64,000 nucleotides of DNA, from positions 3,472,001-3,536,000 of the forward strand of contig NZ_CP084469.1 in NCBI RefSeq assembly GCF_020405205.1, read 5' to 3'. This DNA comes from Natrinema salinisoli. Its GTDB lineage: Archaea > Halobacteriota > Halobacteria > Halobacteriales > Natrialbaceae. A model generated the notes under the pieces. It made no database searches. It saw only the letters and a program-made list of their open reading frames with translations, and was not told the DNA's origin. The position numbers and the translations under genes were made by a program. Position 1 is the first letter of the stretch, and each line of letters starts with the position of its first letter. Positions 1 through 64,000 of the stretch are shown one piece after another.

Positions 1-534
1 CGCGAGGCGCGACGGGCCTCGGAAACGCGAGCGGCCACGGGCCGCGAGCACCGACCCGAATCGGACACCGTTGCCATCGCCGCGACCAGAAAGACCACGC
101 CCGGGCTGCGCGGCCTCGAGAAACGCGCCGTCGTCGCGGGCGGCGGCGATACCCACCGCCTCGATCTCTCCCACATGGTCATGGTCAAGGACAACCACAT
201 CGCCGAGCTGGGGCTCGAGGAGGCGATCGCTCACTTCCAGGAGCAGACCTCGTTTGCGACGAAGATCGACGTGGAGGTCGAAACAGTCGCGGACGCGCCA
301 CGGGCTGCGGCCGCCGGTGCCGATATCGTCCTGCTCGACAACATGACGCCCGAGGAAACCCGGCGAGCAGTCGCAGAACTCGCCGACTACGAGGGCGTGC
401 TGGCCGAAGCCAGCGGCGGGATTTCCGTCGCGGACGTGCCCGACTACGCCGCCACCGGCGTCGACGTGATCTCGATGGGGTCGCTCACGCACTCCGCACC
501 GTCGCTGGATCTGTCGTTTCGAACCGACGAGTGA
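1..534 (+). CDS. nadC: Nicotinate-nucleotide pyrophosphorylase, C-terminal part
   Basis: The reading frame is open from the first base of the window, so the N-terminus lies upstream and 177 codons are present. The product converts quinolinate and PRPP to nicotinate mononucleotide, the last step of de novo NAD precursor synthesis in the cytoplasm. Visible family motifs are ATRKTTPGLR, a GGGDTHR segment and SHMVMVKDNH, followed by the barrel strands VDVEVET, DIVLLDNM and LAEASGGIS and the terminal SMGSLTHSAPSLDLS. These are the quinolinate and phosphate-binding parts of the type II phosphoribosyltransferase barrel. In haloarchaea nadC usually follows nadA and nadB, which would lie outside the window. 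Identification is secure; only the start is missing. Confidence 0.96.
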   Translation, partial: REARRASETRAATGREHRPESDTVAIAATRKTTPGLRGLEKRAVVAGGGDTHRLDLSHMVMVKDNHIAELGLEEAIAHFQEQTSFATKIDVEVETVADAPRAAAAGADIVLLDNMTPEETRRAVAELADYEGVLAEASGGISVADVPDYAATGVDVISMGSLTHSAPSLDLSFRTDE

Positions 535-540
535 GGGCCG

Positions 541-1053
541 TCACTCGGTCTCCGGGCTCCACGCGCGGACGTCGGATTCCTCGAGGAACAGCGACGGATC
601 GTCGTGGGAGAAGCTTACCCACTGGTCTGCCGACTCGGTCGTCACGTGGGTCAGGAGCTCCTCCTCGAGGAGCGCCGTCTCGAAGACCGATTTGCAGGCC
701 GTAACATCGTACTCGAGCGGAACGAAGATCGCCGTCTCGCTCGCGTCGTCGCGCTCGACCGTCAGCGCGACTCGCTGATCGCTCCCGTCCTCGGCCAGGG
801 GGCGGTAGTAGACGTCGGCCGCCGTGATCGTGACGCCTCCCTCCTCGACGAGGTCGTGGACGACCTCGTACTCCGCCGCGCTGACTGCGACGTCCAGTCC
901 GACTCGTTCGTCTCGCTCGACCGGCGAGACGTCGGCCGGCTCGAGGACGACGGCGTCCCAGCCGTCCTCGCGGTACTCCTCGGCGATGGCTTGCGCGTCC
1001 TCGAGGAGGTCCGTCCAGAGCGGGTCCGTCGCCGACTCGTCGTCCGCCGTCAT
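541..1053 (-). CDS. Conserved haloarchaeal protein, DUF7529-like
   Basis: An acidic 170-residue protein without membrane segments or a signal peptide. It starts at an ATG and ends six bases from the convergent nadC stop. The middle is predicted mixed alpha/beta, with a recurrent VLEPADVSPV segment and a late FVPLEYDVTACKSVF segment. I recall similar single-domain proteins in most haloarchaea under the label DUF7529; that family assignment is from memory. No catalytic motif is visible and the function is unknown. Codon use is ordinary for the window, which supports a real gene over the plus-strand open frames crossing it. Confidence 0.75.
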   Translation of the reverse strand: MTADDESATDPLWTDLLEDAQAIAEEYREDGWDAVVLEPADVSPVERDERVGLDVAVSAAEYEVVHDLVEEGGVTITAADVYYRPLAEDGSDQRVALTVERDDASETAIFVPLEYDVTACKSVFETALLEEELLTHVTTESADQWVSFSHDDPSLFLEESDVRAWSPETE

Positions 1054-1188
1054 CGCATACCCTCCGGTCGCGTTCGTGTCGTCATACTCGAGTCCGACGA
1101 GTCGGAGCGGAAAAACGTTACCTCACTGCCGATTCGCCGGCGACGGCCGAAACGAACTGCTCGGGTACTCACCGGCGCGGGTCTTCGG

Positions 1189-1743
1189 TCACGTCTCGTC
1201 GGCGGGGTCCGTCCCGGACGGCGGCAGCTCCCACCGCTCCAGCCCGTCGCGCCAGATGTCCGCATCCGCGGGGTCACACGCCGCTTGCCACTCCGTCGGC
1301 GGCAGTATCGTCGCGTCGATGTCGCCGTTCTGCGCAGCGATCGGGGGATCGATCCGAACCTTGTGGGCTAGCACGCCGACGCCGTCCGTTTCCCGAATCC
1401 GGGCCAGCGCCGCCGTCGCCTCCTCGAGGGTCAGGAACGACAGGACACACTCCGTGACGAAGACGTCGATCCCGTCGATCCCGAACGCCTCGCGCAGCGA
1501 CGCAACGAGGTCGTCGTCGCGCAGATCCGCCTCGATCGCCCACTCCTGCGTCGCCTCGTCCATCGCGTCCAGTGCGGATCGCGACGTATCGAAGCCGTAG
1601 GCGGCCACGCCGTGCTCGCGCAGCCCCTCGATGGTCGCCCCGGCTCCACACCCTGCGATGACGACCACCGGGTCCCGGTCGGCGGCCGCGACGGTGCCGG
1701 CGAACGACGCGAGTTCTCTGGCTTCGTCGTATCTCTCTCCCAT
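1189..1743 (-). CDS. SAM-dependent methyltransferase-like small protein
   Basis: A 184-residue protein with a class I methyltransferase nucleotide-binding core: strand VVVIAGCGAGA (GxGxG-type loop) near residue 27, then AAYGFDTSRSALD with the acidic residue expected to hold the ribose, then a DVFVTECVLSFLT segment at the position of strand 4. The open frame extends 24 codons further upstream, but MGERYDEAREL fits the usual start and avoids a basic, low-complexity extension. It lies 37 bases downstream of the lipoate ligase-like gene on the same strand, so the two may be co-transcribed. The substrate is not evident. Confidence 0.75.
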   Translation of the reverse strand: MGERYDEARELASFAGTVAAADRDPVVVIAGCGAGATIEGLREHGVAAYGFDTSRSALDAMDEATQEWAIEADLRDDDLVASLREAFGIDGIDVFVTECVLSFLTLEEATAALARIRETDGVGVLAHKVRIDPPIAAQNGDIDATILPPTEWQAACDPADADIWRDGLERWELPPSGTDPADET

Positions 1744-1780
1744 GCCACACCGCCGGTTCGCAGGTCGAAAACGGTCTCGG

Positions 1781-2497
1781 TTACGGTTCGTCCCCGATGC
1801 TCTCGACCGAGACATCGGTCTCCGCCCCGATCAGGGCGTCCTCGACGGCCGTCCGAACGGTATCGGGATCCGACGGGCCGCCAGCGTCCGCGACGGTACC
1901 GACCGACGCCGGATCGAGCCCCATGGCGAGCGCGTCGTAGACCGCCTCGAGCACCCTCGCGAGCGCTCCGCAATTGTCTACGAGCACGATACCCGCGACG
2001 AGCGCGGCGTCCTGCCGGACGCGCTGAGCGATGCCGACGAGTTTTCGCCGTTGCCGTTCGTCGCCGCTCGCGTCCGCAACCGACAGCGAGTGCGTGCCGG
2101 GACAGAACGAGTCGTCGGGTTCGCCCCGACTCGGTTCGAGCCCGAGCGATCGAAGCGCCCGCTCGAGGGCCGCTGTAGCGCGTTCGTACCGATCCGTCGA
2201 CCCGGAGCGAAAGTCCGCGACCGGCTCGGCGCGGGCGAACGCCAGCGTCGTCGTCCCGTCGTATGCGACCGCTCGACCCCCGACGTCGCGCTCGACTGGG
2301 TGAAACCCCCGCTCACGTGCGGTCTCACGGGCTCGGTCATACCCCTCGAGACGAACGTCCCGGCGACCGAACGCGACCTGGCGGTGAGGAGCCCAGACGC
2401 GGACGGCGGATTCACCGTCGGTGGCGACCGACAACAGCCGCCGGCTCGCGTCGCGATCGCGCTCGAGAGTCGGTGCCCGCCCGCGAAATACGCGCAT
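1781..2497 (-). CDS. Lipoate-protein ligase A family protein
   Basis: 238 residues of the biotin/lipoate A/B ligase superfamily. The segment around residues 25-75 (RVWAPHRQVAFGRRD, then FHPVERDVGGRAVAYDGTT) corresponds to the lipoyl-binding loop, where the family RxxGG motif appears here as VGGRAV; LAFARAEP follows. The late DDSFCPGTHSLSV segment is also typical of haloarchaeal homologues. The product would attach lipoate or octanoate to carrier domains of 2-oxoacid dehydrogenases or the glycine cleavage H protein. Its C-terminal accessory domain is short, as in archaeal LplA-like proteins whose function may be split over two polypeptides. Substrate is inferred from family only. Confidence 0.85.
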   Translation of the reverse strand: MRVFRGRAPTLERDRDASRRLLSVATDGESAVRVWAPHRQVAFGRRDVRLEGYDRARETARERGFHPVERDVGGRAVAYDGTTTLAFARAEPVADFRSGSTDRYERATAALERALRSLGLEPSRGEPDDSFCPGTHSLSVADASGDERQRRKLVGIAQRVRQDAALVAGIVLVDNCGALARVLEAVYDALAMGLDPASVGTVADAGGPSDPDTVRTAVEDALIGAETDVSVESIGDEP

Positions 2498-2554
2498 ACC
2501 GGACGTTGGACCCGGTGCATCTAAACGCTCCCGCTACTCACACACCCACAATCG

Positions 2555-3448
2555 ATGGCCGTGACGCTTCCCGAGGCCGCGCTGGTACAGTACGAGCGGT
2601 TCTCGCTCTACAACTCGCCGTACCCCGCCCACGACGGCGGCTGTGCGATCGATCTCTATCCCGGTACGCTGGTCGACGGCCGAACGACCGCCGCACCGAG
2701 CCCGGTCGCCGGGACTGTCCGCGAGACCCGTGCGGTCCGCGCCCCGCTGAAACCCTACGCGCCCGAGCACGACCATCTCATTCTGCTCGAGCCGTCGGAG
2801 TCCGGGCTGTTCGCGGGACTGACGGTCAGAATCCTCCACGTCGATCCCTCGGTCGAGGCCGGCGACGTCGTCGAACGGGGCGACTCGCTCGGCAGCCTCG
2901 TTCGAGCCGGTTTTTTCGCACCGTGGGTCGACAACCACCTCCACGTCGGCTTCCGCGGTCCGGACCAGAACCCCTACCGGGCGTCGGGATCGCTTCCGAT
3001 CGAACTCGGGGCGTCGGTTCGGCCGCTCGAGTGGGACGGCACCGGCCACGTTGTCTCGGTCGGAGACACCTACGCAGTGCTCGACACACCGACACATCCG
3101 AACCCCGGCGCGGAGTTCGTTGGCGTCCGAGCCGACCAGGGCGGCGTCCTCGACGGCGGACTCCCACACTACGACGGCGGCGGATTGCTCCGGCAGAACG
3201 GGTCGACCGAGGCCGACGACCCCTCCGAAACCGTCGTCTCGCTGAACGGCGACCGGATCGGGGTCGCGAACGGTCGCACGATCGCGTGGGACGACGTGAC
3301 CGTGACCGCCAACGGCGAGTCGATCACCGGGCTGTCGCTGTTCTGCGCTCGAGACGGCGACTTCGGTGCGAAACTGATCTGCCCGGACCGGTCGTTCGAG
3401 CGCGGCGAGCGGGTTCGGGTGCGTGTTCGCTCGAGTGACGAGCGGTGA
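2555..3448 (+). CDS. M23/LytM-like metallopeptidase-fold protein
   Basis: 297 residues, no signal peptide and no membrane segment. Residues 25-135 resemble the LytM (peptidase M23) fold: H26 and D33 in PAHDGGCAID, a barwin-like stretch SPVAGTV, H95 in RILHVDPSVEAGDVVERGD, and an HLH pair at 128-130 (DNHLHVGFR). These are the positions of the zinc ligands and catalytic histidines. The C-terminal 150 residues form a second, probably beta-rich domain that I do not recognise. Haloarchaea have no peptidoglycan, so a classical murein substrate is excluded and the role is unknown. The same fold is also used by biotinyl/lipoyl-like hybrid domains, which is the main alternative. Confidence 0.7.
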   Translation: MAVTLPEAALVQYERFSLYNSPYPAHDGGCAIDLYPGTLVDGRTTAAPSPVAGTVRETRAVRAPLKPYAPEHDHLILLEPSESGLFAGLTVRILHVDPSVEAGDVVERGDSLGSLVRAGFFAPWVDNHLHVGFRGPDQNPYRASGSLPIELGASVRPLEWDGTGHVVSVGDTYAVLDTPTHPNPGAEFVGVRADQGGVLDGGLPHYDGGGLLRQNGSTEADDPSETVVSLNGDRIGVANGRTIAWDDVTVTANGESITGLSLFCARDGDFGAKLICPDRSFERGERVRVRVRSSDER

Positions 3449-3516
3449 GCGCTGAGCCGTGAGCGCGGACCGCACCGACAGTTGCTCGCCGCGTCCGGCG
3501 GGTGAGCCGGACCGTA

Positions 3517-3978
3517 TTAGTCGGTCCGCTCTCGGTGGCGCGCTTTCGCCCGCTGGTAGGTGTCGTCTTCGCGGACCCGTTTCCAGTATTCCTCGAAGAC
3601 GAGCGCAGCGGCTCGTTTGTCCGCGTTGGCCCATTCCTGTGGGTCGCGTTCGACCCCGTCGTCGCCGTACTTCCGACCGCCGGGATACTTCGCGTACCGC
3701 ATCGCCCGGGTGTACCCCATCTGCAGGTACTTCCGTGCCATGTCCATCCCGGGGAACTCGTCGTTCTCGCGATAGCGCTCGTACCGCTCGTAAATCGCTT
3801 CGGCGGCTTCCTCGGCGGCCGCTTCGTCCCGGTACGACCACAGCGGGAGCAACTCGCTCTTGTAGGGTTCGACCTTGAACACGCCCTCTTCGCCGCGACC
3901 GATCTCGTAGGCGTCGGGATCGGCGCGGAAATCGACGTCGTACTCGGGGCCGTCGCCGGTTTCGGAGTCACCGGTCAT
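3517..3978 (-). CDS. DUF4385 family protein
   Basis: 153 residues counted from the internal ATG (MTGDSETG), preferred because the open frame before it is only ten basic codons. The conserved DUF4385 block is clear: DVDFRADPDAYEIGRGEEGV, then KVEPYKSELLPLWSYRDEA, then a helical region ending PGMDMARKYLQMGYTRAMRY and a YWKRVREDDTY tail. The family is found in bacteria, phages and haloarchaea as a soluble single domain of unknown function. No enzymatic signature is apparent. It is followed at a distance by the divergently transcribed thioesterase. Confidence 0.88.
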   Translation of the reverse strand: MTGDSETGDGPEYDVDFRADPDAYEIGRGEEGVFKVEPYKSELLPLWSYRDEAAAEEAAEAIYERYERYRENDEFPGMDMARKYLQMGYTRAMRYAKYPGGRKYGDDGVERDPQEWANADKRAAALVFEEYWKRVREDDTYQRAKARHRERTD

Positions 3979-4071
3979 GGGTCGACGTACGGGTTCGGAA
4001 CGAATCAACCCTCGACAACGGAGAGGGCGGGAAACGTAGCCGTCAAGACCCTCGCCGACAGACGGGTGGCT

Positions 4072-4563
4072 ATGTCAGAGGACGCCCCGACGATGGACGC
4101 GCTCGAGGAGTTCGACGACCTCGAGAGCATGCTCCAGTACTTCCTCGACGAGAATCAGGACTTCCTCTCGTGGCTCGGCACGAGCGTCGACAACGTCGGC
4201 GACGGGTCGATGACGATGTCGATCCCCTACGACGAGAAATTGACGAACATGCGGCCGAACGCCGCGGACGACGAGCAGGCGGACCTCCACGGCGGCGTCG
4301 CCGCTACCCTCATCGACACCGTGGGCGGGCTCGCGCTCCGGACGGCGATCGACGACCCCTTCGGCGTCCGGATCGCGACGATCAACCTGAACGTCAACTA
4401 CCTCCGCCCCGCGACGGCGGACCTCGTGGCGACCGCGGACGTGATCCGTGTCGGCGGGAGCGTCGGCGTCAGCGAGATCACCGTCGAGAGCACGGCTCCC
4501 GACGGCGAGACCAAGCCGGTGGCGATCGGACAGGGTGCCTACCGCGTGTTCCGCTCGGAGTAG
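4072..4563 (+). CDS. PaaI-family hotdog thioesterase
   Basis: 163 residues with the hotdog fold signature: LHGGVAATLIDTVGGLALRTA near residues 74-95, where the glycine-rich LHGGV precedes the long central helix and aspartate occupies the catalytic-carboxylate position (IDTVGG). INLNVNYLRPA and the GSVGVSEITVES strand complete the fold. The likely reaction is hydrolysis of an acyl- or aryl-CoA thioester in the cytoplasm; the natural acyl group cannot be told from the sequence. The open frame runs much further upstream, but MSEDAPTMDALEEF at 4072 is the only start that removes a non-homologous leader. Confidence 0.9.
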   Translation: MSEDAPTMDALEEFDDLESMLQYFLDENQDFLSWLGTSVDNVGDGSMTMSIPYDEKLTNMRPNAADDEQADLHGGVAATLIDTVGGLALRTAIDDPFGVRIATINLNVNYLRPATADLVATADVIRVGGSVGVSEITVESTAPDGETKPVAIGQGAYRVFRSE

Positions 4564-4906
4564 CCGTCTCGTCCGTTCGGATCAGCGGGTCTCTTTCACC
4601 GTCGTGTTTTGTCGCGCGCCGGCCGACTCGCAACCAGTACGCTGCCTCGAGCGACGGTTCGATGCGAGATGTCCCGTCTGTAGCGGGATGGAAACCCGAC
4701 CGCCGAGAGCGAACCACTAGCTGTCGCCGAACACGTTCCGTCTATTTTCCACCTCGTAGGAATTCATCTCTCACCTATTACGGTGGACTCTCGAGGGTGA
4801 ACTGTACCGAGCGGGGCGGCAGGTCGGTATCTGCCGCCTCCGTACCACCGCGTTCCACCGGGTGCGCGGACGGAACCCGTGGCCTCGAGCCACACCCTGA
4901 ACGACA
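4564..4906. other. Leader region of the nos cluster
   Basis: No gene is visible in these 343 bases. They contain two potential stem-loops. One is around 4675-4690 (short TCCCG/CGGGA arms). The other is stronger, GGCGGCAG at 4817-4824 and CTGCCGCC at 4833-4840, about 70 bases before the nosZ start. AT-rich patches near 4741 and 4776 could hold the TATA element, but neither lies at the leaderless distance from nosZ, so the nos transcript probably has a 5' leader. Confidence 0.5.
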
Positions 4907-6829
4907 ATGACCCAACCCACCGACGCCGACGACAGACCCGCCGATACGAACCGTTCGACCGAATCCGCGATCGACGCCGGGAGCGATTCGGAGCGCGATC
5001 CGCTGTTCTCCCGGATCCCCAGACGGGACTTCGTGAAGGCCGGGGCAGCGACGGGCGCGATGGCCTCGCTGGCCGGCTGTACGGGGATGCTCGGCGGTGA
5101 TGACGAATCGACGTCCCTGACGGACGTCAAGACCGACGTCGAGCCCGGCGAGCACGACGACTACTACGCGTTCCTCTCGGGCGGCCACACCGGCGAAATC
5201 CGCGTGTACGGCCTCCCGTCGATGCGACAGCTGATGCGCATTCCCGTGTTCCAGCCCGAGAGCGCCCGCGGCTACGGCTACGACGACCGCACGAGCGAGA
5301 TGCTCGAGGACGCGGGCGGCTACTCGTGGGGTGACGCACACCACCCGCGCGTGAGTCAGACGGACAACGATTACGACGGCCGCTGGGCGTTCGTCAACGA
5401 CAAGGCGAACGGTCGGATGGCCCGGATCAACCTGAAGTACTTCGAGACGGACGCGATCGTCGACATTCCGAACCAGCAGGGGACCCACGGTGCCTGTTGT
5501 CTGCTACCGGACACGAAGTACGTCTTCGGCGTCGGCGAGTTCCGCGTCCCGATGCCCAACGACGGGCGGGACCTCACCGATCCGGACAGCTACACCTCGA
5601 CCATCGCCGCGATCAACCCCGAGACGATGAACGTCGAGTGGGAGGTGCTGGTCGACGGCAACATGGACAACGGCGACGGCGGCAAGGAAGGCCGGTGGTT
5701 CTTCGCGACCGGCTACAACAGCGAGCACGCCGTCACCGAGAGCGAGATGTCCTCGACGGACACTGACTGGCTGAAGGCCTTCGACGTGCCCGCCATCGAG
5801 GAGGCCGTCGAGGCCGGCGAGTACGAGGAGATCGGCGGCGTCCCGGTCGTCGACGGCACCCGAAACAGCTCGCTGAACGAGGGCGATCGTCCCATCGTCC
5901 GCTACATCGACGTCTCGAAGAGTCCCCACGGCGTCAGCGTCACGCCCGACGGGCAGTACGCGATCGCCAGCGGGAAACTCGACCCGACGGCGACCGTCGT
6001 CGACATCGAGACGCTCGCCGAGGCCGACGATCCCAACGAATCGATCGTCGGCCGCCCGCGACTCGGCATGGGGCCGCTTCACACCGCCTACGACGGCCGC
6101 GGCCACGCCTACACGACGCTGTTCATCGACTCGCAGGTCGTCAAGTGGGACATCGAGGCCGCCGTCGAGGCCAGCGAGGAGTCGACCGACCCGGTGATCG
6201 AGAAGATCGACGTCCACTACAACCCCGGCCACCTCATCGCCGCGGAGTCGTACACGGCCGACCCGCAGGGTGACTGGCTGATCTCGCTGAACAAGCTCTC
6301 GAAGGATCGGTTCCTGCCGGTCGGGCCGATGCACCCCGAGAACGACCAGCTGATCTACATCGGCGACGACGAGGAGGGGATGTCCCTCGTCAAGGACACG
6401 CCCTCCTACGCCGAGCCCCACGACGCCTCGATCGTCAGCGCGGACAAGATCGACCCCGCGAAAGTCTACGACCCCGAGGACTACGACGAGGAGTTCGTCG
6501 ATACCGAGGACGTCGATATCTCCCGCGAGGACGGTCGCGTCCACGTGAAGATGTACTCGACCCGCAACCAGTTCGGCTTCGAGGAGGTCACCGTCACGGA
6601 GGGCGACGAGGTGACGATGACCGTCACCAACATCGAACAGACCGCCGACATCCTCCACTCGCTGGCGATCCCCGAGCACGACATCAACATCAAGCTCGCA
6701 CCACAGGAGACGCGCGAAGTGACGTTCACCGCCGACGAGCCGGGCGTCTACTGGATGTACTGTGCGTTCTTCTGTAGCGCACTCCACCTCGAGATGCGCT
6801 CGCGACTGATCGTCGAACCCGCGGAGTGA
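4907..6829 (+). CDS. nosZ: Nitrous oxide reductase, Tat-exported
   Basis: 640 residues. Reduces N2O to N2 outside the membrane, the last step of denitrification. A Tat motif RRDFVK at 39-44 and a hydrophobic stretch ending LAGC (Cys58) indicate export, perhaps with lipid anchoring. The seven-bladed propeller contributes CuZ histidines in SGGHTGE, DAHHPRVS, KSPHGVSV, PLHTAYDGRGHAY, VHYNPGHL and AEPHDAS. The C-terminal cupredoxin domain has the CuA site: C619 and C623 in YCAFFC, H627, M630 and an upstream LHSLAIPEHD histidine. All copper ligands expected for an active enzyme appear present. It is the first gene of the cluster, seven bases before the membrane gene. Tat export groups it with the haloarchaeal and Pseudomonas-type enzymes in secretion mode. 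Confidence 0.97.
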   Translation: MTQPTDADDRPADTNRSTESAIDAGSDSERDPLFSRIPRRDFVKAGAATGAMASLAGCTGMLGGDDESTSLTDVKTDVEPGEHDDYYAFLSGGHTGEIRVYGLPSMRQLMRIPVFQPESARGYGYDDRTSEMLEDAGGYSWGDAHHPRVSQTDNDYDGRWAFVNDKANGRMARINLKYFETDAIVDIPNQQGTHGACCLLPDTKYVFGVGEFRVPMPNDGRDLTDPDSYTSTIAAINPETMNVEWEVLVDGNMDNGDGGKEGRWFFATGYNSEHAVTESEMSSTDTDWLKAFDVPAIEEAVEAGEYEEIGGVPVVDGTRNSSLNEGDRPIVRYIDVSKSPHGVSVTPDGQYAIASGKLDPTATVVDIETLAEADDPNESIVGRPRLGMGPLHTAYDGRGHAYTTLFIDSQVVKWDIEAAVEASEESTDPVIEKIDVHYNPGHLIAAESYTADPQGDWLISLNKLSKDRFLPVGPMHPENDQLIYIGDDEEGMSLVKDTPSYAEPHDASIVSADKIDPAKVYDPEDYDEEFVDTEDVDISREDGRVHVKMYSTRNQFGFEEVTVTEGDEVTMTVTNIEQTADILHSLAIPEHDINIKLAPQETREVTFTADEPGVYWMYCAFFCSALHLEMRSRLIVEPAE

Positions 6830-6836
6830 TCTCACG

Positions 6837-7718
6837 ATGACCCGATCCCGCCTCACGCGGTTGCTCGAGTGCAGACGGCTCCTCCCGCTCGTCGCAGCCG
6901 TGCTGTTCGTGCTCGCCCTGCGCGTTCCGGTGTGGCGGATCACGCTGACGGCACCGCAGTACGTCGACGCGCTCGTCGTGGAGCTCTACGCCCACCCCCG
7001 GATCGGCGGGGACTGGCAGGAGGTCAGGGGGCTCAACAAGTACGTCGGGTTCTACTACCCGGATCCGGTGTACGCCGAGCCCAATTACGAGCCCCACGAG
7101 AAGGCGATCGACGTCCCCGAGTGGGTGCTCGGTCCGGTCGTGTTCCTCGGGATGGGCGCGGCCTCGGCGGTCGTTTCGCTCCTCCCGAGTCGACGGATCT
7201 CGCGCGGGTTGAGCGCGCTGTTTGCCAGCTCGATCGCGATCTTCGGTGCGATGGGTGCCATCATCCAGTACCGGCTCTACCAGGCCGGTCACTCGCTGGA
7301 CCCCGACGCGCCGCTCAACGGCGTCGACGGCTTTACGCCGCCGCTGCTGGGATCTTACGAGGTCGCGAACATCAGCGGCACCGCCTGGTTCGGTCCCGGC
7401 GGCTACATGCTGGTCGGTGCGGTCGCCCTGCTGGGTGTCGCCGTCGTCTTCCGAGACTCGACGGCCACGGTCGGCGATCTGCCCGGACTCCTTCGAAACG
7501 GGTGGGAGCGGGGGCGAAATCGGATTCGCCGTCGCGACAGCGACGACGGAAGCCGCCAGCGAACTCGAGACGACGGATCGGACCCGGCCGTCGAAACGAC
7601 TGACGAATCGACCACCGTCGGCGAACCAGCCGACGAACCGACCCCCACCGGCGAACCGACCGACGAACCGACTGTGAGCGACCGTTCGCGACCGTCGCCG
7701 GAGGGTGATCCCCGATGA
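6837..7718 (+). CDS. NosB-like membrane protein of the nos cluster
   Basis: 293 residues with four predicted membrane helices at about 15-32, 97-116, 125-143 and 187-205. The extracytoplasmic loop after helix 1 is rich in Tyr and Pro (VGFYYPDPVYAEPNYEPHEKA), and a motif FGPGGYM precedes the last helix. The C-terminal 85 residues are hydrophilic, first arginine-rich and then repeats of an EPTDEPT type, probably disordered. A membrane protein between nosZ and nosD is a hallmark of clade II nos clusters (nosB) and of haloarchaeal ones; its exact role in N2O reduction is not established. It overlaps nosD by four bases (ATGA), so translation is probably coupled. Confidence 0.8.
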   Translation: MTRSRLTRLLECRRLLPLVAAVLFVLALRVPVWRITLTAPQYVDALVVELYAHPRIGGDWQEVRGLNKYVGFYYPDPVYAEPNYEPHEKAIDVPEWVLGPVVFLGMGAASAVVSLLPSRRISRGLSALFASSIAIFGAMGAIIQYRLYQAGHSLDPDAPLNGVDGFTPPLLGSYEVANISGTAWFGPGGYMLVGAVALLGVAVVFRDSTATVGDLPGLLRNGWERGRNRIRRRDSDDGSRQRTRDDGSDPAVETTDESTTVGEPADEPTPTGEPTDEPTVSDRSRPSPEGDPR

Positions 7719-9094
7719 GGGACGGTACCTTCGCCGTCGCCGCCGCGGTGGTCCTCGTGTGTTCGCTCGCGGGGGCGGCCGTCGCCGCGACGAGCGGATC
7801 GGCCGAGTCCGAGAGCGTCGACGGCTGGCGGGCGGACGTGCCGGCCGTCCACGACGTCGACGAACCGCAATCCGACGGCGTCGCGACCGTCGACGACAGG
7901 GAGTTCGACTCGGTACAGGCGGCGGTCGACGCCGCCGACCCGGGTGACACCGTTCGCCTCGAGGGGCGGTTCGACGAACGGGTCGTCGTCGACACGCGAG
8001 ACGTGACGATCGCGGCCGTCGAACGCGACGGTGCGGTGATCGACGGCGGCGGGGAGGGGACGGTCGTCGAGATTCAGGCCGAGAACGTCACCCTCGAGAA
8101 CGTCTGGATCCGTAACTCCGGCCTCGAGCGAGCGGACACCGACAGCGGCGTCGTGGTCAACGGCTCGAACGCGACGCTGTCGGCGCTCCGACTGACCGAG
8201 ATCCAGTTCGGCGTCTGGATCGGGAGCGTCGACGACGTGACCGTCGAGGACTCCATCGTCGCCGGCCGCGAGGACGTGCCGCTGGCCGAGCGGGGTAACG
8301 GCATCCACCTCTGGGAAGCGACGGACGCCGAGGTGCGAAACAACTCCGTGACGACCGTCCGCGACGGGATCTACTACCAGTGGGCCGAGGGAATCGTCGC
8401 CGAGGGCAACACGATGTGGGACATGCGCTACGGCGTCCACTACATGTACTCGGACGACAACCGCCTCGAGGACAACGTCGCCTTCGACAACGACGTCGGC
8501 TTCGCGCTGATGGTCTCGAAGCGGCTGACGCTGCTGAACAACACTGCCGTGAACAACGACGGCACGAGCGGTCACGGCATCCTACTCAAAGACGTCGAGG
8601 ACAGCGAGGTAATCGGCAACGACCTCGTCGGCAACGGCAACGGGCTGTACGTCCACAACTCCCAGGACAACCGCCTCGCGTCGAACCTCGTCCTCGCGAA
8701 CGACGTGGGCGTCCACATTACCGGCGGCAGCAGCGGCGAGACCGTCTCGGGCAACAGTTTCATCCGGAACGGCGAAGCGGCGTTCGCGGAGACGAAGTCA
8801 CAGACCAGCTGGAACGGTACCGACCGGGGCAACTACTGGTCGGCGGCCCGCGTCGCCGACCTCGACGAGGACGGGATCAGCGAGAACCGCCACCGACCCG
8901 CCGGCACCGTCGAGCGGCTGGTCCACGAGAAGCCGCAGGCGGCCGTCTTCGCCCAGAGCCCGGCCTTCGACGCGGTCAAACTGGCGGAGAGCTCGTTCCC
9001 CGTCCTCGAGACGCCGGGGATCGTCGACCACCGACCGCTGGCCGACTCGCCCCACGAACACTGGAGGTCCTACTATGAGAATCACGATAACTGA
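7715..9094 (+). CDS. nosD: Copper-site maturation protein NosD
   Basis: 459 residues with a Sec-type signal (hydrophobic residues 6-25, AVAA end). The mature part is a right-handed parallel beta-helix: repeated turns such as VTIAAVERDGAVIDGGGEG, NVTLENVWIRNSG, NNSVTTVRDGIYYQ, RYGVHYMYSDDNRLEDN and NDLVGNGNGLYVHNSQ match the NosD/CASH pattern. With NosF and NosY it forms the ABC complex needed to assemble the CuZ sulfide cluster of NosZ. Its stop lies 20 bases inside nosF, so the two are translationally coupled. The C-terminal KPQAAVFAQSPAFDAVKLAESSFPVLETPGI block is the family's conserved tail. Confidence 0.95.
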   Translation: MRDGTFAVAAAVVLVCSLAGAAVAATSGSAESESVDGWRADVPAVHDVDEPQSDGVATVDDREFDSVQAAVDAADPGDTVRLEGRFDERVVVDTRDVTIAAVERDGAVIDGGGEGTVVEIQAENVTLENVWIRNSGLERADTDSGVVVNGSNATLSALRLTEIQFGVWIGSVDDVTVEDSIVAGREDVPLAERGNGIHLWEATDAEVRNNSVTTVRDGIYYQWAEGIVAEGNTMWDMRYGVHYMYSDDNRLEDNVAFDNDVGFALMVSKRLTLLNNTAVNNDGTSGHGILLKDVEDSEVIGNDLVGNGNGLYVHNSQDNRLASNLVLANDVGVHITGGSSGETVSGNSFIRNGEAAFAETKSQTSWNGTDRGNYWSAARVADLDEDGISENRHRPAGTVERLVHEKPQAAVFAQSPAFDAVKLAESSFPVLETPGIVDHRPLADSPHEHWRSYYENHDN

Positions 9095-10004
9095 CGTTCA
9101 CAAACGGTACGGCGACGTCGTCGCCCTCGACGGGCCTTCCTTCGAGGTTCCCTCGGGGTCGACGTTCGGCGTCCTCGGCACGAACGGTGCGGGAAAGACG
9201 ACGCTGTTCAAACTCCTCGTCGGCCACGACAGCCCCGACGCGGGACGGATCGAGGTCGGCGGGCTCGACGTCGAAACCGCGGGTCACCGGGTCCGCGAGC
9301 GTGTCGGGTACATGCCCGAACACAGCGGCTTCCCGTCGAGGATGACCGGTCGAGAAGTGCTCGACGTCCACGCCCGTCTCCGCGGGCTCGCGGACCGCCG
9401 CGAACGGATCGCGGAGTGTCTCGAGCTCGTCGGCCTCCCCGACGCCGCCGACCGCGCGGTCTCGGGCTACTCCAACGGGATGGCCCGACGGCTCGGTCTC
9501 GCGTCCGTCCTGCTCTCCCGCCCGCCCGTGCTCGTCCTCGACGAGCCGACCGCGGGGCTGGACCCCCGCGGCGTGGCGGCGTTTCACCGGATCGTCGAGC
9601 GGATCGACCGCGACACCGAGGCCACGGTCGTCGTCTCCTCGCACGTCCTGAGCGAAATCGAACGCCTCTGCGAGGACGTCGCCATCCTGCAGGACGGCCG
9701 ACTGCGCGCGACCGGTTCCATCGACGACCTGCGTCAGGGGGTCGACGATCGCGTGACCGTCGTCTGTCAGCCCGCCGACGACCGCGCCGCCCTGCTCGAG
9801 GCCGTTCAGGGACGGGGCGACGTCACCGACACCGGCGACACGATCGAGATCACCTGCGAGCGCCAGGCCGCATTCGACCTCGTCGCCGCGCTCGGCGAGC
9901 GGCGGGACCTCGTCGACGGCTTCGAGGTCCGCGAACCGGGCCTCGAGGCGGCGTTCCACGAGGCGCTCGCGGACGATACCGAACCCGAGGAGGTGCCGGC
10001 ATGA
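9075..10004 (+). CDS. nosF: ABC transporter ATPase NosF
   Basis: 309 residues. Walker A is GTNGAGKT (35-42), the signature is SGYSNGM (130-136), Walker B is LVLDEP (153-158) and a switch histidine follows in VVVSSHVLSEIE. The YSNGM form of the signature is usual for NosF-type ATPases rather than a loss of LSGGQ. It powers the NosDFY complex, which supplies sulfur or otherwise matures the CuZ site of NosZ. The C-terminal 90 residues form the extra domain common in archaeal ABC-2 ATPases. The start overlaps nosD, and the stop overlaps the nosY ATG by four bases. Confidence 0.95.
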   Translation: MRITITDVHKRYGDVVALDGPSFEVPSGSTFGVLGTNGAGKTTLFKLLVGHDSPDAGRIEVGGLDVETAGHRVRERVGYMPEHSGFPSRMTGREVLDVHARLRGLADRRERIAECLELVGLPDAADRAVSGYSNGMARRLGLASVLLSRPPVLVLDEPTAGLDPRGVAAFHRIVERIDRDTEATVVVSSHVLSEIERLCEDVAILQDGRLRATGSIDDLRQGVDDRVTVVCQPADDRAALLEAVQGRGDVTDTGDTIEITCERQAAFDLVAALGERRDLVDGFEVREPGLEAAFHEALADDTEPEEVPA

Positions 10005-10981
10005 CGCCCGATCGCCGACGGGACGACCGCGATGGAGACCAGACGGCTGGAACCGCTCCCGACGCCGAGCCGGAATCTCGCAAATCGAACTCCGCGGAGC
10101 CGAACCCCGCGGAACCGAAACCGGACGGTGGCTACGAGACTGCCGTGGGCGTGGCTCACGGCGGAGAGTCCGGCTCGACCGCCGGCCAACTGTTCGTCGT
10201 CGCGGAGACGGAGTACCGACTCGCGGTACGGAGCCGCTGGGCGATCGCACTCACCGCGATCTTCGCCGTCTTCGCCCTCGGAATGGCGACGTTCAGCGGC
10301 GCGGACGCGAGTCCCGCCGGCTTCGACCGGATCGTCGCGAGCCTGGCGGCCCTCGTCGTCTACCTCGTGCCGCTGGTCGCGCTCGCGTTCAGCTACGACG
10401 CCATCGTCGGCCGCGAGGAGAGCGGCTGGCTCCAGACGTTGTTCTCGCTGCCCGTCTCGCGGTCGTGGGTCGTCCTCGGCACCGCCGCCGGCCGCGCGAC
10501 CGTCCTCGCGAGCGCGACGATCATCGGCTTCGGGATCGCCGGCCTCCTGCTCCTGCGCGAGTACGGGTTCGGCGGCTTCGAGGCGTACGTCGGCTTCCTG
10601 CTCGCCGCGGTCGGCCTCGGGCTGGTCTTCCTCGCGATCGGCGTCTTGCTGTCGACGCTGGCTCGCGAGAAGACCCACGCGCTCGGCGTCGCGCTCCTCG
10701 CGTGGGCCTGGTTCGTCCTCGTCCACGATCTGCTCGCGCTGGGCGTGATCGGGGCGTTTTCGCTGCCCGACGCGGCCGTCTCCGCGATGGTCCTGGCCAA
10801 TCCGACCGGCGTCTTCCGGGCGCTCGTCCTCGGGGCGCTGGGCGCGGGCGGCGACGCCGGATTCGCCGCCGTCCTCGCCGAGGCGGGGCTGTCGACGGGG
10901 TCGCTGACCGCCGCCCTCGTCGCCTGGATCGTCGTCCCGATCGCGCTCGCGGCTCTCGCCGTCAACCGACGACGACTATGA
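10001..10981 (+). CDS. nosY: ABC-2 permease NosY
   Basis: 326 residues from the ATG that overlaps the nosF stop. The first 60 residues are hydrophilic and low complexity (SAEPNPAEPKPD), unusual for NosY, so translation might start later. The membrane part begins at AVRSRWAIALTAIFAVFALG and contains six segments, with the ABC-2 signature YDAIVGREESGWLQTLFSLPVSRS around 130. LSTLAREKTHALGVALLAWAWFVLVHDLL is also typical of NosY. It is the membrane subunit of NosDFY. The stop overlaps the nosL ATG (ATGA at 10978). Confidence 0.94.
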   Translation: MTPDRRRDDRDGDQTAGTAPDAEPESRKSNSAEPNPAEPKPDGGYETAVGVAHGGESGSTAGQLFVVAETEYRLAVRSRWAIALTAIFAVFALGMATFSGADASPAGFDRIVASLAALVVYLVPLVALAFSYDAIVGREESGWLQTLFSLPVSRSWVVLGTAAGRATVLASATIIGFGIAGLLLLREYGFGGFEAYVGFLLAAVGLGLVFLAIGVLLSTLAREKTHALGVALLAWAWFVLVHDLLALGVIGAFSLPDAAVSAMVLANPTGVFRALVLGALGAGGDAGFAAVLAEAGLSTGSLTAALVAWIVVPIALAALAVNRRRL

Positions 10982-11544
10982 CGGGGCGACGGCCGGATCG
11001 AACGTCGACCCCCCGCCGGCAGATCCTGATCGGGACGGCGGCGCTCGCAAGCGCGGGTCTCGCCGGCTGTCTCGCCGACGCCGGCGAGGCGGAACCCGCC
11101 GAACCGATCGCCCTCACCGACGGCCGGACGTGTGACGTCTGCGGGATGACGATCGCCGATCACTACGGCCCCGCCGGACAGATATTTTACGCGGACGACA
11201 AGCCCGAGGTGCGGGACGGCCCGGCCTATTTCGACAGCGTCGCGGAACTGCTGAACTACCGCGACCGACGCGATGCGCGCGGCTGGACGGTACGTGCCAC
11301 CTTCGTCACCGACTACTCGAGCGTCGACTACGAACTAAACGAGCGCGACGGCAGCCGCCGGATCTCGACGCACGCCGACGTCGCGGCCTTCGCGGACGCG
11401 ACGGACTGTTACTACGTCGTCGACAGCGGGGTCCGCGGGGCGATGGGCGACGAGTACCTCCCCTTTTCCGACTACGAGGAAGCCACTGCGTTCGTCGACG
11501 ACCACGGCGGAACGGTTAGTCAGTGGCATCATCTCGTGGAGTAG
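10978..11544 (+). CDS. nosL: Copper chaperone lipoprotein NosL
   Basis: 188 residues. An N-terminal RRQILIG stretch followed by GLAGC (lipobox Cys31) predicts Tat-exported lipid anchoring on the outer face of the membrane. The NosL metal motif is TCDVCGMTI (C52, C55, M57). The later DGPAYFDSVAELLNY and YLPFSDYEEATAFVDDHGG segments match the NosL fold. The protein delivers Cu(I) for assembly of the NosZ copper sites. It is the last gene of the cluster; no nosR, nosC or halocyanin gene follows, so the electron donor must be encoded elsewhere. Confidence 0.95.
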   Translation: MTGRRPDRTSTPRRQILIGTAALASAGLAGCLADAGEAEPAEPIALTDGRTCDVCGMTIADHYGPAGQIFYADDKPEVRDGPAYFDSVAELLNYRDRRDARGWTVRATFVTDYSSVDYELNERDGSRRISTHADVAAFADATDCYYVVDSGVRGAMGDEYLPFSDYEEATAFVDDHGGTVSQWHHLVE

Positions 11545-11630
11545 GCCGGACGGGCAGTCGACGTAGCCTCGAGGTGGTCGGAACACGTCGGTCAGCTTGC
11601 GGACCGCTGACTCGAATCGTCCGCCCGGTC

Positions 11631-11795
11631 TCAGGTGTCGGTCGAGAGCTTCCGAAGCCGGACGACGCAGAACACCGTTAGGACCGCGAACGCGACGGCG
11701 AGCAGGGTTTCGCCCACCGAGTAAAAGTACCAAAGCGCGTAGGCGCTTCCGCCCATTCCGATCAGGTACACCGGCCGAAGCTGTCGGTCGTTCAT
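11631..11795 (-). CDS. 54-residue membrane protein, paralogue 1
   Basis: A 54-residue protein starting MNDRQLRPVYLIGM and ending VVRLRKLSTDT. Two hydrophobic segments (about 9-27 and 30-46) predict a small two-helix membrane protein with short charged ends. It is clearly homologous along its full length to the gene at 11987-12151, with shared MNxRxLRPVYL at the start and VVRLRxLSxDT at the end, so it arose by tandem duplication. A longer open frame exists upstream but has no matching residues in the second copy, which fixes the start. Function unknown. Confidence 0.8.
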   Translation of the reverse strand: MNDRQLRPVYLIGMGGSAYALWYFYSVGETLLAVAFAVLTVFCVVRLRKLSTDT

Positions 11796-11986
11796 TCGAT
11801 CGTTCCCTCTGGTTCCGGGCTGGGTCGCAGCCGATTCGTCGCCGCCGTCCGTCCGGTTCGGATCCCGCTCATACCCGTTCGTCGGCCGGACGACGGTAAA
11901 CGGTGTCCACTCGAAACTCGACTCGTCGTCGCAGTCGGCCGCCCGCCACTCGTGTCGGTCCGTGAGCGAGCGTCTCCGATGGCGTC

Positions 11987-12151
11987 CTAGGTATCCGCGG
12001 ACAGCATTCGAAGGCGCACGACGAGATAGACCGCCACGAACGCGAACGCGCCGGCGTAGAGCCACGTTCCGTTCGTGACCGCGTACGCGAACGCGACCGC
12101 GTTGAGCGCGATTCCCACCAGGTACACCGGTCGCAGCCGCCGTTTGTTCAT
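11987..12151 (-). CDS. 54-residue membrane protein, paralogue 2
   Basis: 54 residues, MNKRRLRPVYLVGI to VVRLRMLSADT, with two predicted membrane helices. It is the paralogue of the gene at 11631-11795 and has the same length and topology; the loops and helix faces have diverged (NAVAFAYAVTNGTWLYAGAF versus YALWYFYSVGETLL), so both copies have been kept for some time. The copies are 191 bases apart on the same strand. No known domain is recognised. Conservation confined to the two ends suggests that the charged termini matter. Confidence 0.8.
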   Translation of the reverse strand: MNKRRLRPVYLVGIALNAVAFAYAVTNGTWLYAGAFAFVAVYLVVRLRMLSADT

Positions 12152-12287
12152 TCGCCGCCACCGTCCGTCGCGGGCTCGAGGCGCGGTTCGGTCGTCGATT
12201 CCGTGCGGCGTGACTGCAGTGGTTCCATACCGATTCGTTGGACCGGACGGCTTGAAAAAGCGAAGGTCCCGACGCGTCGTCGCCGGT

Positions 12288-12860
12288 TCACGCGAACTCG
12301 ATCTCAGAACTCGGTTCGACCTCGCCGAACAGCCACGCGGCGTGATCGAGCGCGTACTCGTGGTGTTCGTCCTCGATCGCACCGATGCAGTCTTCGACCA
12401 TGATCGGTCGAAAGTCCCGCAGGCCCGCGCTGCCGCCGGTGTGGAGCACGCAGACGTTCGCGAGGGTGCCACAGATCACCAGATCGTCGATCCCGCGCGC
12501 GTTCAGCCACCCCTCGAGTTCCGTGTTGTGGAAGGCGTCGTAGGTGTGTTTCTCGACGACGTTGTCGGCGGCTTCGACGGGGAGCTCGTCGACGATCTCG
12601 GCTTCCCACGAGCCCTCGAGGACGTGCTCGCCCCACTGCTCGAATTCGTCGTAGTAGTGGGCGTCCTCGAACTGTTCCGGCGGGTGGACGTCGCGGGTGA
12701 AGAGCAGGCGCGCGCCGGCGTCGCGGGCACGGTCGACGAGATCCGCGATCGGCTCGATGACGTCCTCGCTGCCCGGTGCGTACAGCGAGCCCTCGGGATG
12801 ACAGAACCCGTTTTGCATGTCGACGACCACCACTGCCGTGTTCGCTGGCTCGAGGTGCAT
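12288..12860 (-). CDS. Cysteine hydrolase, probable nicotinamidase
   Basis: 190 residues of the isochorismatase fold. The catalytic triad is visible: Asp in VVVDMQNGF, Lys in VEKHTYDAF and Cys in GTLANVCVLHT. A D-x-H ... H set in RDVHPPEQFEDAH fits the metal site of nicotinamidases (PncA), which hydrolyse nicotinamide to nicotinate for the Preiss-Handler salvage route. pncB, the next enzyme of that route, lies at 21 kb. Other isochorismatase-like hydrolases share the triad, so the substrate is inferred from the metal motif. The start MHLEPANTAV was chosen because the long open frame upstream is basic and unrelated. Confidence 0.88.
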   Translation of the reverse strand: MHLEPANTAVVVVDMQNGFCHPEGSLYAPGSEDVIEPIADLVDRARDAGARLLFTRDVHPPEQFEDAHYYDEFEQWGEHVLEGSWEAEIVDELPVEAADNVVEKHTYDAFHNTELEGWLNARGIDDLVICGTLANVCVLHTGGSAGLRDFRPIMVEDCIGAIEDEHHEYALDHAAWLFGEVEPSSEIEFA

Positions 12861-13178
12861 GTCTACGCGGTGATACGCCCGGGACCGTAAAAACGTTCGC
12901 GGCGGGCCGGCGAGGGATGGTTTCTCCATCGGCGTCGGACGGGGGTCGGCGTCTCCGTACGGCAGCGGCGATTTCCGGCTCCGCAGCGAGGGCGACGAAC
13001 CGGTGTCGGACGTCCAATCGGCGGACGACTGACCGAGTGAGCCGCCGTGACGGACGTCGTCCGCGCCCCGCCCTTTCGTGTGACTGCCGAACGGAAATGC
13101 GGATGCGGCGATAACCGGTGATCCGTCTGACCGGTCGCGAGCTATCCGGCCGAGCTGACAACGAGACCGCCCCTGTCC
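12861..13178. other. Intergenic region before the GH15 gene
   Basis: About 318 GC-rich bases between divergent genes. I see no convincing gene, RNA or strong hairpin. The GH15 promoter presumably lies in the last 60 bases, but no clear TATA box is visible there. Confidence 0.4.
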
Positions 13179-15074
13179 ATGCAGTACAACCCAATCGAGG
13201 AGTACGGCGCGATCGGTGACGGGAACACGGTCGCCCTCGTCGGTCACGACGGCTCGATCGACTGGTGTCCGTTCCCGCACGTCGAGTCGCCGAGCGTCTT
13301 CGCCGCGGTGCTCGATGCCGACCGCGGCGGCCGCTTTTCCGTCCGGCCAACGCAGTCGTTCGAGTCCGTCCAGCGGTACCGCGACGGGACCAACGTCCTC
13401 GAGACGGCGTTCCGAACCGCCGGCGGGAGCGCGACGGTCACGGACTTCATGCCCGTCACCGAGGCGACCGGGGCCGACGCCTCGCCGCCCGCGATCTACC
13501 GGAAACTGGACTGCGAGGACGGCTCGATCGAACTCGAGGTGCAGTTCGACCCCCGCTTCGACTACGCGCGGGACGTGCCAGACGTCGAATCGACCGCCGA
13601 CGGCGTCGTCGCGACCGGTGACGACGACCGCGTCGTCCTCTCGAGCGACGTGCCGCTCGAGCCGTCGCCCGACGGCGAGGGAGCGAGCGGGGCGGTGACG
13701 ATCGAGGCCGGCGAGACGCGTTGGCTGGTCCTCGGCTACGGCGATGCGGTCCCCCTCGAGCCGTCACAGCACCGGGAGACGCTCGCGGCCGTCGTCGACT
13801 ACTGGCGGGCGTGGATCCACGACTGCGACGAGGCGGACTGCCCGCTCGGTGACCGATGGCACGACCTCGCAGTCCGGTCGTCGCTCGTTCTCAAGCTCCT
13901 CATTCACCGAGAGACGGGCGCGGTGTGTGCGGCCCCGACGACGTCGCTGCCCGAAGATATCGGGGGTGTGCGCAACTGGGACTACCGGTTCAACTGGATC
14001 CGCGACGCCGCGTTCACGGTCCGGGCGCTGTCCGAACTGGACCATCTCGCGGAGGCCAGTTCCTACTTCGAGCTGTGTCTGGACCACTGTCGCCGACACG
14101 ATCCCGGGGCAGTGTCGCCCGTCTATAACCTCCACGGCGAGACGGTCCCCGAGGAGCGGGTCCTCGATCACCTCGAGGGCTACCGGGGATCGGCACCCGT
14201 TCGCGTCGGGAACGCGGCCCAGAACCAGCACCAGCTCGACGTCTACGGCGAGCTGATCCTCGCGATCTACGAGAGCATCCGCTACGGCGAGGCGGTGACC
14301 GCCGAGGACTGGGCGGTCATGAGCGACCTCATCGACTACGTCTGCGAGGGGTGGAACGAGCCCGACGCCGGCATCTGGGAGGTCCGCAGCGACCCCGAAC
14401 GGTTCGTCTACTCGGCGGTCATGTGCTGGACGGCGCTCGATCGGGGAATCAGGATCGCCGAGGCGGCCGACGGCGTCGATGCGCCCCTCGAGCGCTGGCG
14501 TGCCTGTCGCGAGGACGTTCGGGAAGCGATCCTCGAGCGAGGGTTCAGTGCGGAGACGAACAGCTTCGTGCGGGCGTTCGGCGACGACGACACGCTGGAC
14601 GCCGCCAACCTGCTCGTCCCGGTCGTCGGCTTCCTCCCCCCGGACGACGATCGCGTGCTGGGCACGATCGACGCGACGATCGATCGGCTGGCGACCGACG
14701 ACGGTCTCGTCCGGCGATACGAAGGAGACGACGGCCTTCCCGGGACCGACAATCCGTTCGTCGTCACCGGCTTCTGGCTCGTCACCGCGCTCGCGCTCGC
14801 CGGTCGGACCGACGAGGCGACCGACCGCTTCGAGTCCGTCCTCGAGTACGCCAGCCCGCTCGGCCTGCTGGCCGAGGCGGTCGACGAGGAAACCGGCGAG
14901 CAACGCGGAAACTTCCCGCAGGCGTACAGCCACATCGGCCTGCTCAACGGCGCGCTCTCGCTGGCCCACGCGGGCGGCTCGAGCGCCGGATCGCTGCCGA
15001 TCGGGCGCGACGAATCGCTCGACGACGCCGTCTCGAGCGGGGAGATCGTCCGGCAATCGACCGACGACGAGTGA
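13179..15074 (+). CDS. Glycoside hydrolase family 15 protein
   Basis: 631 residues, no signal peptide, so cytoplasmic. The N-terminal beta-sandwich starts with the GH15-typical IEEYGAIGDGNTVALVGHDGSIDWCPFPHVESPSVF. The (alpha/alpha)6 barrel carries RNWDYRFNWIRDA from residue 265 and the catalytic acid in GIWEVR (Glu401); the second acid region is GEQRGNFPQAYSHIGLLNGAL near 580. Members cleave terminal alpha-glucosidic bonds; archaeal homologues include glucoamylase, glucodextranase and trehalase activities, and the sequence does not separate these. It is 12 bases upstream of the SPW/VKOR-like membrane gene, followed by an SDR, suggesting a three-gene unit. Confidence 0.93.
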   Translation: MQYNPIEEYGAIGDGNTVALVGHDGSIDWCPFPHVESPSVFAAVLDADRGGRFSVRPTQSFESVQRYRDGTNVLETAFRTAGGSATVTDFMPVTEATGADASPPAIYRKLDCEDGSIELEVQFDPRFDYARDVPDVESTADGVVATGDDDRVVLSSDVPLEPSPDGEGASGAVTIEAGETRWLVLGYGDAVPLEPSQHRETLAAVVDYWRAWIHDCDEADCPLGDRWHDLAVRSSLVLKLLIHRETGAVCAAPTTSLPEDIGGVRNWDYRFNWIRDAAFTVRALSELDHLAEASSYFELCLDHCRRHDPGAVSPVYNLHGETVPEERVLDHLEGYRGSAPVRVGNAAQNQHQLDVYGELILAIYESIRYGEAVTAEDWAVMSDLIDYVCEGWNEPDAGIWEVRSDPERFVYSAVMCWTALDRGIRIAEAADGVDAPLERWRACREDVREAILERGFSAETNSFVRAFGDDDTLDAANLLVPVVGFLPPDDDRVLGTIDATIDRLATDDGLVRRYEGDDGLPGTDNPFVVTGFWLVTALALAGRTDEATDRFESVLEYASPLGLLAEAVDEETGEQRGNFPQAYSHIGLLNGALSLAHAGGSSAGSLPIGRDESLDDAVSSGEIVRQSTDDE

Positions 15075-15086
15075 GAGTGAGAGATC

Positions 15087-16616
15087 ATGAACGACGACAG
15101 CGATCACGACTCGAACGGGGAATCGACCGCCGTGACGACCGACGCTCGAAAGCGACGCTCGAGGGGTGACGACGGCGAGCGACGCCGAGACGGCGGCGGT
15201 CGGCACGGTGACACCGGCGGCGGTCAGAACGGCGATACCGGGAACGGAGCGGATGACGACGGCGACTCGATGCGGCCGGGCGACATGATGCTCGCTCACC
15301 CGACGGAGGAGATATGGCCCCAGTACGCCGTTATCTCGCTCGGTATCTGGCTCGTCGCGAGCACGCCGGCGCTGGACTACGGGAGCGCGCTGATGATCTG
15401 GAACGGCGTCGTCAGCGGGCTCGTTCTCGTCGCGCTCGCCGGCCTGACGATCTACCGCGAGAGCGGTTACGCCAACTACGCCAACGGGTTCGTCGGCCTG
15501 TGGGTGCTGTTCTCGCCGATCGCCTTCTGGGCGCCGTCGGCGGCGGCGTACGCCAACCACGCGCTCGTTGGTACCATGGTGATCACGTTCTCGGTGCTGA
15601 TCGTGATGCGCTCCGAGATGGACGGCCCGACCGTCCCGCCGGGCTGGTCGTACAACCCCTCGACGGGTGCACAGCGCGCGCCGCTGATCGCGCTCGGGAT
15701 ATTCGGCTTCTTCGCCTCGTGGTACATGGCCGCCTTCCAGTTGGGGTACATCGAGAGCGTCTGGGATCCGCTGTACGACCCCGGGACCGAGGCGATACTG
15801 ACGTCGCAGGTCTCGGAGGCGTTCCCGGTCTCCGACGCCGGCCTCGGCGCGGTGGCCTACTCGGTCGAGGCCCTGATGGGATTCATGGGCGACCGACGAC
15901 GGTGGCGCACGATGCCGTGGATGGTCGCCTTCTTCGGCGTCGTCGTGATCCCGCTCGGCTTCGCCCAGGTGCTGCTGGTCATCACCCAGCCGATCATGGT
16001 CGGGACGTGGTGTACCCTCTGTCTCCTGTCGGCCTTCGGCATGCTCTGGATGATTTCGCTGACGGTGGACGAGGTCGTCGCGATGGGGCAGTTCGTCGTC
16101 CGACTGATGCGTCAGGGCGACAGCCTCTGGACCGCCTTCTGGATGGGCGGGACGATCCCCGAGGACGAAGCCGGCGTCGACGAGACGGCGACGCGCCCGA
16201 TCGGCGACTCGCCGATCGGCGAGCCGTTCTGGGGCGTCTCGATCCCGTGGACCCTGCTCGGTGCGATGGGGCTCGGCGTCTGGCTCATGCTCTCGCCGAC
16301 CCTCTTCGGGACGACGGGACTCATGGCCGACAGCAGCCACCTGGTCGGCTCGCTGGTCGTTTCGTTTACGGTGATCGCGACCGCCGAACCCGCCCGCGCC
16401 ATCCGGTTCTGTAACGTCCCGCTCGCCGCGTGGATCATCGTCGCTCCGTGGCTGTTCGCCGGGGTTCCGACGATCGCCGCGATCAACGCCGCCGTCGCCG
16501 GCGCGCTCGTCGTGATCCTCAGCGTCCCGCGCGGCCCGATCGCGGACCGCTACGGCGGCTGGGAGCGCTACGCGACCCTCGAGACGGTCGACCGATTGAA
16601 CCCGCTCAGCAGCTAA
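15087..16616 (+). CDS. SPW-repeat membrane protein with VKOR-like centre
   Basis: 509 residues. The first 65 are hydrophilic and Gly/Asp-rich. Then come SPW-type helix pairs (GIWLVASTPALDY, GLWVLFSPIAFWAP), a central segment of about 180-340 resembling vitamin K epoxide reductase, and a second SPW set (GVWLMLSPTLFG, AAWIIVAPWLFAG). The central part ends with a helix carrying C309-T-L-C312, the position of the VKOR redox CxxC. The extracytoplasmic cysteine pair of true VKORs is absent (VWDPLYDP has none), so electron shuttling may differ or need a partner. About ten membrane helices in all. It sits between GH15 and an SDR gene; its job is unknown. Confidence 0.8.
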   Translation: MNDDSDHDSNGESTAVTTDARKRRSRGDDGERRRDGGGRHGDTGGGQNGDTGNGADDDGDSMRPGDMMLAHPTEEIWPQYAVISLGIWLVASTPALDYGSALMIWNGVVSGLVLVALAGLTIYRESGYANYANGFVGLWVLFSPIAFWAPSAAAYANHALVGTMVITFSVLIVMRSEMDGPTVPPGWSYNPSTGAQRAPLIALGIFGFFASWYMAAFQLGYIESVWDPLYDPGTEAILTSQVSEAFPVSDAGLGAVAYSVEALMGFMGDRRRWRTMPWMVAFFGVVVIPLGFAQVLLVITQPIMVGTWCTLCLLSAFGMLWMISLTVDEVVAMGQFVVRLMRQGDSLWTAFWMGGTIPEDEAGVDETATRPIGDSPIGEPFWGVSIPWTLLGAMGLGVWLMLSPTLFGTTGLMADSSHLVGSLVVSFTVIATAEPARAIRFCNVPLAAWIIVAPWLFAGVPTIAAINAAVAGALVVILSVPRGPIADRYGGWERYATLETVDRLNPLSS

Positions 16617-16618
16617 CC

Positions 16619-17638
16619 ATGTCCGAATCCACAGACTCCGAAGTCGTCGTCGTCACGGGCGCATCCGCCGGCGTCGGGCGAGCAACCGCTCGCGCCTTCG
16701 CCGAACGCGGCGCGAAGATCGGCCTCCTCGCGCGCGGCGAAGACGGTCTCGAGGCCGCACGCGAGGACGTCGAAGCGGCCGGCGGCGAGGCGGTGGTCGT
16801 CCCGACCGACGTCGCCGATCCCGACGCGGTCGAGGCCGCCGCCGAAACCGTCGAGGACGCGTTCGGTCCGATCGACGTCTGGGTGAACAACGCGATGGTA
16901 TCCGTCTTCTCGCGGGCCGCGGAGATGACCGCCGACGACTACCGCCGGGTCACCGAGGTCACCTATCTGGGCTACGTCTACGGCACGCAGGCTGCGCTCG
17001 AGCGAATGCGCCCTCGCGACGAGGGGACGGTCGTCCAGGTCGGCTCGGCGCTGGCCTACCGCGGTATTCCGCTTCAGTCGGCCTACTGTGGCGCGAAACA
17101 CGCGATACAGGGCTTCACCGAGTCCGTCAGGACGGAACTCATCCACGACGGCTGCGACGTGCAGCTCTCGATGGTGCAGATGCCCGCGATGAACACCCCG
17201 CAGTTCGAGTGGACGAAACGTCGATTACCCCGGAAACCACAACCCGTCCCGCCGATCTACCAGCCGGAGGTCGCCGCTCGAGCGATCCGCTGGACCGTCG
17301 ACCACGGCAGAGACGAGTTGTGGGTCGGGCGGTCGACGGTGACGGCGATTCTCGGGAACCGCCTGATCCCTCGGCGACTCGACGACTATCTCGCGCGCGG
17401 CGGCTACGACTCTCAGCAGACCGACGAACCGGTCGATCCCGACCGAGATCACAACCTGTACGAGCCGGTCACCGGCGACTTCGGCGCACACGGCCCGTTC
17501 GACGACCGAGCGCGCGAGCGGAGCTACCAGCTCTGGACGTCGATGCACCGGCGCGCGCTCGCTGCGCTCGCCGGATTCGCGGCGGCCGTCGGCGGCGTGA
17601 TTCTCGGTCGCCGTCTCGCCTCGAACGACGCGAACTGA
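16619..17638 (+). CDS. SDR oxidoreductase with C-terminal membrane anchor
   Basis: 339 residues. The Rossmann motif is TGASAGVGRATA and the NNA motif appears in WVNNAMVSVFS. The catalytic Ser sits in QVGSALAYRG and the Tyr-Lys pair in SAYCGAKHA, so all active-site residues are present. The C-terminal stretch ALAALAGFAAAVGGVILGRRL is a predicted single membrane helix, unusual for soluble SDRs but common in this haloarchaeal subgroup. The start follows the upstream gene by two bases, so the genes are co-translated. Substrate unknown. The last 60 residues before the helix carry the DPDRDHNLYEPV motif typical of the subgroup. Confidence 0.9.
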   Translation: MSESTDSEVVVVTGASAGVGRATARAFAERGAKIGLLARGEDGLEAAREDVEAAGGEAVVVPTDVADPDAVEAAAETVEDAFGPIDVWVNNAMVSVFSRAAEMTADDYRRVTEVTYLGYVYGTQAALERMRPRDEGTVVQVGSALAYRGIPLQSAYCGAKHAIQGFTESVRTELIHDGCDVQLSMVQMPAMNTPQFEWTKRRLPRKPQPVPPIYQPEVAARAIRWTVDHGRDELWVGRSTVTAILGNRLIPRRLDDYLARGGYDSQQTDEPVDPDRDHNLYEPVTGDFGAHGPFDDRARERSYQLWTSMHRRALAALAGFAAAVGGVILGRRLASNDAN

Positions 17639-17726
17639 CCGCCCCGTCGCTCGCTTCGGGCGGCCCGAACGGCGTAACCGTCGTGCTTTTTGGACTCCCG
17701 TCCGTACGGGCGGCTATCGCATCTAA

Positions 17727-19463
17727 ATGAGATTCGCGCGAGTCCGTTCGTCCGGTATCGGCTCTTTCCTCGCGGTGGCGCTCGCCGTGGTACTCGTGAT
17801 CGGTGGCCTCGCCGGTCCGGCAGCTGCGACCGCTGCCGAGGGCCCGACGCCGTCCACCGACGCGCCCGTCACTTCGACTCACGCCCTCGCCGCGACGGAC
17901 GCCTCGAGCGACGCGGGCCCGTCCGCGTCCGTTCAGGACGACCGCCCCGAGAACCCCTCGACCGAGGACACCGTCGGCTACGTCGAGGGCTACTGGTACG
18001 ACGACGAGCTGGCCGTCGACGATCAGTCCGACGCGGTCGTCGACGAGGAGGACCTCGATCCAGTCGTCTACCGGGCGATGGCCCGCGTCGAACGGATCCG
18101 AAACGTGACCTTCGAGGAGGCGGTCAGCGTCGACGTCATCTCCCGCGAGGAGTATCGGGAGACCAACGGCGACCGCTTTACGAACATCACGTCTGCGAAC
18201 CGCCTCGAGCAGAACGTCGGCTACGAAGCGCTGTTCATGGTCGACCGGGACACCGCAGCGATCGACGCGACCGAGACGCTGTACGGCGGTGCCGTCGAGG
18301 GATACTACGATCCCGCGACCGACGAGATCGTCATCGTCTCCGAGAACCCCCAGACGCCCGAGTTGAACGAACTGACGCTCGGGCACGAACTCGTCCACGC
18401 GCTGCAAGATCAGCGGTTCAATCTGTCGGCGCTCGAGGGAGCGACGCAGGACGAATCGCTCGCGATCGACGGCCTGGTCGAGGGCGACGCGGGGCGGGTC
18501 GAACGCGAGTACGAGCGGCGGTGTGGGACCGACTGGTCCTGTCTCACTCCCAGCGACGGCGAGCAGTCTCAGTCGCTCGACGTCAACTGGGGCATCTACT
18601 TCACCGTCTATCAGCCCTACAGCGACGGTCCCGACTACGTCGACTACCTGCGCCAGCAGGGCGAGGGCTGGTCGGCGGTCGACGCAGCATACGACGACCC
18701 GCCCCGGACCTCGTCGGCCGTGATCCACCCCGGGTCCGAGCGCGAACCGGCCGACGTCTCGGTCCCCGACCGGTCGAGTGACGACTGGCGACAGCTACGG
18801 GTCGATGGCGAGGTCGGGAGCGATACCGTCGGCGAAGCGGGCATGGTCGGGATGTTCGCCGCCGATGCGCTCGCGGAGGACCGCGACTCGGTGATCGAAG
18901 CCACCGACCTCTATCAGAGTGGGACGACGGGGTACAACTACAACCACTCGTACACGAACGGGTGGGCCGGCGACGAACTGGTGATCTATACGAACGACGA
19001 CGCCAATGCGACGAGCGATCCGGCCGAGGCGGCCGGCCACGCCGGCTACGTCTGGCGAACGCAGTGGCAGTCCGGAACGGACACCCGGCAGTTCATCGAC
19101 GGCTACCTCCAGCTGCTCGAGAATCATGACGCCGAGTCCGTCGACGGTCGCCAGGATACCTACGTGATCGACGACGGCGGCTATTCGGGCGCGTACTATC
19201 TCGACCGGACCGGCGAGACGCTGACGATCGTCCGTGCGCCCTCGGTCGACGAGCTGTCGAACGTCGAAGCCGGCGCCGCACCCGAGGGCGAGGATACGCT
19301 CGAGACCGGCGAGGTGGGCGACACCGGCGGCAGTATCGACACCATCCCCGGATTCGGTCCGACCGCCGCAGTGAGTGCGATCGCGATCGTACTGTTCGGG
19401 GCGGGAAGCCGGATCGTCGTCGGCCGCCGTCGGACGCCCAGCGAGCGCCGTGACCGCGACTGA
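17727..19463 (+). CDS. Hvo_1808-family surface protein, PGF-CTERM-like anchor
   Basis: 578 residues. A Sec signal (AVALAVVLVIGGLAGPAAA) leads into a Thr/Ser-rich linker. The domain contains a zincin-like HELVH at 220-224 (GHELVHALQDQRF), followed by ESLAIDGLVEGDAGRVEREYERRC, where EGDA could provide the third ligand region. A second conserved part has GTTGYNYNHSYTNGWAGDELV. The tail reads PGFGPTAAVSAIAIVLFGAG followed by arginines (541 onward), the layout of an archaeosortase-processed PGF-CTERM anchor on S-layer-associated proteins. NCBI uses the name Hvo_1808 family surface protein; protease activity is inferred from HExxH only. Paralogue immediately downstream. Confidence 0.88.
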   Translation: MRFARVRSSGIGSFLAVALAVVLVIGGLAGPAAATAAEGPTPSTDAPVTSTHALAATDASSDAGPSASVQDDRPENPSTEDTVGYVEGYWYDDELAVDDQSDAVVDEEDLDPVVYRAMARVERIRNVTFEEAVSVDVISREEYRETNGDRFTNITSANRLEQNVGYEALFMVDRDTAAIDATETLYGGAVEGYYDPATDEIVIVSENPQTPELNELTLGHELVHALQDQRFNLSALEGATQDESLAIDGLVEGDAGRVEREYERRCGTDWSCLTPSDGEQSQSLDVNWGIYFTVYQPYSDGPDYVDYLRQQGEGWSAVDAAYDDPPRTSSAVIHPGSEREPADVSVPDRSSDDWRQLRVDGEVGSDTVGEAGMVGMFAADALAEDRDSVIEATDLYQSGTTGYNYNHSYTNGWAGDELVIYTNDDANATSDPAEAAGHAGYVWRTQWQSGTDTRQFIDGYLQLLENHDAESVDGRQDTYVIDDGGYSGAYYLDRTGETLTIVRAPSVDELSNVEAGAAPEGEDTLETGEVGDTGGSIDTIPGFGPTAAVSAIAIVLFGAGSRIVVGRRRTPSERRDRD

Positions 19464-19517
19464 TCACCGACGGGACCGATCGACGCCCATTTTACCGTCT
19501 CGTCGAACAGTGACTCA

Positions 19518-21032
19518 ATGAGGCTCAGACTGGTCGCCGTTCTCGTGCTGGTCGTCCTCTCGGGCTGTGCGCTTCCCGGCAACCCGGGCGCGTTCGACAC
19601 CGACCGGGAACTCGGGTCCGTGGGCGACTATTCCCACGACGACGTCTTCGACTTCGATACCAGCGACGGCCTCACCGAGGCCCAACTCGAGGCCGTCAAA
19701 TACCGCTCGATGGCCCGAATCGAGGTGGTTCGCGGGCTGAAGTACGAACGCGACGTCGACCTCGAGGTGATGAACCGATCCGAGTATCGCGCCCAGCGAG
19801 CGGCCGGCACCGAGAACGCGTCGGCGTTCAGGAACGAAGTCTGGCGGAGCGCGTTCGTGGTCGACGGCGAGACGGACGTCAATCGCGCGTTCGACGACCT
19901 CTACGGGGATTCCGTGCAGGGCTACTACGTGAACGACCGGATCGTCATTATCGCCGACGATACCCAGAATATCAGAATCAACCGCCGAACGCTGGTCCAC
20001 GAACTGACCCACGCGCTGCAGGATCAGCACTTCGGCATCGGCCGCGAGAGCGAAACCATCGACGGGCTGCGAGCCGAAAACGGGCTCCTCGAAGGCGAGG
20101 CTGCGTACGTTCCGACCCGGTACGATCGCCGCTGTGGCGACGACTGGCAGTGTCTGCCGGACCGTCACTTCTCGACGGCCTCGGGAGAGGCGCTCGCCGA
20201 ACGCCCGTTCAACGTCGGTCTCTTCCTCTCCATCTACGTCCCCTACGCCGAGGGACCGACGTTCGTCGCCGACCTCCACGACCGCGGCGGCTGGGACGCT
20301 ATCGATCGCGCTCACGCCAATCCGCCCCGGAGCACCACACAGCTCCTCCACCCCGATCGCTATCCCGATACCGAGCCGGTCGCCGTCGATATCGCGGACC
20401 GCTCGAGCGACGAGTGGCAGCCGATAACGGATCGCTCCGGCGACGGTGACAGCACCGATGGCGAGCCCAAGACGGAGACGATCGGCGAGGCGACGCTGTT
20501 CGCGACGCTCTGGGCCAACGGGGTGATCGAGCGCCCGCTCACCGAGGGCGCTTCCGGGTACTCTCAGTACAACTACTCGCATCCCGCGACCGAGGGCTGG
20601 GCCGGCGATAGCGTTCGGGTTTACCAGCACACGAACGACTCCAACCGAACTGGCCACGTCTGGCGACTCTCCTGGGAGAGCCCGGGGGACGCGACGGAAT
20701 TCGCCGACGCGTACCGCCGGCTGCTCACGAACCGCGGCGCTGACTCCGTCGAAACCGCTGGCGATGGGATCTACCGCATTCCCGATGGCGACCCCTTCGC
20801 CGGCGCGTACCGCGTCTCCGTCACCGGCGAGACGGTCGAGATCGTCGGCGCGCCGACCGTCGACGACCTCGAGGGGATCCACGCCACCAAGCCGGCCGTG
20901 AACCGTTCGCTCGAGCCCGCGCCGGCACTCCGGCCGACAGTCACCCGCGCTCAGACGGCCCCCGCCTCCTCGACTGCAGCGACGTCGATTGAGGCACCGC
21001 CGTCGACGCCGCGTTCGCCGGCAGACGGGTAG
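19518..21032 (+). CDS. Hvo_1808-family surface lipoprotein
   Basis: 504 residues, paralogous to the upstream protein. The N-terminus has a short signal and lipobox (LVVLSGC), so this copy is a lipoprotein instead of carrying a C-terminal anchor. HELTH sits at 161-165 (VHELTHALQDQHFG), and the same landmarks follow in the same order: ENGLLEGEAAYVPTRYDRRC, NVGLFLSIYVPYAEGP, ASGYSQYNYSHPATEGWAGDSV and GHVWRLSWESPGDATEF. The last 50 residues are Pro/Thr/Ala-rich with no membrane helix. It starts 54 bases after the first copy, so the two are probably expressed together. Whether it cleaves peptides is not known. Confidence 0.88.
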   Translation: MRLRLVAVLVLVVLSGCALPGNPGAFDTDRELGSVGDYSHDDVFDFDTSDGLTEAQLEAVKYRSMARIEVVRGLKYERDVDLEVMNRSEYRAQRAAGTENASAFRNEVWRSAFVVDGETDVNRAFDDLYGDSVQGYYVNDRIVIIADDTQNIRINRRTLVHELTHALQDQHFGIGRESETIDGLRAENGLLEGEAAYVPTRYDRRCGDDWQCLPDRHFSTASGEALAERPFNVGLFLSIYVPYAEGPTFVADLHDRGGWDAIDRAHANPPRSTTQLLHPDRYPDTEPVAVDIADRSSDEWQPITDRSGDGDSTDGEPKTETIGEATLFATLWANGVIERPLTEGASGYSQYNYSHPATEGWAGDSVRVYQHTNDSNRTGHVWRLSWESPGDATEFADAYRRLLTNRGADSVETAGDGIYRIPDGDPFAGAYRVSVTGETVEIVGAPTVDDLEGIHATKPAVNRSLEPAPALRPTVTRAQTAPASSTAATSIEAPPSTPRSPADG

Positions 21033-21040
21033 CTTTTTTG
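21033..21040 (+). terminator. T-run after the Hvo_1808 pair
   Basis: A run of six T directly after the stop of the second surface-protein gene. In archaea an oligo-T tract on the coding strand is sufficient for termination, so this probably ends the two-gene transcript 23 bases before pncB. Confidence 0.4.
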
Positions 21041-21062
21041 CCTCCCACGGGAAACCGACGAT

Positions 21063-22223
21063 ATGTCAAATCCGTTTGGAACCGTCCCGCCGGAAGCGAT
21101 TCTCGAGGGGGACGCCACCGACGCCTACTTCGAGCGCACGCGGGCCACGCTCGAGCACGCGGGCAAGAACCCCCACGTCGTCGCCGAAGTGACCGCCGAC
21201 CAGTTTCCGACCGGGGAGTCCGAGGTTTTCACCGGTGTGAAAGACGTCGCAACGCTGTTCGAGGGTCGGTCCGTGGACGTCGACGCGCTCCCCGACGGAC
21301 AGCTGTTCGACGGCGGTCCCGTCTGCCGGATCGAGGGCCCCTACCTCGAGTTCGCCGAACTCGAAACGTCGCTGCTGGGCTTCCTGTCGCAACCGAGCGG
21401 GTTCGCGACGGCCGCACTCGAGGCCAGATTCGCAGCCCCCGACTCGCTCGTGCTCTCCTTCGGCGCGCGTCACGTCCACCCCTCGATCGCGTCGACGGTC
21501 GAACGCGCGTCGCTGCTCGCCGGTCTCGACGGGTTCTCTCACGTGGCGGCGGGCGAGATCCTGGGCCGAGCGGCCGGCGGCACGATGCCCCACGCGCTCA
21601 TGTTCTGTTTCGGCGAGGGCAACCAGGCGGAGGCCTGGACGGCGTTCGACGAGGCCGTCGGCGAGGACGTTCCTCGAATCGCGCTGACGGACACGTTCTG
21701 GGACGAGAAGAGCGAGAGCCTGTTGGCGGCCGAAACGCTCGGTGACGATCTCGACGGAGTCCGGCTGGACACGACCGGCTCGCGACGGGGCGATTTCCGA
21801 CACATCGTCCGCGAAGTCTGCTGGGAACTCGACGCCCGCGGCCACGAGGACGTCGACATCTTCTGCAGCGGCGGCCTCGAGCCCGCGTCGATCCGCAACC
21901 TGCGCGACGTTGCCGACGGGTTCGGCGTCGGCAGTCACATCACCGGGGCCGACTCGGTGGACTTCAGCCTCGACATCGTGGAAATAGACGGCGAGCCGAT
22001 CTCCAAGCGGGGCAAGCTCTCCGGCGTCAAAAACGTTTACCGGACGCCCGACGGCGGCCACCACGTCGCTCTGGCCGACCGCGAGGGACCGGACGAGGGA
22101 ACGGCGCTGCTCGAGCCCCTGATTCGCGACGGCGACATCGTTCGTGAATTCGATCTGGATGGAGCGACCGAGCGGTGTCTCGCGGATGCTAAGGCGGTCG
22201 GATTCGATAGATCAACAAAATAA
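21063..22223 (+). CDS. pncB: Nicotinate phosphoribosyltransferase
   Basis: 386 residues. Makes nicotinate mononucleotide from nicotinate and PRPP, the committed step of Preiss-Handler NAD salvage. Recognisable features: an N-terminal DATDAYFERTRATLEH, a SFGARHVHPSIA segment at the substrate site, GTMPHALM, ALTDTFWDEKSES, GVRLDTTGSRRGD and SGGLEPASI with the phosphate-binding VGSHITGADSVDFSLDIV. The length fits the archaeal PncB class, which is shorter than bacterial PncB. The nicotinamidase-like gene at 12.3 kb could supply its substrate. A 92-residue membrane protein follows after 25 bases under its own TATA box. Confidence 0.95.
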   Translation: MSNPFGTVPPEAILEGDATDAYFERTRATLEHAGKNPHVVAEVTADQFPTGESEVFTGVKDVATLFEGRSVDVDALPDGQLFDGGPVCRIEGPYLEFAELETSLLGFLSQPSGFATAALEARFAAPDSLVLSFGARHVHPSIASTVERASLLAGLDGFSHVAAGEILGRAAGGTMPHALMFCFGEGNQAEAWTAFDEAVGEDVPRIALTDTFWDEKSESLLAAETLGDDLDGVRLDTTGSRRGDFRHIVREVCWELDARGHEDVDIFCSGGLEPASIRNLRDVADGFGVGSHITGADSVDFSLDIVEIDGEPISKRGKLSGVKNVYRTPDGGHHVALADREGPDEGTALLEPLIRDGDIVREFDLDGATERCLADAKAVGFDRSTK

Positions 22224-22248
22224 TTTATTTCGGGATCGATGACCGGGT

Positions 22249-22527
22249 ATGAACTCGTCCGACCGGCCGACTCCCACGCATAATCAGATCGCGACCGAGT
22301 TGACCGCGGAACTCAGTGCCATCCTGTTCGTGACGCTCGTCCTATCCGCCCCGATCGTGCTTTTCGCCTTCGACGTCGGCCCGATCGCCCTCCTCGGCGC
22401 CGGACTCGTGATCGTTCTGGCGCTCTGGTTCACGATCCGTGCCGTCTTGGCCGCGCTGGACGATTTACTCGAGGCGAAACTCGAAGCGATCGACTGGACG
22501 GAACAATCCGACAGCGACCGACCGTAG
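22249..22527 (+). CDS. Small two-helix membrane protein
   Basis: 92 residues with two hydrophobic segments, about 24-42 (LFVTLVLSAPIVLFAFDVG) and 43-64 (IALLGAGLVIVLALWFTIRAV), and an acidic C-terminus. An AT-rich TATA-like stretch at 22221-22230 lies 19-28 bases before the ATG, so the mRNA is probably leaderless and the start is well supported. No family is recognised; many haloarchaea carry such proteins. Confidence 0.7.
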   Translation: MNSSDRPTPTHNQIATELTAELSAILFVTLVLSAPIVLFAFDVGPIALLGAGLVIVLALWFTIRAVLAALDDLLEAKLEAIDWTEQSDSDRP

Positions 22528-22596
22528 CGCCATCGGCCCGAAGAGGAGACACGCTCTCGAGCGTTCGGCGAAATTCCGCAGCAGAAACGGACGACG

Positions 22597-23196
22597 TTAG
22601 ACTTCTTCGATACTGCCGTCGGCCTCGCGCTCCCTGAAAACCTGTCCCTCGAACAGCGTGACGACGACGTCGTCGTCCTGCCAGGCACCCGGCGCGAGCT
22701 TCGCCTTTCGGCACGTCCGATCGAGATACTCGCGTGCGCTCCAGTCGTTCTGGACCGGCACTGTCGGGTAGAGCCAGCCGCCCTCGCCGCCGTCGATGGC
22801 GACGCCGTGGGTTCCGAGCTCGAGGTCCGCCAGCGGGTCGTCCGTCAGGAGGACGTTCTTGACGGTACAGACCGAGACGGTGAGGTTCGGTAGCTCCGAG
22901 GGGCTGACCTCCGAGCCACAGGAGTCCTCGCTCGCGGCTTCGATCGCCGCGTCGACGATGACGTGGCCGAGCTGGTCGCCCGAGCGATAGCCGCCCGCAC
23001 AGCCCCGCAGGCTCCCCCGGCCGCGGGTCGACTCGAGGCGGACGAACGCGCCGGTCCGTTCGTAGAAGGCCTCGCGCATGCTACCCGGTTGTTCTCGTTG
23101 CCCGTGTTGTACGTAAGACTCGACGGACTCGCGCGCGAGTTCGACCGCGCGAGCACCGTCTTCGTAGGAAAGGTCGACGCCCTGTCGCTGGGACAT
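22597..23196 (-). CDS. AMMECR1 / TIGR00296 family protein
   Basis: 199 residues from MSQRQGVDLSYED; four earlier codons are open but add nothing conserved. The AMMECR1 core is complete: FVRLESTRGRGSLRGCAGGY near residues 50-70 (the invariant LRGC), SCGSEVSPSEL, LTVSVCTVKN and GVAIDGGEGGWLYPTVPVQNDW, then CRKAKLAPGAWQDDDVVVTLFEGQVF. The family is universal in archaea and eukaryotes; archaeal members often neighbour or fuse to MEMO-like proteins, but the biochemical function is not established. Transcribed away from the RNase P RNA gene. Confidence 0.93.
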   Translation of the reverse strand: MSQRQGVDLSYEDGARAVELARESVESYVQHGQREQPGSMREAFYERTGAFVRLESTRGRGSLRGCAGGYRSGDQLGHVIVDAAIEAASEDSCGSEVSPSELPNLTVSVCTVKNVLLTDDPLADLELGTHGVAIDGGEGGWLYPTVPVQNDWSAREYLDRTCRKAKLAPGAWQDDDVVVTLFEGQVFREREADGSIEEV

Positions 23197-23370
23197 ACAG
23201 ATGGACAAGGGATTAGTCGTCCTAAAACGCTTCCATTCCTCTCGAGACTATGTTACGACACTGAATTGAAATAAATTCCTGAATTTCGGTCGCGGGAACT
23301 GTCGGACGGATCGACGTTCGAACGAGCGACGAGGGCTGGCGTTGCAGAACCAGTCTCCGACGACCGGGGA

Positions 23371-23380
23371 ACTTATTCGC
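23371..23380 (+). promoter_or_regulatory. TATA-like element of RNase P RNA
   Basis: ACTTATTCGC lies 18-27 bases before the predicted RNA 5' end at 23398, close to the distance expected for an archaeal TATA box. The P1 helix fixes the 5' end independently. Confidence 0.5.
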
Positions 23381-23397
23381 TAGAGGTTCCTATCAGG

Positions 23398-23891
23398 ACT
23401 GGGAGAGAGAGCCTGGCTGCCGCGATGGTTCCTCCGGCAACGGTGGAACCACCACCTATCGTGACCCGTCTCTTCGGGACGCTTCACGGCCCCAACGTTG
23501 CCCGTCCCCCTGGGACGCGCAACGCTCGCGAGGAAAGTCCCCCCACCTGTTCGGGCAGGTGACCGGACGCAAGTCCGGAGCGGGAGACCGCTGGCTCTGG
23601 AACAGAAACGACACGTCTCGGCCCGACCGATGATGCGTGCGAACCCGACCGAGAGGAAGGGGAGTTGACCCGCAGAGGGCGTGCGGTCGACGACGCATGG
23701 TTCGAACCCATGGATCACGTTCGACGTGATCGACCGCACACAGACGGCCGAGGAGCGATGGAACGGCGAATCCCCACCGGTGCAAGTCCGTGCCGTGGTA
23801 GCCCGAACACCCCGCGGCGTCGCCGCGGACGGCGCGGACGCTCAGCCGAATGCCGGGACGAACAGAAGGGGGCTTACTCCTCTCACCCAGT
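23398..23891 (+). ncRNA. rnpB: RNase P RNA
   Basis: About 494 nt. The universal P4 strands are present: GAGGAAAGTCC at 23530-23540 and ACAGAAGGGGG at 23862-23872. The ends are defined by helix P1: ACTGGG-A-GAGAG at 23398-23409 pairs with CTCTC-A-CCCAGT at 23880-23891 (one internal mismatch). Between them lie several GC-rich hairpins, for example the ATCACGTTC/GACGTGAT type at 23716-23735, as expected for type A archaeal RNase P RNA. It is the ribozyme that matures tRNA 5' ends with the archaeal Rpp proteins. The small open frames in this interval are by-products of the RNA gene. Confidence 0.93.
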
Positions 23892-24340
23892 TTCGAATCC
23901 TCGAGTGACGACGCCGTTCGACGTCCTCGGACTGCTCTCTTCCGAGACTAGCCAGTCAGAATAGCCGGTTATGAGGTCGCTCGATTCCGTTGGCAAGCCA
24001 CATGTCCCTCCCATCCGTTAGTCCGTCCACCGACCCTATCGGCGGTATTTTTTATGAGGTGGCTTAGTATTTTCAAAGGCACCTGCCAAGCGTGTAGCGT
24101 TCGCTCTTCGCTCGAATTTCCGGCGCTACTTCGAGGATGGTCGGCGTGACAGTTACGATTGTTATATTCTCAACGTGTTGAGTTCAGAATTGAAGTGAAA
24201 ACAGCAATCAATTATGTTTCCGTCTCTATAATCGTGCTCTCGAACGACCGATCGCCCCGTGGACACTGTTCCACGGACGACCGACGCACTGCACCGAACC
24301 GTTCCGATACTCCTCGTCGCAACTGCCGTCCCGAAAACAG
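23892..24340. other. AT-richer intergenic region
   Basis: About 450 bases without a convincing gene. It includes a TATA-like run at 24048-24056, a 14-codon open frame starting at 24138 that repeats the first bases of the downstream gene (GTGACAGTTACGATT at 24146-24160 and again at 24344-24358), and an AT-rich stretch at 24160-24230. It may hold the promoter and a decayed start of the next gene. Confidence 0.4.
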
Positions 24341-25171
24341 ATGGTGACAGTTACGATTCTGGCCGATAATACGGTCGCGACCGGGATTCCGAAAGGGCTT
24401 CGCGGCGAGTGGGGGTTCGCGGCGGCAGTCGGAGACGTGTTGCTCGACACTGGCCAATCCTCGAGCGCACTCGACAACGCTCGTCGCCTCGGCGTCACCA
24501 CTGACTTCGACGATATCGTATTGAGCCACGCTCACTACGACCACACGATGGGCCTCGACGCGTTCCTCGACCCGTCCGACAAGCCGACCGTGTACTGCCA
24601 TCCCGACATCTGGAGCGAGCGATTCATTCGAGAACCGGCGGACGGGAGGACGCTCGAGGATCCGATCCACATCGGAATCCCCTACACGCGGGCCGAAGTC
24701 GACACCGGAGCCGATGTCGTCGAACACCGCGACCCCGTCGAGGTACGCGACGGGGTCTTCGCCCTCGGTGAAATCCCCCGGGACCACGCCGATAATCCCG
24801 TCCATCTCCGCAGGCAGGACGGCGAACTGGTCGACGATCCGGTCACGGACGATCAAGCCGTCGCCGTCCGAACGACCGACGGCACGGCGCTCGTCCTCGG
24901 GTGCTGTCACGCGGGGCTTCGAAACACCGTCGAGTACGCCGAGACGGTCACGGGGACGGCGGTTCGCTATGTCATCGGCGGCACTCATCTCGTCGCCAAG
25001 GAGGAGCCGGAAATCCACGACATTGCGGACTGGCTAGACGGCAAACTCGAGCTATTCGCCGGGACGCATTGCACCGGCTTCGAGGCAGAGAAAATCCTCT
25101 CGGACCGTCTTCCGGATGCGTTCCGCTCCGTCGGCGTCGGGAGTGCTATCGACCTTCCGGCGACAGCTTAA
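24341..25171 (+). CDS. Metallo-beta-lactamase-fold hydrolase
   Basis: 276 residues. The metal motif HAHYDH is at 63-68, then a DWL-less spacer and late metal histidines in LGCCHAGL and FAGTHCTGF. The overall pattern, with an N-terminal VTVTILADNTVA and C-terminal GGTHLVAKEEPEIHDIADWLDG, matches the group around archaeal MJ0301/MptG-associated enzymes, often annotated as a dihydropterin aminobenzene phosphate synthase-type hydrolase. That specific activity is a database habit and not proved here. Two metals are probably bound. The start is uncertain because ATG at 24341 has no TATA box at the leaderless distance. Confidence 0.88.
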   Translation: MVTVTILADNTVATGIPKGLRGEWGFAAAVGDVLLDTGQSSSALDNARRLGVTTDFDDIVLSHAHYDHTMGLDAFLDPSDKPTVYCHPDIWSERFIREPADGRTLEDPIHIGIPYTRAEVDTGADVVEHRDPVEVRDGVFALGEIPRDHADNPVHLRRQDGELVDDPVTDDQAVAVRTTDGTALVLGCCHAGLRNTVEYAETVTGTAVRYVIGGTHLVAKEEPEIHDIADWLDGKLELFAGTHCTGFEAEKILSDRLPDAFRSVGVGSAIDLPATA

Positions 25172-25209
25172 CGCGCCACGCTTCACTCGCGGTTTGGTGT
25201 CGACAGAAA

Positions 25210-25361
25210 CGTCCTGACGGAGTCTCACGCGAACCGGGCGGGACCGGAGGTCCCGCTGGAAACCGGCGGCTTCGCCGCCGGTGACGCAGTGAGCGTGAGG
25301 CACGTCAGGACCGAACGACGAAGCGAGTGCTGAGCAACGTGAAGCACTCGTAAGGAGTGAG
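25210..25361. repeat. Multi-hairpin element abutting tRNA-Arg
   Basis: An outer inverted repeat GTCCTGACG (25211-25219) / CGTCAGGAC (25303-25311) and an inner CTCACGC/GCGTGAG pair enclose two perfect hairpins: GCGGGACC-N3-GGTCCCGC at 25238-25256 and ACCGGCGGC-TTC-GCCGCCGGT at 25262-25282. A further hairpin, CGAGTGCT ... AGCACTCG, follows near 25324-25350. The first 13 bases (25210-25222) are an exact direct repeat of the 3' end of the adjoining tRNA-Arg gene (25362-25374). The whole looks like a non-coding, probably mobile or integration-derived, structured element. Confidence 0.6.
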
Positions 25362-25434
25362 CGTCCTGACGGAGATTTGAACTCCGGTCCCTGGCTCCGC
25401 AAGCCAAGAGGATAGTCCACTACCCTATCAGGAC
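25362..25434 (-). tRNA. tRNA-Arg (anticodon GCG)
   Basis: On the minus strand the acceptor GTCCTGA pairs with TCAGGAC (7 bp), the T-arm is CGGAG-TTCAAAT-CTCCG and the anticodon stem TTGGC/GCCAG closes a TTGCGGA loop with anticodon GCG. A D-arm GGG...TCC with the AGTGGA loop is present. The discriminator is G and no CCA is encoded. Its 3' end is duplicated 152 bases away inside the hairpin element. Confidence 0.9.
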
Positions 25435-25618
25435 TCATCTCTTCATACCCCGGTGAACATTAAAGCCCTTTCGAAAGGCTCCCGTCGCCGCCTCGGGGTT
25501 TCGTGCCGCTCCGTCGACGTTTTCGGCACTTCGAGTACCGTATCTTCCACCCGAGTCGCCTCCTCCCGCCCGCCGAAACGATAGGAACGGATTTAGCAGC
25601 CGAGTACCGAGACGACGT
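25435..25618. other. Short intergenic region
   Basis: Contains the tRNA-Arg promoter side (minus strand) and, near 25590, an AT-rich GATTTAGC patch about 30 bases before the lipoprotein ATG that may be its TATA element. Nothing else is visible. Confidence 0.35.
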
Positions 25619-26095
25619 ATGCGACGACGGGGACTTCTCGAGCGGCTGGGTGCCGGTACCGGGGCGATTACGATGGGGACCGTCGCGGGCTGTCTACAGG
25701 CTCGAGAGGGTGAATCGGATTCGGAAACCGAAGAACCGGGAACGGTCGTCGGGCAACGAGTCGCCTCCGAGAGCGTCTGTGCCGAGGGATCAGAGGCCGA
25801 TCAGGACGCGCTCGTCACGATTACTGCGGCCGGCGTCGAACTCTCCGGGTCGATCGAATCTCCGACGCCGTGTTACGATGCGGCGCTCTCGACCATCGAG
25901 TTCGTCTCTGCGAGCGAACTCGCCGTGACCGTGGGCCTCGAGGCGCAGGGCGGCGTCTGTCGAGACTGCCTCGGTCGGGTCGATTACACGGCGACGATCG
26001 AGATCGAGGGGACGATTCCCGAGACCGTCACGGTGACGCACGACGCTGCTGACGGCGAAACGGAGATCGAGAACGCGACCGCCGGGAGCGACTGA
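25619..26095 (+). CDS. Small Tat-type lipoprotein
   Basis: 158 residues. MRRRGLLERLGAG followed by a short hydrophobic run and VAGC (lipobox Cys) predicts a Tat-exported lipoprotein. The mature part is acidic and contains two pairs of cysteines (SVCAEG, PTPCYD, GGVCRDCLG), which could form disulfides on the cell surface, and ends in a beta-rich TVTVTHDA segment. No known domain. Probable monocistronic gene preceding the rpa2 region. Confidence 0.72.
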   Translation: MRRRGLLERLGAGTGAITMGTVAGCLQAREGESDSETEEPGTVVGQRVASESVCAEGSEADQDALVTITAAGVELSGSIESPTPCYDAALSTIEFVSASELAVTVGLEAQGGVCRDCLGRVDYTATIEIEGTIPETVTVTHDAADGETEIENATAGSD

Positions 26096-26156
26096 CCGCG
26101 GCGACGCGGATCGAGCCATGCTCGAGTCGGCCGTCCGTCCGATTTTCGTGCCGTGA

Positions 26157-26164
26157 TTTATATA
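26157..26164 (+). promoter_or_regulatory. Strong TATA box upstream of rpa2
   Basis: TTTATATA is the clearest TATA element in this part of the window. It is 24-31 bases before an ATG at 26188 and about 200 bases before the rpa2 ATG, so rpa2 appears to have a long leader that contains a small open frame. Confidence 0.6.
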
Positions 26165-26187
26165 GGATCACGAGGGCAGAGCGTGGT

Positions 26188-26364
26188 ATGACTCCCCGCT
26201 CGAGGACGGCTGGCGTGTGCGCTCGACCGACGGTCTCTGTCGGATCGGCCCCGGACGATTTCCGCGATTCTCGCTTCGTGGGTCCCGTTCACGTCGAACG
26301 CGGTACGACACCGGGACACCGAATGGATAACGCTTATGCGCGGGCTACCCATGCACGAGCATAG
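26188..26364 (+). CDS. Possible 58-codon upstream ORF in the rpa2 leader
   Basis: An open frame MTPRSRTAGVCARPTV ... ATHARA whose stop TAG is one base before the rpa2 ATG (TAGAATG). Its ATG is at the ideal leaderless distance from the TATA box at 26157. The product is basic and low complexity, unlike haloarchaeal proteins, and third-position GC is only moderate, so it may be a translated leader rather than a functional protein. An alternative weak TATA at about 26332 could drive rpa2 directly and would leave this frame untranscribed. Confidence 0.35.
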   Translation: MTPRSRTAGVCARPTVSVGSAPDDFRDSRFVGPVHVERGTTPGHRMDNAYARATHARA

Positions 26365-26365
26365 A

Positions 26366-27862
26366 ATGAGCGACATCGAGGGCGTATATGAGGACCTCGA
26401 GGCCGACGTTTCTCTCGAGGAGTTTCGCGAGGCCGTCGAGGCGAAAGTCGAGCAGATGGGTGGACTCGCGGACGAGGAGACGGCGGCGATGCTCGTCGCT
26501 CACGAAGTCGGCGAGAGCGAAGTCGGCGGTATCGCCGACATCGAACCCGGAATGGAGGAGGCGAAGTTCGTCGCCAAGGTCCTCTCGATCGGCGAGAAAC
26601 GGACATTCGAACGCGACGGCGAGGACGAGGACGGACAGGTCGTCAACGTCGAGGTAGCGGACGAGACCGGCTCCGTCCGAGCGGCCTTCTGGGACGATCA
26701 CGCGGAAGCCGCGATCGAAGAGCTCGAAGAGGGACAGGTCCTGCGAATCAAGGGCCGACCCAAGGAGGGCTTCAGCGGCGTCGAGATCAGCGTCGACAAC
26801 GTCGAACCCGATCCGGACACCGAGATCGACGTCCAGATCTCCGACACGTACACCGTCGAGGACCTCTCGCTCGGCCTCTCGAACGTCAATCTCGTCGGGC
26901 TGCTCCTGGACACCGACAGCGTGCGTACCTTCGACCGGGACGACGGCTCCGAGGGGAAAGTCTCGAACCTCGTTCTGGGCGATTCGACGGGTCGCATCCG
27001 GGTCACGCTCTGGGACGAGCAGGCCGACCTCGCGACGGAACTCGAGGCCGGCACGACTGTCGAGGTGATCGACGGCTACGTCAAGGAACGCGACGGGAGC
27101 CTCGAACTCCACGTCGGCAACCGCGGGGCGGTCGAGGAAGTCGACGAAGACGTCGAGTACGTCCCCGAGAGTACGCCGATCGACGACCTCGAGATCGACC
27201 AGATGGTCGACATCGCGGGCGTCGTCCGCTCGGCCGATCCGAAACGAACCTTCGACCGGGACGACGGCTCCGAGGGACAGGTTCGAAACATCCGCGTGCA
27301 GGACGCGACCGGCGATATCCGCGTCGCCCTCTGGGGCGACAAAGCCGACATCGACGTGGGCCCGGGCGACGAAGTTGCACTCGGCGACGTCGAGATCCAG
27401 GACGGCTGGCAGGACGACCTCGAAGCCTCCGCGGGCTGGCAGTCGACGATCGCGGTCCTCGAGTCGGACTCGGCCGGCTCCGGCGGTGGCGAAACCGATA
27501 CCGACGCTTCGAGCGACGAAAACGCCGGTCTGTCGGCCTTCGCCGGTGACGACGGATCGGACGAGGAGACGGCGGCGGACGGGACCGGTTCGACTCACTC
27601 GAGTGACGCGTCCGGTACAGCTACCGAAGCCACGACCGAGCAGGACGATACCGACGGTACCGATACCGAATCGGACGACCCCTCGGATGGAGAGGAACTC
27701 GAGTTCACCGGCGTCGTCGTGCAGGCGGGAGATCCGATCGTTCTCGACGACGGCGAGACGACGATGAGCGTCACGACCGACGTCGACGTCGGGCTCGGCG
27801 AGGAGGTAACCGCCCGAGGGATCGTCCGTGACGGACGCCTCGAGGCAAACGACGTGTTCTGA
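26366..27862 (+). CDS. rpa2: Single-stranded DNA-binding protein RPA
   Basis: 498 residues. An N-terminal helical region is followed by three OB folds, at about 65-150, 170-260 and 275-365. Each has the pattern GxVRAxxWDD/WDE/WGD, and DRDDGSEGKVSNLVLGDSTGRIRVTLWDEQA and DRDDGSEGQVRNIRVQDATGDIRVALWGDKA are internal repeats of each other. A Ser/Thr/Asp-rich linker (about 375-455) leads to a final small beta domain. No cysteines, hence no zinc finger. It coats ssDNA in replication and repair. Order rpa - histone - deacetylase matches my memory of the Haloferax volcanii rpa2-hstA-hdaI locus. Start MSDIEGVYED chosen by homology; ten upstream codons are open. Confidence 0.93.
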   Translation: MSDIEGVYEDLEADVSLEEFREAVEAKVEQMGGLADEETAAMLVAHEVGESEVGGIADIEPGMEEAKFVAKVLSIGEKRTFERDGEDEDGQVVNVEVADETGSVRAAFWDDHAEAAIEELEEGQVLRIKGRPKEGFSGVEISVDNVEPDPDTEIDVQISDTYTVEDLSLGLSNVNLVGLLLDTDSVRTFDRDDGSEGKVSNLVLGDSTGRIRVTLWDEQADLATELEAGTTVEVIDGYVKERDGSLELHVGNRGAVEEVDEDVEYVPESTPIDDLEIDQMVDIAGVVRSADPKRTFDRDDGSEGQVRNIRVQDATGDIRVALWGDKADIDVGPGDEVALGDVEIQDGWQDDLEASAGWQSTIAVLESDSAGSGGGETDTDASSDENAGLSAFAGDDGSDEETAADGTGSTHSSDASGTATEATTEQDDTDGTDTESDDPSDGEELEFTGVVVQAGDPIVLDDGETTMSVTTDVDVGLGEEVTARGIVRDGRLEANDVF

Positions 27863-27928
27863 CGCCGCGAGCAACCTCATCGGCCACCTAGGAAAAGCGT
27901 TAAGGGAGTTAGCTTCGCCTATCATGAT

Positions 27929-28360
27929 ATGAACGTCGAACTCCCGTTCGCCCCGGTGGATACGATCATCCGGCGGAACGCGGGCGACCTTCGGGTGAGT
28001 GCTGACGCGTCGAAGCAACTCGCAACGCGGATTCAGGAACACGGGAGCGACCTCGCAATCGACGCGGCCGAGGAGGCGACGACGGACGGCCGCAAGACGC
28101 TGATGGCCCAGGATTTCGGCGTCGAGCGGGTCGTCGACAAGGACGACCTCGAGCTACCGGTCGCCCCGGTCGACCGAATCGCCAGACTCGAAATCGACGA
28201 CCGCTATCGCGTCTCGATGGACGCCCGCGTCGCACTGGCCGATATTCTCGAAGACTACGCGGACAACGTCGCCCGGGCGGCCGCGATTCTCGCGCACCAC
28301 GCCGACCGGCGGACCATCACCGACGACGACATCGAGACGTACTTCTCGTTGTTCGAGTAA
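27929..28360 (+). CDS. hstA: Archaeal histone, fused doublet
   Basis: 143 residues made of two histone folds in one chain: ELPFAPVDTIIRRNAGDLRVSADASKQLATRIQ and ELPVAPVDRIARLEIDDRYRVSMDARVALADILEDYA each begin the PxAPVxRI pattern, and the second ends TITDDDIETYFSLFE. The doublet form is typical of haloarchaea and makes a pseudo-dimer that can wrap DNA; in Halobacterium and Haloferax it acts more as a regulator than as bulk packaging. Surface residues are acidic, unlike most histones. Spacing to the following deacetylase is four bases, so the two are co-transcribed. A TATA-like GCGTTAAGG is near 27898. Confidence 0.96.
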   Translation: MNVELPFAPVDTIIRRNAGDLRVSADASKQLATRIQEHGSDLAIDAAEEATTDGRKTLMAQDFGVERVVDKDDLELPVAPVDRIARLEIDDRYRVSMDARVALADILEDYADNVARAAAILAHHADRRTITDDDIETYFSLFE

Positions 28361-28364
28361 GCAG

Positions 28365-29396
28365 ATGCAGTTCGGCTACAGCGAGCTCTGTCTCGCACAC
28401 GATCCCGGTTCGCGCCACCCAGAGTCGCCGGACCGGCTACGCGCGATCCGGGAGCGACTGAAGAAGAAACACGGCGTCGAGTACGTCGAGGCCGACGCCT
28501 GCGACCTCGACACGATGGCGGCCGTCCACGAACGGGACTATCTCGAGTCCGTCCGGGAATTCTGCGCCGACGGCGGCGGCAGCTGGGACCCCGACACGAC
28601 CGCCGTCGAAGAAACGTGGGAGGCGGCCGGTCGGAGCGCCGGGCTCGCCTGCTGGGCCGCCGAAGCGGCTCTCGAGGGTGCGACGGGTCGGAATACGCCC
28701 TTCTCGATCGGTCGCCCGCCGGGACATCACGCCGTCTACGACAACGCGATGGGGTTTTGTTTCGTCAACAACGTCGCCGTTGCTGCCCAACACGCGCTCG
28801 ATCACGACGAGTACGACGTCGACCGGGTCGCGATCATCGACTGGGACGTCCACCACGGTAACGGTACGCAGGATATCTTCTACGACCGCGGCGACGTCTT
28901 TTTCGTCTCGCTTCACGAGCAAGGGCTCTATCCCGGAACCGGCGACGTCGACGAAACCGGCGAGGGGGAGGGTAAAGGGACGACGATGAACATTCCGATG
29001 CCGGCCGGAACCGACGACCGCGAGTATCTGGCCGCTTTCGATGGGCCGATCGCCACCGCACTCACCGAGTACGATCCGGATCTGCTGTTGATCAGCGCCG
29101 GCTTCGACGCCCACCGCCACGACCCGATCTCGCGTATTCGACTCTCGACGGAGGCCTACGCCCTGATGAGCGACCGGGTCCGGTCGCTCGCCGAAGACAC
29201 CGACGCCGCGCTGGCGTTCGTCCTCGAAGGCGGCTACGGACTGGACGTGCTCGCCGACAGCGTCGCGCTCGTCCACGAAACGTTCGACGGCCGCGAGCCG
29301 ATCGAACCCGACGACGAGCCGGACGAGAACGTCGAATCGGCGCTCGAGGACGTCTGCGAGGCACACGATCTCGATTTGGACGTCGACGAGCTGTAG
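28365..29396 (+). CDS. hdaI: Histone deacetylase family protein
   Basis: 343 residues of the arginase/deacetylase fold. The active-site histidine pair is H121-H122 in RPPGHHA and the zinc ligands are in DWDVHHGNG (D159, D161, H163) with a later LISAGFDAHRHDP aspartate; EGGYG near the end supplies the catalytic-loop tyrosine. All residues needed for zinc-dependent amide hydrolysis are present. It may act on acetylated lysines of the adjacent histone or other proteins, or on polyamines; genetic data for Haloferax HdaI report it as important, but substrate is inferred. Four bases after the histone gene. Confidence 0.95.
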   Translation: MQFGYSELCLAHDPGSRHPESPDRLRAIRERLKKKHGVEYVEADACDLDTMAAVHERDYLESVREFCADGGGSWDPDTTAVEETWEAAGRSAGLACWAAEAALEGATGRNTPFSIGRPPGHHAVYDNAMGFCFVNNVAVAAQHALDHDEYDVDRVAIIDWDVHHGNGTQDIFYDRGDVFFVSLHEQGLYPGTGDVDETGEGEGKGTTMNIPMPAGTDDREYLAAFDGPIATALTEYDPDLLLISAGFDAHRHDPISRIRLSTEAYALMSDRVRSLAEDTDAALAFVLEGGYGLDVLADSVALVHETFDGREPIEPDDEPDENVESALEDVCEAHDLDLDVDEL

Positions 29397-29435
29397 CGCG
29401 AGTCGAATCAGCTGAGCCGTCCTCCCCGATCGAAT

Positions 29436-30878
29436 TCAGGGGTGGGGCTCGAAGTATGCTGCAAGGTCCGTTCCGAACTCCTCGAGGAGCCCGGTAACGT
29501 CCTCATCGACCAGTACCTCGTACCCGTCCTCGAGCGCTGTCTCGACGTGAGCGCCGAGTCCAACGTCGAAGAGCCGATCGCTCTCGAGGAACTCGCGAGC
29601 GGTAGTGAACTCCCGCTCGCGCTCGGTGACGTAGCGGTTCGCTTCGATGAACGGACCGTAGGCAGCCGGATCGTCCGCGTAGGTGTCGTAGAATCCGACG
29701 GCGTGGTCGCGAACGTGGACCGGCGGTCCCTGGTGGCGCTCGACGGCGGGACGCTCGCTGACGGCGAGTTCCGCGAAGACGACGGCGGTGTCGTCTGCGA
29801 TCGCCGTCGCCCGGAAGACATCGAATCCGCGGTCGTCCAGCCCCTGCGTGATTCCGTCGAGAGACTTCTGGAGTTGCGGATAGAGCTGATCCTCGACGAG
29901 GTCGGGCGCTTCGAATCGGATCGCCACGGGAGTCGTCCCTCGGCCGTCGAGATGTTCACGGAGTTCTGATTCGGCCAACGGCTCCGGCTCGTCGGACTCG
30001 AAGCGGTCGAGTTGTGGCGCCTCGAGGAGTTCGCGGGCGTAGTGTTGGAACCGGGCGACGTTCGCCGCCGAGCAGACGGCGGCGACGTTGCGTTCCGGGT
30101 CGGTGGGATCGATGACGATCAGCGGATCGTCGAACGGGAGGTCGGCGTCGCCGACCGCTGCATCCCGAGACGAGTTCGCCGTCTCGCTCGCATACCCGTG
30201 ATCCTCGGGATCGAGGATGACCGGTGGATGCCAATCGGCCGCGGCCTCGATCAGCGACCGGAAGCCACCGTACTCACAGACGAGCAGCTCCGTGAGGTAG
30301 CCGCTGAACCCACGGGTTCGGAGATCGCTCCCGTAGGCCCCGATCCCCTTCAGGAACTGTTTCGTAACGCGGACGTCTCCGGCGAGGTCGTCGTTCAGTC
30401 GCTCTCGAAGGTACTGCGTATGGAACGGCGTCCGATCGACGGCCGAGCGAATCTCGGTGGCCGACTCGAGCCGAAAACAAGGGACGACGTCGATGTCGAA
30501 TCCGTCGATTTCTCCTTTCACGTAGGGGTGTTCGGCGTATTCTTCGTGCCCGTCCGGGAGGGTCGCATGGCCGACTGCGAGGCCGTACTCCTCCAGAGTC
30601 TCCCGGTCGAGTTCCGGCGGGAACCGAACGAAAATGTCGATATCCCGGTCGCCGCTGATCCAGGTGTTGCGGGCGGTCGACCCGACCTGCAACACGTCAG
30701 CGCCGGCACACCGCTCCGTCGCCGCGGCTTCGGCACGGTCCATGAGCCGATCGGCCACCTCGCGGAGCCGTGCGCGTTCGTCCGCTTTCGGATCGACGCG
30801 GTCTCGAACCTCGGCGACGACTCGCTCGAGGTCGCGATTCCCGTCTCGATCGTCGGACTCGTCGTCCTCCTCGCTCAT
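29436..30878 (-). CDS. cca: CCA-adding tRNA nucleotidyltransferase
   Basis: 480 residues, archaeal class I. Adds CCA to tRNA 3' ends, needed because the tRNA genes in this window do not encode CCA. The nucleotidyltransferase signature is VGSTARNTWISGDRDIDIF (66-83), with GS at 66-67 and catalytic carboxylates in DRDID. Further blocks RLNDDLAGDVRVTKQFLKGIGAYG and SGYLTELLVCEYGGF are the conserved central domain, and the C-terminal RNA-binding domain follows. The start MSEEDDESDD replaces an 18-codon upstream open extension. Transcribed divergently from tRNA-Asn. Confidence 0.95.
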   Translation of the reverse strand: MSEEDDESDDRDGNRDLERVVAEVRDRVDPKADERARLREVADRLMDRAEAAATERCAGADVLQVGSTARNTWISGDRDIDIFVRFPPELDRETLEEYGLAVGHATLPDGHEEYAEHPYVKGEIDGFDIDVVPCFRLESATEIRSAVDRTPFHTQYLRERLNDDLAGDVRVTKQFLKGIGAYGSDLRTRGFSGYLTELLVCEYGGFRSLIEAAADWHPPVILDPEDHGYASETANSSRDAAVGDADLPFDDPLIVIDPTDPERNVAAVCSAANVARFQHYARELLEAPQLDRFESDEPEPLAESELREHLDGRGTTPVAIRFEAPDLVEDQLYPQLQKSLDGITQGLDDRGFDVFRATAIADDTAVVFAELAVSERPAVERHQGPPVHVRDHAVGFYDTYADDPAAYGPFIEANRYVTEREREFTTAREFLESDRLFDVGLGAHVETALEDGYEVLVDEDVTGLLEEFGTDLAAYFEPHP

Positions 30879-30973
30879 TGGGTGAGCGTACTCGAGCGGT
30901 GCGTGAAAGAGTATCGAACCCGATGCAGGCAAAACGAAAGCCCTATCAAATGCACCCGGCTATCAGAAGATGA

Positions 30974-31046
30974 GCCGAAGTAGCTCAGATGGTAGAGCAC
31001 CTCGCTGTTAACGAGGTTGTCCCAGGTTCGAGTCCTGGCTTCGGCG
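30974..31046 (+). tRNA. tRNA-Asn (anticodon GTT)
   Basis: Acceptor GCCGAAG pairs with CTTCGGC, D-arm GCTC...GAGC, anticodon stem CCTCG/CGAGG around CTGTTAA, T-arm CCAGG-TTCGAGT-CCTGG. Discriminator G, no encoded CCA, no intron. Confidence 0.97.
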
Positions 31047-31077
31047 CTTCTTCCTGACTCACGATCGATAGTGCGAG

Positions 31078-31272
31078 CTACTGCTCCCGGTAGACTTCCG
31101 TTGTGAGTTCGTTGTCGAACGCTCTCCGGACACTATTCGCTATCTGCCACCAATCGGGCGCGTGTCCATCCGGTTCGAGCGAACGAGGAGGACGGGGCGC
31201 TCGAGGAACTTCGACAACCGTGATCGTTCCCGATCCGCGATCGACGTGGATGACTACCCGGTATGGTGGCAC
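31078..31272 (-). CDS. Possible 64-residue protein, GTG start
   Basis: An open frame beginning at GTG with MPPYRVVIHVDRGSGTITVV and containing WWQIANSVRRAFD. It has a beta-strand then helix appearance and is free of low-complexity sequence. The TATA-like TATTATC at 31296-31302, read on the other strand as GATAATA, lies about 25-30 bases before the start, so this gene and moaB could share a divergent promoter. No homologue is recognised. Confidence 0.4.
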   Translation of the reverse strand: MPPYRVVIHVDRGSGTITVVEVPRAPRPPRSLEPDGHAPDWWQIANSVRRAFDNELTTEVYREQ

Positions 31273-31295
31273 ATCACTCGGCTATCCGAGGGAGG

Positions 31296-31302
31296 TATTA
31301 TC
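31296..31302 (+). promoter_or_regulatory. TATA element of moaB
   Basis: TATTATC is 25-31 bases before the moaB ATG at 31327, the classical leaderless spacing in haloarchaea. This placement supports the chosen moaB start over the much longer open frame. Confidence 0.55.
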
Positions 31303-31326
31303 GTTCTCCAGCAGCGATGTGAATAC

Positions 31327-31911
31327 ATGACCAGCGATCACGACGACCGACGGAGTACCGACGATCACGGCCACGACATCATCGACCCGCTCCACGTCGG
31401 GATCGTCACCGTCTCGAGTTCACGCGCGGGCGAAGACGATCCCGACGATCCTGGCGGAGACACGATTCAAGCGTGTTTCGAGGCCGGGGGCCACGAGATC
31501 AGCGAACGCCTGCTGGTTCGCGACGATTATTCAGCAATTCGGACTGCTGTTCGAGGGCTGGTCGCGCGCCGAGATATCGACGTGGTGTGTACTACTGGCG
31601 GTACCGGCGTCACCGTCGACGACGTCTCCCCGGAGGCGACGGCGTCCCTGTTCGAGCGGGAACTACCGGGATTCGGCGAGTTGTTCCGCTCGCTCTCGTG
31701 GGACGAAGTCGGTACTCGGGCGATGGCCTCGCGCGCGACAGCTGGGATCGCCGTCGACACGCCGGTCTTCTGCCTTCCCGGCAGCAAGAGCGCCTGCGAA
31801 ACCGCCTGCGAGGAACTGATCGTCCCCGAGACGCCACACCTCGCCGGACTGGCGACACGTCACCGCGCCGGAACGAGCGACCAGACGCTCGCGGACTATC
31901 AGCACGAATAG
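31327..31911 (+). CDS. moaB: Molybdopterin adenylyltransferase-type protein
   Basis: 194 residues of the MoaB/Mog fold. The MPT-binding motifs are CTTGGTGVTVDDVSPEAT at about 97-114 and FCLPGSKSACETACEELI near 155, preceded by VGIVTVSSSRAGEDDPDDPGGDTI. It adenylates molybdopterin before metal insertion in molybdenum or tungsten cofactor synthesis. Some MoaB proteins are inactive paralogues, but the key aspartate and glycine-rich loop are here. The start is set by a TATA box 25-31 bases upstream. The C-terminal HRAGTSDQTLADYQHE extension is short. Confidence 0.92.
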   Translation: MTSDHDDRRSTDDHGHDIIDPLHVGIVTVSSSRAGEDDPDDPGGDTIQACFEAGGHEISERLLVRDDYSAIRTAVRGLVARRDIDVVCTTGGTGVTVDDVSPEATASLFERELPGFGELFRSLSWDEVGTRAMASRATAGIAVDTPVFCLPGSKSACETACEELIVPETPHLAGLATRHRAGTSDQTLADYQHE

Positions 31912-31989
31912 CCTCGACGCTCGTCTCCTCCTTCATCAGAGAGTCTGCAGTGACTCCACCGGCGAGCAGTCAACATCCCTGAACCAGCC

Positions 31990-31995
31990 TTTATT
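31990..31995 (+). promoter_or_regulatory. TATA element of the 42-residue gene
   Basis: TTTATT is 28-33 bases before the ATG at 32023, consistent with a leaderless mRNA for the small protein. Confidence 0.5.
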
Positions 31996-32022
31996 GAACG
32001 CGAACACGTCCATTCGAATGCT

Positions 32023-32151
32023 ATGTGTCATCACTTCGAATCCCTGGCCGACCTCGAAGCCGAGGAGCGTGCGGACGTACTCGAGAACCACAGCGAAGAC
32101 GAACTGGACGCTGCACTGAGCGACGACGAACTCGAGGCGTTGCGTGCGTAG
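32023..32151 (+). CDS. 42-residue acidic protein with MCHH start
   Basis: MCHHFESLADLEAEERADVL is followed by 22 further acidic residues ending LEALRA. It has nine Glu, seven Asp and a Cys-His-His cluster at positions 2-4 that could bind metal. Third codon positions are strongly GC-biased (CTC, GAG, GCC, GAC), unlike random open frames, and a TATA box stands at the leaderless distance. A T-rich tract at about 32163 could terminate it. Function unknown; it may be a member of a haloarchaeal micro-protein family. Confidence 0.65.
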   Translation: MCHHFESLADLEAEERADVLENHSEDELDAALSDDELEALRA

Positions 32152-32225
32152 GCGTCGTCCATCCTTTTTATCGTGCAGACTGGACAGCAAACGTTAATTA
32201 GCACGCGCGATTTCTCCCGATTGGA

Positions 32226-32300
32226 GGGCCCTTAGCTCAGTCTGGTTAGAGCGCTCGGCTCATAACCGAGTGGTCGATGGTTCGAATCCGTCAGGGCCCA
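32226..32300 (+). tRNA. tRNA with CAT anticodon, probably Ile2
   Basis: Acceptor GGGCCCT pairs with AGGGCCC, D-arm GCTC...GAGC, anticodon loop CTCATAA and T-loop TTCGAAT with G-rich stem, discriminator A. CAT reads AUG or, when the first base is modified to agmatidine, the Ile codon AUA. The GGGCC acceptor, TTAGAGCG and CGGCTCATAACCG resemble isoleucine tRNAs more than elongator methionine tRNAs; that choice is by similarity. No encoded CCA, no intron. Confidence 0.9.
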
Positions 32301-32467
32301 TCCGCAAAAAACACGAAGCGTAGCCGAATTGAATTGGCTTCAGAGCGGTTTCTGAACGGGTCGAAACGTCAATATTCCACTTCGATATCACCGGTCACTG
32401 AACCGGATCCGAACAAGTCACCAGTTCCGGGTCGTCGCCGTCCTGCGAAATTAGTAGCCGAAACGGG

Positions 32468-32707
32468 GTGGTCAGCGTGACGGTCGCACCGTGGCCGTCG
32501 GTCGACAACTCGACGTGTCGCCACTGCGGTGCCCACGTCACGGACCAGTTCCGTCGCGTCTTCGGTGACGATGACGACCGGGCTCACCGCTGTGGCGACT
32601 GCGATAGCTACGGTCGGTTGAGCCGGGGTTCTGCAGCTGGCGTCGACGTACCAGTTCCAGATCCAGAGACATCGCCCGGCCGCTACGGAGGTGGGGTCGA
32701 TGTGTAG
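32468..32707 (+). CDS. Small zinc-finger protein, DUF7563-like
   Basis: 79 residues starting at GTG (or at GTG three codons later). A CRHCGAHVTDQFRRVF ... HRCGDCDSYGRLSRG unit has two CxxC pairs for one zinc ion. This pattern is common in short haloarchaeal proteins annotated DUF7563, often near mobile or variable regions. The C-terminal 25 residues are Pro/Gly/Asp-rich. The function is unknown; nucleic-acid or protein binding is possible. It opens the decayed accessory patch between the tRNA and the rRNA operon. Confidence 0.7.
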   Translation: MVSVTVAPWPSVDNSTCRHCGAHVTDQFRRVFGDDDDRAHRCGDCDSYGRLSRGSAAGVDVPVPDPETSPGRYGGGVDV

Positions 32708-32810
32708 CGAGTTCGTTCGAGCGAGCGAACTGTACGATATCGACTGGAGAATCCGAAATCTAGTTCGTACAACTTTTTATCAAATATCGTATCAATATCT
32801 CATGTATAGT

Positions 32811-34092
32811 ATGGCTTCCGAAGAAAGAAACGGCTTTTTGCATTTCCTTCGTGGGTCGTCTGTGTCGTCATGATCGCAAATCTCCCCCCGCTGATCGGGG
32901 TAGCGGGGTTCCAGTGGGGAGTGACTGAGTTGTTGGTTGTCTACTGGGTCGAAGCCGTGGTCGGCACCATCGTCGGTATTGCAAAAACGTTTCCGACCCG
33001 ACTCGTAGACACCCCACTGCCAGAGCCACGTTCCAAGCCGTTGCTCAAGAGCCGACATGGAACACTCAGTATGGGGCCTCTCACAGGCTATGTTCGAAAC
33101 GCGTCAGTTGTTGGTGCTCAGTTAGGGTTTCTATTCGCTTTTTGCATTTCAGGGCTCGCGCTGTTCGTTCCGTCATCTTCAGTCTACTATTCATCACACG
33201 AGACGGTCGAGAGCGTTGCAGTCATCGCTGGCATCCTGGCGGGGACACATTTCTTGACCGCAAAGGTATACTTTGACGAGCAACGTACGAGCGAGCCCCA
33301 GCGAGGCAGGCGTTTCAATCGTGGTTCAGGACCGGCGTAGGCGTTACTCTTCTCGTTGTCTTATTGTGGCTTCGAGATGGGGATATCACCGGTTCCGGAC
33401 TGTCATACATACTCGTTGCCGGAAAAATCGCGATGACGTTGTTGTTCCGGTGTCATGACAGGAACCGGTTCGAGGTGACCGAACACGACGTGAACCCGTT
33501 CGAAGACCAGACCGGTGGTGGGTTAGACTTCCAGGCTGTTGGCGTGACGGCCACTACACTACCTCGTGTGGAGCGACCGACTAGGCAGCCGCAAGCGACG
33601 GTCCGTCATAGTATCTGGCGGATTCTCGGAGTTAGCCCGATTCTCGGGCTATTAATTTCTCGTACTGGGGAAGCCATCTTCTTCCTTATCTTCGCACTCT
33701 TTACTCTCGTAGTGGACGTTCAACTGATCCTCCCACTTATTTCGTTCACTACTGCACTGGTGTTCGCTGTGGTCCCCGTATTGGTGTTCATATTACCACG
33801 ACACGCGACTCTGGTGTACGAGTTCTACGACGAGCAACTGGTCTGTCACGATCACTGGCTCGAGGAACCGGTCTGGCGACTCGCATACGAGGATATGACG
33901 GGAGTGTCCCTCGAACGCGGGATCGATGCCTGGATTGGGGGATACGGAACGGTGGTCATCGAGACGGACGACGGTCCACCCGCCCGGCTGTCGTATCTCC
34001 GGGACTACGACGAGGTTACCGACCGTCTCGAGCGGGTTATTGAGAGGGAATCAGGGCAGTATTCGGGGGTGAACTACCACGATTCGCATTGA
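32811..34092 (+). pseudogene. DUF6498 membrane protein, frameshifted
   Basis: Two reading frames together make one DUF6498-type protein. The N-terminal half (MIANLPPLIGVAGFQWG at 32870 onward, with VYWVEAVVGTIVGIAKT) is in one frame until a stop at 33340. The continuation (QAFQSWFRTGVGVTLLVV...WLRDGDITGSGLSY) is in another frame starting before 33301, so a shift occurs at about 33280-33300. A second shift may lie near the T-run at 32835-32839, since MASEERNG at 32811 fits the protein start in a third frame. The C-terminal half has three membrane helices and a cytoplasmic tail. Lower GC than its neighbours. An assembly indel is the alternative. Confidence 0.65.
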
Positions 34093-34240
34093 ACGGCCGC
34101 TAGAGTGGCGATCCGGGTCTCGTCCGTTTCGGGGTGTTCGTACCGAAGCTTCAGGTGATTCCCCTTCGGTCGACCGGTCTGTAGCCGTGATCCTGCAGGA
34201 CGTTCGCGATTTCCTGTCCGGAGAACGTCGTCCGAACCAT
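34074..34240 (-). pseudogene. HicA toxin remnant
   Basis: MVRTTFSGQEIANVLQDHGY, then RPVDRRG, is the N-terminal half of a HicA mRNA interferase (in intact HicA, GSHVxLR with the catalytic His). After the G-run around 34154-34167 the frame shifts: the next frame reads NHLKLRYEHPETDETRIATL, the expected continuation, with His in the catalytic position. No HicA-like end follows, so the tail is also lost. It overlaps the DUF6498 end on the other strand. Non-functional as read. Confidence 0.6.
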
Positions 34241-34254
34241 TTACTGTATGAACT

Positions 34255-34425
34255 CAGGGCGTTCTTTCTCTCCGCTTGCATCGGAATCGAGCTCTTATTC
34301 CTCGAGGTCTACGTCGGTGACCGGCTCACCACCCTCCCCTCGTGCAACTCGAGGGCCTCCGCGAGCATCGCCAGCGCTTCGGACTTGGTCTCTCCGAACG
34401 ATGCTATACCGGTCTCGAGATGGAA
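34255..34425 (-). pseudogene. HicB antitoxin remnant
   Basis: FHLETGIASFGETKSEALAM followed by LAEALELHEG is the core of a HicB antitoxin. The frame then shifts in a G-run near 34332-34340 to GGEPVTDVDLEE, a typical HicB end, which meets a TAA stop before ELDSDASGE. An in-frame stop also sits directly before FHLETG, so the N-terminus is missing. The order antitoxin then toxin on the minus strand and the short spacing fit a former hicBA operon. Confidence 0.6.
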
Positions 34426-34503
34426 CTAATCGATGCGTATCCTCTCTAGTTCCATTCTATAAGTACGCAATCTCCACTGTCGCGTTGTGTGTTACTATCT
34501 ACC

Positions 34504-34533
34504 TTCGACGGTGCGGTTCGCAGGCCTTAAGTA
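34504..34533 (+). promoter_or_regulatory. rRNA promoter P1
   Basis: TTCGACGGTG at 34504 followed by TTAAGTA at 34528-34534 is the layout of halobacterial rRNA promoters (BRE-like TTCGA plus TATA). It lies about 300 bases before the 16S gene. Confidence 0.6.
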
Positions 34534-34607
34534 GTGATCCGGGACTATGAATAGATACGAAGGAAGAGGCGAGGTGCACGACGCACTTCGCCACCTTGGA
34601 TGGCTCG

Positions 34608-34630
34608 AGTCCGAAGGGGTTATGTACCCC
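34608..34630 (+). promoter_or_regulatory. rRNA promoter P2
   Basis: GTCCGAAGGGG followed by TTATGTACCCC at 34620-34630 matches the TTATGTACCCC core known from Halobacterium rRNA promoters. A second, tandem promoter for the operon about 110 bases after P1. Confidence 0.65.
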
Positions 34631-34703
34631 AGACGGACTACGAATACATCCGCAAGAGATGAGGATTCCACCCCTGCGGTCCGCCGTACAGATGGGATCT
34701 GAT

Positions 34704-34750
34704 GTTAGCCTTGGTAGTTCGGTGACGCCCGATCGGTCGACGATCAACGT
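34704..34750 (+). other. Pre-16S processing stem, 5' arm
   Basis: GTTAGCCTTGGTAGTTC ... GATCGGTCGACGATCAACGT is complementary to 36375-36430 downstream of 16S. Together they form the long stem cut by the archaeal splicing endonuclease at a bulge-helix-bulge during release of pre-16S. Confidence 0.7.
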
Positions 34751-34835
34751 GTCATCGAACGTGGACCATTATGTGTGAGTGTGTATCAACATTCACCGCC
34801 AACAGACCCTCCCCTCACGGGGAGTAACATATAGC

Positions 34836-36308
<1,473 letters not shown>

Positions 36309-36374
36309 ACAGACCGGGATCAGGCCGTCGTGCCTGACCCACCTTGACTCGTGGCGCTTTGCGCCACGCAGTCC

Positions 36375-36430
36375 ACGTTCGATCGACCAGCGTTCGGCCG
36401 ATCGGGCACCTTTGAACTACCGAGGCTAAC
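36375..36430 (+). other. Pre-16S processing stem, 3' arm
   Basis: ACGTTCGATCGACC ... GAACTACCGAGGCTAAC pairs with the leader at 34704-34750. The base-pairing is nearly continuous, with an internal bulge of about ten bases on this side. Confidence 0.7.
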
Positions 36431-36465
36431 ACAATACGCTCTGTCCGCCCATCGTGGGCGGACGT

Positions 36466-36537
36466 GGGCCCATAGCTCAGTGGTAGAGTGCCTCCTTTGC
36501 AAGGAGGATGCCCAGGGTTCGAATCCCTGTGGGTCCA
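36466..36537 (+). tRNA. tRNA-Ala (anticodon TGC) in the rRNA spacer
   Basis: Acceptor GGGCCCA pairs with TGGGTCC (one G-T), anticodon loop TTTGCAA between CCTCC and GGAGG, T-arm CAGGG-TTCGAAT-CCCTG, discriminator A. Spacer tRNA-Ala(TGC) between 16S and 23S is standard in Euryarchaeota. Confidence 0.97.
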
Positions 36538-36675
36538 TGTCTCGGAGGAAATCTCGGATCGTGCCCCTTAAGTGGGAGACGGCCCGACGATTGAATCCGA
36601 ACGAACCGATGCACCACCCCGTGTAAACGCGGGTGGGAAGGGTTAATGCATGCCGCGTCTACGGCGTGCAGATGA

Positions 36676-36717
36676 GACCGTGTGTACGTGTAGTCCAGGC
36701 GTCCACTGGACCCGTTC
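36676..36717 (+). other. Pre-23S processing stem, 5' arm
   Basis: GACCGTGTGTACGTGTAGTC ... ACTGGACCCGTTC is complementary to 39715-39757 after 23S, forming the second bulge-helix-bulge processing stem of the operon. Confidence 0.7.
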
Positions 36718-36768
36718 CCGGGTCACTACGTGGTCGTAACATCCGTTACGACTGCCGATCCGATGAAC

Positions 36769-39682
<2,914 letters not shown>

Positions 39683-39714
39683 TCATACTACATCGCATTG
39701 GATCCGTGACGCGA

Positions 39715-39757
39715 GAACGGGTCCGGACGCAAACTGGACTACACGTATACTACGGTC
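39715..39757 (+). other. Pre-23S processing stem, 3' arm
   Basis: GAACGGGTCCGGACGC ... ACTGGACTACACGTATACTA pairs with 36676-36717 and ends just before the first 5S tRNA-like element. Confidence 0.7.
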
Positions 39758-39770
39758 TTGGACACACCGA

Positions 39771-39811
39771 CCGATATTGGTATCACAACGGTTCGATCCC
39801 GTTGATCGGCA
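39771..39811 (+). ncRNA. tRNA-like minihelix before the first 5S
   Basis: CCGAT pairs with ATCGG and encloses a T-arm-like hairpin AACGG-TTCGATC-CCGTT; a C and an A, like a discriminator, precede the 5S. In Haloferax volcanii such t-elements let tRNase Z cut the 5S 5' end. Here the cut would leave 5S starting TTACGGCGG. Confidence 0.7.
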
Positions 39812-39933
39812 TTACGGCGGCCACAGCGGCGAGGTTCCTCCCGTACCCATCCCGAACACGGAAGATAAGCTCGCCTGCGTTACGATCAGTACTGGAGTGG
39901 GCGACCCTCTGGGAAATTCGTTTCGCCGCCACC
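39812..39933 (+). rRNA. 5S ribosomal RNA, copy 1
   Basis: 122 nt. Helix I is GGCGGC (39816-39821) with GCCGCC (39925-39930). Conserved core CCCGTACCCATCCCGAACAC and AGTACTGGAGTG are present, and a GCGA tetraloop at 39901-39904 is closed by G39900-C39905. It lies in the usual position after 23S. Confidence 0.95.
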
Positions 39934-39961
39934 ACTCATATCGACCAATATGGTCGAGCGA

Positions 39962-40002
39962 CCGATCGTGGTCTAACGGCGGTTCGATTCCGCCGATCGG
40001 CA
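39962..40002 (+). ncRNA. tRNA-like minihelix before the second 5S
   Basis: CCGAT (39962-39966) pairs with ATCGG (39996-40000) around a T-arm hairpin CGGCGG-TTCGATT-CCGCCG. It has the same architecture as the first element but a different T-stem sequence, so structure rather than sequence is kept. A short hairpin CGACCA-ATA-TGGTCG precedes it. Confidence 0.7.
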
Positions 40003-40124
40003 TTACAGCGGCCACAGTGGCGAGGTTCCTCCCGTACCCATCCCGAACACGGAAGATAAGCTCGCCTACGTTTCGGTCAGTACTGGAGTGCGCGAGCCTC
40101 TGGGAACCCCGATTCGCCGCTTCC
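40003..40124 (+). rRNA. 5S ribosomal RNA, copy 2
   Basis: 122 nt, in tandem with copy 1 at a repeat distance of 191 bases. Many substitutions, several compensatory: helix I AGCGGC/GCCGCT replaces GGCGGC/GCCGCC, and C40091-G40096 replaces the G-C pair closing the GCGA loop. Both copies therefore look functional. The slot is often taken by tRNA-Cys in other haloarchaeal operons. Confidence 0.93.
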
Positions 40125-40137
40125 ACTCATACTTACA

Positions 40138-40165
40138 CCCACACAGCAACTGCTGTGTGGGTTTT
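40138..40165 (+). terminator. rRNA operon terminator
   Basis: CCCACACAGC-AACT-GCTGTGTGGG is a perfect 10-bp hairpin immediately followed by TTTT and a further T-rich stretch, 14 bases after the second 5S. Confidence 0.8.
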
Positions 40166-40241
40166 GCTATTTATTTCGTTTCAGTAGCGCCGCCACTCAC
40201 ATTTCAACGGGTTTGGGAATAAAAGCCGGAGTCGCTACAGC

Positions 40242-41588
40242 TTAGACCAGTTCGATGACGTTACCGTTCGAGGTAACGTGCAGGTCGCGTCCGAGCTTGT
40301 AGCCACGGTTGGATGCCAGTTCGACGTACCCCGAGAATCCGCTCATGTCCTGATGGGCTGGGATGATATGCTCGGGTTGCAGTGCATCGAGCATCTCGTA
40401 GTGACCTTCCTGACAGAGGTGGCCGGAGACGTGGATGTCGTCGTAGATGCGTGCACCCTGCATGCGGAGTAGCTTTTCGGCCTGGTAGCGTTGGCCCTCG
40501 TTCGTCGGCTCCGGAATCACGCGAGCCGAGAAGACGACCTTGTCGCCGTCTTCCAGCTCGTACGGCGTTTCGCCGCGACCCATCCGTGTGAGCGTTGCGC
40601 GAGGCTCACCTTGATGGCCGGTGACGACGGGCAGGAAGTTCTCCTTGCCTTCGTTCATAATGCGCTCGAACGTCTGTTCGATGGATTGGCGGTAGCCGAC
40701 CATCTCGACGTCGGAGGGGAAGTCGATCCCGATCTGTTTCGCGGTCCCGGAGTACGTCTCCATCGAGCGGCCGAGGAGGATCGGCGTCCGATCGATGTCG
40801 CGAGCGAATTCGATCAGCGATTTCACGCGAGCGATGTGGCTCGAGAAGGTCGTCGCGACGATGCCGCCGTCGTAGTCCTCCATGCTGTAGAGGACGTCTC
40901 GGAGGTGTTCGCGGGCGACGTTTTCGGAGGGGGTACGTCCCTTCTTGTTCGCGTTGGTACAGTCTTCGATGTAACAGAGGACCCCCTCGCCTTCGCGGCC
41001 GATTTCATGGAACCGCTCCATGTCGATCGGGTCGCCGATGACGGGCGTGTGATCCATCCGTTTGTCGAGTCCGTAGACGACGGCGCCTTCGGGGGTGTGG
41101 AGAACGGGGTTGATCGCCTGGACGATCGAGTGGGTGACGTTGACGAACTCGAGCTCGACCGCGCCGGTGTCGCCGATCGACATCGTTTCGCCGGCGTCCA
41201 TCTTGACGAGTTCGTTATCGGTGTTGAACTTGCCTTCTTCCTCGAGTTCGCCTTGGACCAGCTCGATCGTGAACGGCGTCGCGACGATGGGTGCGTCGTA
41301 TCGGTGTGCGAGTTTGCTGATCGCACCGATGTGGTCGAGGTGGCCGTGGGTGGGGACGATCGCTTTGACGTCTCCCTCGAGGTCGCTCATGATCCGATCG
41401 TCCGGGATAGCGCCCATATCGATCAGGTCGAGACTGTGCATCCCTTCGGTTCGGATGTTGTCGTGAATGAGGACCTTCGACAGGTTGAGCCCCATATCGA
41501 AGATCACAATGTCGTCACCGGCGCGGACAGCCGTCATCTGTCGCCCGACTTCCTCGTAGCCGCCAATTGTCGCAATTTCAATTTCCAT
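40242..41588 (-). CDS. rnj: Ribonuclease J
   Basis: 448 residues, beta-CASP metallo-beta-lactamase. The metal motif is [10 protein letters not shown] (H81, H83, D85, H86); later motifs are [55 protein letters not shown] and the C-terminal [28 protein letters not shown]. Archaeal RNase J is a 5'-3' exoribonuclease in mRNA and rRNA turnover; in Haloferax the homologue is essential by report. It is convergent with the rRNA operon, 77 bases from its terminator, and starts at a well-supported ATG. Confidence 0.96.
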
Positions 41589-42146
41589 GGGTAGGGCCGA
41601 TCATAGCAGTCCTGTGGACAGTCGTGCAGCCGGAGGGGCTGCTGGGAGAGACGTCTTCCGACGTGAGTACGGCTTCGATCACGTCCTCGGTGGGTCGAAT
41701 CGAAGGCCAGTCCCAACTGTGCCAGGGACAGCGCCTATTTCGGTTAGTGAATCAACGACTCTCCCGACGTAAGTAGTTCTGGGTTTCAAACTGAAGGCAA
41801 CGAATCGGGATATCTCGAGGGACTGTTCCCAGTGGCTTCCAGTCACTATCGTCGCCACCGTAGTCACTACACATCGAATCACACGACGGCGGTGCGAGTA
41901 GTGTGCTACCCGTTTCGGCGGCTAGTGTATCAGTAGCGTACAGTGTTCGTCGCCGGAATCACATCGAGTGCGACTGTGAGATCACGCGTTCGAAGGGGTG
42001 GCGATTCGTACCAGGGGCTTCGCCGCTCGGGCGTCTGCTAGGCTGATCGGTGGGGGCAATATCGCTCTTGCCGTCGACCGTATTGCGTTATCGGCTGTTC
42101 GTGAAGTTGCTACCAGTGGCGGGTCACGGGACGGTGAGGCAATGAT
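41589..42146. other. Gene-poor region between RNase J and PadR
   Basis: 558 bases with no frame of convincing codon use on either strand. The RNase J promoter should lie in the first 60 bases (minus strand). Several short inverted repeats exist, none with a typical terminator or RNA fold that I can name. A decayed gene or an unrecognised small RNA is possible. Confidence 0.4.
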
Positions 42147-42422
42147 TTACGTTTCGATATACTCCTGTTCCCACTGTCGACGTTCCTCGATAGCCTGTTG
42201 GCCGCGATCGCTGATCTCGTAGTAGTTGGTCCGTCGATCGAGCTGCCCCTTTTCGACGAGGTCCTTGTTGACCAGCGTATCGAGATTCGGATATAATCGT
42301 CCGTGATTGATTTCACTATTGTAATACGTCTCGACTTCGTCTTTGACGTCCTGACCCGACGGTTGATCGGCCCCTGCGATCACGTACAGAAGGTCGCGTT
42401 GAAACCCTGTCAAATCGTCCAT
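42147..42422 (-). CDS. PadR-family transcriptional regulator
   Basis: 91 residues, a minimal winged helix. LTGFQRDLLYVIAGADQPSGQDVKDEVE is the PadR N-terminal helices, and NHGRLYPNLDTLVNKDLVEKG is the recognition helix and wing with the family GxLYPxLxxL pattern; YYEISDRGQQAIEERR follows. No effector domain. Such short PadR proteins are common in haloarchaea. A perfect 21-bp palindrome at 42529-42549, about 107-127 bases before its start, is a candidate binding site. Confidence 0.93.
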   Translation of the reverse strand: MDDLTGFQRDLLYVIAGADQPSGQDVKDEVETYYNSEINHGRLYPNLDTLVNKDLVEKGQLDRRTNYYEISDRGQQAIEERRQWEQEYIET

Positions 42423-42799
42423 TTTGTATCGGGTGGACGGACGGGAACCCGACTATTTGTTATCGATTTCGTATCAACTGTTTTCAGTACGTTCATCGAA
42501 GCTAACTGAGATAATCGTGATACCGTCTGTCGTTACGGTTAGTAACGACTGCCTACGTTCGATGAATTCGCTTCGTTACCAACCGGCTCGGTATCTCTAC
42601 CGGCAAACACACGAGGCAGATAGGGGAGAGTGATGGCGTATTCACTCGATACTCGAGGGCGACACGCGGACAGCGAGTGGCGTCACTCTCGAGGGGCCGG
42701 TCGTCGTGTCCGTTCGACACGGCTCTCGCTGGCAGTTAGGTAGCGTCCCGAAAAATGATAGTGATATGTGAAACCCGTTACCGAACGTAAAAAGCCGTA
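42423..42799. other. Intergenic region with palindrome
   Basis: 377 bases between the divergent sides of padR and the end of cspA. The only distinct element is the palindrome at 42529-42549. The remainder shows no gene or RNA. Confidence 0.4.
42529..42549. promoter_or_regulatory. Perfect palindrome upstream of padR
   Basis: GTCGTTAC-GGTTA-GTAACGAC: 8-bp arms with a five-base centre and no mismatch. Symmetry of this kind suits a dimeric winged-helix regulator such as PadR; autoregulation is an inference. Confidence 0.5.
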
Positions 42800-42994
42800 T
42801 TACAGGCGGGTGACGTTGGTGGCGCGGGGGCCCTTGGGGGCCTGTTCGATATCGAATTCGATGTCTGTGCCTTCTTCGAGGTCCGGACCGCCAACGTCTT
42901 CCATGTGGAAGAAAACGTCATCGTCCGCGTCGTCCGTCTCAATGAAACCGTAGCCGCCTGTGTCGTTGAAGAAATCAACGTTTCCTTTCGCCAT
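42800..42994 (-). CDS. cspA: Cold-shock domain protein
   Basis: 64 residues, one cold-shock domain. RNP1-like GGYGFIETDD and RNP2-like DVFFHMEDV are present, then GTDIEFDIEQAPKGPRATNVTRL. Unlike bacterial CspA the surface is very acidic, as in all haloarchaeal forms. It binds single-stranded RNA or DNA and may act as an RNA chaperone. A palindrome overlaps its core promoter at 43022-43039. Confidence 0.95.
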   Translation of the reverse strand: MAKGNVDFFNDTGGYGFIETDDADDDVFFHMEDVGGPDLEEGTDIEFDIEQAPKGPRATNVTRL

Positions 42995-43442
42995 TGCAAT
43001 TCAATCGAGGCCCGGGATACGTATAACAGTTGTGTTATAGATAATATGTCGAAACGAAATAATTCGAGCGTGGAATACGACAGTCGCTGTCCAGAATCCA
43101 GAGTTATCGCTAAGTCAGCGTTTGTTCGTCCGTCGACAAGGCTTAGCGGATGGTTCAACTCGCAATCCCCCCTTCAAGCGGGACAGTAGCTGTTTCGACG
43201 TCGAGACATCTCCTTCCACTGTAGGGTGAAAACAGACAAAGATGAGTCAATGCTCTCGAATAGTACCTATCTTCAATCGACCGTTCGTCCAGAACGATTC
43301 ACGAGCCAGTCGTACCCGTTTCGAGGGCTATTCGGCGGCCACAGCCTGTGTAACCCACGATAACAAATACCACTGTGGGTTATCTTCCTCGAGTAATAGC
43401 CGAATAGCATCGTTTAGGTGGATCCGATCGGTACGCGCCGGT
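42995..43442. other. Promoter region between cspA and the transporter
   Basis: 448 bases without a gene. It holds the cspA palindrome (43022-43039), a hairpin TAACCCAC/GTGGGTTA (43351-43382) and a TATA-like GTTTAGG near 43413, about 25-30 bases before the transporter ATG. Confidence 0.45.
43022..43039. promoter_or_regulatory. Palindrome over the cspA core promoter
   Basis: TATAACA-GTTG-TGTTATA is a perfect 18-bp palindrome 28-45 bases before the cspA start. It coincides with the expected TATA/BRE position, so a bound regulator would block or direct transcription. Confidence 0.5.
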
Positions 43443-44168
43443 ATGAGTCCGCGGCAGTCTCACACCGGGCCGACGGTCGCGCAGGTCGCGCTGATCGGTC
43501 TCTTCGTGACGGCGCTCGTAACGGCACAGTTGACCGCGTCGAAGGTACTGGCGTTCGAACTTCCGTTCGCGCTCCCGGTCGCGGGCGCACAGCTCGCGTT
43601 GCCCGGTGCGGCGCTCGCGTACGCGTTGACGTTCCTCGCGAGCGACTGCTACACCGAGCTGTACGGCCGGCGAGCGGGTCAGATCGTTGTCAACGTAGGG
43701 TTCGTCCTCAACTTCGTCGTCCTCGCGCTCGTCTGGTCGACGATCGCTGCGCCGGCCGCCGCCTCGAGCGTCGATCCCGGGGCGTTCGAGACGGTGCTCG
43801 GAGCGTCGACGAACGTGGTTCTCGGGAGCCTGTTGGCGTATCTCGTCAGCCAGAACTGGGACGTGCTCGTGTTCCACCGCATTCGGGAGTATACCGGCGC
43901 CGAGAAGCTCTGGCTCCGCAACATCGCGTCGACGGCGAGCAGCCAGGCGATCGATACCGTCATCTTCGTCTCGGTCGCGTTCGCCATCGCGCCCGCCGTC
44001 CTCGGTGTCGGTGTCGTGCTTCCGACGCCCGTCATCCTCTCGTTGATGGTCGGTCAGTACCTGCTGAAGCTCGCGATCGCCGTCCTCGACACGCCGATCG
44101 TCTACGCGATCGTCTCGGTCGTGCGCTCGCGCGAGGGACTGGTCACCGACGACGCATCGACTGCCTGA
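43443..44168 (+). CDS. yhhQ: Queuosine/archaeosine precursor transporter
   Basis: 241 residues with six predicted membrane helices. YhhQ (COG1738) landmarks: LTASKVLAFELPF, GAALAYALTFLASDCYTELYGRR with the conserved acidic pair, NWDVLVFHRIREYTG, LWLRNIASTASSQAIDTVIFV and the final YLLKLAIAVLDTPIVYAI. Bacterial members import queuosine precursors; in archaea the substrate is probably a 7-deazaguanine for archaeosine. A TATA-like element supports the ATG at 43443; the open frame extends 200 bases upstream without homology. Confidence 0.93.
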   Translation: MSPRQSHTGPTVAQVALIGLFVTALVTAQLTASKVLAFELPFALPVAGAQLALPGAALAYALTFLASDCYTELYGRRAGQIVVNVGFVLNFVVLALVWSTIAAPAAASSVDPGAFETVLGASTNVVLGSLLAYLVSQNWDVLVFHRIREYTGAEKLWLRNIASTASSQAIDTVIFVSVAFAIAPAVLGVGVVLPTPVILSLMVGQYLLKLAIAVLDTPIVYAIVSVVRSREGLVTDDASTA

Positions 44169-44260
44169 TTCCCCGCGTCTCGAGACGGTCTCTGCGAGCA
44201 GATCCTCGTCTCCGCGTTCCGAACGGGGAGCGTTTAGTAGCCCGCTCGAGAGGAGGAAGT

Positions 44261-45358
44261 ATGGACGAGCGCGTACGCGAACACGCCGCGGTACTGGTCG
44301 ACTGGAGCGCTCGCGTCGAAGCGGGCGACGACGTCGTTTGCTCGGTGGGGCCGGACGCTCACGAACTGGCGGTCGCCGTCGCCGAGAAACTCGGTGAGCG
44401 GGGTGCCAACCTCCTCGCGACCTACAGTTCGGGGGAGATCACACGGGCCTACTTGCGGGCCCACGACGGCGAGTTCGACGAGAACCCGGCCCACGAACTC
44501 GCACTGGTCGAGAACGCGGATGTCTACCTCTCGCTCGGTGGCGGGCGGAACACGAGTGCGACCGCGGACGTCTCAGGGGATCAGCGACGGTCGTACAACA
44601 ACGCCAGAACCGAGATCCGCGAGACTCGACTGGGAACCCGCTGGGTTTCGACGGTCCACCCGACGCGCTCGCTGGCCCAGCAGGCCAACATGGCCTACGA
44701 GGAGTACCAGACGTTCGCCTATAACGCCATCCTCAGGGACTGGGAAGCGCTGGCCGACGAGATGGCCCGACTCAAGGAACTGCTCGACGACGGGTCGGAG
44801 GTGCGGCTCGTTTCGAACGGCACTGATCTCACCATGCAGATCGGGGGCCGAACGGCAGTCAACAGCGCCGCTTCGGTCGCCTACGACTCCCACAACCTGC
44901 CGAGCGGTGAGGTCTTCACCGCGCCCTACGCGACCGAGGGCGAGGTGACCTTCGACGTGCCGATGACGTTGCGCGGCGAATCCGTCCGAAACGTGCGCCT
45001 CGAGTTCGCCGACGGCGAGGTCGTCGGGTACGACGCCGAGCAGGGTGAGGACGTGATCGGCGAGATCCTCGAGACGGACGAGGGGGCGCGTCGACTCGGA
45101 GAACTCGGAATCGGAATGAATCGCGGGATCGACCGCTACACGGACAACATACTCTTCGACGAAAAGATGGGCGATACTGTTCATCTGGCGCTCGGACGGG
45201 CCTACGACGCCTGTCTGCCGGACGGCGAGTCCGGCAACGAGTCGGCCGTCCACGTCGACCTGATCACCGACGTCAGCGAGGATTCCCGACTCGAAGTCGA
45301 CGGCGAGGTCGTCCAGCGCAACGGTGTGTTTCGGTTCGAGGACGGATTCGAAGCGTAG
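44261..45358 (+). CDS. M29-family aminopeptidase
   Basis: 365 residues, thermophilic aminopeptidase family (AmpS/PepS). Metal ligands of M29 can be placed in the second half: PSGEVFTAPYATEGEVTFD (Glu), a GVVGYDAEQGED segment and LGELGIGMNRGIDRYTDNILFDEKMGDTVHLALG, which carries the conserved His and Asp. The N-terminal domain (MDERVREHAAVLVDWSARVEAGDDV) is typical. It removes N-terminal residues from peptides in the cytoplasm with Zn or Co. Seems monocistronic. Confidence 0.93.
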   Translation: MDERVREHAAVLVDWSARVEAGDDVVCSVGPDAHELAVAVAEKLGERGANLLATYSSGEITRAYLRAHDGEFDENPAHELALVENADVYLSLGGGRNTSATADVSGDQRRSYNNARTEIRETRLGTRWVSTVHPTRSLAQQANMAYEEYQTFAYNAILRDWEALADEMARLKELLDDGSEVRLVSNGTDLTMQIGGRTAVNSAASVAYDSHNLPSGEVFTAPYATEGEVTFDVPMTLRGESVRNVRLEFADGEVVGYDAEQGEDVIGEILETDEGARRLGELGIGMNRGIDRYTDNILFDEKMGDTVHLALGRAYDACLPDGESGNESAVHVDLITDVSEDSRLEVDGEVVQRNGVFRFEDGFEA

Positions 45359-45650
45359 CAACGGCGCCGAGCAGCGGCCGAAAAGAGAGGATCCGATTTT
45401 CGACCGCCGGGATGTGGTACTACGTTCTTACCACGCGCGGAAAGCACATTATTCGAGACGAGACGTCGCTGCGTCCTCCCGTGTGGACGTCCGATCGTAT
45501 CCGAAACCGCCGGCAGACAGCAATCGGCCGGAGATCGGCTCCCGACAGCCGGTTTCACTTGCGTCCCGTGGATCCGGTCGCCGCTGGGGCAGGATATCCG
45601 GCACCCACCGTTTTCGTCACGTTCTCGAGTCTCGAGCACCAACGAGGGCT
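45359..45650. other. Intergenic region before DUF309 gene
   Basis: About 290 bases. An AT-rich stretch near 45448 (CACATTATTCG) could be a promoter, but it is far from the ATG. No gene, RNA or repeat was recognised. Confidence 0.35.
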
Positions 45651-46265
45651 ATGCGCGATCGGCTCCGGGCGGGGGCTGCCATCTTCAACGACGGCTACTA
45701 CCACGCCGCTCACGACGCCTGGGAGAACCGCTGGCTCGAACTCGAGTCGGGGAGCGACGACGAGCGATTGCTCCACGGCCTGATCCAGTACAGCGGTGCG
45801 GTGTTCCACGCCCGCGAGCGCAACTGGGAGGGGACCGTCGGGCTCGCGGAAAGCGCGGGCGAGTACCTCGCGGGTCTGCCCGCCGACTACCGCGACGTTC
45901 GACTCGAGCCGGTTCGGTCGTTTCTGTCTCGACTCGCGGCGGATCCCGAACTCCTCGAGCGCCGGAAGCCGGTACGAATCGAACACGACGGCGATCATCC
46001 GACGCTGCCGTCGCTCGGCTTCGAGGCGACGGCGATCGCGGCGGTCGTCCTCGCGGAGGAGTTCGGCTACGACGACGAGCCGGTCGCTCGGGCACGGGGG
46101 TACGCACGGCAGGACCTCGAGGCCGGCGAGGACGACAGCGTATTCATCACGCTCCTGTTCGATTTCGTCCGCGAGGACGAGAACCGCGGGATCATCTCCC
46201 AGCGGTTGAGTGACCACGTCGGCAGACGGCGGGCCCGCGAGGAGGACGTGGAAGGGCTGTTCTAA
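45651..46265 (+). CDS. DUF309 domain protein
   Basis: 204 residues. The DUF309 helix pair is near the N-terminus: FNDGYYHAAHDAWENRWLEL followed by LLHGLIQYSGAVFHARERNWEG, with the conserved HxxWE-type pattern and LIQ. The C-terminal half (FEATAIAAVVLAEEFGYDD, DSVFITLLFDFVREDE) is a haloarchaeal extension. The function of DUF309 is unknown; a metal-binding His/Glu set has been suggested by structure. The long upstream frame has no homology, so ATG 45651 was chosen. Confidence 0.88.
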   Translation: MRDRLRAGAAIFNDGYYHAAHDAWENRWLELESGSDDERLLHGLIQYSGAVFHARERNWEGTVGLAESAGEYLAGLPADYRDVRLEPVRSFLSRLAADPELLERRKPVRIEHDGDHPTLPSLGFEATAIAAVVLAEEFGYDDEPVARARGYARQDLEAGEDDSVFITLLFDFVREDENRGIISQRLSDHVGRRRAREEDVEGLF

Positions 46266-46333
46266 CGATCGTCCGATCGTCGTAGCTTCAGCGACGGCTA
46301 CATTTTCAAGTTCGACCCGGTCGAAGGCAACGT

Positions 46334-47206
46334 ATGGAAATCGGTACCGTACTTCCTCAACTCGAGATCGGTCACGACCCGGAGACGATAACCGACTACG
46401 CCCAGCGAGTCGAGGAATCGGGATACGAACACGTGCTGGCGTACGATCACGTCCTCGGCGTGAATCCGGACCGGGAGAACTGGGACGGACCCTACGACTA
46501 CGAGAGTACGTTCCACGAGCCCCTGACAACCTACTCCTATCTGGCCGGCCAGACCGACGAGCTGACGTTCATGACTGGCATTCTGGTGCTCCCGCAGCGC
46601 CAGACCGCGCTCGTCGCGAAGCAGGCCGCACAGCTGGATCGATTTACCGACGGCCGGTTCCGCATGGGGGTCGGCGTCGGCTGGAACGAACCCGAGTACG
46701 TCGCGCTCGGCGAGGACTTCTCGCGGCGAGGGCGGCGCATCGAGGAACAGGTCGACGTCCTGCGACGCCTCTGGACGGATGACCTCGTCGAGTTCGATGG
46801 CGAGTTCCACGAGATTCCGGACGCCGGTATCCGACCGCTGCCGGTCCAACAGCCGATTCCGATCTGGATGGGGGGCATGGCCGAGCCGGTCAAGCGCCGC
46901 GTCGCCCGTATCGCCGACGGCTGGTTGCCCCAGTTCCAGCCCGGCGAGGAGGCGGAGGCCCACCTCGCGGACCTCTACGAGTACGCCGAGGACGCCGGCC
47001 GCGACCCCGACGAGATCGGCCTCGGCGGCCGCATGTACGCCGTTCCCGACGAGGAGGACGAGTGGATCGACCGCGCGCAGGCCTGGCGAGACCTCGGCGC
47101 CGACTACCTCTCGGTCACGACGATGTACCAGGGACTCGAGGGCGAGGAACATACGGCTCACGTCGAACGGGTCGCCGAGGTGCTGGCCGAAACCGACCTG
47201 CTCTGA
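46334..47206 (+). CDS. F420-dependent LLM-class oxidoreductase
   Basis: 290 residues of the bacterial-luciferase-like TIM barrel (TIGR03619 type). MEIGTVLPQLEIGHDPETIT at the start, GVGVGWNEPEYVALGEDFSRRGRRIEEQ as the cofactor-binding hallmark, QQPIPIWMGGMAEPVKRRVARIADGWLP and DYLSVTTMYQGL near the end. It transfers hydride with F420 (haloarchaea make F420); the substrate is not known. Convergent with the aldo/keto reductase gene. Confidence 0.92.
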   Translation: MEIGTVLPQLEIGHDPETITDYAQRVEESGYEHVLAYDHVLGVNPDRENWDGPYDYESTFHEPLTTYSYLAGQTDELTFMTGILVLPQRQTALVAKQAAQLDRFTDGRFRMGVGVGWNEPEYVALGEDFSRRGRRIEEQVDVLRRLWTDDLVEFDGEFHEIPDAGIRPLPVQQPIPIWMGGMAEPVKRRVARIADGWLPQFQPGEEAEAHLADLYEYAEDAGRDPDEIGLGGRMYAVPDEEDEWIDRAQAWRDLGADYLSVTTMYQGLEGEEHTAHVERVAEVLAETDLL

Positions 47207-47230
47207 GGAGGTTCCGCCGACGACCGACGA

Positions 47231-48202
47231 TTACTCGTGGCCCGCGACCGGTAGCGGCTCGTACGGCTCTTCCAGGTATTCCATGTCCGAGTCGGAGAGG
47301 TCGATCTCGAGCGCTTCGACGGCGTCCTCGAGGTGGTCGATGCTGGTCGTCCCGATGATCGGGGCGTCGACCCACTCTTTGTGCAACAGCCATGCGAGCG
47401 AGATCTGTCCCATCGAGACGCCCTTTTCGGCGGCGAGCTCCTGGATTCGTTCGTTGATCTCCTCGCCGCCGCCCTGGAGGTACGACATCTGTGCGAGATA
47501 CTGATCGGTCTGTCCGCGCGTCGTCGAGTCGATCTCCTCGTGGGGGCGAGTCGCAACCCCGCGAGCCAGGGGCGACCACGGAATCACGCCGATCTCCTCC
47601 CTATCGCACAGCGGCAACATCTCCCGCTCCTCCTCGCGGTAGAGGACGTTGTAGTGGTTCTGCATCGTCGCGAACCGCTCGAGCCCGAGCGCGTCGCTGG
47701 TGTGCAGCGCCTCGGCGAACTGGTGGGCCCACATCGAGGAGGTGCCGACGTAGCGCACCTGTCCGCGCCGGACAGCGTCGTCGAGGGCGCGGAGGGTCTC
47801 CTCGATCGGCGTGTCGTAGTCCCATCGGTGGGTCTGGTAGAGGTCGATGGTGTCCATCCCCAGGCGGTCAAGGCTCGCCTCGAGTTCCTGTTCGATCGCT
47901 TTGCGGGAGAGGCCGCTCGCGTTCGGATTGTCGGGATCCATCTCGGCGAAGACCTTCGTGGCAACGACCTGCGAATCGCGGTCGTAGCCCGCGAGGGCGT
48001 CGCCGAGAATCTCCTCGGATTCGCCCGTGGAGTAGACGTTTGCGGTGTCGAAGAAGTTGATCCCGAGGTCGATCGCGCGCTCGATGAGTTCGTTGCTTTC
48101 GTCGGGCTCGAGCATCCACTCTCTGCCGGTCCCGAAGCTCATGCAGCCGAGACAGAGCCGGCTGACCGTCATCCCGGTGGATCCGAGCGTCGTGTACTCC
48201 AT
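47231..48202 (-). CDS. Aldo/keto reductase
   Basis: 323 residues. Catalytic residues: D52 and Y57 in FDTANVYSTGESEEILG, a Lys in VVATKVF and His in YQTHRWD. NADPH-binding C-terminal part: VIPWSPLARGV and IGTTSIDHLEDAVEAL. Resembles the YajO/Tas-like group with the signature SRLCLGCMSFG. The start at MEYTTLGSTGM is clear; the upstream 101 open codons are basic and unrelated. Substrate unknown. Lies downstream of azf on the same strand, separated by about 100 bases. Confidence 0.94.
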   Translation of the reverse strand: MEYTTLGSTGMTVSRLCLGCMSFGTGREWMLEPDESNELIERAIDLGINFFDTANVYSTGESEEILGDALAGYDRDSQVVATKVFAEMDPDNPNASGLSRKAIEQELEASLDRLGMDTIDLYQTHRWDYDTPIEETLRALDDAVRRGQVRYVGTSSMWAHQFAEALHTSDALGLERFATMQNHYNVLYREEEREMLPLCDREEIGVIPWSPLARGVATRPHEEIDSTTRGQTDQYLAQMSYLQGGGEEINERIQELAAEKGVSMGQISLAWLLHKEWVDAPIIGTTSIDHLEDAVEALEIDLSDSDMEYLEEPYEPLPVAGHE

Positions 48203-48303
48203 ACAACCAGTTGCGACGGCCGGCGACAAAACGTCGTGGTCTACCGAGCCGGTTGCCGGCTCTCGGTGAGGGGCTCCCGGAGTTGTAGGGACCGTATCCC
48301 GGG

Positions 48304-49077
48304 TCAGGCGTCCGGCTCGACGACCCGTTCCTCGCCGTCGTAGTACGCGGAATTGTCCCGCGGGTCGTACCCGAGCGCGTCGCGGGCGCGCTCGAGCGAG
48401 TAGTATTTCCGGTCGTTGTCGGAGATGCCGTAGACGATCTCGTACTCGTAGTCGGCGCGGATACAGCGGTCGAACAGGTGCGCACAGTCCCGGTAGGAGA
48501 GCCACATCGCCTGCCCGCGTTCGTAGTCGATCGGCGGGTGGCCTTCGGTGAGGTTGCCGATACGGACGCAGACGACCGAGAGGTCGCGTTCGTCGTGGTA
48601 GTAGCGGCCCAGCGTCTCGCCGGCGGCCTTCGAGACGCCGTAGAGGTTGCTCGGTCGGGGGAGCTCGGTGCCGTCGAGCAGATACTCGTCGTGTTCGCGG
48701 TACATGTCCGGCGTCCGCTCGTCGGTCTCGTAGTTTCCGACGGCGTGGTTCGACGAGGCGAAGACGACCTTCTCGACGCCCGCGTCGACGGCGGCCTCGA
48801 AGACGGTCTGCGTGCCGTCGATGTTATTGGTCAAGACGCTGTCCCACGGCGCTTCGGGACGCGGATCGCCCGCGAGGTGGATCACGACGTCGATCCCCTC
48901 CATCGCCTCGCGGACGGCGTCCTCGTCGGTGATGTCCGCGACGACGAACTCGCCCGGCTGGTCCTCGGTCGGTGGATCTCGGTCCAGTAACCGCCACTCG
49001 TGCTCCTCAGCGAGGCCACCGAGGATGGCCTCTCCGACCCGCCCCGCAGCCCCCGTGAGCAGGACTGACTGTGCCAT
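48304..49077 (-). CDS. azf: Glucose-6-phosphate dehydrogenase, NAD-dependent (Azf)
   Basis: 257 residues of the extended SDR superfamily. The NAD motif is GAAGRVG (9-15) and the catalytic pair is Y146/K150 in NLYGVSKAAGE, with FASSNHAVG and DPRPEAPWDSVLTNN also very close to the characterised Haloferax volcanii enzyme. Azf oxidises glucose-6-phosphate with NAD+ and starts the haloarchaeal oxidative pentose phosphate pathway. It is not related to bacterial Zwf. Similarity is from memory but extends along the full length. Start MAQSVLLTGA fits the family; 33 upstream open codons do not. Confidence 0.9.
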   Translation of the reverse strand: MAQSVLLTGAAGRVGEAILGGLAEEHEWRLLDRDPPTEDQPGEFVVADITDEDAVREAMEGIDVVIHLAGDPRPEAPWDSVLTNNIDGTQTVFEAAVDAGVEKVVFASSNHAVGNYETDERTPDMYREHDEYLLDGTELPRPSNLYGVSKAAGETLGRYYHDERDLSVVCVRIGNLTEGHPPIDYERGQAMWLSYRDCAHLFDRCIRADYEYEIVYGISDNDRKYYSLERARDALGYDPRDNSAYYDGEERVVEPDA

Positions 49078-49527
49078 TCGTTCGGTGGAAGGGAAAGCGC
49101 CGATAAGTACCATGCGGTTCCGCGTCGGTACGGGCGGTGGTGGCAATCGCCTCTCGGAGGCTCGCCGACATCTCACGGATCGTTCTCGACCGATGATCCG
49201 CTAGCTGTGGCGCGCGCTGAGTCGTGACGAGCCAACGGTGAGCCCCGACTCGAAACTGTACGTGGTCGTCACGAGTACAACGAGCGACTGCTCGGAAGAC
49301 GCGATGCGTCTTCCGGTGGATGAGTGAGGAAATAGCGCGGGACCGACGGTCCCGCGAACCGTGCGAACGGGTGCGTCGCACCCGTGAGACGAAATCGGTC
49401 GGAGAGGGCGTGGCGATTCCGTGCTGCCAGTGGACGCAGAACGCTCGTCGTTGCGAGTACCAGCGTACCGATCACAATCCACAATCGCATCGCAATCCCC
49501 TTGCCCACCGCACTCGAGCACTCGCAC
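49078..49527. other. Intergenic region with multi-hairpin element and ORF remnant
   Basis: About 450 bases. At 49294-49385 lie three perfect hairpins (see repeat entry). On the minus strand a frame from ATG 49490 begins MRLWIVIGTLVLATTSVLRP, like the first helix of a small membrane protein, but loses that character after about 25 codons as it enters the hairpin region, so it may be a truncated gene. Confidence 0.45.
49294..49385. repeat. Multi-hairpin element, second copy
   Basis: Three perfect hairpins in a row: GGAAGACGC-GAT-GCGTCTTCC (49294-49314), GCGGGACC-GAC-GGTCCCGC (49337-49355) and ACGGGTGC-GTC-GCACCCGT (49367-49385). The middle one has the same stem as the first hairpin of the element beside tRNA-Arg (25238-25256), with a different loop. 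Confidence 0.55.
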
Positions 49528-49893
49528 ATGTCACCGGACACGGTACCCACGGACGCCGAAGCCGCCTGCTTCGAGGCGGGAATCAAGTTCGGCTCGCTCT
49601 ACCACCAGTTCGCGGGCACGCCCGTTTCGCCCGACAGCGCGGCCAGCCTCGAGACGGCGATGGAGGAATCGATCGAGAACCAGCCCCACTGCACCGAGGT
49701 ATCCGTCGACGTTCGGACCGCGGAACTCGAGGCCGCGCTCGCCGAGTCCACGGCCGACTACACCGAACTGACGGGCCGGTTCCTCGACGTCGAGATCGTC
49801 GTCGATTACGAGGGCTGCGAGGTGGTCACGCGGATGGAAATGGAGGACGGCTATCCGCTGATGCGACTCGAGTCCGTTCGCGGTCGAGCGTAG
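49528..49893 (+). CDS. mptD: Archaeal dihydroneopterin aldolase
   Basis: 121 residues of the archaeal MptD (DUF381-type) family. AACFEAGIKFGSLYHQFAGTPVSP is the conserved N-terminal block with the catalytic-site Glu and Tyr/His, ENQPHCTEVSVDV the central, and YTELTGRFLDVEIVVDYEG the C-terminal strands. It cleaves 7,8-dihydroneopterin to 6-hydroxymethyl-dihydropterin and glycolaldehyde on the route to pterin cofactors. Short, as the family is. The preceding open frame is not conserved. Confidence 0.88.
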   Translation: MSPDTVPTDAEAACFEAGIKFGSLYHQFAGTPVSPDSAASLETAMEESIENQPHCTEVSVDVRTAELEAALAESTADYTELTGRFLDVEIVVDYEGCEVVTRMEMEDGYPLMRLESVRGRA

Positions 49894-49927
49894 CCGGCCC
49901 GGCGACCCCGGTCTCGGGTAGTCGGCG

Positions 49928-50323
49928 CTACGGGCTCGGATCGCGAATGACCATGACTTTGACTCGCTGTACGCCGTCGAAATCCCGGAGCCGGTAGGTC
50001 AGTTCGCGCACCTGTTCGGCGTCCCCGCGGCAGAACAGCGACTCGAGACACCACTCGCCCTGGTGGGTGTGGCTCGTGCTCTGGATCACGTCCTGATAGT
50101 CGTGCTGGACGGCGTGGAGTTCCCCGATCACCTCGTGGTGGCGATAGTCGAAGCCGACGAGCGCGACGATTTCGCCGGCCCGTTCCTCGAGCCTCGAGTG
50201 CGCTTCGATGTACTCAGACATCGCTTCTCGCACCGCTCGCGAGCGGTTCTCGATCCCTTCGTCGGCCCAGACGCGGTCGAACTCCTCGACGATCTCGTCG
50301 GGGATGTTGAAACTCGTTCGCAT
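49928..50323 (-). CDS. nikR: NikR-type nickel-responsive regulator
   Basis: 131 residues. An N-terminal ribbon-helix-helix (MRTSFNIPDEIVEEFDRVW ... NRSRAVREAMSEYI) is joined to an ACT-like domain. Putative nickel ligands are H74, H85, H87 and C92 (QHDYQDV ... SHTHQGEWC), with the His-to-Cys spacing one residue shorter than in E. coli NikR. It is divergent from the Ni/Co transporter gene, which it probably controls. The start MRTSFNIP is inside a longer frame and chosen by homology. An inverted repeat CATACGA/TCGTATG (50321-50327, 50357-50363) at its own start may be an operator. Confidence 0.9.
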   Translation of the reverse strand: MRTSFNIPDEIVEEFDRVWADEGIENRSRAVREAMSEYIEAHSRLEERAGEIVALVGFDYRHHEVIGELHAVQHDYQDVIQSTSHTHQGEWCLESLFCRGDAEQVRELTYRLRDFDGVQRVKVMVIRDPSP

Positions 50324-50363
50324 ACGAACGGGTTCGCGGTGACGACACAAGATTGCTCGTATG
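50321..50363. promoter_or_regulatory. Inverted repeat between nikR and the transporter
   Basis: CATACGA at 50321-50327 and TCGTATG at 50357-50363, 29 bases apart, overlap the nikR start. NikR binds widely spaced half-sites of the GTATGA type, so this is a reasonable operator candidate. Confidence 0.4.
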
Positions 50364-50434
50364 ATCGTTCCCCCGTTTCGGTATTAACAACCACTATAGC
50401 GACTGCTTTCTGATATACGCATACGCAATTATCC

Positions 50435-51259
50435 ATGATCGGGACGGAGGTATCCGGGCTTCTCGTCGGTGCGATCGCACTCGGAGCGATTCACGGTATC
50501 GAGCCGGGTCACGGGTGGCCGATCGCCGCCGCGTATGCCCTCGATCAGGCCAACAAGTGGATATACGGGTTGGCAGCGAGTCTCCTCATCGGGATTGGCC
50601 ACCTGATCAGCAGCATCGCGATGGTCGGCGTATTCTTCTACGCCAAGTCGTACTTCGACCTCACGCAGGTCAACGAGCCGCTCACCGTTCTCGGCGGGGT
50701 TCGGATCGGCGGTCCCGTCAGTATCGTCGCCGGGATCGCCCTCATCGCCCTCGGGATTCGGGAGTATTTCCACGGCCACTCGCACACGGGCGAGTCACAC
50801 GCTCATACGGATCGAGACCACGAGCACGAGCACCGAGATCATGATCACGACCACGATGAGTCCCACTCGGAGGGGAGCGTTCTGACTCGACTGTCGGGAT
50901 TCGTCCCGTTCGTCGGTGGCGATTCCCACTCGCACTCGCATTCCCATTCGAGCGACGGCCTCGAGGAGGCCGCCGACCGCGGGTTACTCAGCATCGCCTG
51001 GGTCGCGTTCGTCCTGGGGTTTGCACACGAAGAGGAGTTCGAGATCATCGCGCTCTGTGCCGGATCGAACCGGTGTCTCGAACTGATGAGCGCGTACGCG
51101 ATCACCGTCGTCGTCGGAATCGTCGGCCTCACGATGGCCCTGATCGCGGGCTATCACCACTTCGAGGAGACGGTCGAAACGTACACGCCGTATCTGCCGC
51201 TCGTCTCCGCTGTCGTTCTCGTCGTCATGGGGGGTGGATTCCTTCTCGGACTCTTCTGA
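50435..51259 (+). CDS. Nickel/cobalt transporter, NicO/RcnA-like
   Basis: 274 residues, six membrane helices. The family motif HGIEPGHGWP is in helix 1 (about residues 20-29), and LGFAHEEEFEIIALCAG is its counterpart in the second half. The central cytoplasmic loop has two His clusters (ESHAHTDRDHEHEHRDHDHDHDE-type and GGDSHSHSHSHS), likely metal-buffering. Direction of transport (uptake or efflux) cannot be told from sequence; NikR-controlled nickel import or removal both fit. It is divergent from nikR, with TATA-like TGATATAC near 50411. Confidence 0.9.
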   Translation: MIGTEVSGLLVGAIALGAIHGIEPGHGWPIAAAYALDQANKWIYGLAASLLIGIGHLISSIAMVGVFFYAKSYFDLTQVNEPLTVLGGVRIGGPVSIVAGIALIALGIREYFHGHSHTGESHAHTDRDHEHEHRDHDHDHDESHSEGSVLTRLSGFVPFVGGDSHSHSHSHSSDGLEEAADRGLLSIAWVAFVLGFAHEEEFEIIALCAGSNRCLELMSAYAITVVVGIVGLTMALIAGYHHFEETVETYTPYLPLVSAVVLVVMGGGFLLGLF

Positions 51260-51435
51260 AACCGTCTCACTTCTGTCGGCGAGACGCGGCTCCCGACTGG
51301 TCGACGATCGGTACTCGACCGAGGACGTTCCTTTCGAAATCTGGCCGCCGTTCGACGGATATCGACTCGCTCCCGGCCATTTTCACTTTCACTTTCGGGC
51401 TACCTTTTAACCTCGACGCCCGTGAAGACGGTGAC

Positions 51436-51903
51436 ATGAGCCAAGCGACGCTCGGCGACGACGAGGAACTGTTCGGGGAAGCGGCCAACGAGATGCGCGA
51501 GGACGTCGAATCCTCGCTCGCGGACGCCTGGGCGGCGCTTCCCGACGCCGACGATATCTGGGACACCGACGCCGACAACGTGCTGGGCGTCCTCAACGGA
51601 CTCAACTCGGCCCTCGAGGCCGGTGACGCCGAGGAGAACCTCCGCGACGCGAAGAAGTGGTTCACCATGGGCCAGCGTGCCGACGCCTTCGACGACGCCG
51701 ACGACCTCGAGGAAGAGATCGCCGATCTCGAGGAGGCCATCACGGACATCTCGGAAGCCGGCGAGCAGGTCGGCGAGCTCACGTCGACGATCCCGGCCCT
51801 TCGCGGAACGCTCCAGGACGCCGGCCCAGAAGACGATTCGGAGGCAGCGGACGACGACGCGGACGAGGCCGACGCTGCGGACGAGGACGAAGACGAGGAG
51901 TAA
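51436..51903 (+). CDS. DUF5790 family protein
   Basis: 155 residues, very acidic, helical. MSQATLGDDEELFGEAANEMREDVESSL is followed by a coiled-coil-like region (DDADDLEEEIADLEEAITDISEAGEQVGEL) and an Asp/Glu-rich tail. A haloarchaea-specific family of unknown function. A TATA-like TTTTAA at 51405-51410 is 26-31 bases before the ATG, giving a leaderless start. Separate from the Ni/Co transporter transcript. Confidence 0.85.
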   Translation: MSQATLGDDEELFGEAANEMREDVESSLADAWAALPDADDIWDTDADNVLGVLNGLNSALEAGDAEENLRDAKKWFTMGQRADAFDDADDLEEEIADLEEAITDISEAGEQVGELTSTIPALRGTLQDAGPEDDSEAADDDADEADAADEDEDEE

Positions 51904-51975
51904 TCGGTCGATCTCGTCTCGCTGCCAACAAGTCGATAGTCAGCGGTCGAACGCTGTACGAGCCACCACCGGACG

Positions 51976-52713
51976 TTATCGGTTCTCGGGCCGTGACACG
52001 TCGCGTTCGGCGACGGCCTCGAGCAGCCGAGCCAGCGCATCGGACGCGATTTCGAACAGTTCCTCACCCCGCTCGGCGTCGCCCTCGTCGGGATCGCCGA
52101 CGACTCCGTTTTCCGTAAACTCCGCCGCGTCGTAGGCCAGATTGACGTGACTCGTCCACTCGCCCCAGCCGTCGGCAGCGCCGGCTCGGGCGACCTCGAT
52201 CCGATCCTCGCGGACCGATTCGGGCTCGCAGTGGCGCAGGAGCGCCGTCTCGAGGGGGCCGCCGTGGCCCATGTCGGCGCTGTGGTCGCCGACGCTGTCG
52301 AACCAGGTGAAGGGGACGACGTAGGCGTCGCCGTCCCGCGTGAGTCGCCCGCTAATCTCTCGGAGAGCGTCGACGTTACCGCCGTGGCCGTTGACGAGGA
52401 CGACGCGGTCGAACCCGTGGTGGGCGAGGCTCGCGACGGCCTCGCCGACGTAGTCCCGGAAGGTGTCCTCGGAGACCCACATCGTCCCGGGGAACTGGCG
52501 GTGCTCCTCGGCGATCCCGACCGGAATCGCCGGCGCGCGAACGACCTCGCGGTCGACCCGCTCGAGCCCGGCGTCGGCAACCGCCTCGGCGGTCAGCACG
52601 TCCGTTCCCAGGGGAGCGTGCGGACCGTGCTGTTCCGTGCTCCCGACGGGGACGACCGCGAGGTCCGTCTCGAGGTCACGAACGTCCGTCCACGTCGCGG
52701 TTGTGAGGTCCAT
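51976..52713 (-). CDS. Creatininase-family amidohydrolase
   Basis: 245 residues from MDLTTATWTDV. Metal motifs: VPVGSTEQHGPHAPLGTD (E and H ligands), later VLVNGHGGN and DMGHGGPLETALL. This family includes creatininase, the archaeal FAPy deformylase ArfB of riboflavin/F420 biosynthesis and mycofactocin MftE. Those motifs are shared, so the particular reaction (for example ArfB) is only a possibility. DRIEVARAGAADGWGEW is a typical haloarchaeal insertion. Start nine codons inside the open frame. Confidence 0.88.
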   Translation of the reverse strand: MDLTTATWTDVRDLETDLAVVPVGSTEQHGPHAPLGTDVLTAEAVADAGLERVDREVVRAPAIPVGIAEEHRQFPGTMWVSEDTFRDYVGEAVASLAHHGFDRVVLVNGHGGNVDALREISGRLTRDGDAYVVPFTWFDSVGDHSADMGHGGPLETALLRHCEPESVREDRIEVARAGAADGWGEWTSHVNLAYDAAEFTENGVVGDPDEGDAERGEELFEIASDALARLLEAVAERDVSRPENR

Positions 52714-52844
52714 GGCGGAGTATCCCGGGCGTGCGGACATGAAACCCGCGGTGGCGAGCGGGGTTGCGGCCCGCGTACGGCGTTCCCCGCGGCGGTGGCG
52801 TGCGCAGGGCCAACCGGTTTCCGCCGCGTGACCGACCTCCGAGT

Positions 52845-53189
52845 ATGCCAGACGATAGCCGCGAGCTCGGCATCGAACTCGGTGACCTGCAGGAGAAACT
52901 CGAGAATCAAGAGTATCCGATCGGTCACGACGAACTCCTCGAGAAACACGGCGACGAAACGATCGAGATGAGCGGCAACACGACGACGCTCGAGGAGCTT
53001 ATCGGTCCGCTAGGCGAGGACGAGTATCGAGATTACGGCGAGGTCGAGGGGGCGATCATGAACATGGTCGGCGACGAGGCGATCGGTCGGAAAAACTACA
53101 GCGATCGCACACCCCCTGCGGGGGGCGAGGACAGACAGGACGAGGGCGCACCGGATCAAGAGGGACAGCGCGAACAGGAGTCTTTCTGA
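52845..53189 (+). CDS. DUF5789 family protein
   Basis: 114 residues, acidic. LGIELGDLQEKLENQEYPIG, then ELLEKHGDETIEMSGNTTTL and EDEYRDYGEVEGAIMNMVGDEAIGRKNYSDR are the family blocks. A haloarchaeal protein of unknown function, often near DNA-related genes. The C-terminal 25 residues (GGEDRQDEGAPDQEGQREQE) are disordered. Convergent with the ABC transporter. Confidence 0.82.
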   Translation: MPDDSRELGIELGDLQEKLENQEYPIGHDELLEKHGDETIEMSGNTTTLEELIGPLGEDEYRDYGEVEGAIMNMVGDEAIGRKNYSDRTPPAGGEDRQDEGAPDQEGQREQESF

Positions 53190-53209
53190 GGCGGTCGTCG
53201 ACCCGGGAT

Positions 53210-55147
53210 TTAGTCGTCGTCGCCGACTTCCGTCCGCGCCTGCCGGCGCTGGGCGCGTTGAATGAACTCCTCGGGAAGCTCGTCGATCTCGCCGGCTTGC
53301 ACGCCCCAGAGGTGGGAGTAGAGGCCGCCGTTTGCGAGCAGTTCGTCGTGGGTTCCGCGCTCGACGATCTCGCCGCCCTCGAGGACGAGCACCTGATCGG
53401 CGTCTTTGATCGTCGAGAGTCGGTGCGCGATGGCGAACGTGGTTCGATCCTCGGCGAGTTCGTCGATCGAGCGCTGGATGAGCATCTCCGTCTCGGTGTC
53501 GACGTCGCTGGTCGCCTCGTCCAAGACGAGGATGTCGGGGTCTTTGAGGATCGCGCGGGCGATCGAGAGCCGCTGGCGCTGGCCGCCGGAGAGTTTGACG
53601 CCGCGCTCGCCGACCTCGGTGTCGTACCCCTCCGGCAGGTTCTCGATGAACTTGTGGGCTTCGGCCATCTTCGCCGCCTCGATCACGTCCTCGCGGTCGG
53701 CGTCGAAGGTGCCGTATTTGATGTTCTCCTCGACGCTGCCGTAGAAGAGGAACGTGTCCTGACTGACGTAGCCCAGCGACTCGCGGAGACTCCGAAGGGT
53801 CACGTCCTGGACCCGCTGGCCGTCGACCCGGATCTCGCCCTCGTCGACGTCGTACATCCGCAGGAGGAGCTTGAGAACCGTCGACTTGCCGGCACCGGTG
53901 GGACCGACCAGTGCGAGCGTCTCGCCGCCCGCGACGGTGAAGTCGATGTTCTCGAGGATCGTCTCCTCGTCGTAGCCGAAGGAGACGTCGTCGTACTCGA
54001 CGTGGCCCGCTGTCACCTCGAGATCCGGCGCGTCGGGCTCTTCGCCGACCCGGTTGGGTTCGTCCATCAGGCCGAAGATGCGGGCGCTCGAGGCGCGAGC
54101 CCGCTGGTACATGTTGATGATTTGCCCGAACTGGGCCATGGGCCAGATGAAGCGCTGGGTGTAGAGGATGAAGACGACGAACATCCCGGTACTCAGGTCG
54201 CCCGAGAACGGGCCGGGCGGCCCCTCGATGACCCAGAGGCCGCCGACGAGGAAGGTGATGACGAAACCGATCCCCGCGAGCACGCGCAGCCCGGGGAAGA
54301 ACTTGATCCGGGTACGGATCGCACCCCAGTTGGCGTCGAAGTACTCCCGCGAGACGCCTTCGACCCGGTCGGACTCGTAGGACTCGGTCGTGCTGGATTT
54401 GATTACCTGAATGCCGCCGAGGTTGTTCTCGAGTCGGGAGTTGACCTTGCCGACGGTCGAGCGCACCTGGGCGTACTTGGGCTGGATGGTCTGGATGAAG
54501 AGGTAGGTGAAGACGGCGATCAGCGGTACCGGAAGGAGCGCCACGAGCGCCAGTTGCCAGTTGATCGCGAGCAAGAGCCCGCCGATGCCGAGCACCATCA
54601 CGAGCAGCCGGAACAGGGAGTTCATCCCGTCGTTGAGGAACTTCTCGAGGCGGTTGACGTCGTTCGAGAGGATCGACATCATCTCGCCGGTCTGTTTGTC
54701 GGCGAAGAAGCCCATGTCGAGGCGCTGCATCTCGTCGTAGGTGTCGGTCCGGATGTCGTGTTGGACGTTCTGGGCGAAGGTGTTGAACCCCCAGTTTCGG
54801 GTCCAGTGGAAGACCGCCGAACAGAGAAAGGCGCCGGCGATGATGCTGACCGTCAGCCAGAACTGTGCCATCCGTCCGTCGGGGACGACGGGTGCGACGA
54901 GTCCGCCGCCGATCGGGAACGCCTCCACGTACCCGATGTCCTGTCGAATCACGGCGTCGATCGCGACCCCCAGCATGAGCGCCGGGAGCAGATCCAGGAT
55001 CCGGGCGAAGAAACTCGCGATGACGCCGATGACCGCAGCACCGGTGTAGTTCGACCCGTATTCGAGGAACAGCCGCTTCATCGGGTTCTCGATCTCCTCC
55101 CGTTGTTCCTCGAACGGATCGTCCTCCTCCCAGTCGGCGTCACTCAT
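53210..55147 (-). CDS. ABC exporter, permease and ATPase in one chain
   Basis: 645 residues. Six membrane helices in 30-330 and an ATPase domain: Walker A GPTGAGKS (415-422), signature LSGGQ (519-523), Walker B ILVLDEA (539-545). A half-transporter of the MsbA/MDR type that works as a dimer, exporting lipids or hydrophobic compounds in homologues; haloarchaeal substrate unknown. The start MSDADWEEDD is nine codons inside the frame. It faces the DUF5789 gene and is downstream of DUF192. Confidence 0.95.
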   Translation of the reverse strand: MSDADWEEDDPFEEQREEIENPMKRLFLEYGSNYTGAAVIGVIASFFARILDLLPALMLGVAIDAVIRQDIGYVEAFPIGGGLVAPVVPDGRMAQFWLTVSIIAGAFLCSAVFHWTRNWGFNTFAQNVQHDIRTDTYDEMQRLDMGFFADKQTGEMMSILSNDVNRLEKFLNDGMNSLFRLLVMVLGIGGLLLAINWQLALVALLPVPLIAVFTYLFIQTIQPKYAQVRSTVGKVNSRLENNLGGIQVIKSSTTESYESDRVEGVSREYFDANWGAIRTRIKFFPGLRVLAGIGFVITFLVGGLWVIEGPPGPFSGDLSTGMFVVFILYTQRFIWPMAQFGQIINMYQRARASSARIFGLMDEPNRVGEEPDAPDLEVTAGHVEYDDVSFGYDEETILENIDFTVAGGETLALVGPTGAGKSTVLKLLLRMYDVDEGEIRVDGQRVQDVTLRSLRESLGYVSQDTFLFYGSVEENIKYGTFDADREDVIEAAKMAEAHKFIENLPEGYDTEVGERGVKLSGGQRQRLSIARAILKDPDILVLDEATSDVDTETEMLIQRSIDELAEDRTTFAIAHRLSTIKDADQVLVLEGGEIVERGTHDELLANGGLYSHLWGVQAGEIDELPEEFIQRAQRRQARTEVGDDD

Positions 55148-55180
55148 TGAACTGGGGTCAGGGATCGCCGGCAATAAGGA

Positions 55181-55816
55181 TTACCGACGAATCGAATGAG
55201 GTCCCGCTGCGATGGCTTTCGGTGGGCTCACGTCGGAATCCGTCGTCGCGGCGAGTCGATCGAGCCCGCTCGAGTAGACGCTCGTGATGGTAGTCTGGTT
55301 CGACTCGAGGTCGATTTCGACCTCGTCGCCGACCTCGATGCCGGTCTCGTTCGCGTACCCGCGTGGGACTTCGAGAACCCACTTCCCGCGGCCGGGGTAC
55401 TGGAGGGTTTCGCCGTCCTCGCCCGGACGAGGTGCGCGGGCGTGGTGGATCGACGTGATCTCGCCGTCCGCGCCGATGTAGATGATATCGATGTCGAAGT
55501 CCATCTCTCGCATCACGAAGGTCAGGTCCTGTTCCTCGTCGTAGACGAATAACATCCCGTCGCCGGGCTCGAGGGAATCGTGGTCGCTCAGTCCCGTGTA
55601 GCGTTCGGCGGGATCGTCCGCGATCTCGACGTCGACGACGGCCTTCGGCTCGTCGGTTTCGTTGGCAGACCCGTCGGACCCACCATCGGAGATGCGGACT
55701 TCTCCGCTGTCGGGGCCCCACGGTGCAGAGACGAATCCGGCCTGAACGAGGACGACGCCGACGATGGAGAGAGCGGCAATCACGAGAAGCCCTTTCCATA
55801 CGTACTCGAGTGCCAT
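55181..55816 (-). CDS. DUF192 domain protein, membrane-anchored
   Basis: 211 residues from MALEYVWKG. One N-terminal membrane helix (GLLVIAALSIVGVVLVQAGF) and an external DUF192 domain: VDVEIADDPAERYTGLSDHDSL, GDGMLFVYDEEQDLTFVMREMDFDIDIIYIG and GRGKWVLEVPRGYANETGIEVGDEV. DUF192 (COG1430) proteins are small beta-barrels of unknown function. The 3' end leaves 33 bases before the exporter start, suggesting co-transcription. Confidence 0.9.
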   Translation of the reverse strand: MALEYVWKGLLVIAALSIVGVVLVQAGFVSAPWGPDSGEVRISDGGSDGSANETDEPKAVVDVEIADDPAERYTGLSDHDSLEPGDGMLFVYDEEQDLTFVMREMDFDIDIIYIGADGEITSIHHARAPRPGEDGETLQYPGRGKWVLEVPRGYANETGIEVGDEVEIDLESNQTTITSVYSSGLDRLAATTDSDVSPPKAIAAGPHSIRR

Positions 55817-55878
55817 GGACGATTTCTCCACCGCCAGAGAGTAAAGGTTATTCGGACGGACCGTCTCGGTCCGGATAC

Positions 55879-55952
55879 GGGCTCGTGGTCTAGCTGGTCA
55901 TGACGCGGCCTTTACAAGGCCGAGGTCGGTGGTTCGAACCCGCCCGAGCCCA
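55879..55952 (+). tRNA. tRNA-Val (anticodon TAC)
   Basis: Acceptor GGGCTCG pairs with CGAGCCC, anticodon loop TTTACAA in stem CGGCC/GGCCG, T-loop TTCGAAC, discriminator A. The last 22 bases are repeated exactly at 56056-56077. Confidence 0.96.
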
Positions 55953-56291
55953 TTTCTCTTGCGAACGACAGTGAGCCAGAGAAATGGATGCGAGAGCGGT
56001 TCGAACCCTGCAAGTCGCAGCGCTCGAGCGAATACGAGAGCGACCGTCTTGCTTCGGTTCGAACCCGCCCGAGCCCACTGTTGCTGTCGCGAACAACTGC
56101 GAGTACAGACCCGCTACGATGACAAGTCGACTTCACTCGAGTCGCCGGGCACTGTCGACCGGACGCGTACTCTCACGTGACGCGATCGGGTGGGGTCGAG
56201 AGAAAAGCCGTGATCGGTACACGACCGCAGTCGAGATCTCGAGTCGGATAATCAGTTACTATCCCGCTACGCCGATCCGAATCGGGAGTAG
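55953..56291. repeat. Region after tRNA-Val with copies of the tRNA 3' end
   Basis: A 22-base exact copy of the tRNA-Val 3' end (GGTTCGAACC through the discriminator A) lies at 56056-56077, and a shorter copy, GGTTCGAACCC, is at 55999-56009. The spacer is 103 bases with no gene. This arrangement resembles an attachment site left by an integrated element that is now excised or decayed. No integrase is seen. Confidence 0.6.
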
Positions 56292-56738
56292 TCACTGCTT
56301 GAGTCGGGCGACGTTCTCCCGAATCTGGCCGAGGAGCCCGTCTCCCGAGTCGGTCTGCAAGGCCGCGTGCAGCGTCGAGTTTTCGGGCTCGTCTTCGACG
56401 ACGACTCGCAGGTACGGCTCGAGTTGCTCGAAGCTGTCCGCGAGGACGACGGTGTGGTTGTCTTCGTCGTGATCGACGACACCCGCATCGTCCAGTTTCG
56501 GGACGTGACACTGAACCGACGAGACGTAGACGCTCTTGTACTCGTTTTTTGCGACCTCGTCGGGCGGGACGTCGTGCTCCCACCCCGCGACGGTTTCGGC
56601 CAACGTCGAGAGTTCGATCGGGTCCTCCCGTCCGCGTAACGCGTAGAGGAGGTACCGCCGGCGTCGGTTCGCCAGCAACTCGAGGATCGTGTCGGCGTCG
56701 AGTTCTTGCACCTCCTGACTCGAGGTAAGAGCTTCCAT
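56292..56738 (-). CDS. Winged-helix DUF7344-like regulator
   Basis: 148 residues. DADTILELLANRRRRYLLYALRGREDPIELSTLAETVAGWE is the N-terminal helix-turn-helix of the haloarchaeal DUF7344/ArsR-like domain, with SVQCHVPKLDDAGVVDHDEDNHTVVLAD the recognition helix and wing. Likely a DNA-binding regulator; the signal is unknown. The remaining C-terminal 40 residues may dimerise. Confidence 0.88.
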   Translation of the reverse strand: MEALTSSQEVQELDADTILELLANRRRRYLLYALRGREDPIELSTLAETVAGWEHDVPPDEVAKNEYKSVYVSSVQCHVPKLDDAGVVDHDEDNHTVVLADSFEQLEPYLRVVVEDEPENSTLHAALQTDSGDGLLGQIRENVARLKQ

Positions 56739-56957
56739 AACACGATATTACCCCCCAGGGCGCAAAAGGGTGCCTTGAATATCTATAATTCCAACAGACA
56801 GCGGTAATCTCACATGGATTTGCGTGTATTGGCTTCGTTATTGGTTATTCTTGATGTACTCGAACTGTCGAATCGTGGTGCGGGGTCGTGTAAGCGGGGC
56901 GGAACGACGATCCCGATTCGAAATCCTTTTTTATACCATGGACGGAGGAAGAAGTGA

Positions 56958-57031
56958 GCCGCCTTAGCTCAGACTGGGAGAGCACTCGACTGAAGATCGA
57001 GCTGTCCCCGGTTCAAATCCGGGAGGCGGCA
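56958..57031 (+). tRNA. tRNA-Phe (anticodon GAA)
   Basis: Acceptor GCCGCCT pairs with AGGCGGC, anticodon loop CTGAAGA, T-arm CCCGG-TTCAAAT-CCGGG, discriminator A. A TATA-like TTTTTTATACC lies about 30 bases upstream (56928-56938). An inverted 13-base copy of its T-arm is at 57078-57090. Confidence 0.96.
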
Positions 57032-57261
57032 TACTTTTGCGGTGAGCAACACTGCAAGTCGCACGTATGGAATTCGACCGGATTTGAACCAGACAGGTCC
57101 CTGCCAGCGAGGGATCAGAGACCACTCGAGCAGTCAGTGCGTCGCCAATGACCGGGAAGCGAAGCCACCCGGACCACCTCGCTGCGAATCACATCTGAAC
57201 AGCTATCGTGAGTTCCGTTGTAATCGAACGGTATATTGGTCCGGTTACACTACTGGTATCC

Positions 57262-58002
57262 GTGTACTGGCCGCCTACGATCCGCGGGGTCATCGATCGG
57301 CGCATCCTCGTAAATTTCCGGATTAGTCCCGAACCGCTCGAGTCGGTTCTTCCCGATCAGTTCCGCCCCCGCACTGTCGCGGGGCCCGACGGTCCTCGAG
57401 CCATCGGCGGTATCTGCTGTATCCGTCTGCGGGAGATGCGATTGCGTGGGCTCCCCGCAGCAGTAGGGGTCACCTCCGAGAACGCGGCCCATCGAATCGG
57501 AGTCGAGTGGGACGAAGGTGGTGCGACGAAGACGGGCGTGTACGTGCCGCGACGGGATACCTCGTCACGGTTGAACAGTCTCGTCGGATCACGAACCTTC
57601 GGTCGACACTTCCACGCGGACTTCACCGTCACGGAAGGCGGCGGTCGCTACGAGCTTCGGATGGAAAACGAGACGGACGGCGTCAGTATGTCGGTTTCAG
57701 CTACCGAGACGGACACGTTTCCCGAAGACAGTATTTTTCCGGACCTCTCGTCCGCGTCCGCGTATCACGAGTGCGGTGGCGTCGGCTACTGTCCGTCGCC
57801 GGACGGCACGCAGTTGAACGGTATCGAGCTCGCCACCGACGAGTGGCACGTGAAACCCCTCGCCGTCGAGGACGTCCACGCGAGCTTTTTCGAGACGGCA
57901 ATTCCGGCCGACGGAGTCGCGTTCGATAATGCGCTGTTGATGCGTGATATCGGTCACGAGTGGCGGCCGCGGCGATCGATATCGACACCCGAAACTGCGT
58001 AG
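57262..58002 (+). CDS. DUF2071 family protein
   Basis: 246 residues from GTG 57262. A TATA box TATATT at 57232-57237 is 25-30 bases before it, so the GTG is more likely than the earlier in-frame GTG at 57208. VLVNFRISPEPLESVLPDQFRPR is the DUF2071 start, then GICCIRLREMRLRGLPAAVGVTSENAAHRIGVEW and a beta-rich body. An acetoacetate-decarboxylase-like fold; function unknown in archaea. The C-terminal 20 residues are Arg/Pro-rich. Confidence 0.85.
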   Translation: MYWPPTIRGVIDRRILVNFRISPEPLESVLPDQFRPRTVAGPDGPRAIGGICCIRLREMRLRGLPAAVGVTSENAAHRIGVEWDEGGATKTGVYVPRRDTSSRLNSLVGSRTFGRHFHADFTVTEGGGRYELRMENETDGVSMSVSATETDTFPEDSIFPDLSSASAYHECGGVGYCPSPDGTQLNGIELATDEWHVKPLAVEDVHASFFETAIPADGVAFDNALLMRDIGHEWRPRRSISTPETA

Positions 58003-58193
58003 TGGAGACGGAACCGCTGGTAGTTTTGCGATCGTCTCGGTGACACCCGAATTCGGGAGGCGAGAGCCGGTTGTGATCGGGAATCCGCTCGAGTCACGAC
58101 GCTAATCAGCTGGAAAGGGTGAGAAACGAAGCCGGTCGAAAACGGCGCACCCGAACGCATTTGTATACCTACGAACGTGTCTGGATAGGGAAT

Positions 58194-58835
58194 ATGTCTG
58201 GGGGAGATATCGAGTTCCATCCCGTCGTTGCTGCGCTGTACGATCCGGTACAGTGGTACTTCGAGCGGGTGCAGGCACCGAAACATCGGGAGTATCTGGC
58301 GGCGGGGCTCGAGGGGCGGATCCTGGAGATCGGCCTGGGAACGGGGTCGATGGTGCCGTACTACGAGGCGTCGCTCGAGCACGGGGCGACCCTCCACGGC
58401 CTCGAGCCGGATCCGACGATGCGGCAGCGCGCTCGCGAGACGATCGCAGACAGCACCGTCGACATGGCGCTGGTCAGCGGGCGCGGGGAGTCGCTCCCCT
58501 ACGAGACGGACGCGTTCGACTACGTCGTGGAATGCGGCGTATTCTGTTCGGTGCCGTCGATGGAGCCGATGCTGGCGGAGATCGCTCGAGTGCTTCGAGA
58601 CGACGGCGAGTTCCGGTTTCTGGACCACGTCCGGTCCGACGGCCTGATCGGACGGAGCCAGGACTTTCTCACACCGCTGTGGCGACGGATCGGGGGCAAC
58701 TGCCATCTGAATCGTCGACTCCGGCCGCTAATAGAGAGATCTGAACACCTGACGCTGGCGGAATTCGATCGTCCGACGATCGGCTACTGGCCGGTTCGGG
58801 AGTTCGCTCGGGGCACCGCGACGCCCAGTGAGTGA
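58194..58835 (+). CDS. SAM-dependent methyltransferase
   Basis: 213 residues, class I. ILEIGLGTGSMVPYYEAS is motif I, LHGLEPDPTMRQRARE motif II, ESLPYETDAFDYVVECGVFCSV the post II region, and IARVLRDDGEFRFLDHVRSD the strand before the catalytic acid. It resembles the UbiE/PhcF-like small methyltransferases (methyltransferase-like 7 group). Substrate unknown. TATA-like TATACC at 58164 is 27-30 bases before the ATG, so the leader is absent. Confidence 0.93.
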   Translation: MSGGDIEFHPVVAALYDPVQWYFERVQAPKHREYLAAGLEGRILEIGLGTGSMVPYYEASLEHGATLHGLEPDPTMRQRARETIADSTVDMALVSGRGESLPYETDAFDYVVECGVFCSVPSMEPMLAEIARVLRDDGEFRFLDHVRSDGLIGRSQDFLTPLWRRIGGNCHLNRRLRPLIERSEHLTLAEFDRPTIGYWPVREFARGTATPSE

Positions 58836-58967
58836 TCGAGAGTGGGCCTCCACGAGTTCGTGGCTGGCTCCCTCATCGCGGTCTCGAGCCGGTCGTCGCG
58901 TGTGGTCGCCGCCCTGAGGACGGTGACTCCTTCGACCAAATGTCGGTATGAGCGAGGACACTCTTCG

Positions 58968-59771
58968 TCACTCGTCGGTACACTGGTCGTACAGAACGAC
59001 CAGCGAGACGGCGTGTACGGTCCCGGCGATCGTCGTGCTGAGGACCGTCCCGAGTTCCGGAACGCGGACGAACGTCGGGACCTGTGCGAGCGTCCACGAG
59101 CCGATACCGACGACGACGATCACCCCGAACAGCGTGAGTCCGTGTCCCCGCGAGTACCGCCAGCTCGCGCCGACCGGACGAACGATCCCGCCCTGGCGGA
59201 GCATCGTCACCGGAACCAGAAAGAGACGAACGAAAGCGCCCATCACGAGTGCGAGGATCGCCAGCTCGACCAGTAGGCTTCCGCCGGTGTACTCGAGCCC
59301 GATCGCATCGACGACTCGAAAGAGCAGGTCGAGGAGAAACACGCTACTGACGTAGACGAGGAATCGATTCGGCTGGAACGGCTCGTCGCTCGCTCGCGCC
59401 ATCGTCAGCCAGCCGGCGACAGCGATCGCAACGATGGCCGCGATCTCGAGACCGAGGGCGTACCAGAACAGCGGTTGCTGAAGGTCGACGAGAGCACCGA
59501 GCGGTCGATGTAGCGTGGTCGTTCCCCTCGGAAATACGGCGTACGAGACGTGAACCGTCGACTCCTCGATCCCCGTGACAGCGGGGATGGAGTCGCGCTG
59601 CCGACAGAGGTCGATGAGGAAGAGGAGACAGCCCGCGACGAGAAACGGCGTCCAGAGCGTCGGGTCGGCGCGAAGTCGAGCAGCGACGGCGCTGGAGATC
59701 GTCGGTCCACCGCGTTCGACCGGCATCGGTTCGGGGCGACCGCTCGATCCGTGCTCCCGTTCGTCTCTCAT
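58968..59771 (-). CDS. Integral membrane protein, partner of the beta-propeller
   Basis: 267 residues with five or six membrane helices (about 40-58, 105-125, 140-160, 165-190, 215-240, 245-262) and a hydrophilic N-terminus. No known domain. Its ATG overlaps the stop of the upstream PQQ-like beta-propeller gene (ATGA), so the two are translated together and may form an extracellular sensor or substrate-binding complex with this protein as the membrane part. The helices are rich in Leu/Val with few charged residues. Confidence 0.75.
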   Translation of the reverse strand: MRDEREHGSSGRPEPMPVERGGPTISSAVAARLRADPTLWTPFLVAGCLLFLIDLCRQRDSIPAVTGIEESTVHVSYAVFPRGTTTLHRPLGALVDLQQPLFWYALGLEIAAIVAIAVAGWLTMARASDEPFQPNRFLVYVSSVFLLDLLFRVVDAIGLEYTGGSLLVELAILALVMGAFVRLFLVPVTMLRQGGIVRPVGASWRYSRGHGLTLFGVIVVVGIGSWTLAQVPTFVRVPELGTVLSTTIAGTVHAVSLVVLYDQCTDE

Positions 59772-61003
59772 CGCGACTCCTCCAGCGCGACGATTCGCCC
59801 TCGGTTGACCGCGTACAGGACTCCGTTCCCGACGATCGGTGGCGACAGCGGTATTTCCGGCGGCTCGTATCTGAACCGTTTCGTCCCGGTTTCGGCGTCG
59901 AGGCCGATCAGTGACTCGTTCGTCTCCACGGCGTACACCATCCCGTCGGCGACGACCGGCGTCGTTTCCCGCTCGAACGGCACCGACCACAGCGTCTCGC
60001 CCGTCTCGAGGTCGAGCGCATAGAAACGCTCGTCGCCGTCGCTCAGAAAGACCGTTCCGTCGGCGACGGCGGCGGTCCCGTCGATCGCGTTGCCGTCGAG
60101 GTCGCGCCGCCAGAGGGCCTCTCCGTCGTCGGCGTCCAGTAACGCGACGCCGTTTCGTGACGTGACGACGATCCCCTGATCCGTCGCCGGTGTGCACAAC
60201 TGCATCTGGTCCTCGAGCTTCCGCTGCCAGCGTTCCGTCCCGTCTTCGCGATCGTAGGCGGAAACCTGATTGGGCCAGTTGGCGACGAACAGCGTCCCGT
60301 CGCGGACCGTCGGCCGCCCGAACGAGACGCTGACGATGTCGTCTTCGTGGTGTGTAACGCGCCAGCGTTCCGATCCGCTGTTCGCGTCCAGTGCCACGAT
60401 GTCGTTCGTGCCGTGAACCGCCGCGTACACCGTGTCATCGACCGTAACGGGATTCACCGCGGGCTGGTGCTCGATCGTCGGCCGCGCCCGACCGGGTCCC
60501 GGTCCGACCCACCGCTGGCTCCCGAGGCCGCGATCGAGTCCCGGAACGCCGATCCCGCCGTCCGCGTTCAGGCCGTACACGCCACCGGTCGATGTCGCCG
60601 CGAGCGTCGCCGTCCGATACGACGGTGCGTGGGCGGCGGCCGGACTCGAGGTATACGGCCCCCGCCGCCCGAACCGTCGTTCGCCGCTGTCGACCTCGAG
60701 TGCGAGCAACCCGTCGCCGACGGCGTAGAGGGTGTCCCCGAGTCGAACGGGCGCACTCGCGCCCCGAAACCAGTCCGTCGAGTCGTGAACCCAGGCGACC
60801 TGCACGTCATCTTTCGGTCCGGCCGCGTCGGGGTTGTAGCCGGTTCCGGCGGGATCGTACTGGAACATCGGCCAGTCGAACGGTGACGACGATACCGGCT
60901 CGGGCGCTGCCGTCGTTGCTGCACTGGCTCCACCGGCCACCGTGACTCCGAGACCGGCGAGGAGCTGGCGTCTGGAGGGCATTCGCTCTCTACTCGCAGT
61001 CAT
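59768..61003 (-). CDS. PQQ-like beta-propeller protein, Tat-exported
   Basis: 411 residues. SRRQLLAGLGVTVAGGASAA is a Tat signal. The rest consists of about eight repeats of the WD/PQQ propeller type: GTLFVANWPNQVSAYDREDGTERW, GIVVTSRNGVALLDADDGEALW, GTVFLSDGDERFYALDLETGETLW and GMVYAVETNESLIGLDAETGTKRF are clear. No PQQ- or Ca-binding catalytic residues are obvious, so it is likely a binding or scaffold protein on the outer surface. It overlaps the membrane protein gene. MPSRRQ seven codons later is an alternative start. Confidence 0.9.
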   Translation of the reverse strand: MTASRERMPSRRQLLAGLGVTVAGGASAATTAAPEPVSSSPFDWPMFQYDPAGTGYNPDAAGPKDDVQVAWVHDSTDWFRGASAPVRLGDTLYAVGDGLLALEVDSGERRFGRRGPYTSSPAAAHAPSYRTATLAATSTGGVYGLNADGGIGVPGLDRGLGSQRWVGPGPGRARPTIEHQPAVNPVTVDDTVYAAVHGTNDIVALDANSGSERWRVTHHEDDIVSVSFGRPTVRDGTLFVANWPNQVSAYDREDGTERWQRKLEDQMQLCTPATDQGIVVTSRNGVALLDADDGEALWRRDLDGNAIDGTAAVADGTVFLSDGDERFYALDLETGETLWSVPFERETTPVVADGMVYAVETNESLIGLDAETGTKRFRYEPPEIPLSPPIVGNGVLYAVNRGRIVALEESR

Positions 61004-61119
61004 CGCGCCCTGTAATTATTCCTATCGGTACTCCTTCGAGTAAACCATCTCGGGCCGAACCGATCGGTCTCTTCCGCCGAAAGAGACGTATTTTTACGAT
61101 CACGTTCTAAACCGGAACT

Positions 61120-61638
61120 ATGGTCACCCGCCGCTCCGTACTGCTCCTGTGTGCGCTCCTCCTCGGCGCGGTACTCGTCGGTGTCGCCGCTACGACGGGA
61201 ACCCCCGAACCGGTCGTCACGCTCGAAAACGACCACAACGTCACCTACCACGTGACCGCCTACACCGTCGACGATCTAGATGCCGCCGGCTATCTCAACT
61301 TCGAGGTGACGACGAGCGGCGGTGAGCGAACGCGCGTGACGTACGCCGAACTCGTCTGGCCGAGCGGCTACCGGAACGTGACACTGATCGACGAGGGCGT
61401 CAACAGTCAGTCGTTCGTCGTCGGCCCGAACGAGACCACCACGGAACCGCTCGAGGGCTGGACCCGTGGTGACGTCACCGTCTATATTATCCAGGGCCCC
61501 GACGAGCACGCGCGGACGTGGTCGAAAACGGTTTCCTGTGGCGAGCGCGGTCAGGAACACGATCTCAGGTTCGACGACGACGGCGGACTCGGCAGTACAA
61601 CGACCTGTGCTGGCGGGTTCGACTGGATCGTCAGGTGA
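61120..61638 (+). CDS. Secreted protein of unknown function
   Basis: 172 residues. MVTRRSVLLLCALLLGAVLVGVAATTG is a signal or single-helix anchor. The mature part is beta-rich with possible N-glycosylation sites (HNVTYHV, RNVTLID, PNETTTE) and ends in CGERGQEH...TTTCAGGFDWIVR, so one disulfide is possible. No family recognised. It is divergent from the beta-propeller gene. Confidence 0.7.
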   Translation: MVTRRSVLLLCALLLGAVLVGVAATTGTPEPVVTLENDHNVTYHVTAYTVDDLDAAGYLNFEVTTSGGERTRVTYAELVWPSGYRNVTLIDEGVNSQSFVVGPNETTTEPLEGWTRGDVTVYIIQGPDEHARTWSKTVSCGERGQEHDLRFDDDGGLGSTTTCAGGFDWIVR

Positions 61639-61721
61639 CGGCTCGACTGTGACTGCGGTGGCCCGTCACGTGGCCCATCGCGGGCCGATATCGACGACTA
61701 CCGCGACGGAACCGCTTCGGC

Positions 61722-62327
61722 TTACACTCGGCGCTCGCTGATCTCCTCGCCGACGCGGTCGCCGGGCCGGCGGAGTTCGCCCGATTCGACCTCGTAGACG
61801 TATCCCGTCACGGTCACGTCGTCAGGGATGAACGACGACTCGCGGAGGAACTCCACCTGTGCCGCACAGGCTTCGTCTATGTCGTCCGTCATCTTCACCC
61901 AGTCCATCACGTCGGCGTCCCCGATGGTCAACTCGGGGAGCGACGGATCGAGATCCGCGTCCTCGAGACCGCCGGTCTGTGCCTCGAGTCCGTCGCGAAC
62001 GGCGTCGTCGGGGGCGCTCATCATGCCACAGTCGGTGTGGTTGATGACGATGATCTCGTCGGTGTCGAAGAAGTTCGTCGTCAGTGCGGCCGAGCGGATG
62101 ACGTCGTCCGTTACTTTTCCGCCCGCGTTTCGGAACACCTGCGCGTCGCCGAGCTCGATCCCCAGCGCGTCCTCGATGGGGATCCGCTCGTCCATGCAGG
62201 CGACGACGAGGAGGTTCTCGTTCGTCGGGACGCCCTCGCGACGACGGCGGGCCCAGGTTTCGCGGTCGTCGACGCCCTCGTCGACTCGCTCGTGGTGGTG
62301 GTCGTGATCGGAGTGGTCCTCGGACAT
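61722..62327 (-). CDS. Beta-class carbonic anhydrase
   Basis: 201 residues. Zinc ligands C44 (CMDERI), H97 and C100 (INHTDCGMM) and the D46-R48 dyad are all present, so the enzyme should catalyse CO2 hydration. It begins with a His/Asp-rich segment (HSDHDHHHE), perhaps a metal store or a disordered tail. The fold is short, as in the archaeal Cab-type (Methanobacterium) branch. Monocistronic as far as can be seen. Confidence 0.94.
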   Translation of the reverse strand: MSEDHSDHDHHHERVDEGVDDRETWARRRREGVPTNENLLVVACMDERIPIEDALGIELGDAQVFRNAGGKVTDDVIRSAALTTNFFDTDEIIVINHTDCGMMSAPDDAVRDGLEAQTGGLEDADLDPSLPELTIGDADVMDWVKMTDDIDEACAAQVEFLRESSFIPDDVTVTGYVYEVESGELRRPGDRVGEEISERRV

Positions 62328-62712
62328 CGGTTACCGTAACGGGTGCCAGCACCTGAACGGTACCGGTCACCATCTCGATTACCGTTATCGGGAAGGTGCG
62401 GAGAATGCTACCGCTTCTCATATTCGCAGACTTTCGTTGGTTCGCTCGAGTGTCCTCGGTGCAGGCGCTCCGATCGACGAGCGAGCGTTCGACACTGGCG
62501 GATCGATGCTCCGTTCGATCTCGACGTGTTCGGCACGACTGGACGGGGGCGTCTAACTGGATTCGACGTCGGAAGGCGGGCTCGAGTACGCCGTTCGTCG
62601 CGAATCGCGGAAGTCTCCAGAGCAATAGTAGTAGTTCGCGATCCGTCAGACGGATCGCCCGCTGGGTTTCGGTTCCGAGCCGCGTGTTTTCGCGTTCGTT
62701 CGAACCCGTGAT
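62328..62712. other. Intergenic region with weak zinc-ribbon-like frame
   Basis: A plus-strand frame from GTG 62343 to 62711 contains CGECYRFSYSQTFVGSLECP with a following RC, a CxxC ... CxxC arrangement, but third positions are only about 55 percent GC, far below its neighbours, so this is more likely a decayed or chance frame than a gene. Nothing else is visible. Confidence 0.3.
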
Positions 62713-63006
62713 TCACAGAGGGGTTGTACAGTGACGACAGTACGTAAACGCGGGATCGTTCTTCGTCCCACACTCGCGACACGTCACACGGCGGTTCGCC
62801 GTTGGATCGTCGCCCGGTCTGGGGGTACGGGCAGCTCGGTCGTACTCCTCGTCTTCGGAATAGCGTTCCAGTTCTCCGGCCTGTCGTTTGCGCCGTCGCT
62901 CGAGGCCGTCCCGGACGATCCGCCCGAGAACCGGAATGCTGACCCCTACCGCGATGAGCAGGAGGACGCCGATGAGTGCGGCGTGGAGTTGTTCGAGCGC
63001 CACCAC
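62713..63006 (-). CDS. Membrane protein with C-terminal zinc ribbon
   Basis: 97 residues from a GTG at 63006. One membrane helix (LHAALIGVLLLIAVGVSIPVL), a basic stretch (LERRRKRQAGELERY) and a zinc ribbon CRECGTKNDPAFTYCRHC. This layout is common in haloarchaea (DUF7577-like label from memory). TATA-like TATTTATTTATT at 63024-63035 is at the leaderless distance, which supports the GTG. Function unknown. Confidence 0.75.
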   Translation of the reverse strand: MVALEQLHAALIGVLLLIAVGVSIPVLGRIVRDGLERRRKRQAGELERYSEDEEYDRAARTPRPGDDPTANRRVTCRECGTKNDPAFTYCRHCTTPL

Positions 63007-63201
63007 ACGGTATCTTGGATCCGTATTTATTTATTCACTGTGGGTAGGTACCATGACACACGCCAGGCGACAGTATGGTGGTGCACTCGAGAACTGTCCG
63101 ATTCGTAGGGACTGGCAGCGACGAGAGCCGAGTCCCCTCGGTTTCCGGCAAGTCCCTCGGAACCGCCAACGGTTATCCGCCCGTGGCTCGGTAGTAGAAA
63201 C

Positions 63202-64000
63202 GTGAGCAGTAACTCGATCACAAACGAGAGCGGCACGTTCGAGATCGGCGATTCGACCGTCAACCGGCTGGGGTTCGGTGCGATGCGGATCACCGGGGAA
63301 GACATCATCGGATCGCCCGAGGACGAGGAGACCGCGCGCGAGGTCGTCCGGCACGCGGTCGATTGCGGCGTCGATCTCATCGACACGGCCGACTCCTACG
63401 GCCCGGCCGTGAGCGAACGACTCATCGGCGAGGCGATCGGCGACCCCGACGACGTGCTGGTCGCGACCAAGGCCGGCCTGCTGCGCAACAGCGAGGGCGA
63501 CTGGATCGCTCACGGCGATCCGGACTACATCCGCAATCAGGTACTCACGTCGCTGGACCGACTCCAGACCGATACCATCGATCTCTATCAGTTCCACCGG
63601 CCGGACAGTGACACCGACTTCGAGGACTCCGTCGCGACGTTCGCGGAACTCAAAGACGAGGGATTCGTCGACGCGGTCGGGGTCAGTAACGTCTCCGCCG
63701 AACTCCTCGATCGCGCCCGTGAACAGGTCGAGGTCGAAACCGTCCAGAACCGGTACAATCTGAACGACCGCGGGAGTCGAGAGGTCCTCGAGATCTGTGA
63801 CGACGAGGGCATCGGCTTCATCCCGTGGGCCCCGATCAACGGCGACGATCTGGCCGAACACGGCGATCTCCTCGACGAGATCGCCGACGATCACGACGCG
63901 ACGCGGCGGCAGGTGGCGCTGGCGTGGCTGCTCGAGCGCTCGGACGTCGTCCTGCCGATCCCGGGCACGTCCGACACCGAGCACCTCGAGTCGAACGTCG
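63202..64000 (+). CDS. Aldo/keto reductase, truncated by the window end
   Basis: At least 266 residues from GTG 63202, running off the right edge. GFGAMRITGEDIIG is the N-terminal loop, DLIDTADSYGP holds the catalytic Asp and Tyr, VATKAGL the Lys and LYQFHRPD the His. The late IPWAPINGDDL and VLPIPGTSDTEHLE segments bind NADPH. It belongs to the group with a GAMR motif common in haloarchaea and actinobacteria. Substrate unknown. The long open frame on the other strand is a by-product. Confidence 0.93.
   Translation, partial: MSSNSITNESGTFEIGDSTVNRLGFGAMRITGEDIIGSPEDEETAREVVRHAVDCGVDLIDTADSYGPAVSERLIGEAIGDPDDVLVATKAGLLRNSEGDWIAHGDPDYIRNQVLTSLDRLQTDTIDLYQFHRPDSDTDFEDSVATFAELKDEGFVDAVGVSNVSAELLDRAREQVEVETVQNRYNLNDRGSREVLEICDDEGIGFIPWAPINGDDLAEHGDLLDEIADDHDATRRQVALAWLLERSDVVLPIPGTSDTEHLESNV

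Follow-up and report, generated by a model that had tools for sequence, protein, structure and literature searches.

The window, i.e. the whole stretch of 64,000 nucleotides analysed, carries a tRNA-Val(TAC) gene followed by a tRNA-Phe gene. The last 22 bases of tRNA-Val (55931-55952), running from the T-loop to the discriminator base, recur exactly at 56056-56077, as the original prediction had noted. A scan of the 4.7-Mb genome allowing up to 3 mismatches found only these two exact copies and one 3-mismatch site elsewhere, and the reversed control pattern gave no match in the same scan. A chance repeat is therefore excluded, and the repeat is tied to the tRNA 3′ end as predicted.

A third, partial copy had been placed between the two at 55999-56009. 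It exists (GGTTCGAACCC), with its coordinates shifted by one base to 55998-56008, but it is not a repeat of the direct type. Its core, GGTTCGAACC, is its own reverse complement, so that direct and inverted copies look alike in tRNA-Val. Behind tRNAs with a non-palindromic T-loop, the same place holds an inverted and not a direct copy of the T-half; for hosts with the T-loop TTCAAAT it usually reads ATTTGAA.

The order after the discriminator base is hairpin A, a linker, the inverted T-half, module B and the direct copy (Table 1). Pairing between the inverted and the direct T-half makes module B one long hairpin (hairpin B). The 125 nt between 55953 and 56077 folded as RNA at -53.9 kcal/mol (z -4.82) and as DNA with z -3.65, in both cases better than all 200 shuffles. 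We consider it rather likely that the 22-bp repeat is the 3′ border of an intact 125-bp tRNA-tail cassette, belonging to a family spread through Halobacteria.

Table 1. Features at the tRNA-Val(TAC) and tRNA-Phe genes, in window positions
Feature	Position	Strand	Basis
tRNA-Val(TAC), host of the cassette	55879..55952	+	ARAGORN; Rfam RF00005, 63.6 bits
Hairpin A, stem TTTCTCT/AGAGAAA	55953..55984	+	RNA and DNA folds; A-T/G-C covariation of the loop motif across many units
Inverted T-half (GAGCGGTTCGAA), 5′ arm of hairpin B	55994..56005	+	Inverted nature from other tRNAs
Exchangeable module B (CCCTGCAAGTCGCAGCG...CGACCGTCTTGCTTCGG)	56006..56057	+	Nearest of 122 units: tRNA-Leu(TAG) of another Natrinema (L036)
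Direct repeat (22 bp) of the end of tRNA-Val, forming the 3′ arm of hairpin B and the acceptor strand	56056..56077	+	
Probable remnant of a second cassette, with the beginning of a further hairpin A (CTGTTGCTGTCGCGAACAACTGCGAG)	56078..56103	+	Resembles hairpin A of intact cassettes, e.g. L033
Half-decayed cassette behind tRNA-Phe	57032..57100	+	Hairpin A and an inverted T-half with one mismatch (57077-57088)

No direct tail copy was found within 400 nt behind tRNA-Phe. An Rfam search of window positions 55700-57200 (E ≤ 1) returned the two tRNAs and one below-threshold plastid family on tRNA-Phe, and no match to the unit. Elsewhere in the window, tRNA-Arg(GCG) on the minus strand (~25200-25360) has a decayed tail copy (6 mismatches in 20) about 130 nt downstream together with an inverted fragment, which are possibly a relic cassette.

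Tail copies and related units behind other tRNA genes

A DNA search of the same genome with this stretch of the window gave a 77% match behind tRNA-Arg(TCT), where the tails are those of tRNA-Arg. Own-tail copies were then defined as the last 20 nt of a tRNA recurring within 400 nt downstream with at most 4 mismatches. In the same genome 46 Rfam tRNA-match loci, read with ARAGORN, yielded 46 tRNA calls after merging of identical ones, a few of them doubtful; 14 of the 46 had an own-tail copy, versus 19 of 2032 for the tails of other tRNAs (a first pass gave 15 copies, one of them a tandem tRNA-Asp). The close relative G019 had 16 of 46 against a control of 22 of 2034. Two genomes of another family, G032 and G230, had 10 of 29 and 14 of 30 against controls of 4 of 774 and 15 of 832, using 30 tRNA loci out of 46 and 44 Rfam matches and counting twice the single cassette shared by one tandem tRNA-Asp pair in each genome. 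Thirty to 47% of the checked tRNA genes thus had an own-tail copy in each of the four genomes. The Rfam list missed at least tRNA-Pro(CGG), which also has an exact tail copy. Upstream of the tRNAs of the original genome, the sole copy with up to 5 mismatches was the tandem tRNA-Asp.

Units of one architecture were found behind 22 tRNA types (21 with a stricter filter). The first cassette begins immediately 3′ of the discriminator base, and cassettes can be tandem. The direct copy matches its host firmly, T-loop base 4 being that of the host in 144 of 163 copies (G-G 83, A-A 61). The host match of the inverted arm is weaker, because the arms match the host T-stem loosely (2.74 mismatches in 7 positions to the own T-stem versus 3.92 to others; 120 of 170 units). 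The 170 units came mostly from loci picked for matching, and 44 have an inverted arm with 4-6 mismatches; the 128 of 190 obtained in the unit survey is therefore not a frequency.

Within Natrinema, a tail copy lies no more than 400 nt from tRNA-Val in 26 of 29 genomes. Of the other three, two show a decayed cassette immediately after the tRNA; in the third (G028), tRNA-Val is separated from a half cassette by about 0.9 kb of other DNA. By eye, this DNA (locus L049) holds a lipoprotein-like frame on the opposite strand, ahead of the half cassette and a tail copy. Among named relatives, the copy was present with up to 5 mismatches in 32 of the 35 loci that had tRNA-Val on the expected strand, out of 45 fetched; one of these (L139) is doubtful. 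The comparison of relatives that the original prediction had called for thus found the repeat common to most of them and no element in the first 330-400 nt behind tRNA-Val, with spacing and content that vary.

Beyond the genus, a pattern search for one type of module B, B2, gave matches in 140 of the 391 genomes scanned from the class, representing 52 of 86 genera. The reversed pattern had no match in the 391 genomes, and none of 101 phylum members outside the order had a B2 match. Thirty B2 loci were fetched, all of them from three other families: 24 have a tRNA on the same strand no more than 354 nt upstream, one lies 897 nt from a tRNA, and in five no tRNA was detected in the stretch fetched. 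An ungapped tail copy with at most 4 mismatches was present in 13 of the 25 loci with a tRNA, and several others have a tail copy with a small indel, e.g. TTCACAATCC for TTCAAATCC. The tRNA-Phe loci L267, L142, L150 and others have a longer conserved segment (TCCCGATTTTACGCGATT...GAGCTGTCCCCGTTC...), which looks like another type of unit; its end, too, is the tRNA tail.

Site polymorphism, module exchange and stem covariation

Closely related genomes differ in whether a given tRNA is occupied. At tRNA-Glu(CTC) the original genome is empty, with the flank directly after the tRNA; G019 has a 90-bp unit and a 20/20 tail copy, and then the same flank. Gain is likelier here than repeated loss, because tRNA-Glu units are present in only 3 of 28 distinct Natrinema loci. 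The B modules of these three units are nearly identical and hairpin A of G019 differs; their tail copies all have the host's own base at the variable site, and two are exact. At tRNA-Pro(TGG), 4 of 19 Natrinema loci have a unit, and among eight loci chosen for a common flank downstream, only G019 and G012 are occupied, the other six being empty. Some empty sites could in part be losses. At L107, a stretch of about 220 bp downstream of tRNA-Pro(TGG) is repeated several times per genome; in the original genome it also lies, by coordinates, close behind tRNA-Met, tRNA-Pro(CGG) and other tRNA genes and, judged by eye, could code for a small zinc-finger-like protein.

Parts of the units also stand in different combinations at different loci. 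The tRNA-Pro(TGG) units of G027 and G019 have hairpin A and the arm in common and differ in B, the switch lying at the T-loop. At tRNA-Leu(TAA) the distal unit is common and the tRNA-proximal unit differs, which fits addition next to the tRNA. At tRNA-Gly(GCC) and tRNA-Ser(GGA) it is the proximal B that is common, with differences in hairpin A and in the distal part, so that addition next to the tRNA does not hold as a general rule. Among the 122 of 170 units that passed the filters, a set in which tRNA-Val and tRNA-Phe are oversampled, the nearest neighbour of B was at a different tRNA in 42, at the same tRNA in 76 and tied in 4, and that of hairpin A was at a different tRNA in 19. These data give good support to a family of repeats whose sites are precisely polymorphic and whose modules are exchanged.

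The stems covary, in counts that, like those above, take no account of phylogenetic kinship. The loop pair of hairpin A was A-T in 59 and G-C in 38 segments, versus A-C in 9 and G-T in 2 (108 of 162 segments with the motif). Among 110 distinct B2 cores, selected with a pattern in which part of the stem is fixed, one inner-stem pair was C-G in 59 and G-C in 46, a G-G mismatch was kept in 106 and a T-G pair (sense strand) in 73; the B2 triloop has 91% pyrimidines on the sense strand. Stem variants showed no consistent strand bias: the ratio of G-T to A-C was 23:9 in the B2 inner stem, 26:22 in hairpin A, 33:47 in the arms and 5:6 in the first 47 cores. As these ratios are inconsistent between stems, the sequences make action of the cassette as RNA possible at most.

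Origin of the cassettes and comparison with known systems

The original prediction took the repeat for an empty-site scar, the residue of past or serial integration. On this scar model, the two copies would be the attL and attR left when at least one integrative element was excised or deleted, and whatever lies between them would be a leftover. Its premise that tRNA 3′ ends are integrase targets was confirmed in Natrinema. In two Natrinema genomes, at L048 and L056, a tail copy and no detectable tRNA precedes a cassette with tRNA-Pro(CGG)-like tails (assigned to this tRNA by sequence only), and no more than about 0.3 kb separates this tail copy, directly before the cassette, from a tyrosine-integrase frame. 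The L048 frame matched PF00589 (E 3.5e-8); that of L056 matched PF02899 above the cut-off and PF00589 below it, at 1.8e-4. The two frames have opposite orientations. Apparently these are two integrated elements at the same tRNA. Because such frames lie near the tail copy before the cassette, real elements seem to use the same tRNA ends and to separate the tRNA from its cassettes; the cassettes themselves are not those elements. The 0.9 kb in G028 would also suit the scar reading.

The rest of that reading was not supported. Leftovers of different elements should be unrelated, whereas a structured and modular unit fills the space between the copies, with units alike behind 22 tRNA types, B modules that recur between tRNAs and one B type in 52 of 86 genera. 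Relatives show empty sites at other tRNAs, and nearly all Natrinema genomes keep the copy at tRNA-Val. No integrase element bounded by the 22-mer was seen in the first 330-400 nt behind tRNA-Val in the 29 Natrinema genomes (the 0.9 kb of G028 by eye). A repeat common to relatives, none of which carries an element, is largely the pattern found. Searches for a viral or plasmid carrier, which covered the window's unit and two B patterns, gave no blastn match of the unit to plasmids or phages, no stretch with the exact B2 pattern in viral contigs and three stretches with the second B pattern, none with a tRNA in the fetched stretch; we judged these three chance matches. Serial scarring by large elements is rejected, since modules are shared between tRNAs, and a scar of any kind seems improbable. 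The tRNA-Val repeat is probably a member of the two-hairpin cassettes and not the scar of a lost virus.

What moves the cassettes, and what they do, we infer from these patterns. The most likely mechanism, though it falls a little short of an even chance, is recombination or copying with no dedicated mobile gene. A cassette would arrive at the tRNA 3′ end by insertion or by copying and duplicate the local tail, so that the tRNA would stay functional; arrays would shrink by recombination between the ~20-bp tail copies. The T-loop sequence GGTTCRAA is common to nearly all tRNAs, and B modules could be exchanged through it by short-homology recombination or gene conversion. It is possible, though less likely than not, that gene-less hairpins insert at tRNA 3′ ends by recognising the common T-loop, rebuild arms that match the host on arrival and trade their inner module between tRNAs. 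If so, Halobacteria would carry a new, very small class of tRNA-dependent mobile cassettes, and tRNA 3′ ends would be miniature cassette arrays.

Tyrosine integrases acting in trans come second among the mechanisms and are a possible though less likely one: the cassette would be a minimal non-autonomous element, cut and inserted on T-arm sites by the integrases of resident viruses or plasmids, much as integron cassettes and satellites rely on a helper. Several features agree with it: insertion that is exact at the end of the tRNA and comes with a 20-bp duplication, tandem arrays, the use of the same kind of site by real integrases and, in the copies, inverted arms on either side of a T-loop. 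Against it, each tRNA's unit would need incoming DNA with a matching tail, circles of about 100 bp are very small, and the limited searches found neither a carrier nor a free form. The structure may be selfish or may be maintained for a function: the cassette might be a trailer RNA, transcribed with the tRNA, its hairpins serving 3′ processing, stability or a small RNA. Strong folding, the compensatory changes and the G-G mismatch, T-G pair and triloop pyrimidines of B2 would suit such an RNA, for which RttR behind E. coli tyrV may be an analogue; absence from many orthologous tRNAs and the lack of sense-strand bias in hairpin A and the arms speak against it, and we hold this function to be possible but doubtful. 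The tail copies, as a duplication of about 20 bp beside a fixed leader, are similar in geometry to casposon and CRISPR insertion, and insertion by a Cas1 or casposase might be imagined at tRNA 3′ ends. No Cas1 match was found in the original genome, in G019 or in 18 further Natrinema (20 of 29; Cas1 is present in 9), so that this very improbable route is largely ruled out for Natrinema.

The nearest known kind that we can name is E. coli tyrV-rttR (RtT). In K-12, three exact copies of the last 19 nt lie behind the tRNA at 178-bp spacing, with RttR annotated there; the likeness, judged from the tyrV locus only, is that the repeats following the tRNA each contain its 3′ end. We know of no RtT modules that different tRNAs have in common or that occur at many tRNAs. 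An RtT family exists in Rfam, and the search of window positions 55700-57200 (E ≤ 1) showed no homology to RttR. Integron cassettes are likewise small and lie in arrays with folded hairpin recombination sites; unlike them, the tRNA-tail cassettes have no gene, no dedicated integrase was found for them, and their tail copy matches the host tRNA. MITEs are recognised by terminal inverted repeats related to a transposase element, whereas the inverted arm of the cassette resembles the host tRNA.

For archaeal tyrosine-integrase elements, tRNA genes serve as att sites, and a copy of the tail remains (PMC8371274). These elements carry an integrase gene, whereas the cassettes, which the consulted passages of that review do not describe, are gene-less and have copies mostly 80-190 bp apart. 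The MITEs, PATEs and SMRs of Haloquadratum are small palindromic or mobile repeats (PMC3119063), short, gene-less and found in a haloarchaeon like the cassettes, but not described, in the part of the source available to us, as tied to tRNA 3′ ends or as copying the tail. Partial tRNA genes, mainly those of Thermococcaceae, are the subject of PMC9897764. The literature searched, mostly outside subscription journals, yielded no description of tRNA-tail hairpin cassettes.

The tRNA-Val site thus probably holds an intact member of a widespread haloarchaeal family of tRNA-tail cassettes, with the architecture, spread and site polymorphism described above, and its origin and function would be as discussed. 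This suggests that tRNA 3′ ends, the docking sites of viruses and plasmids, also collect gene-less inserts with clean empty sites. A duplicated tRNA tail in a haloarchaeon is, on its own, not evidence of a lost virus.
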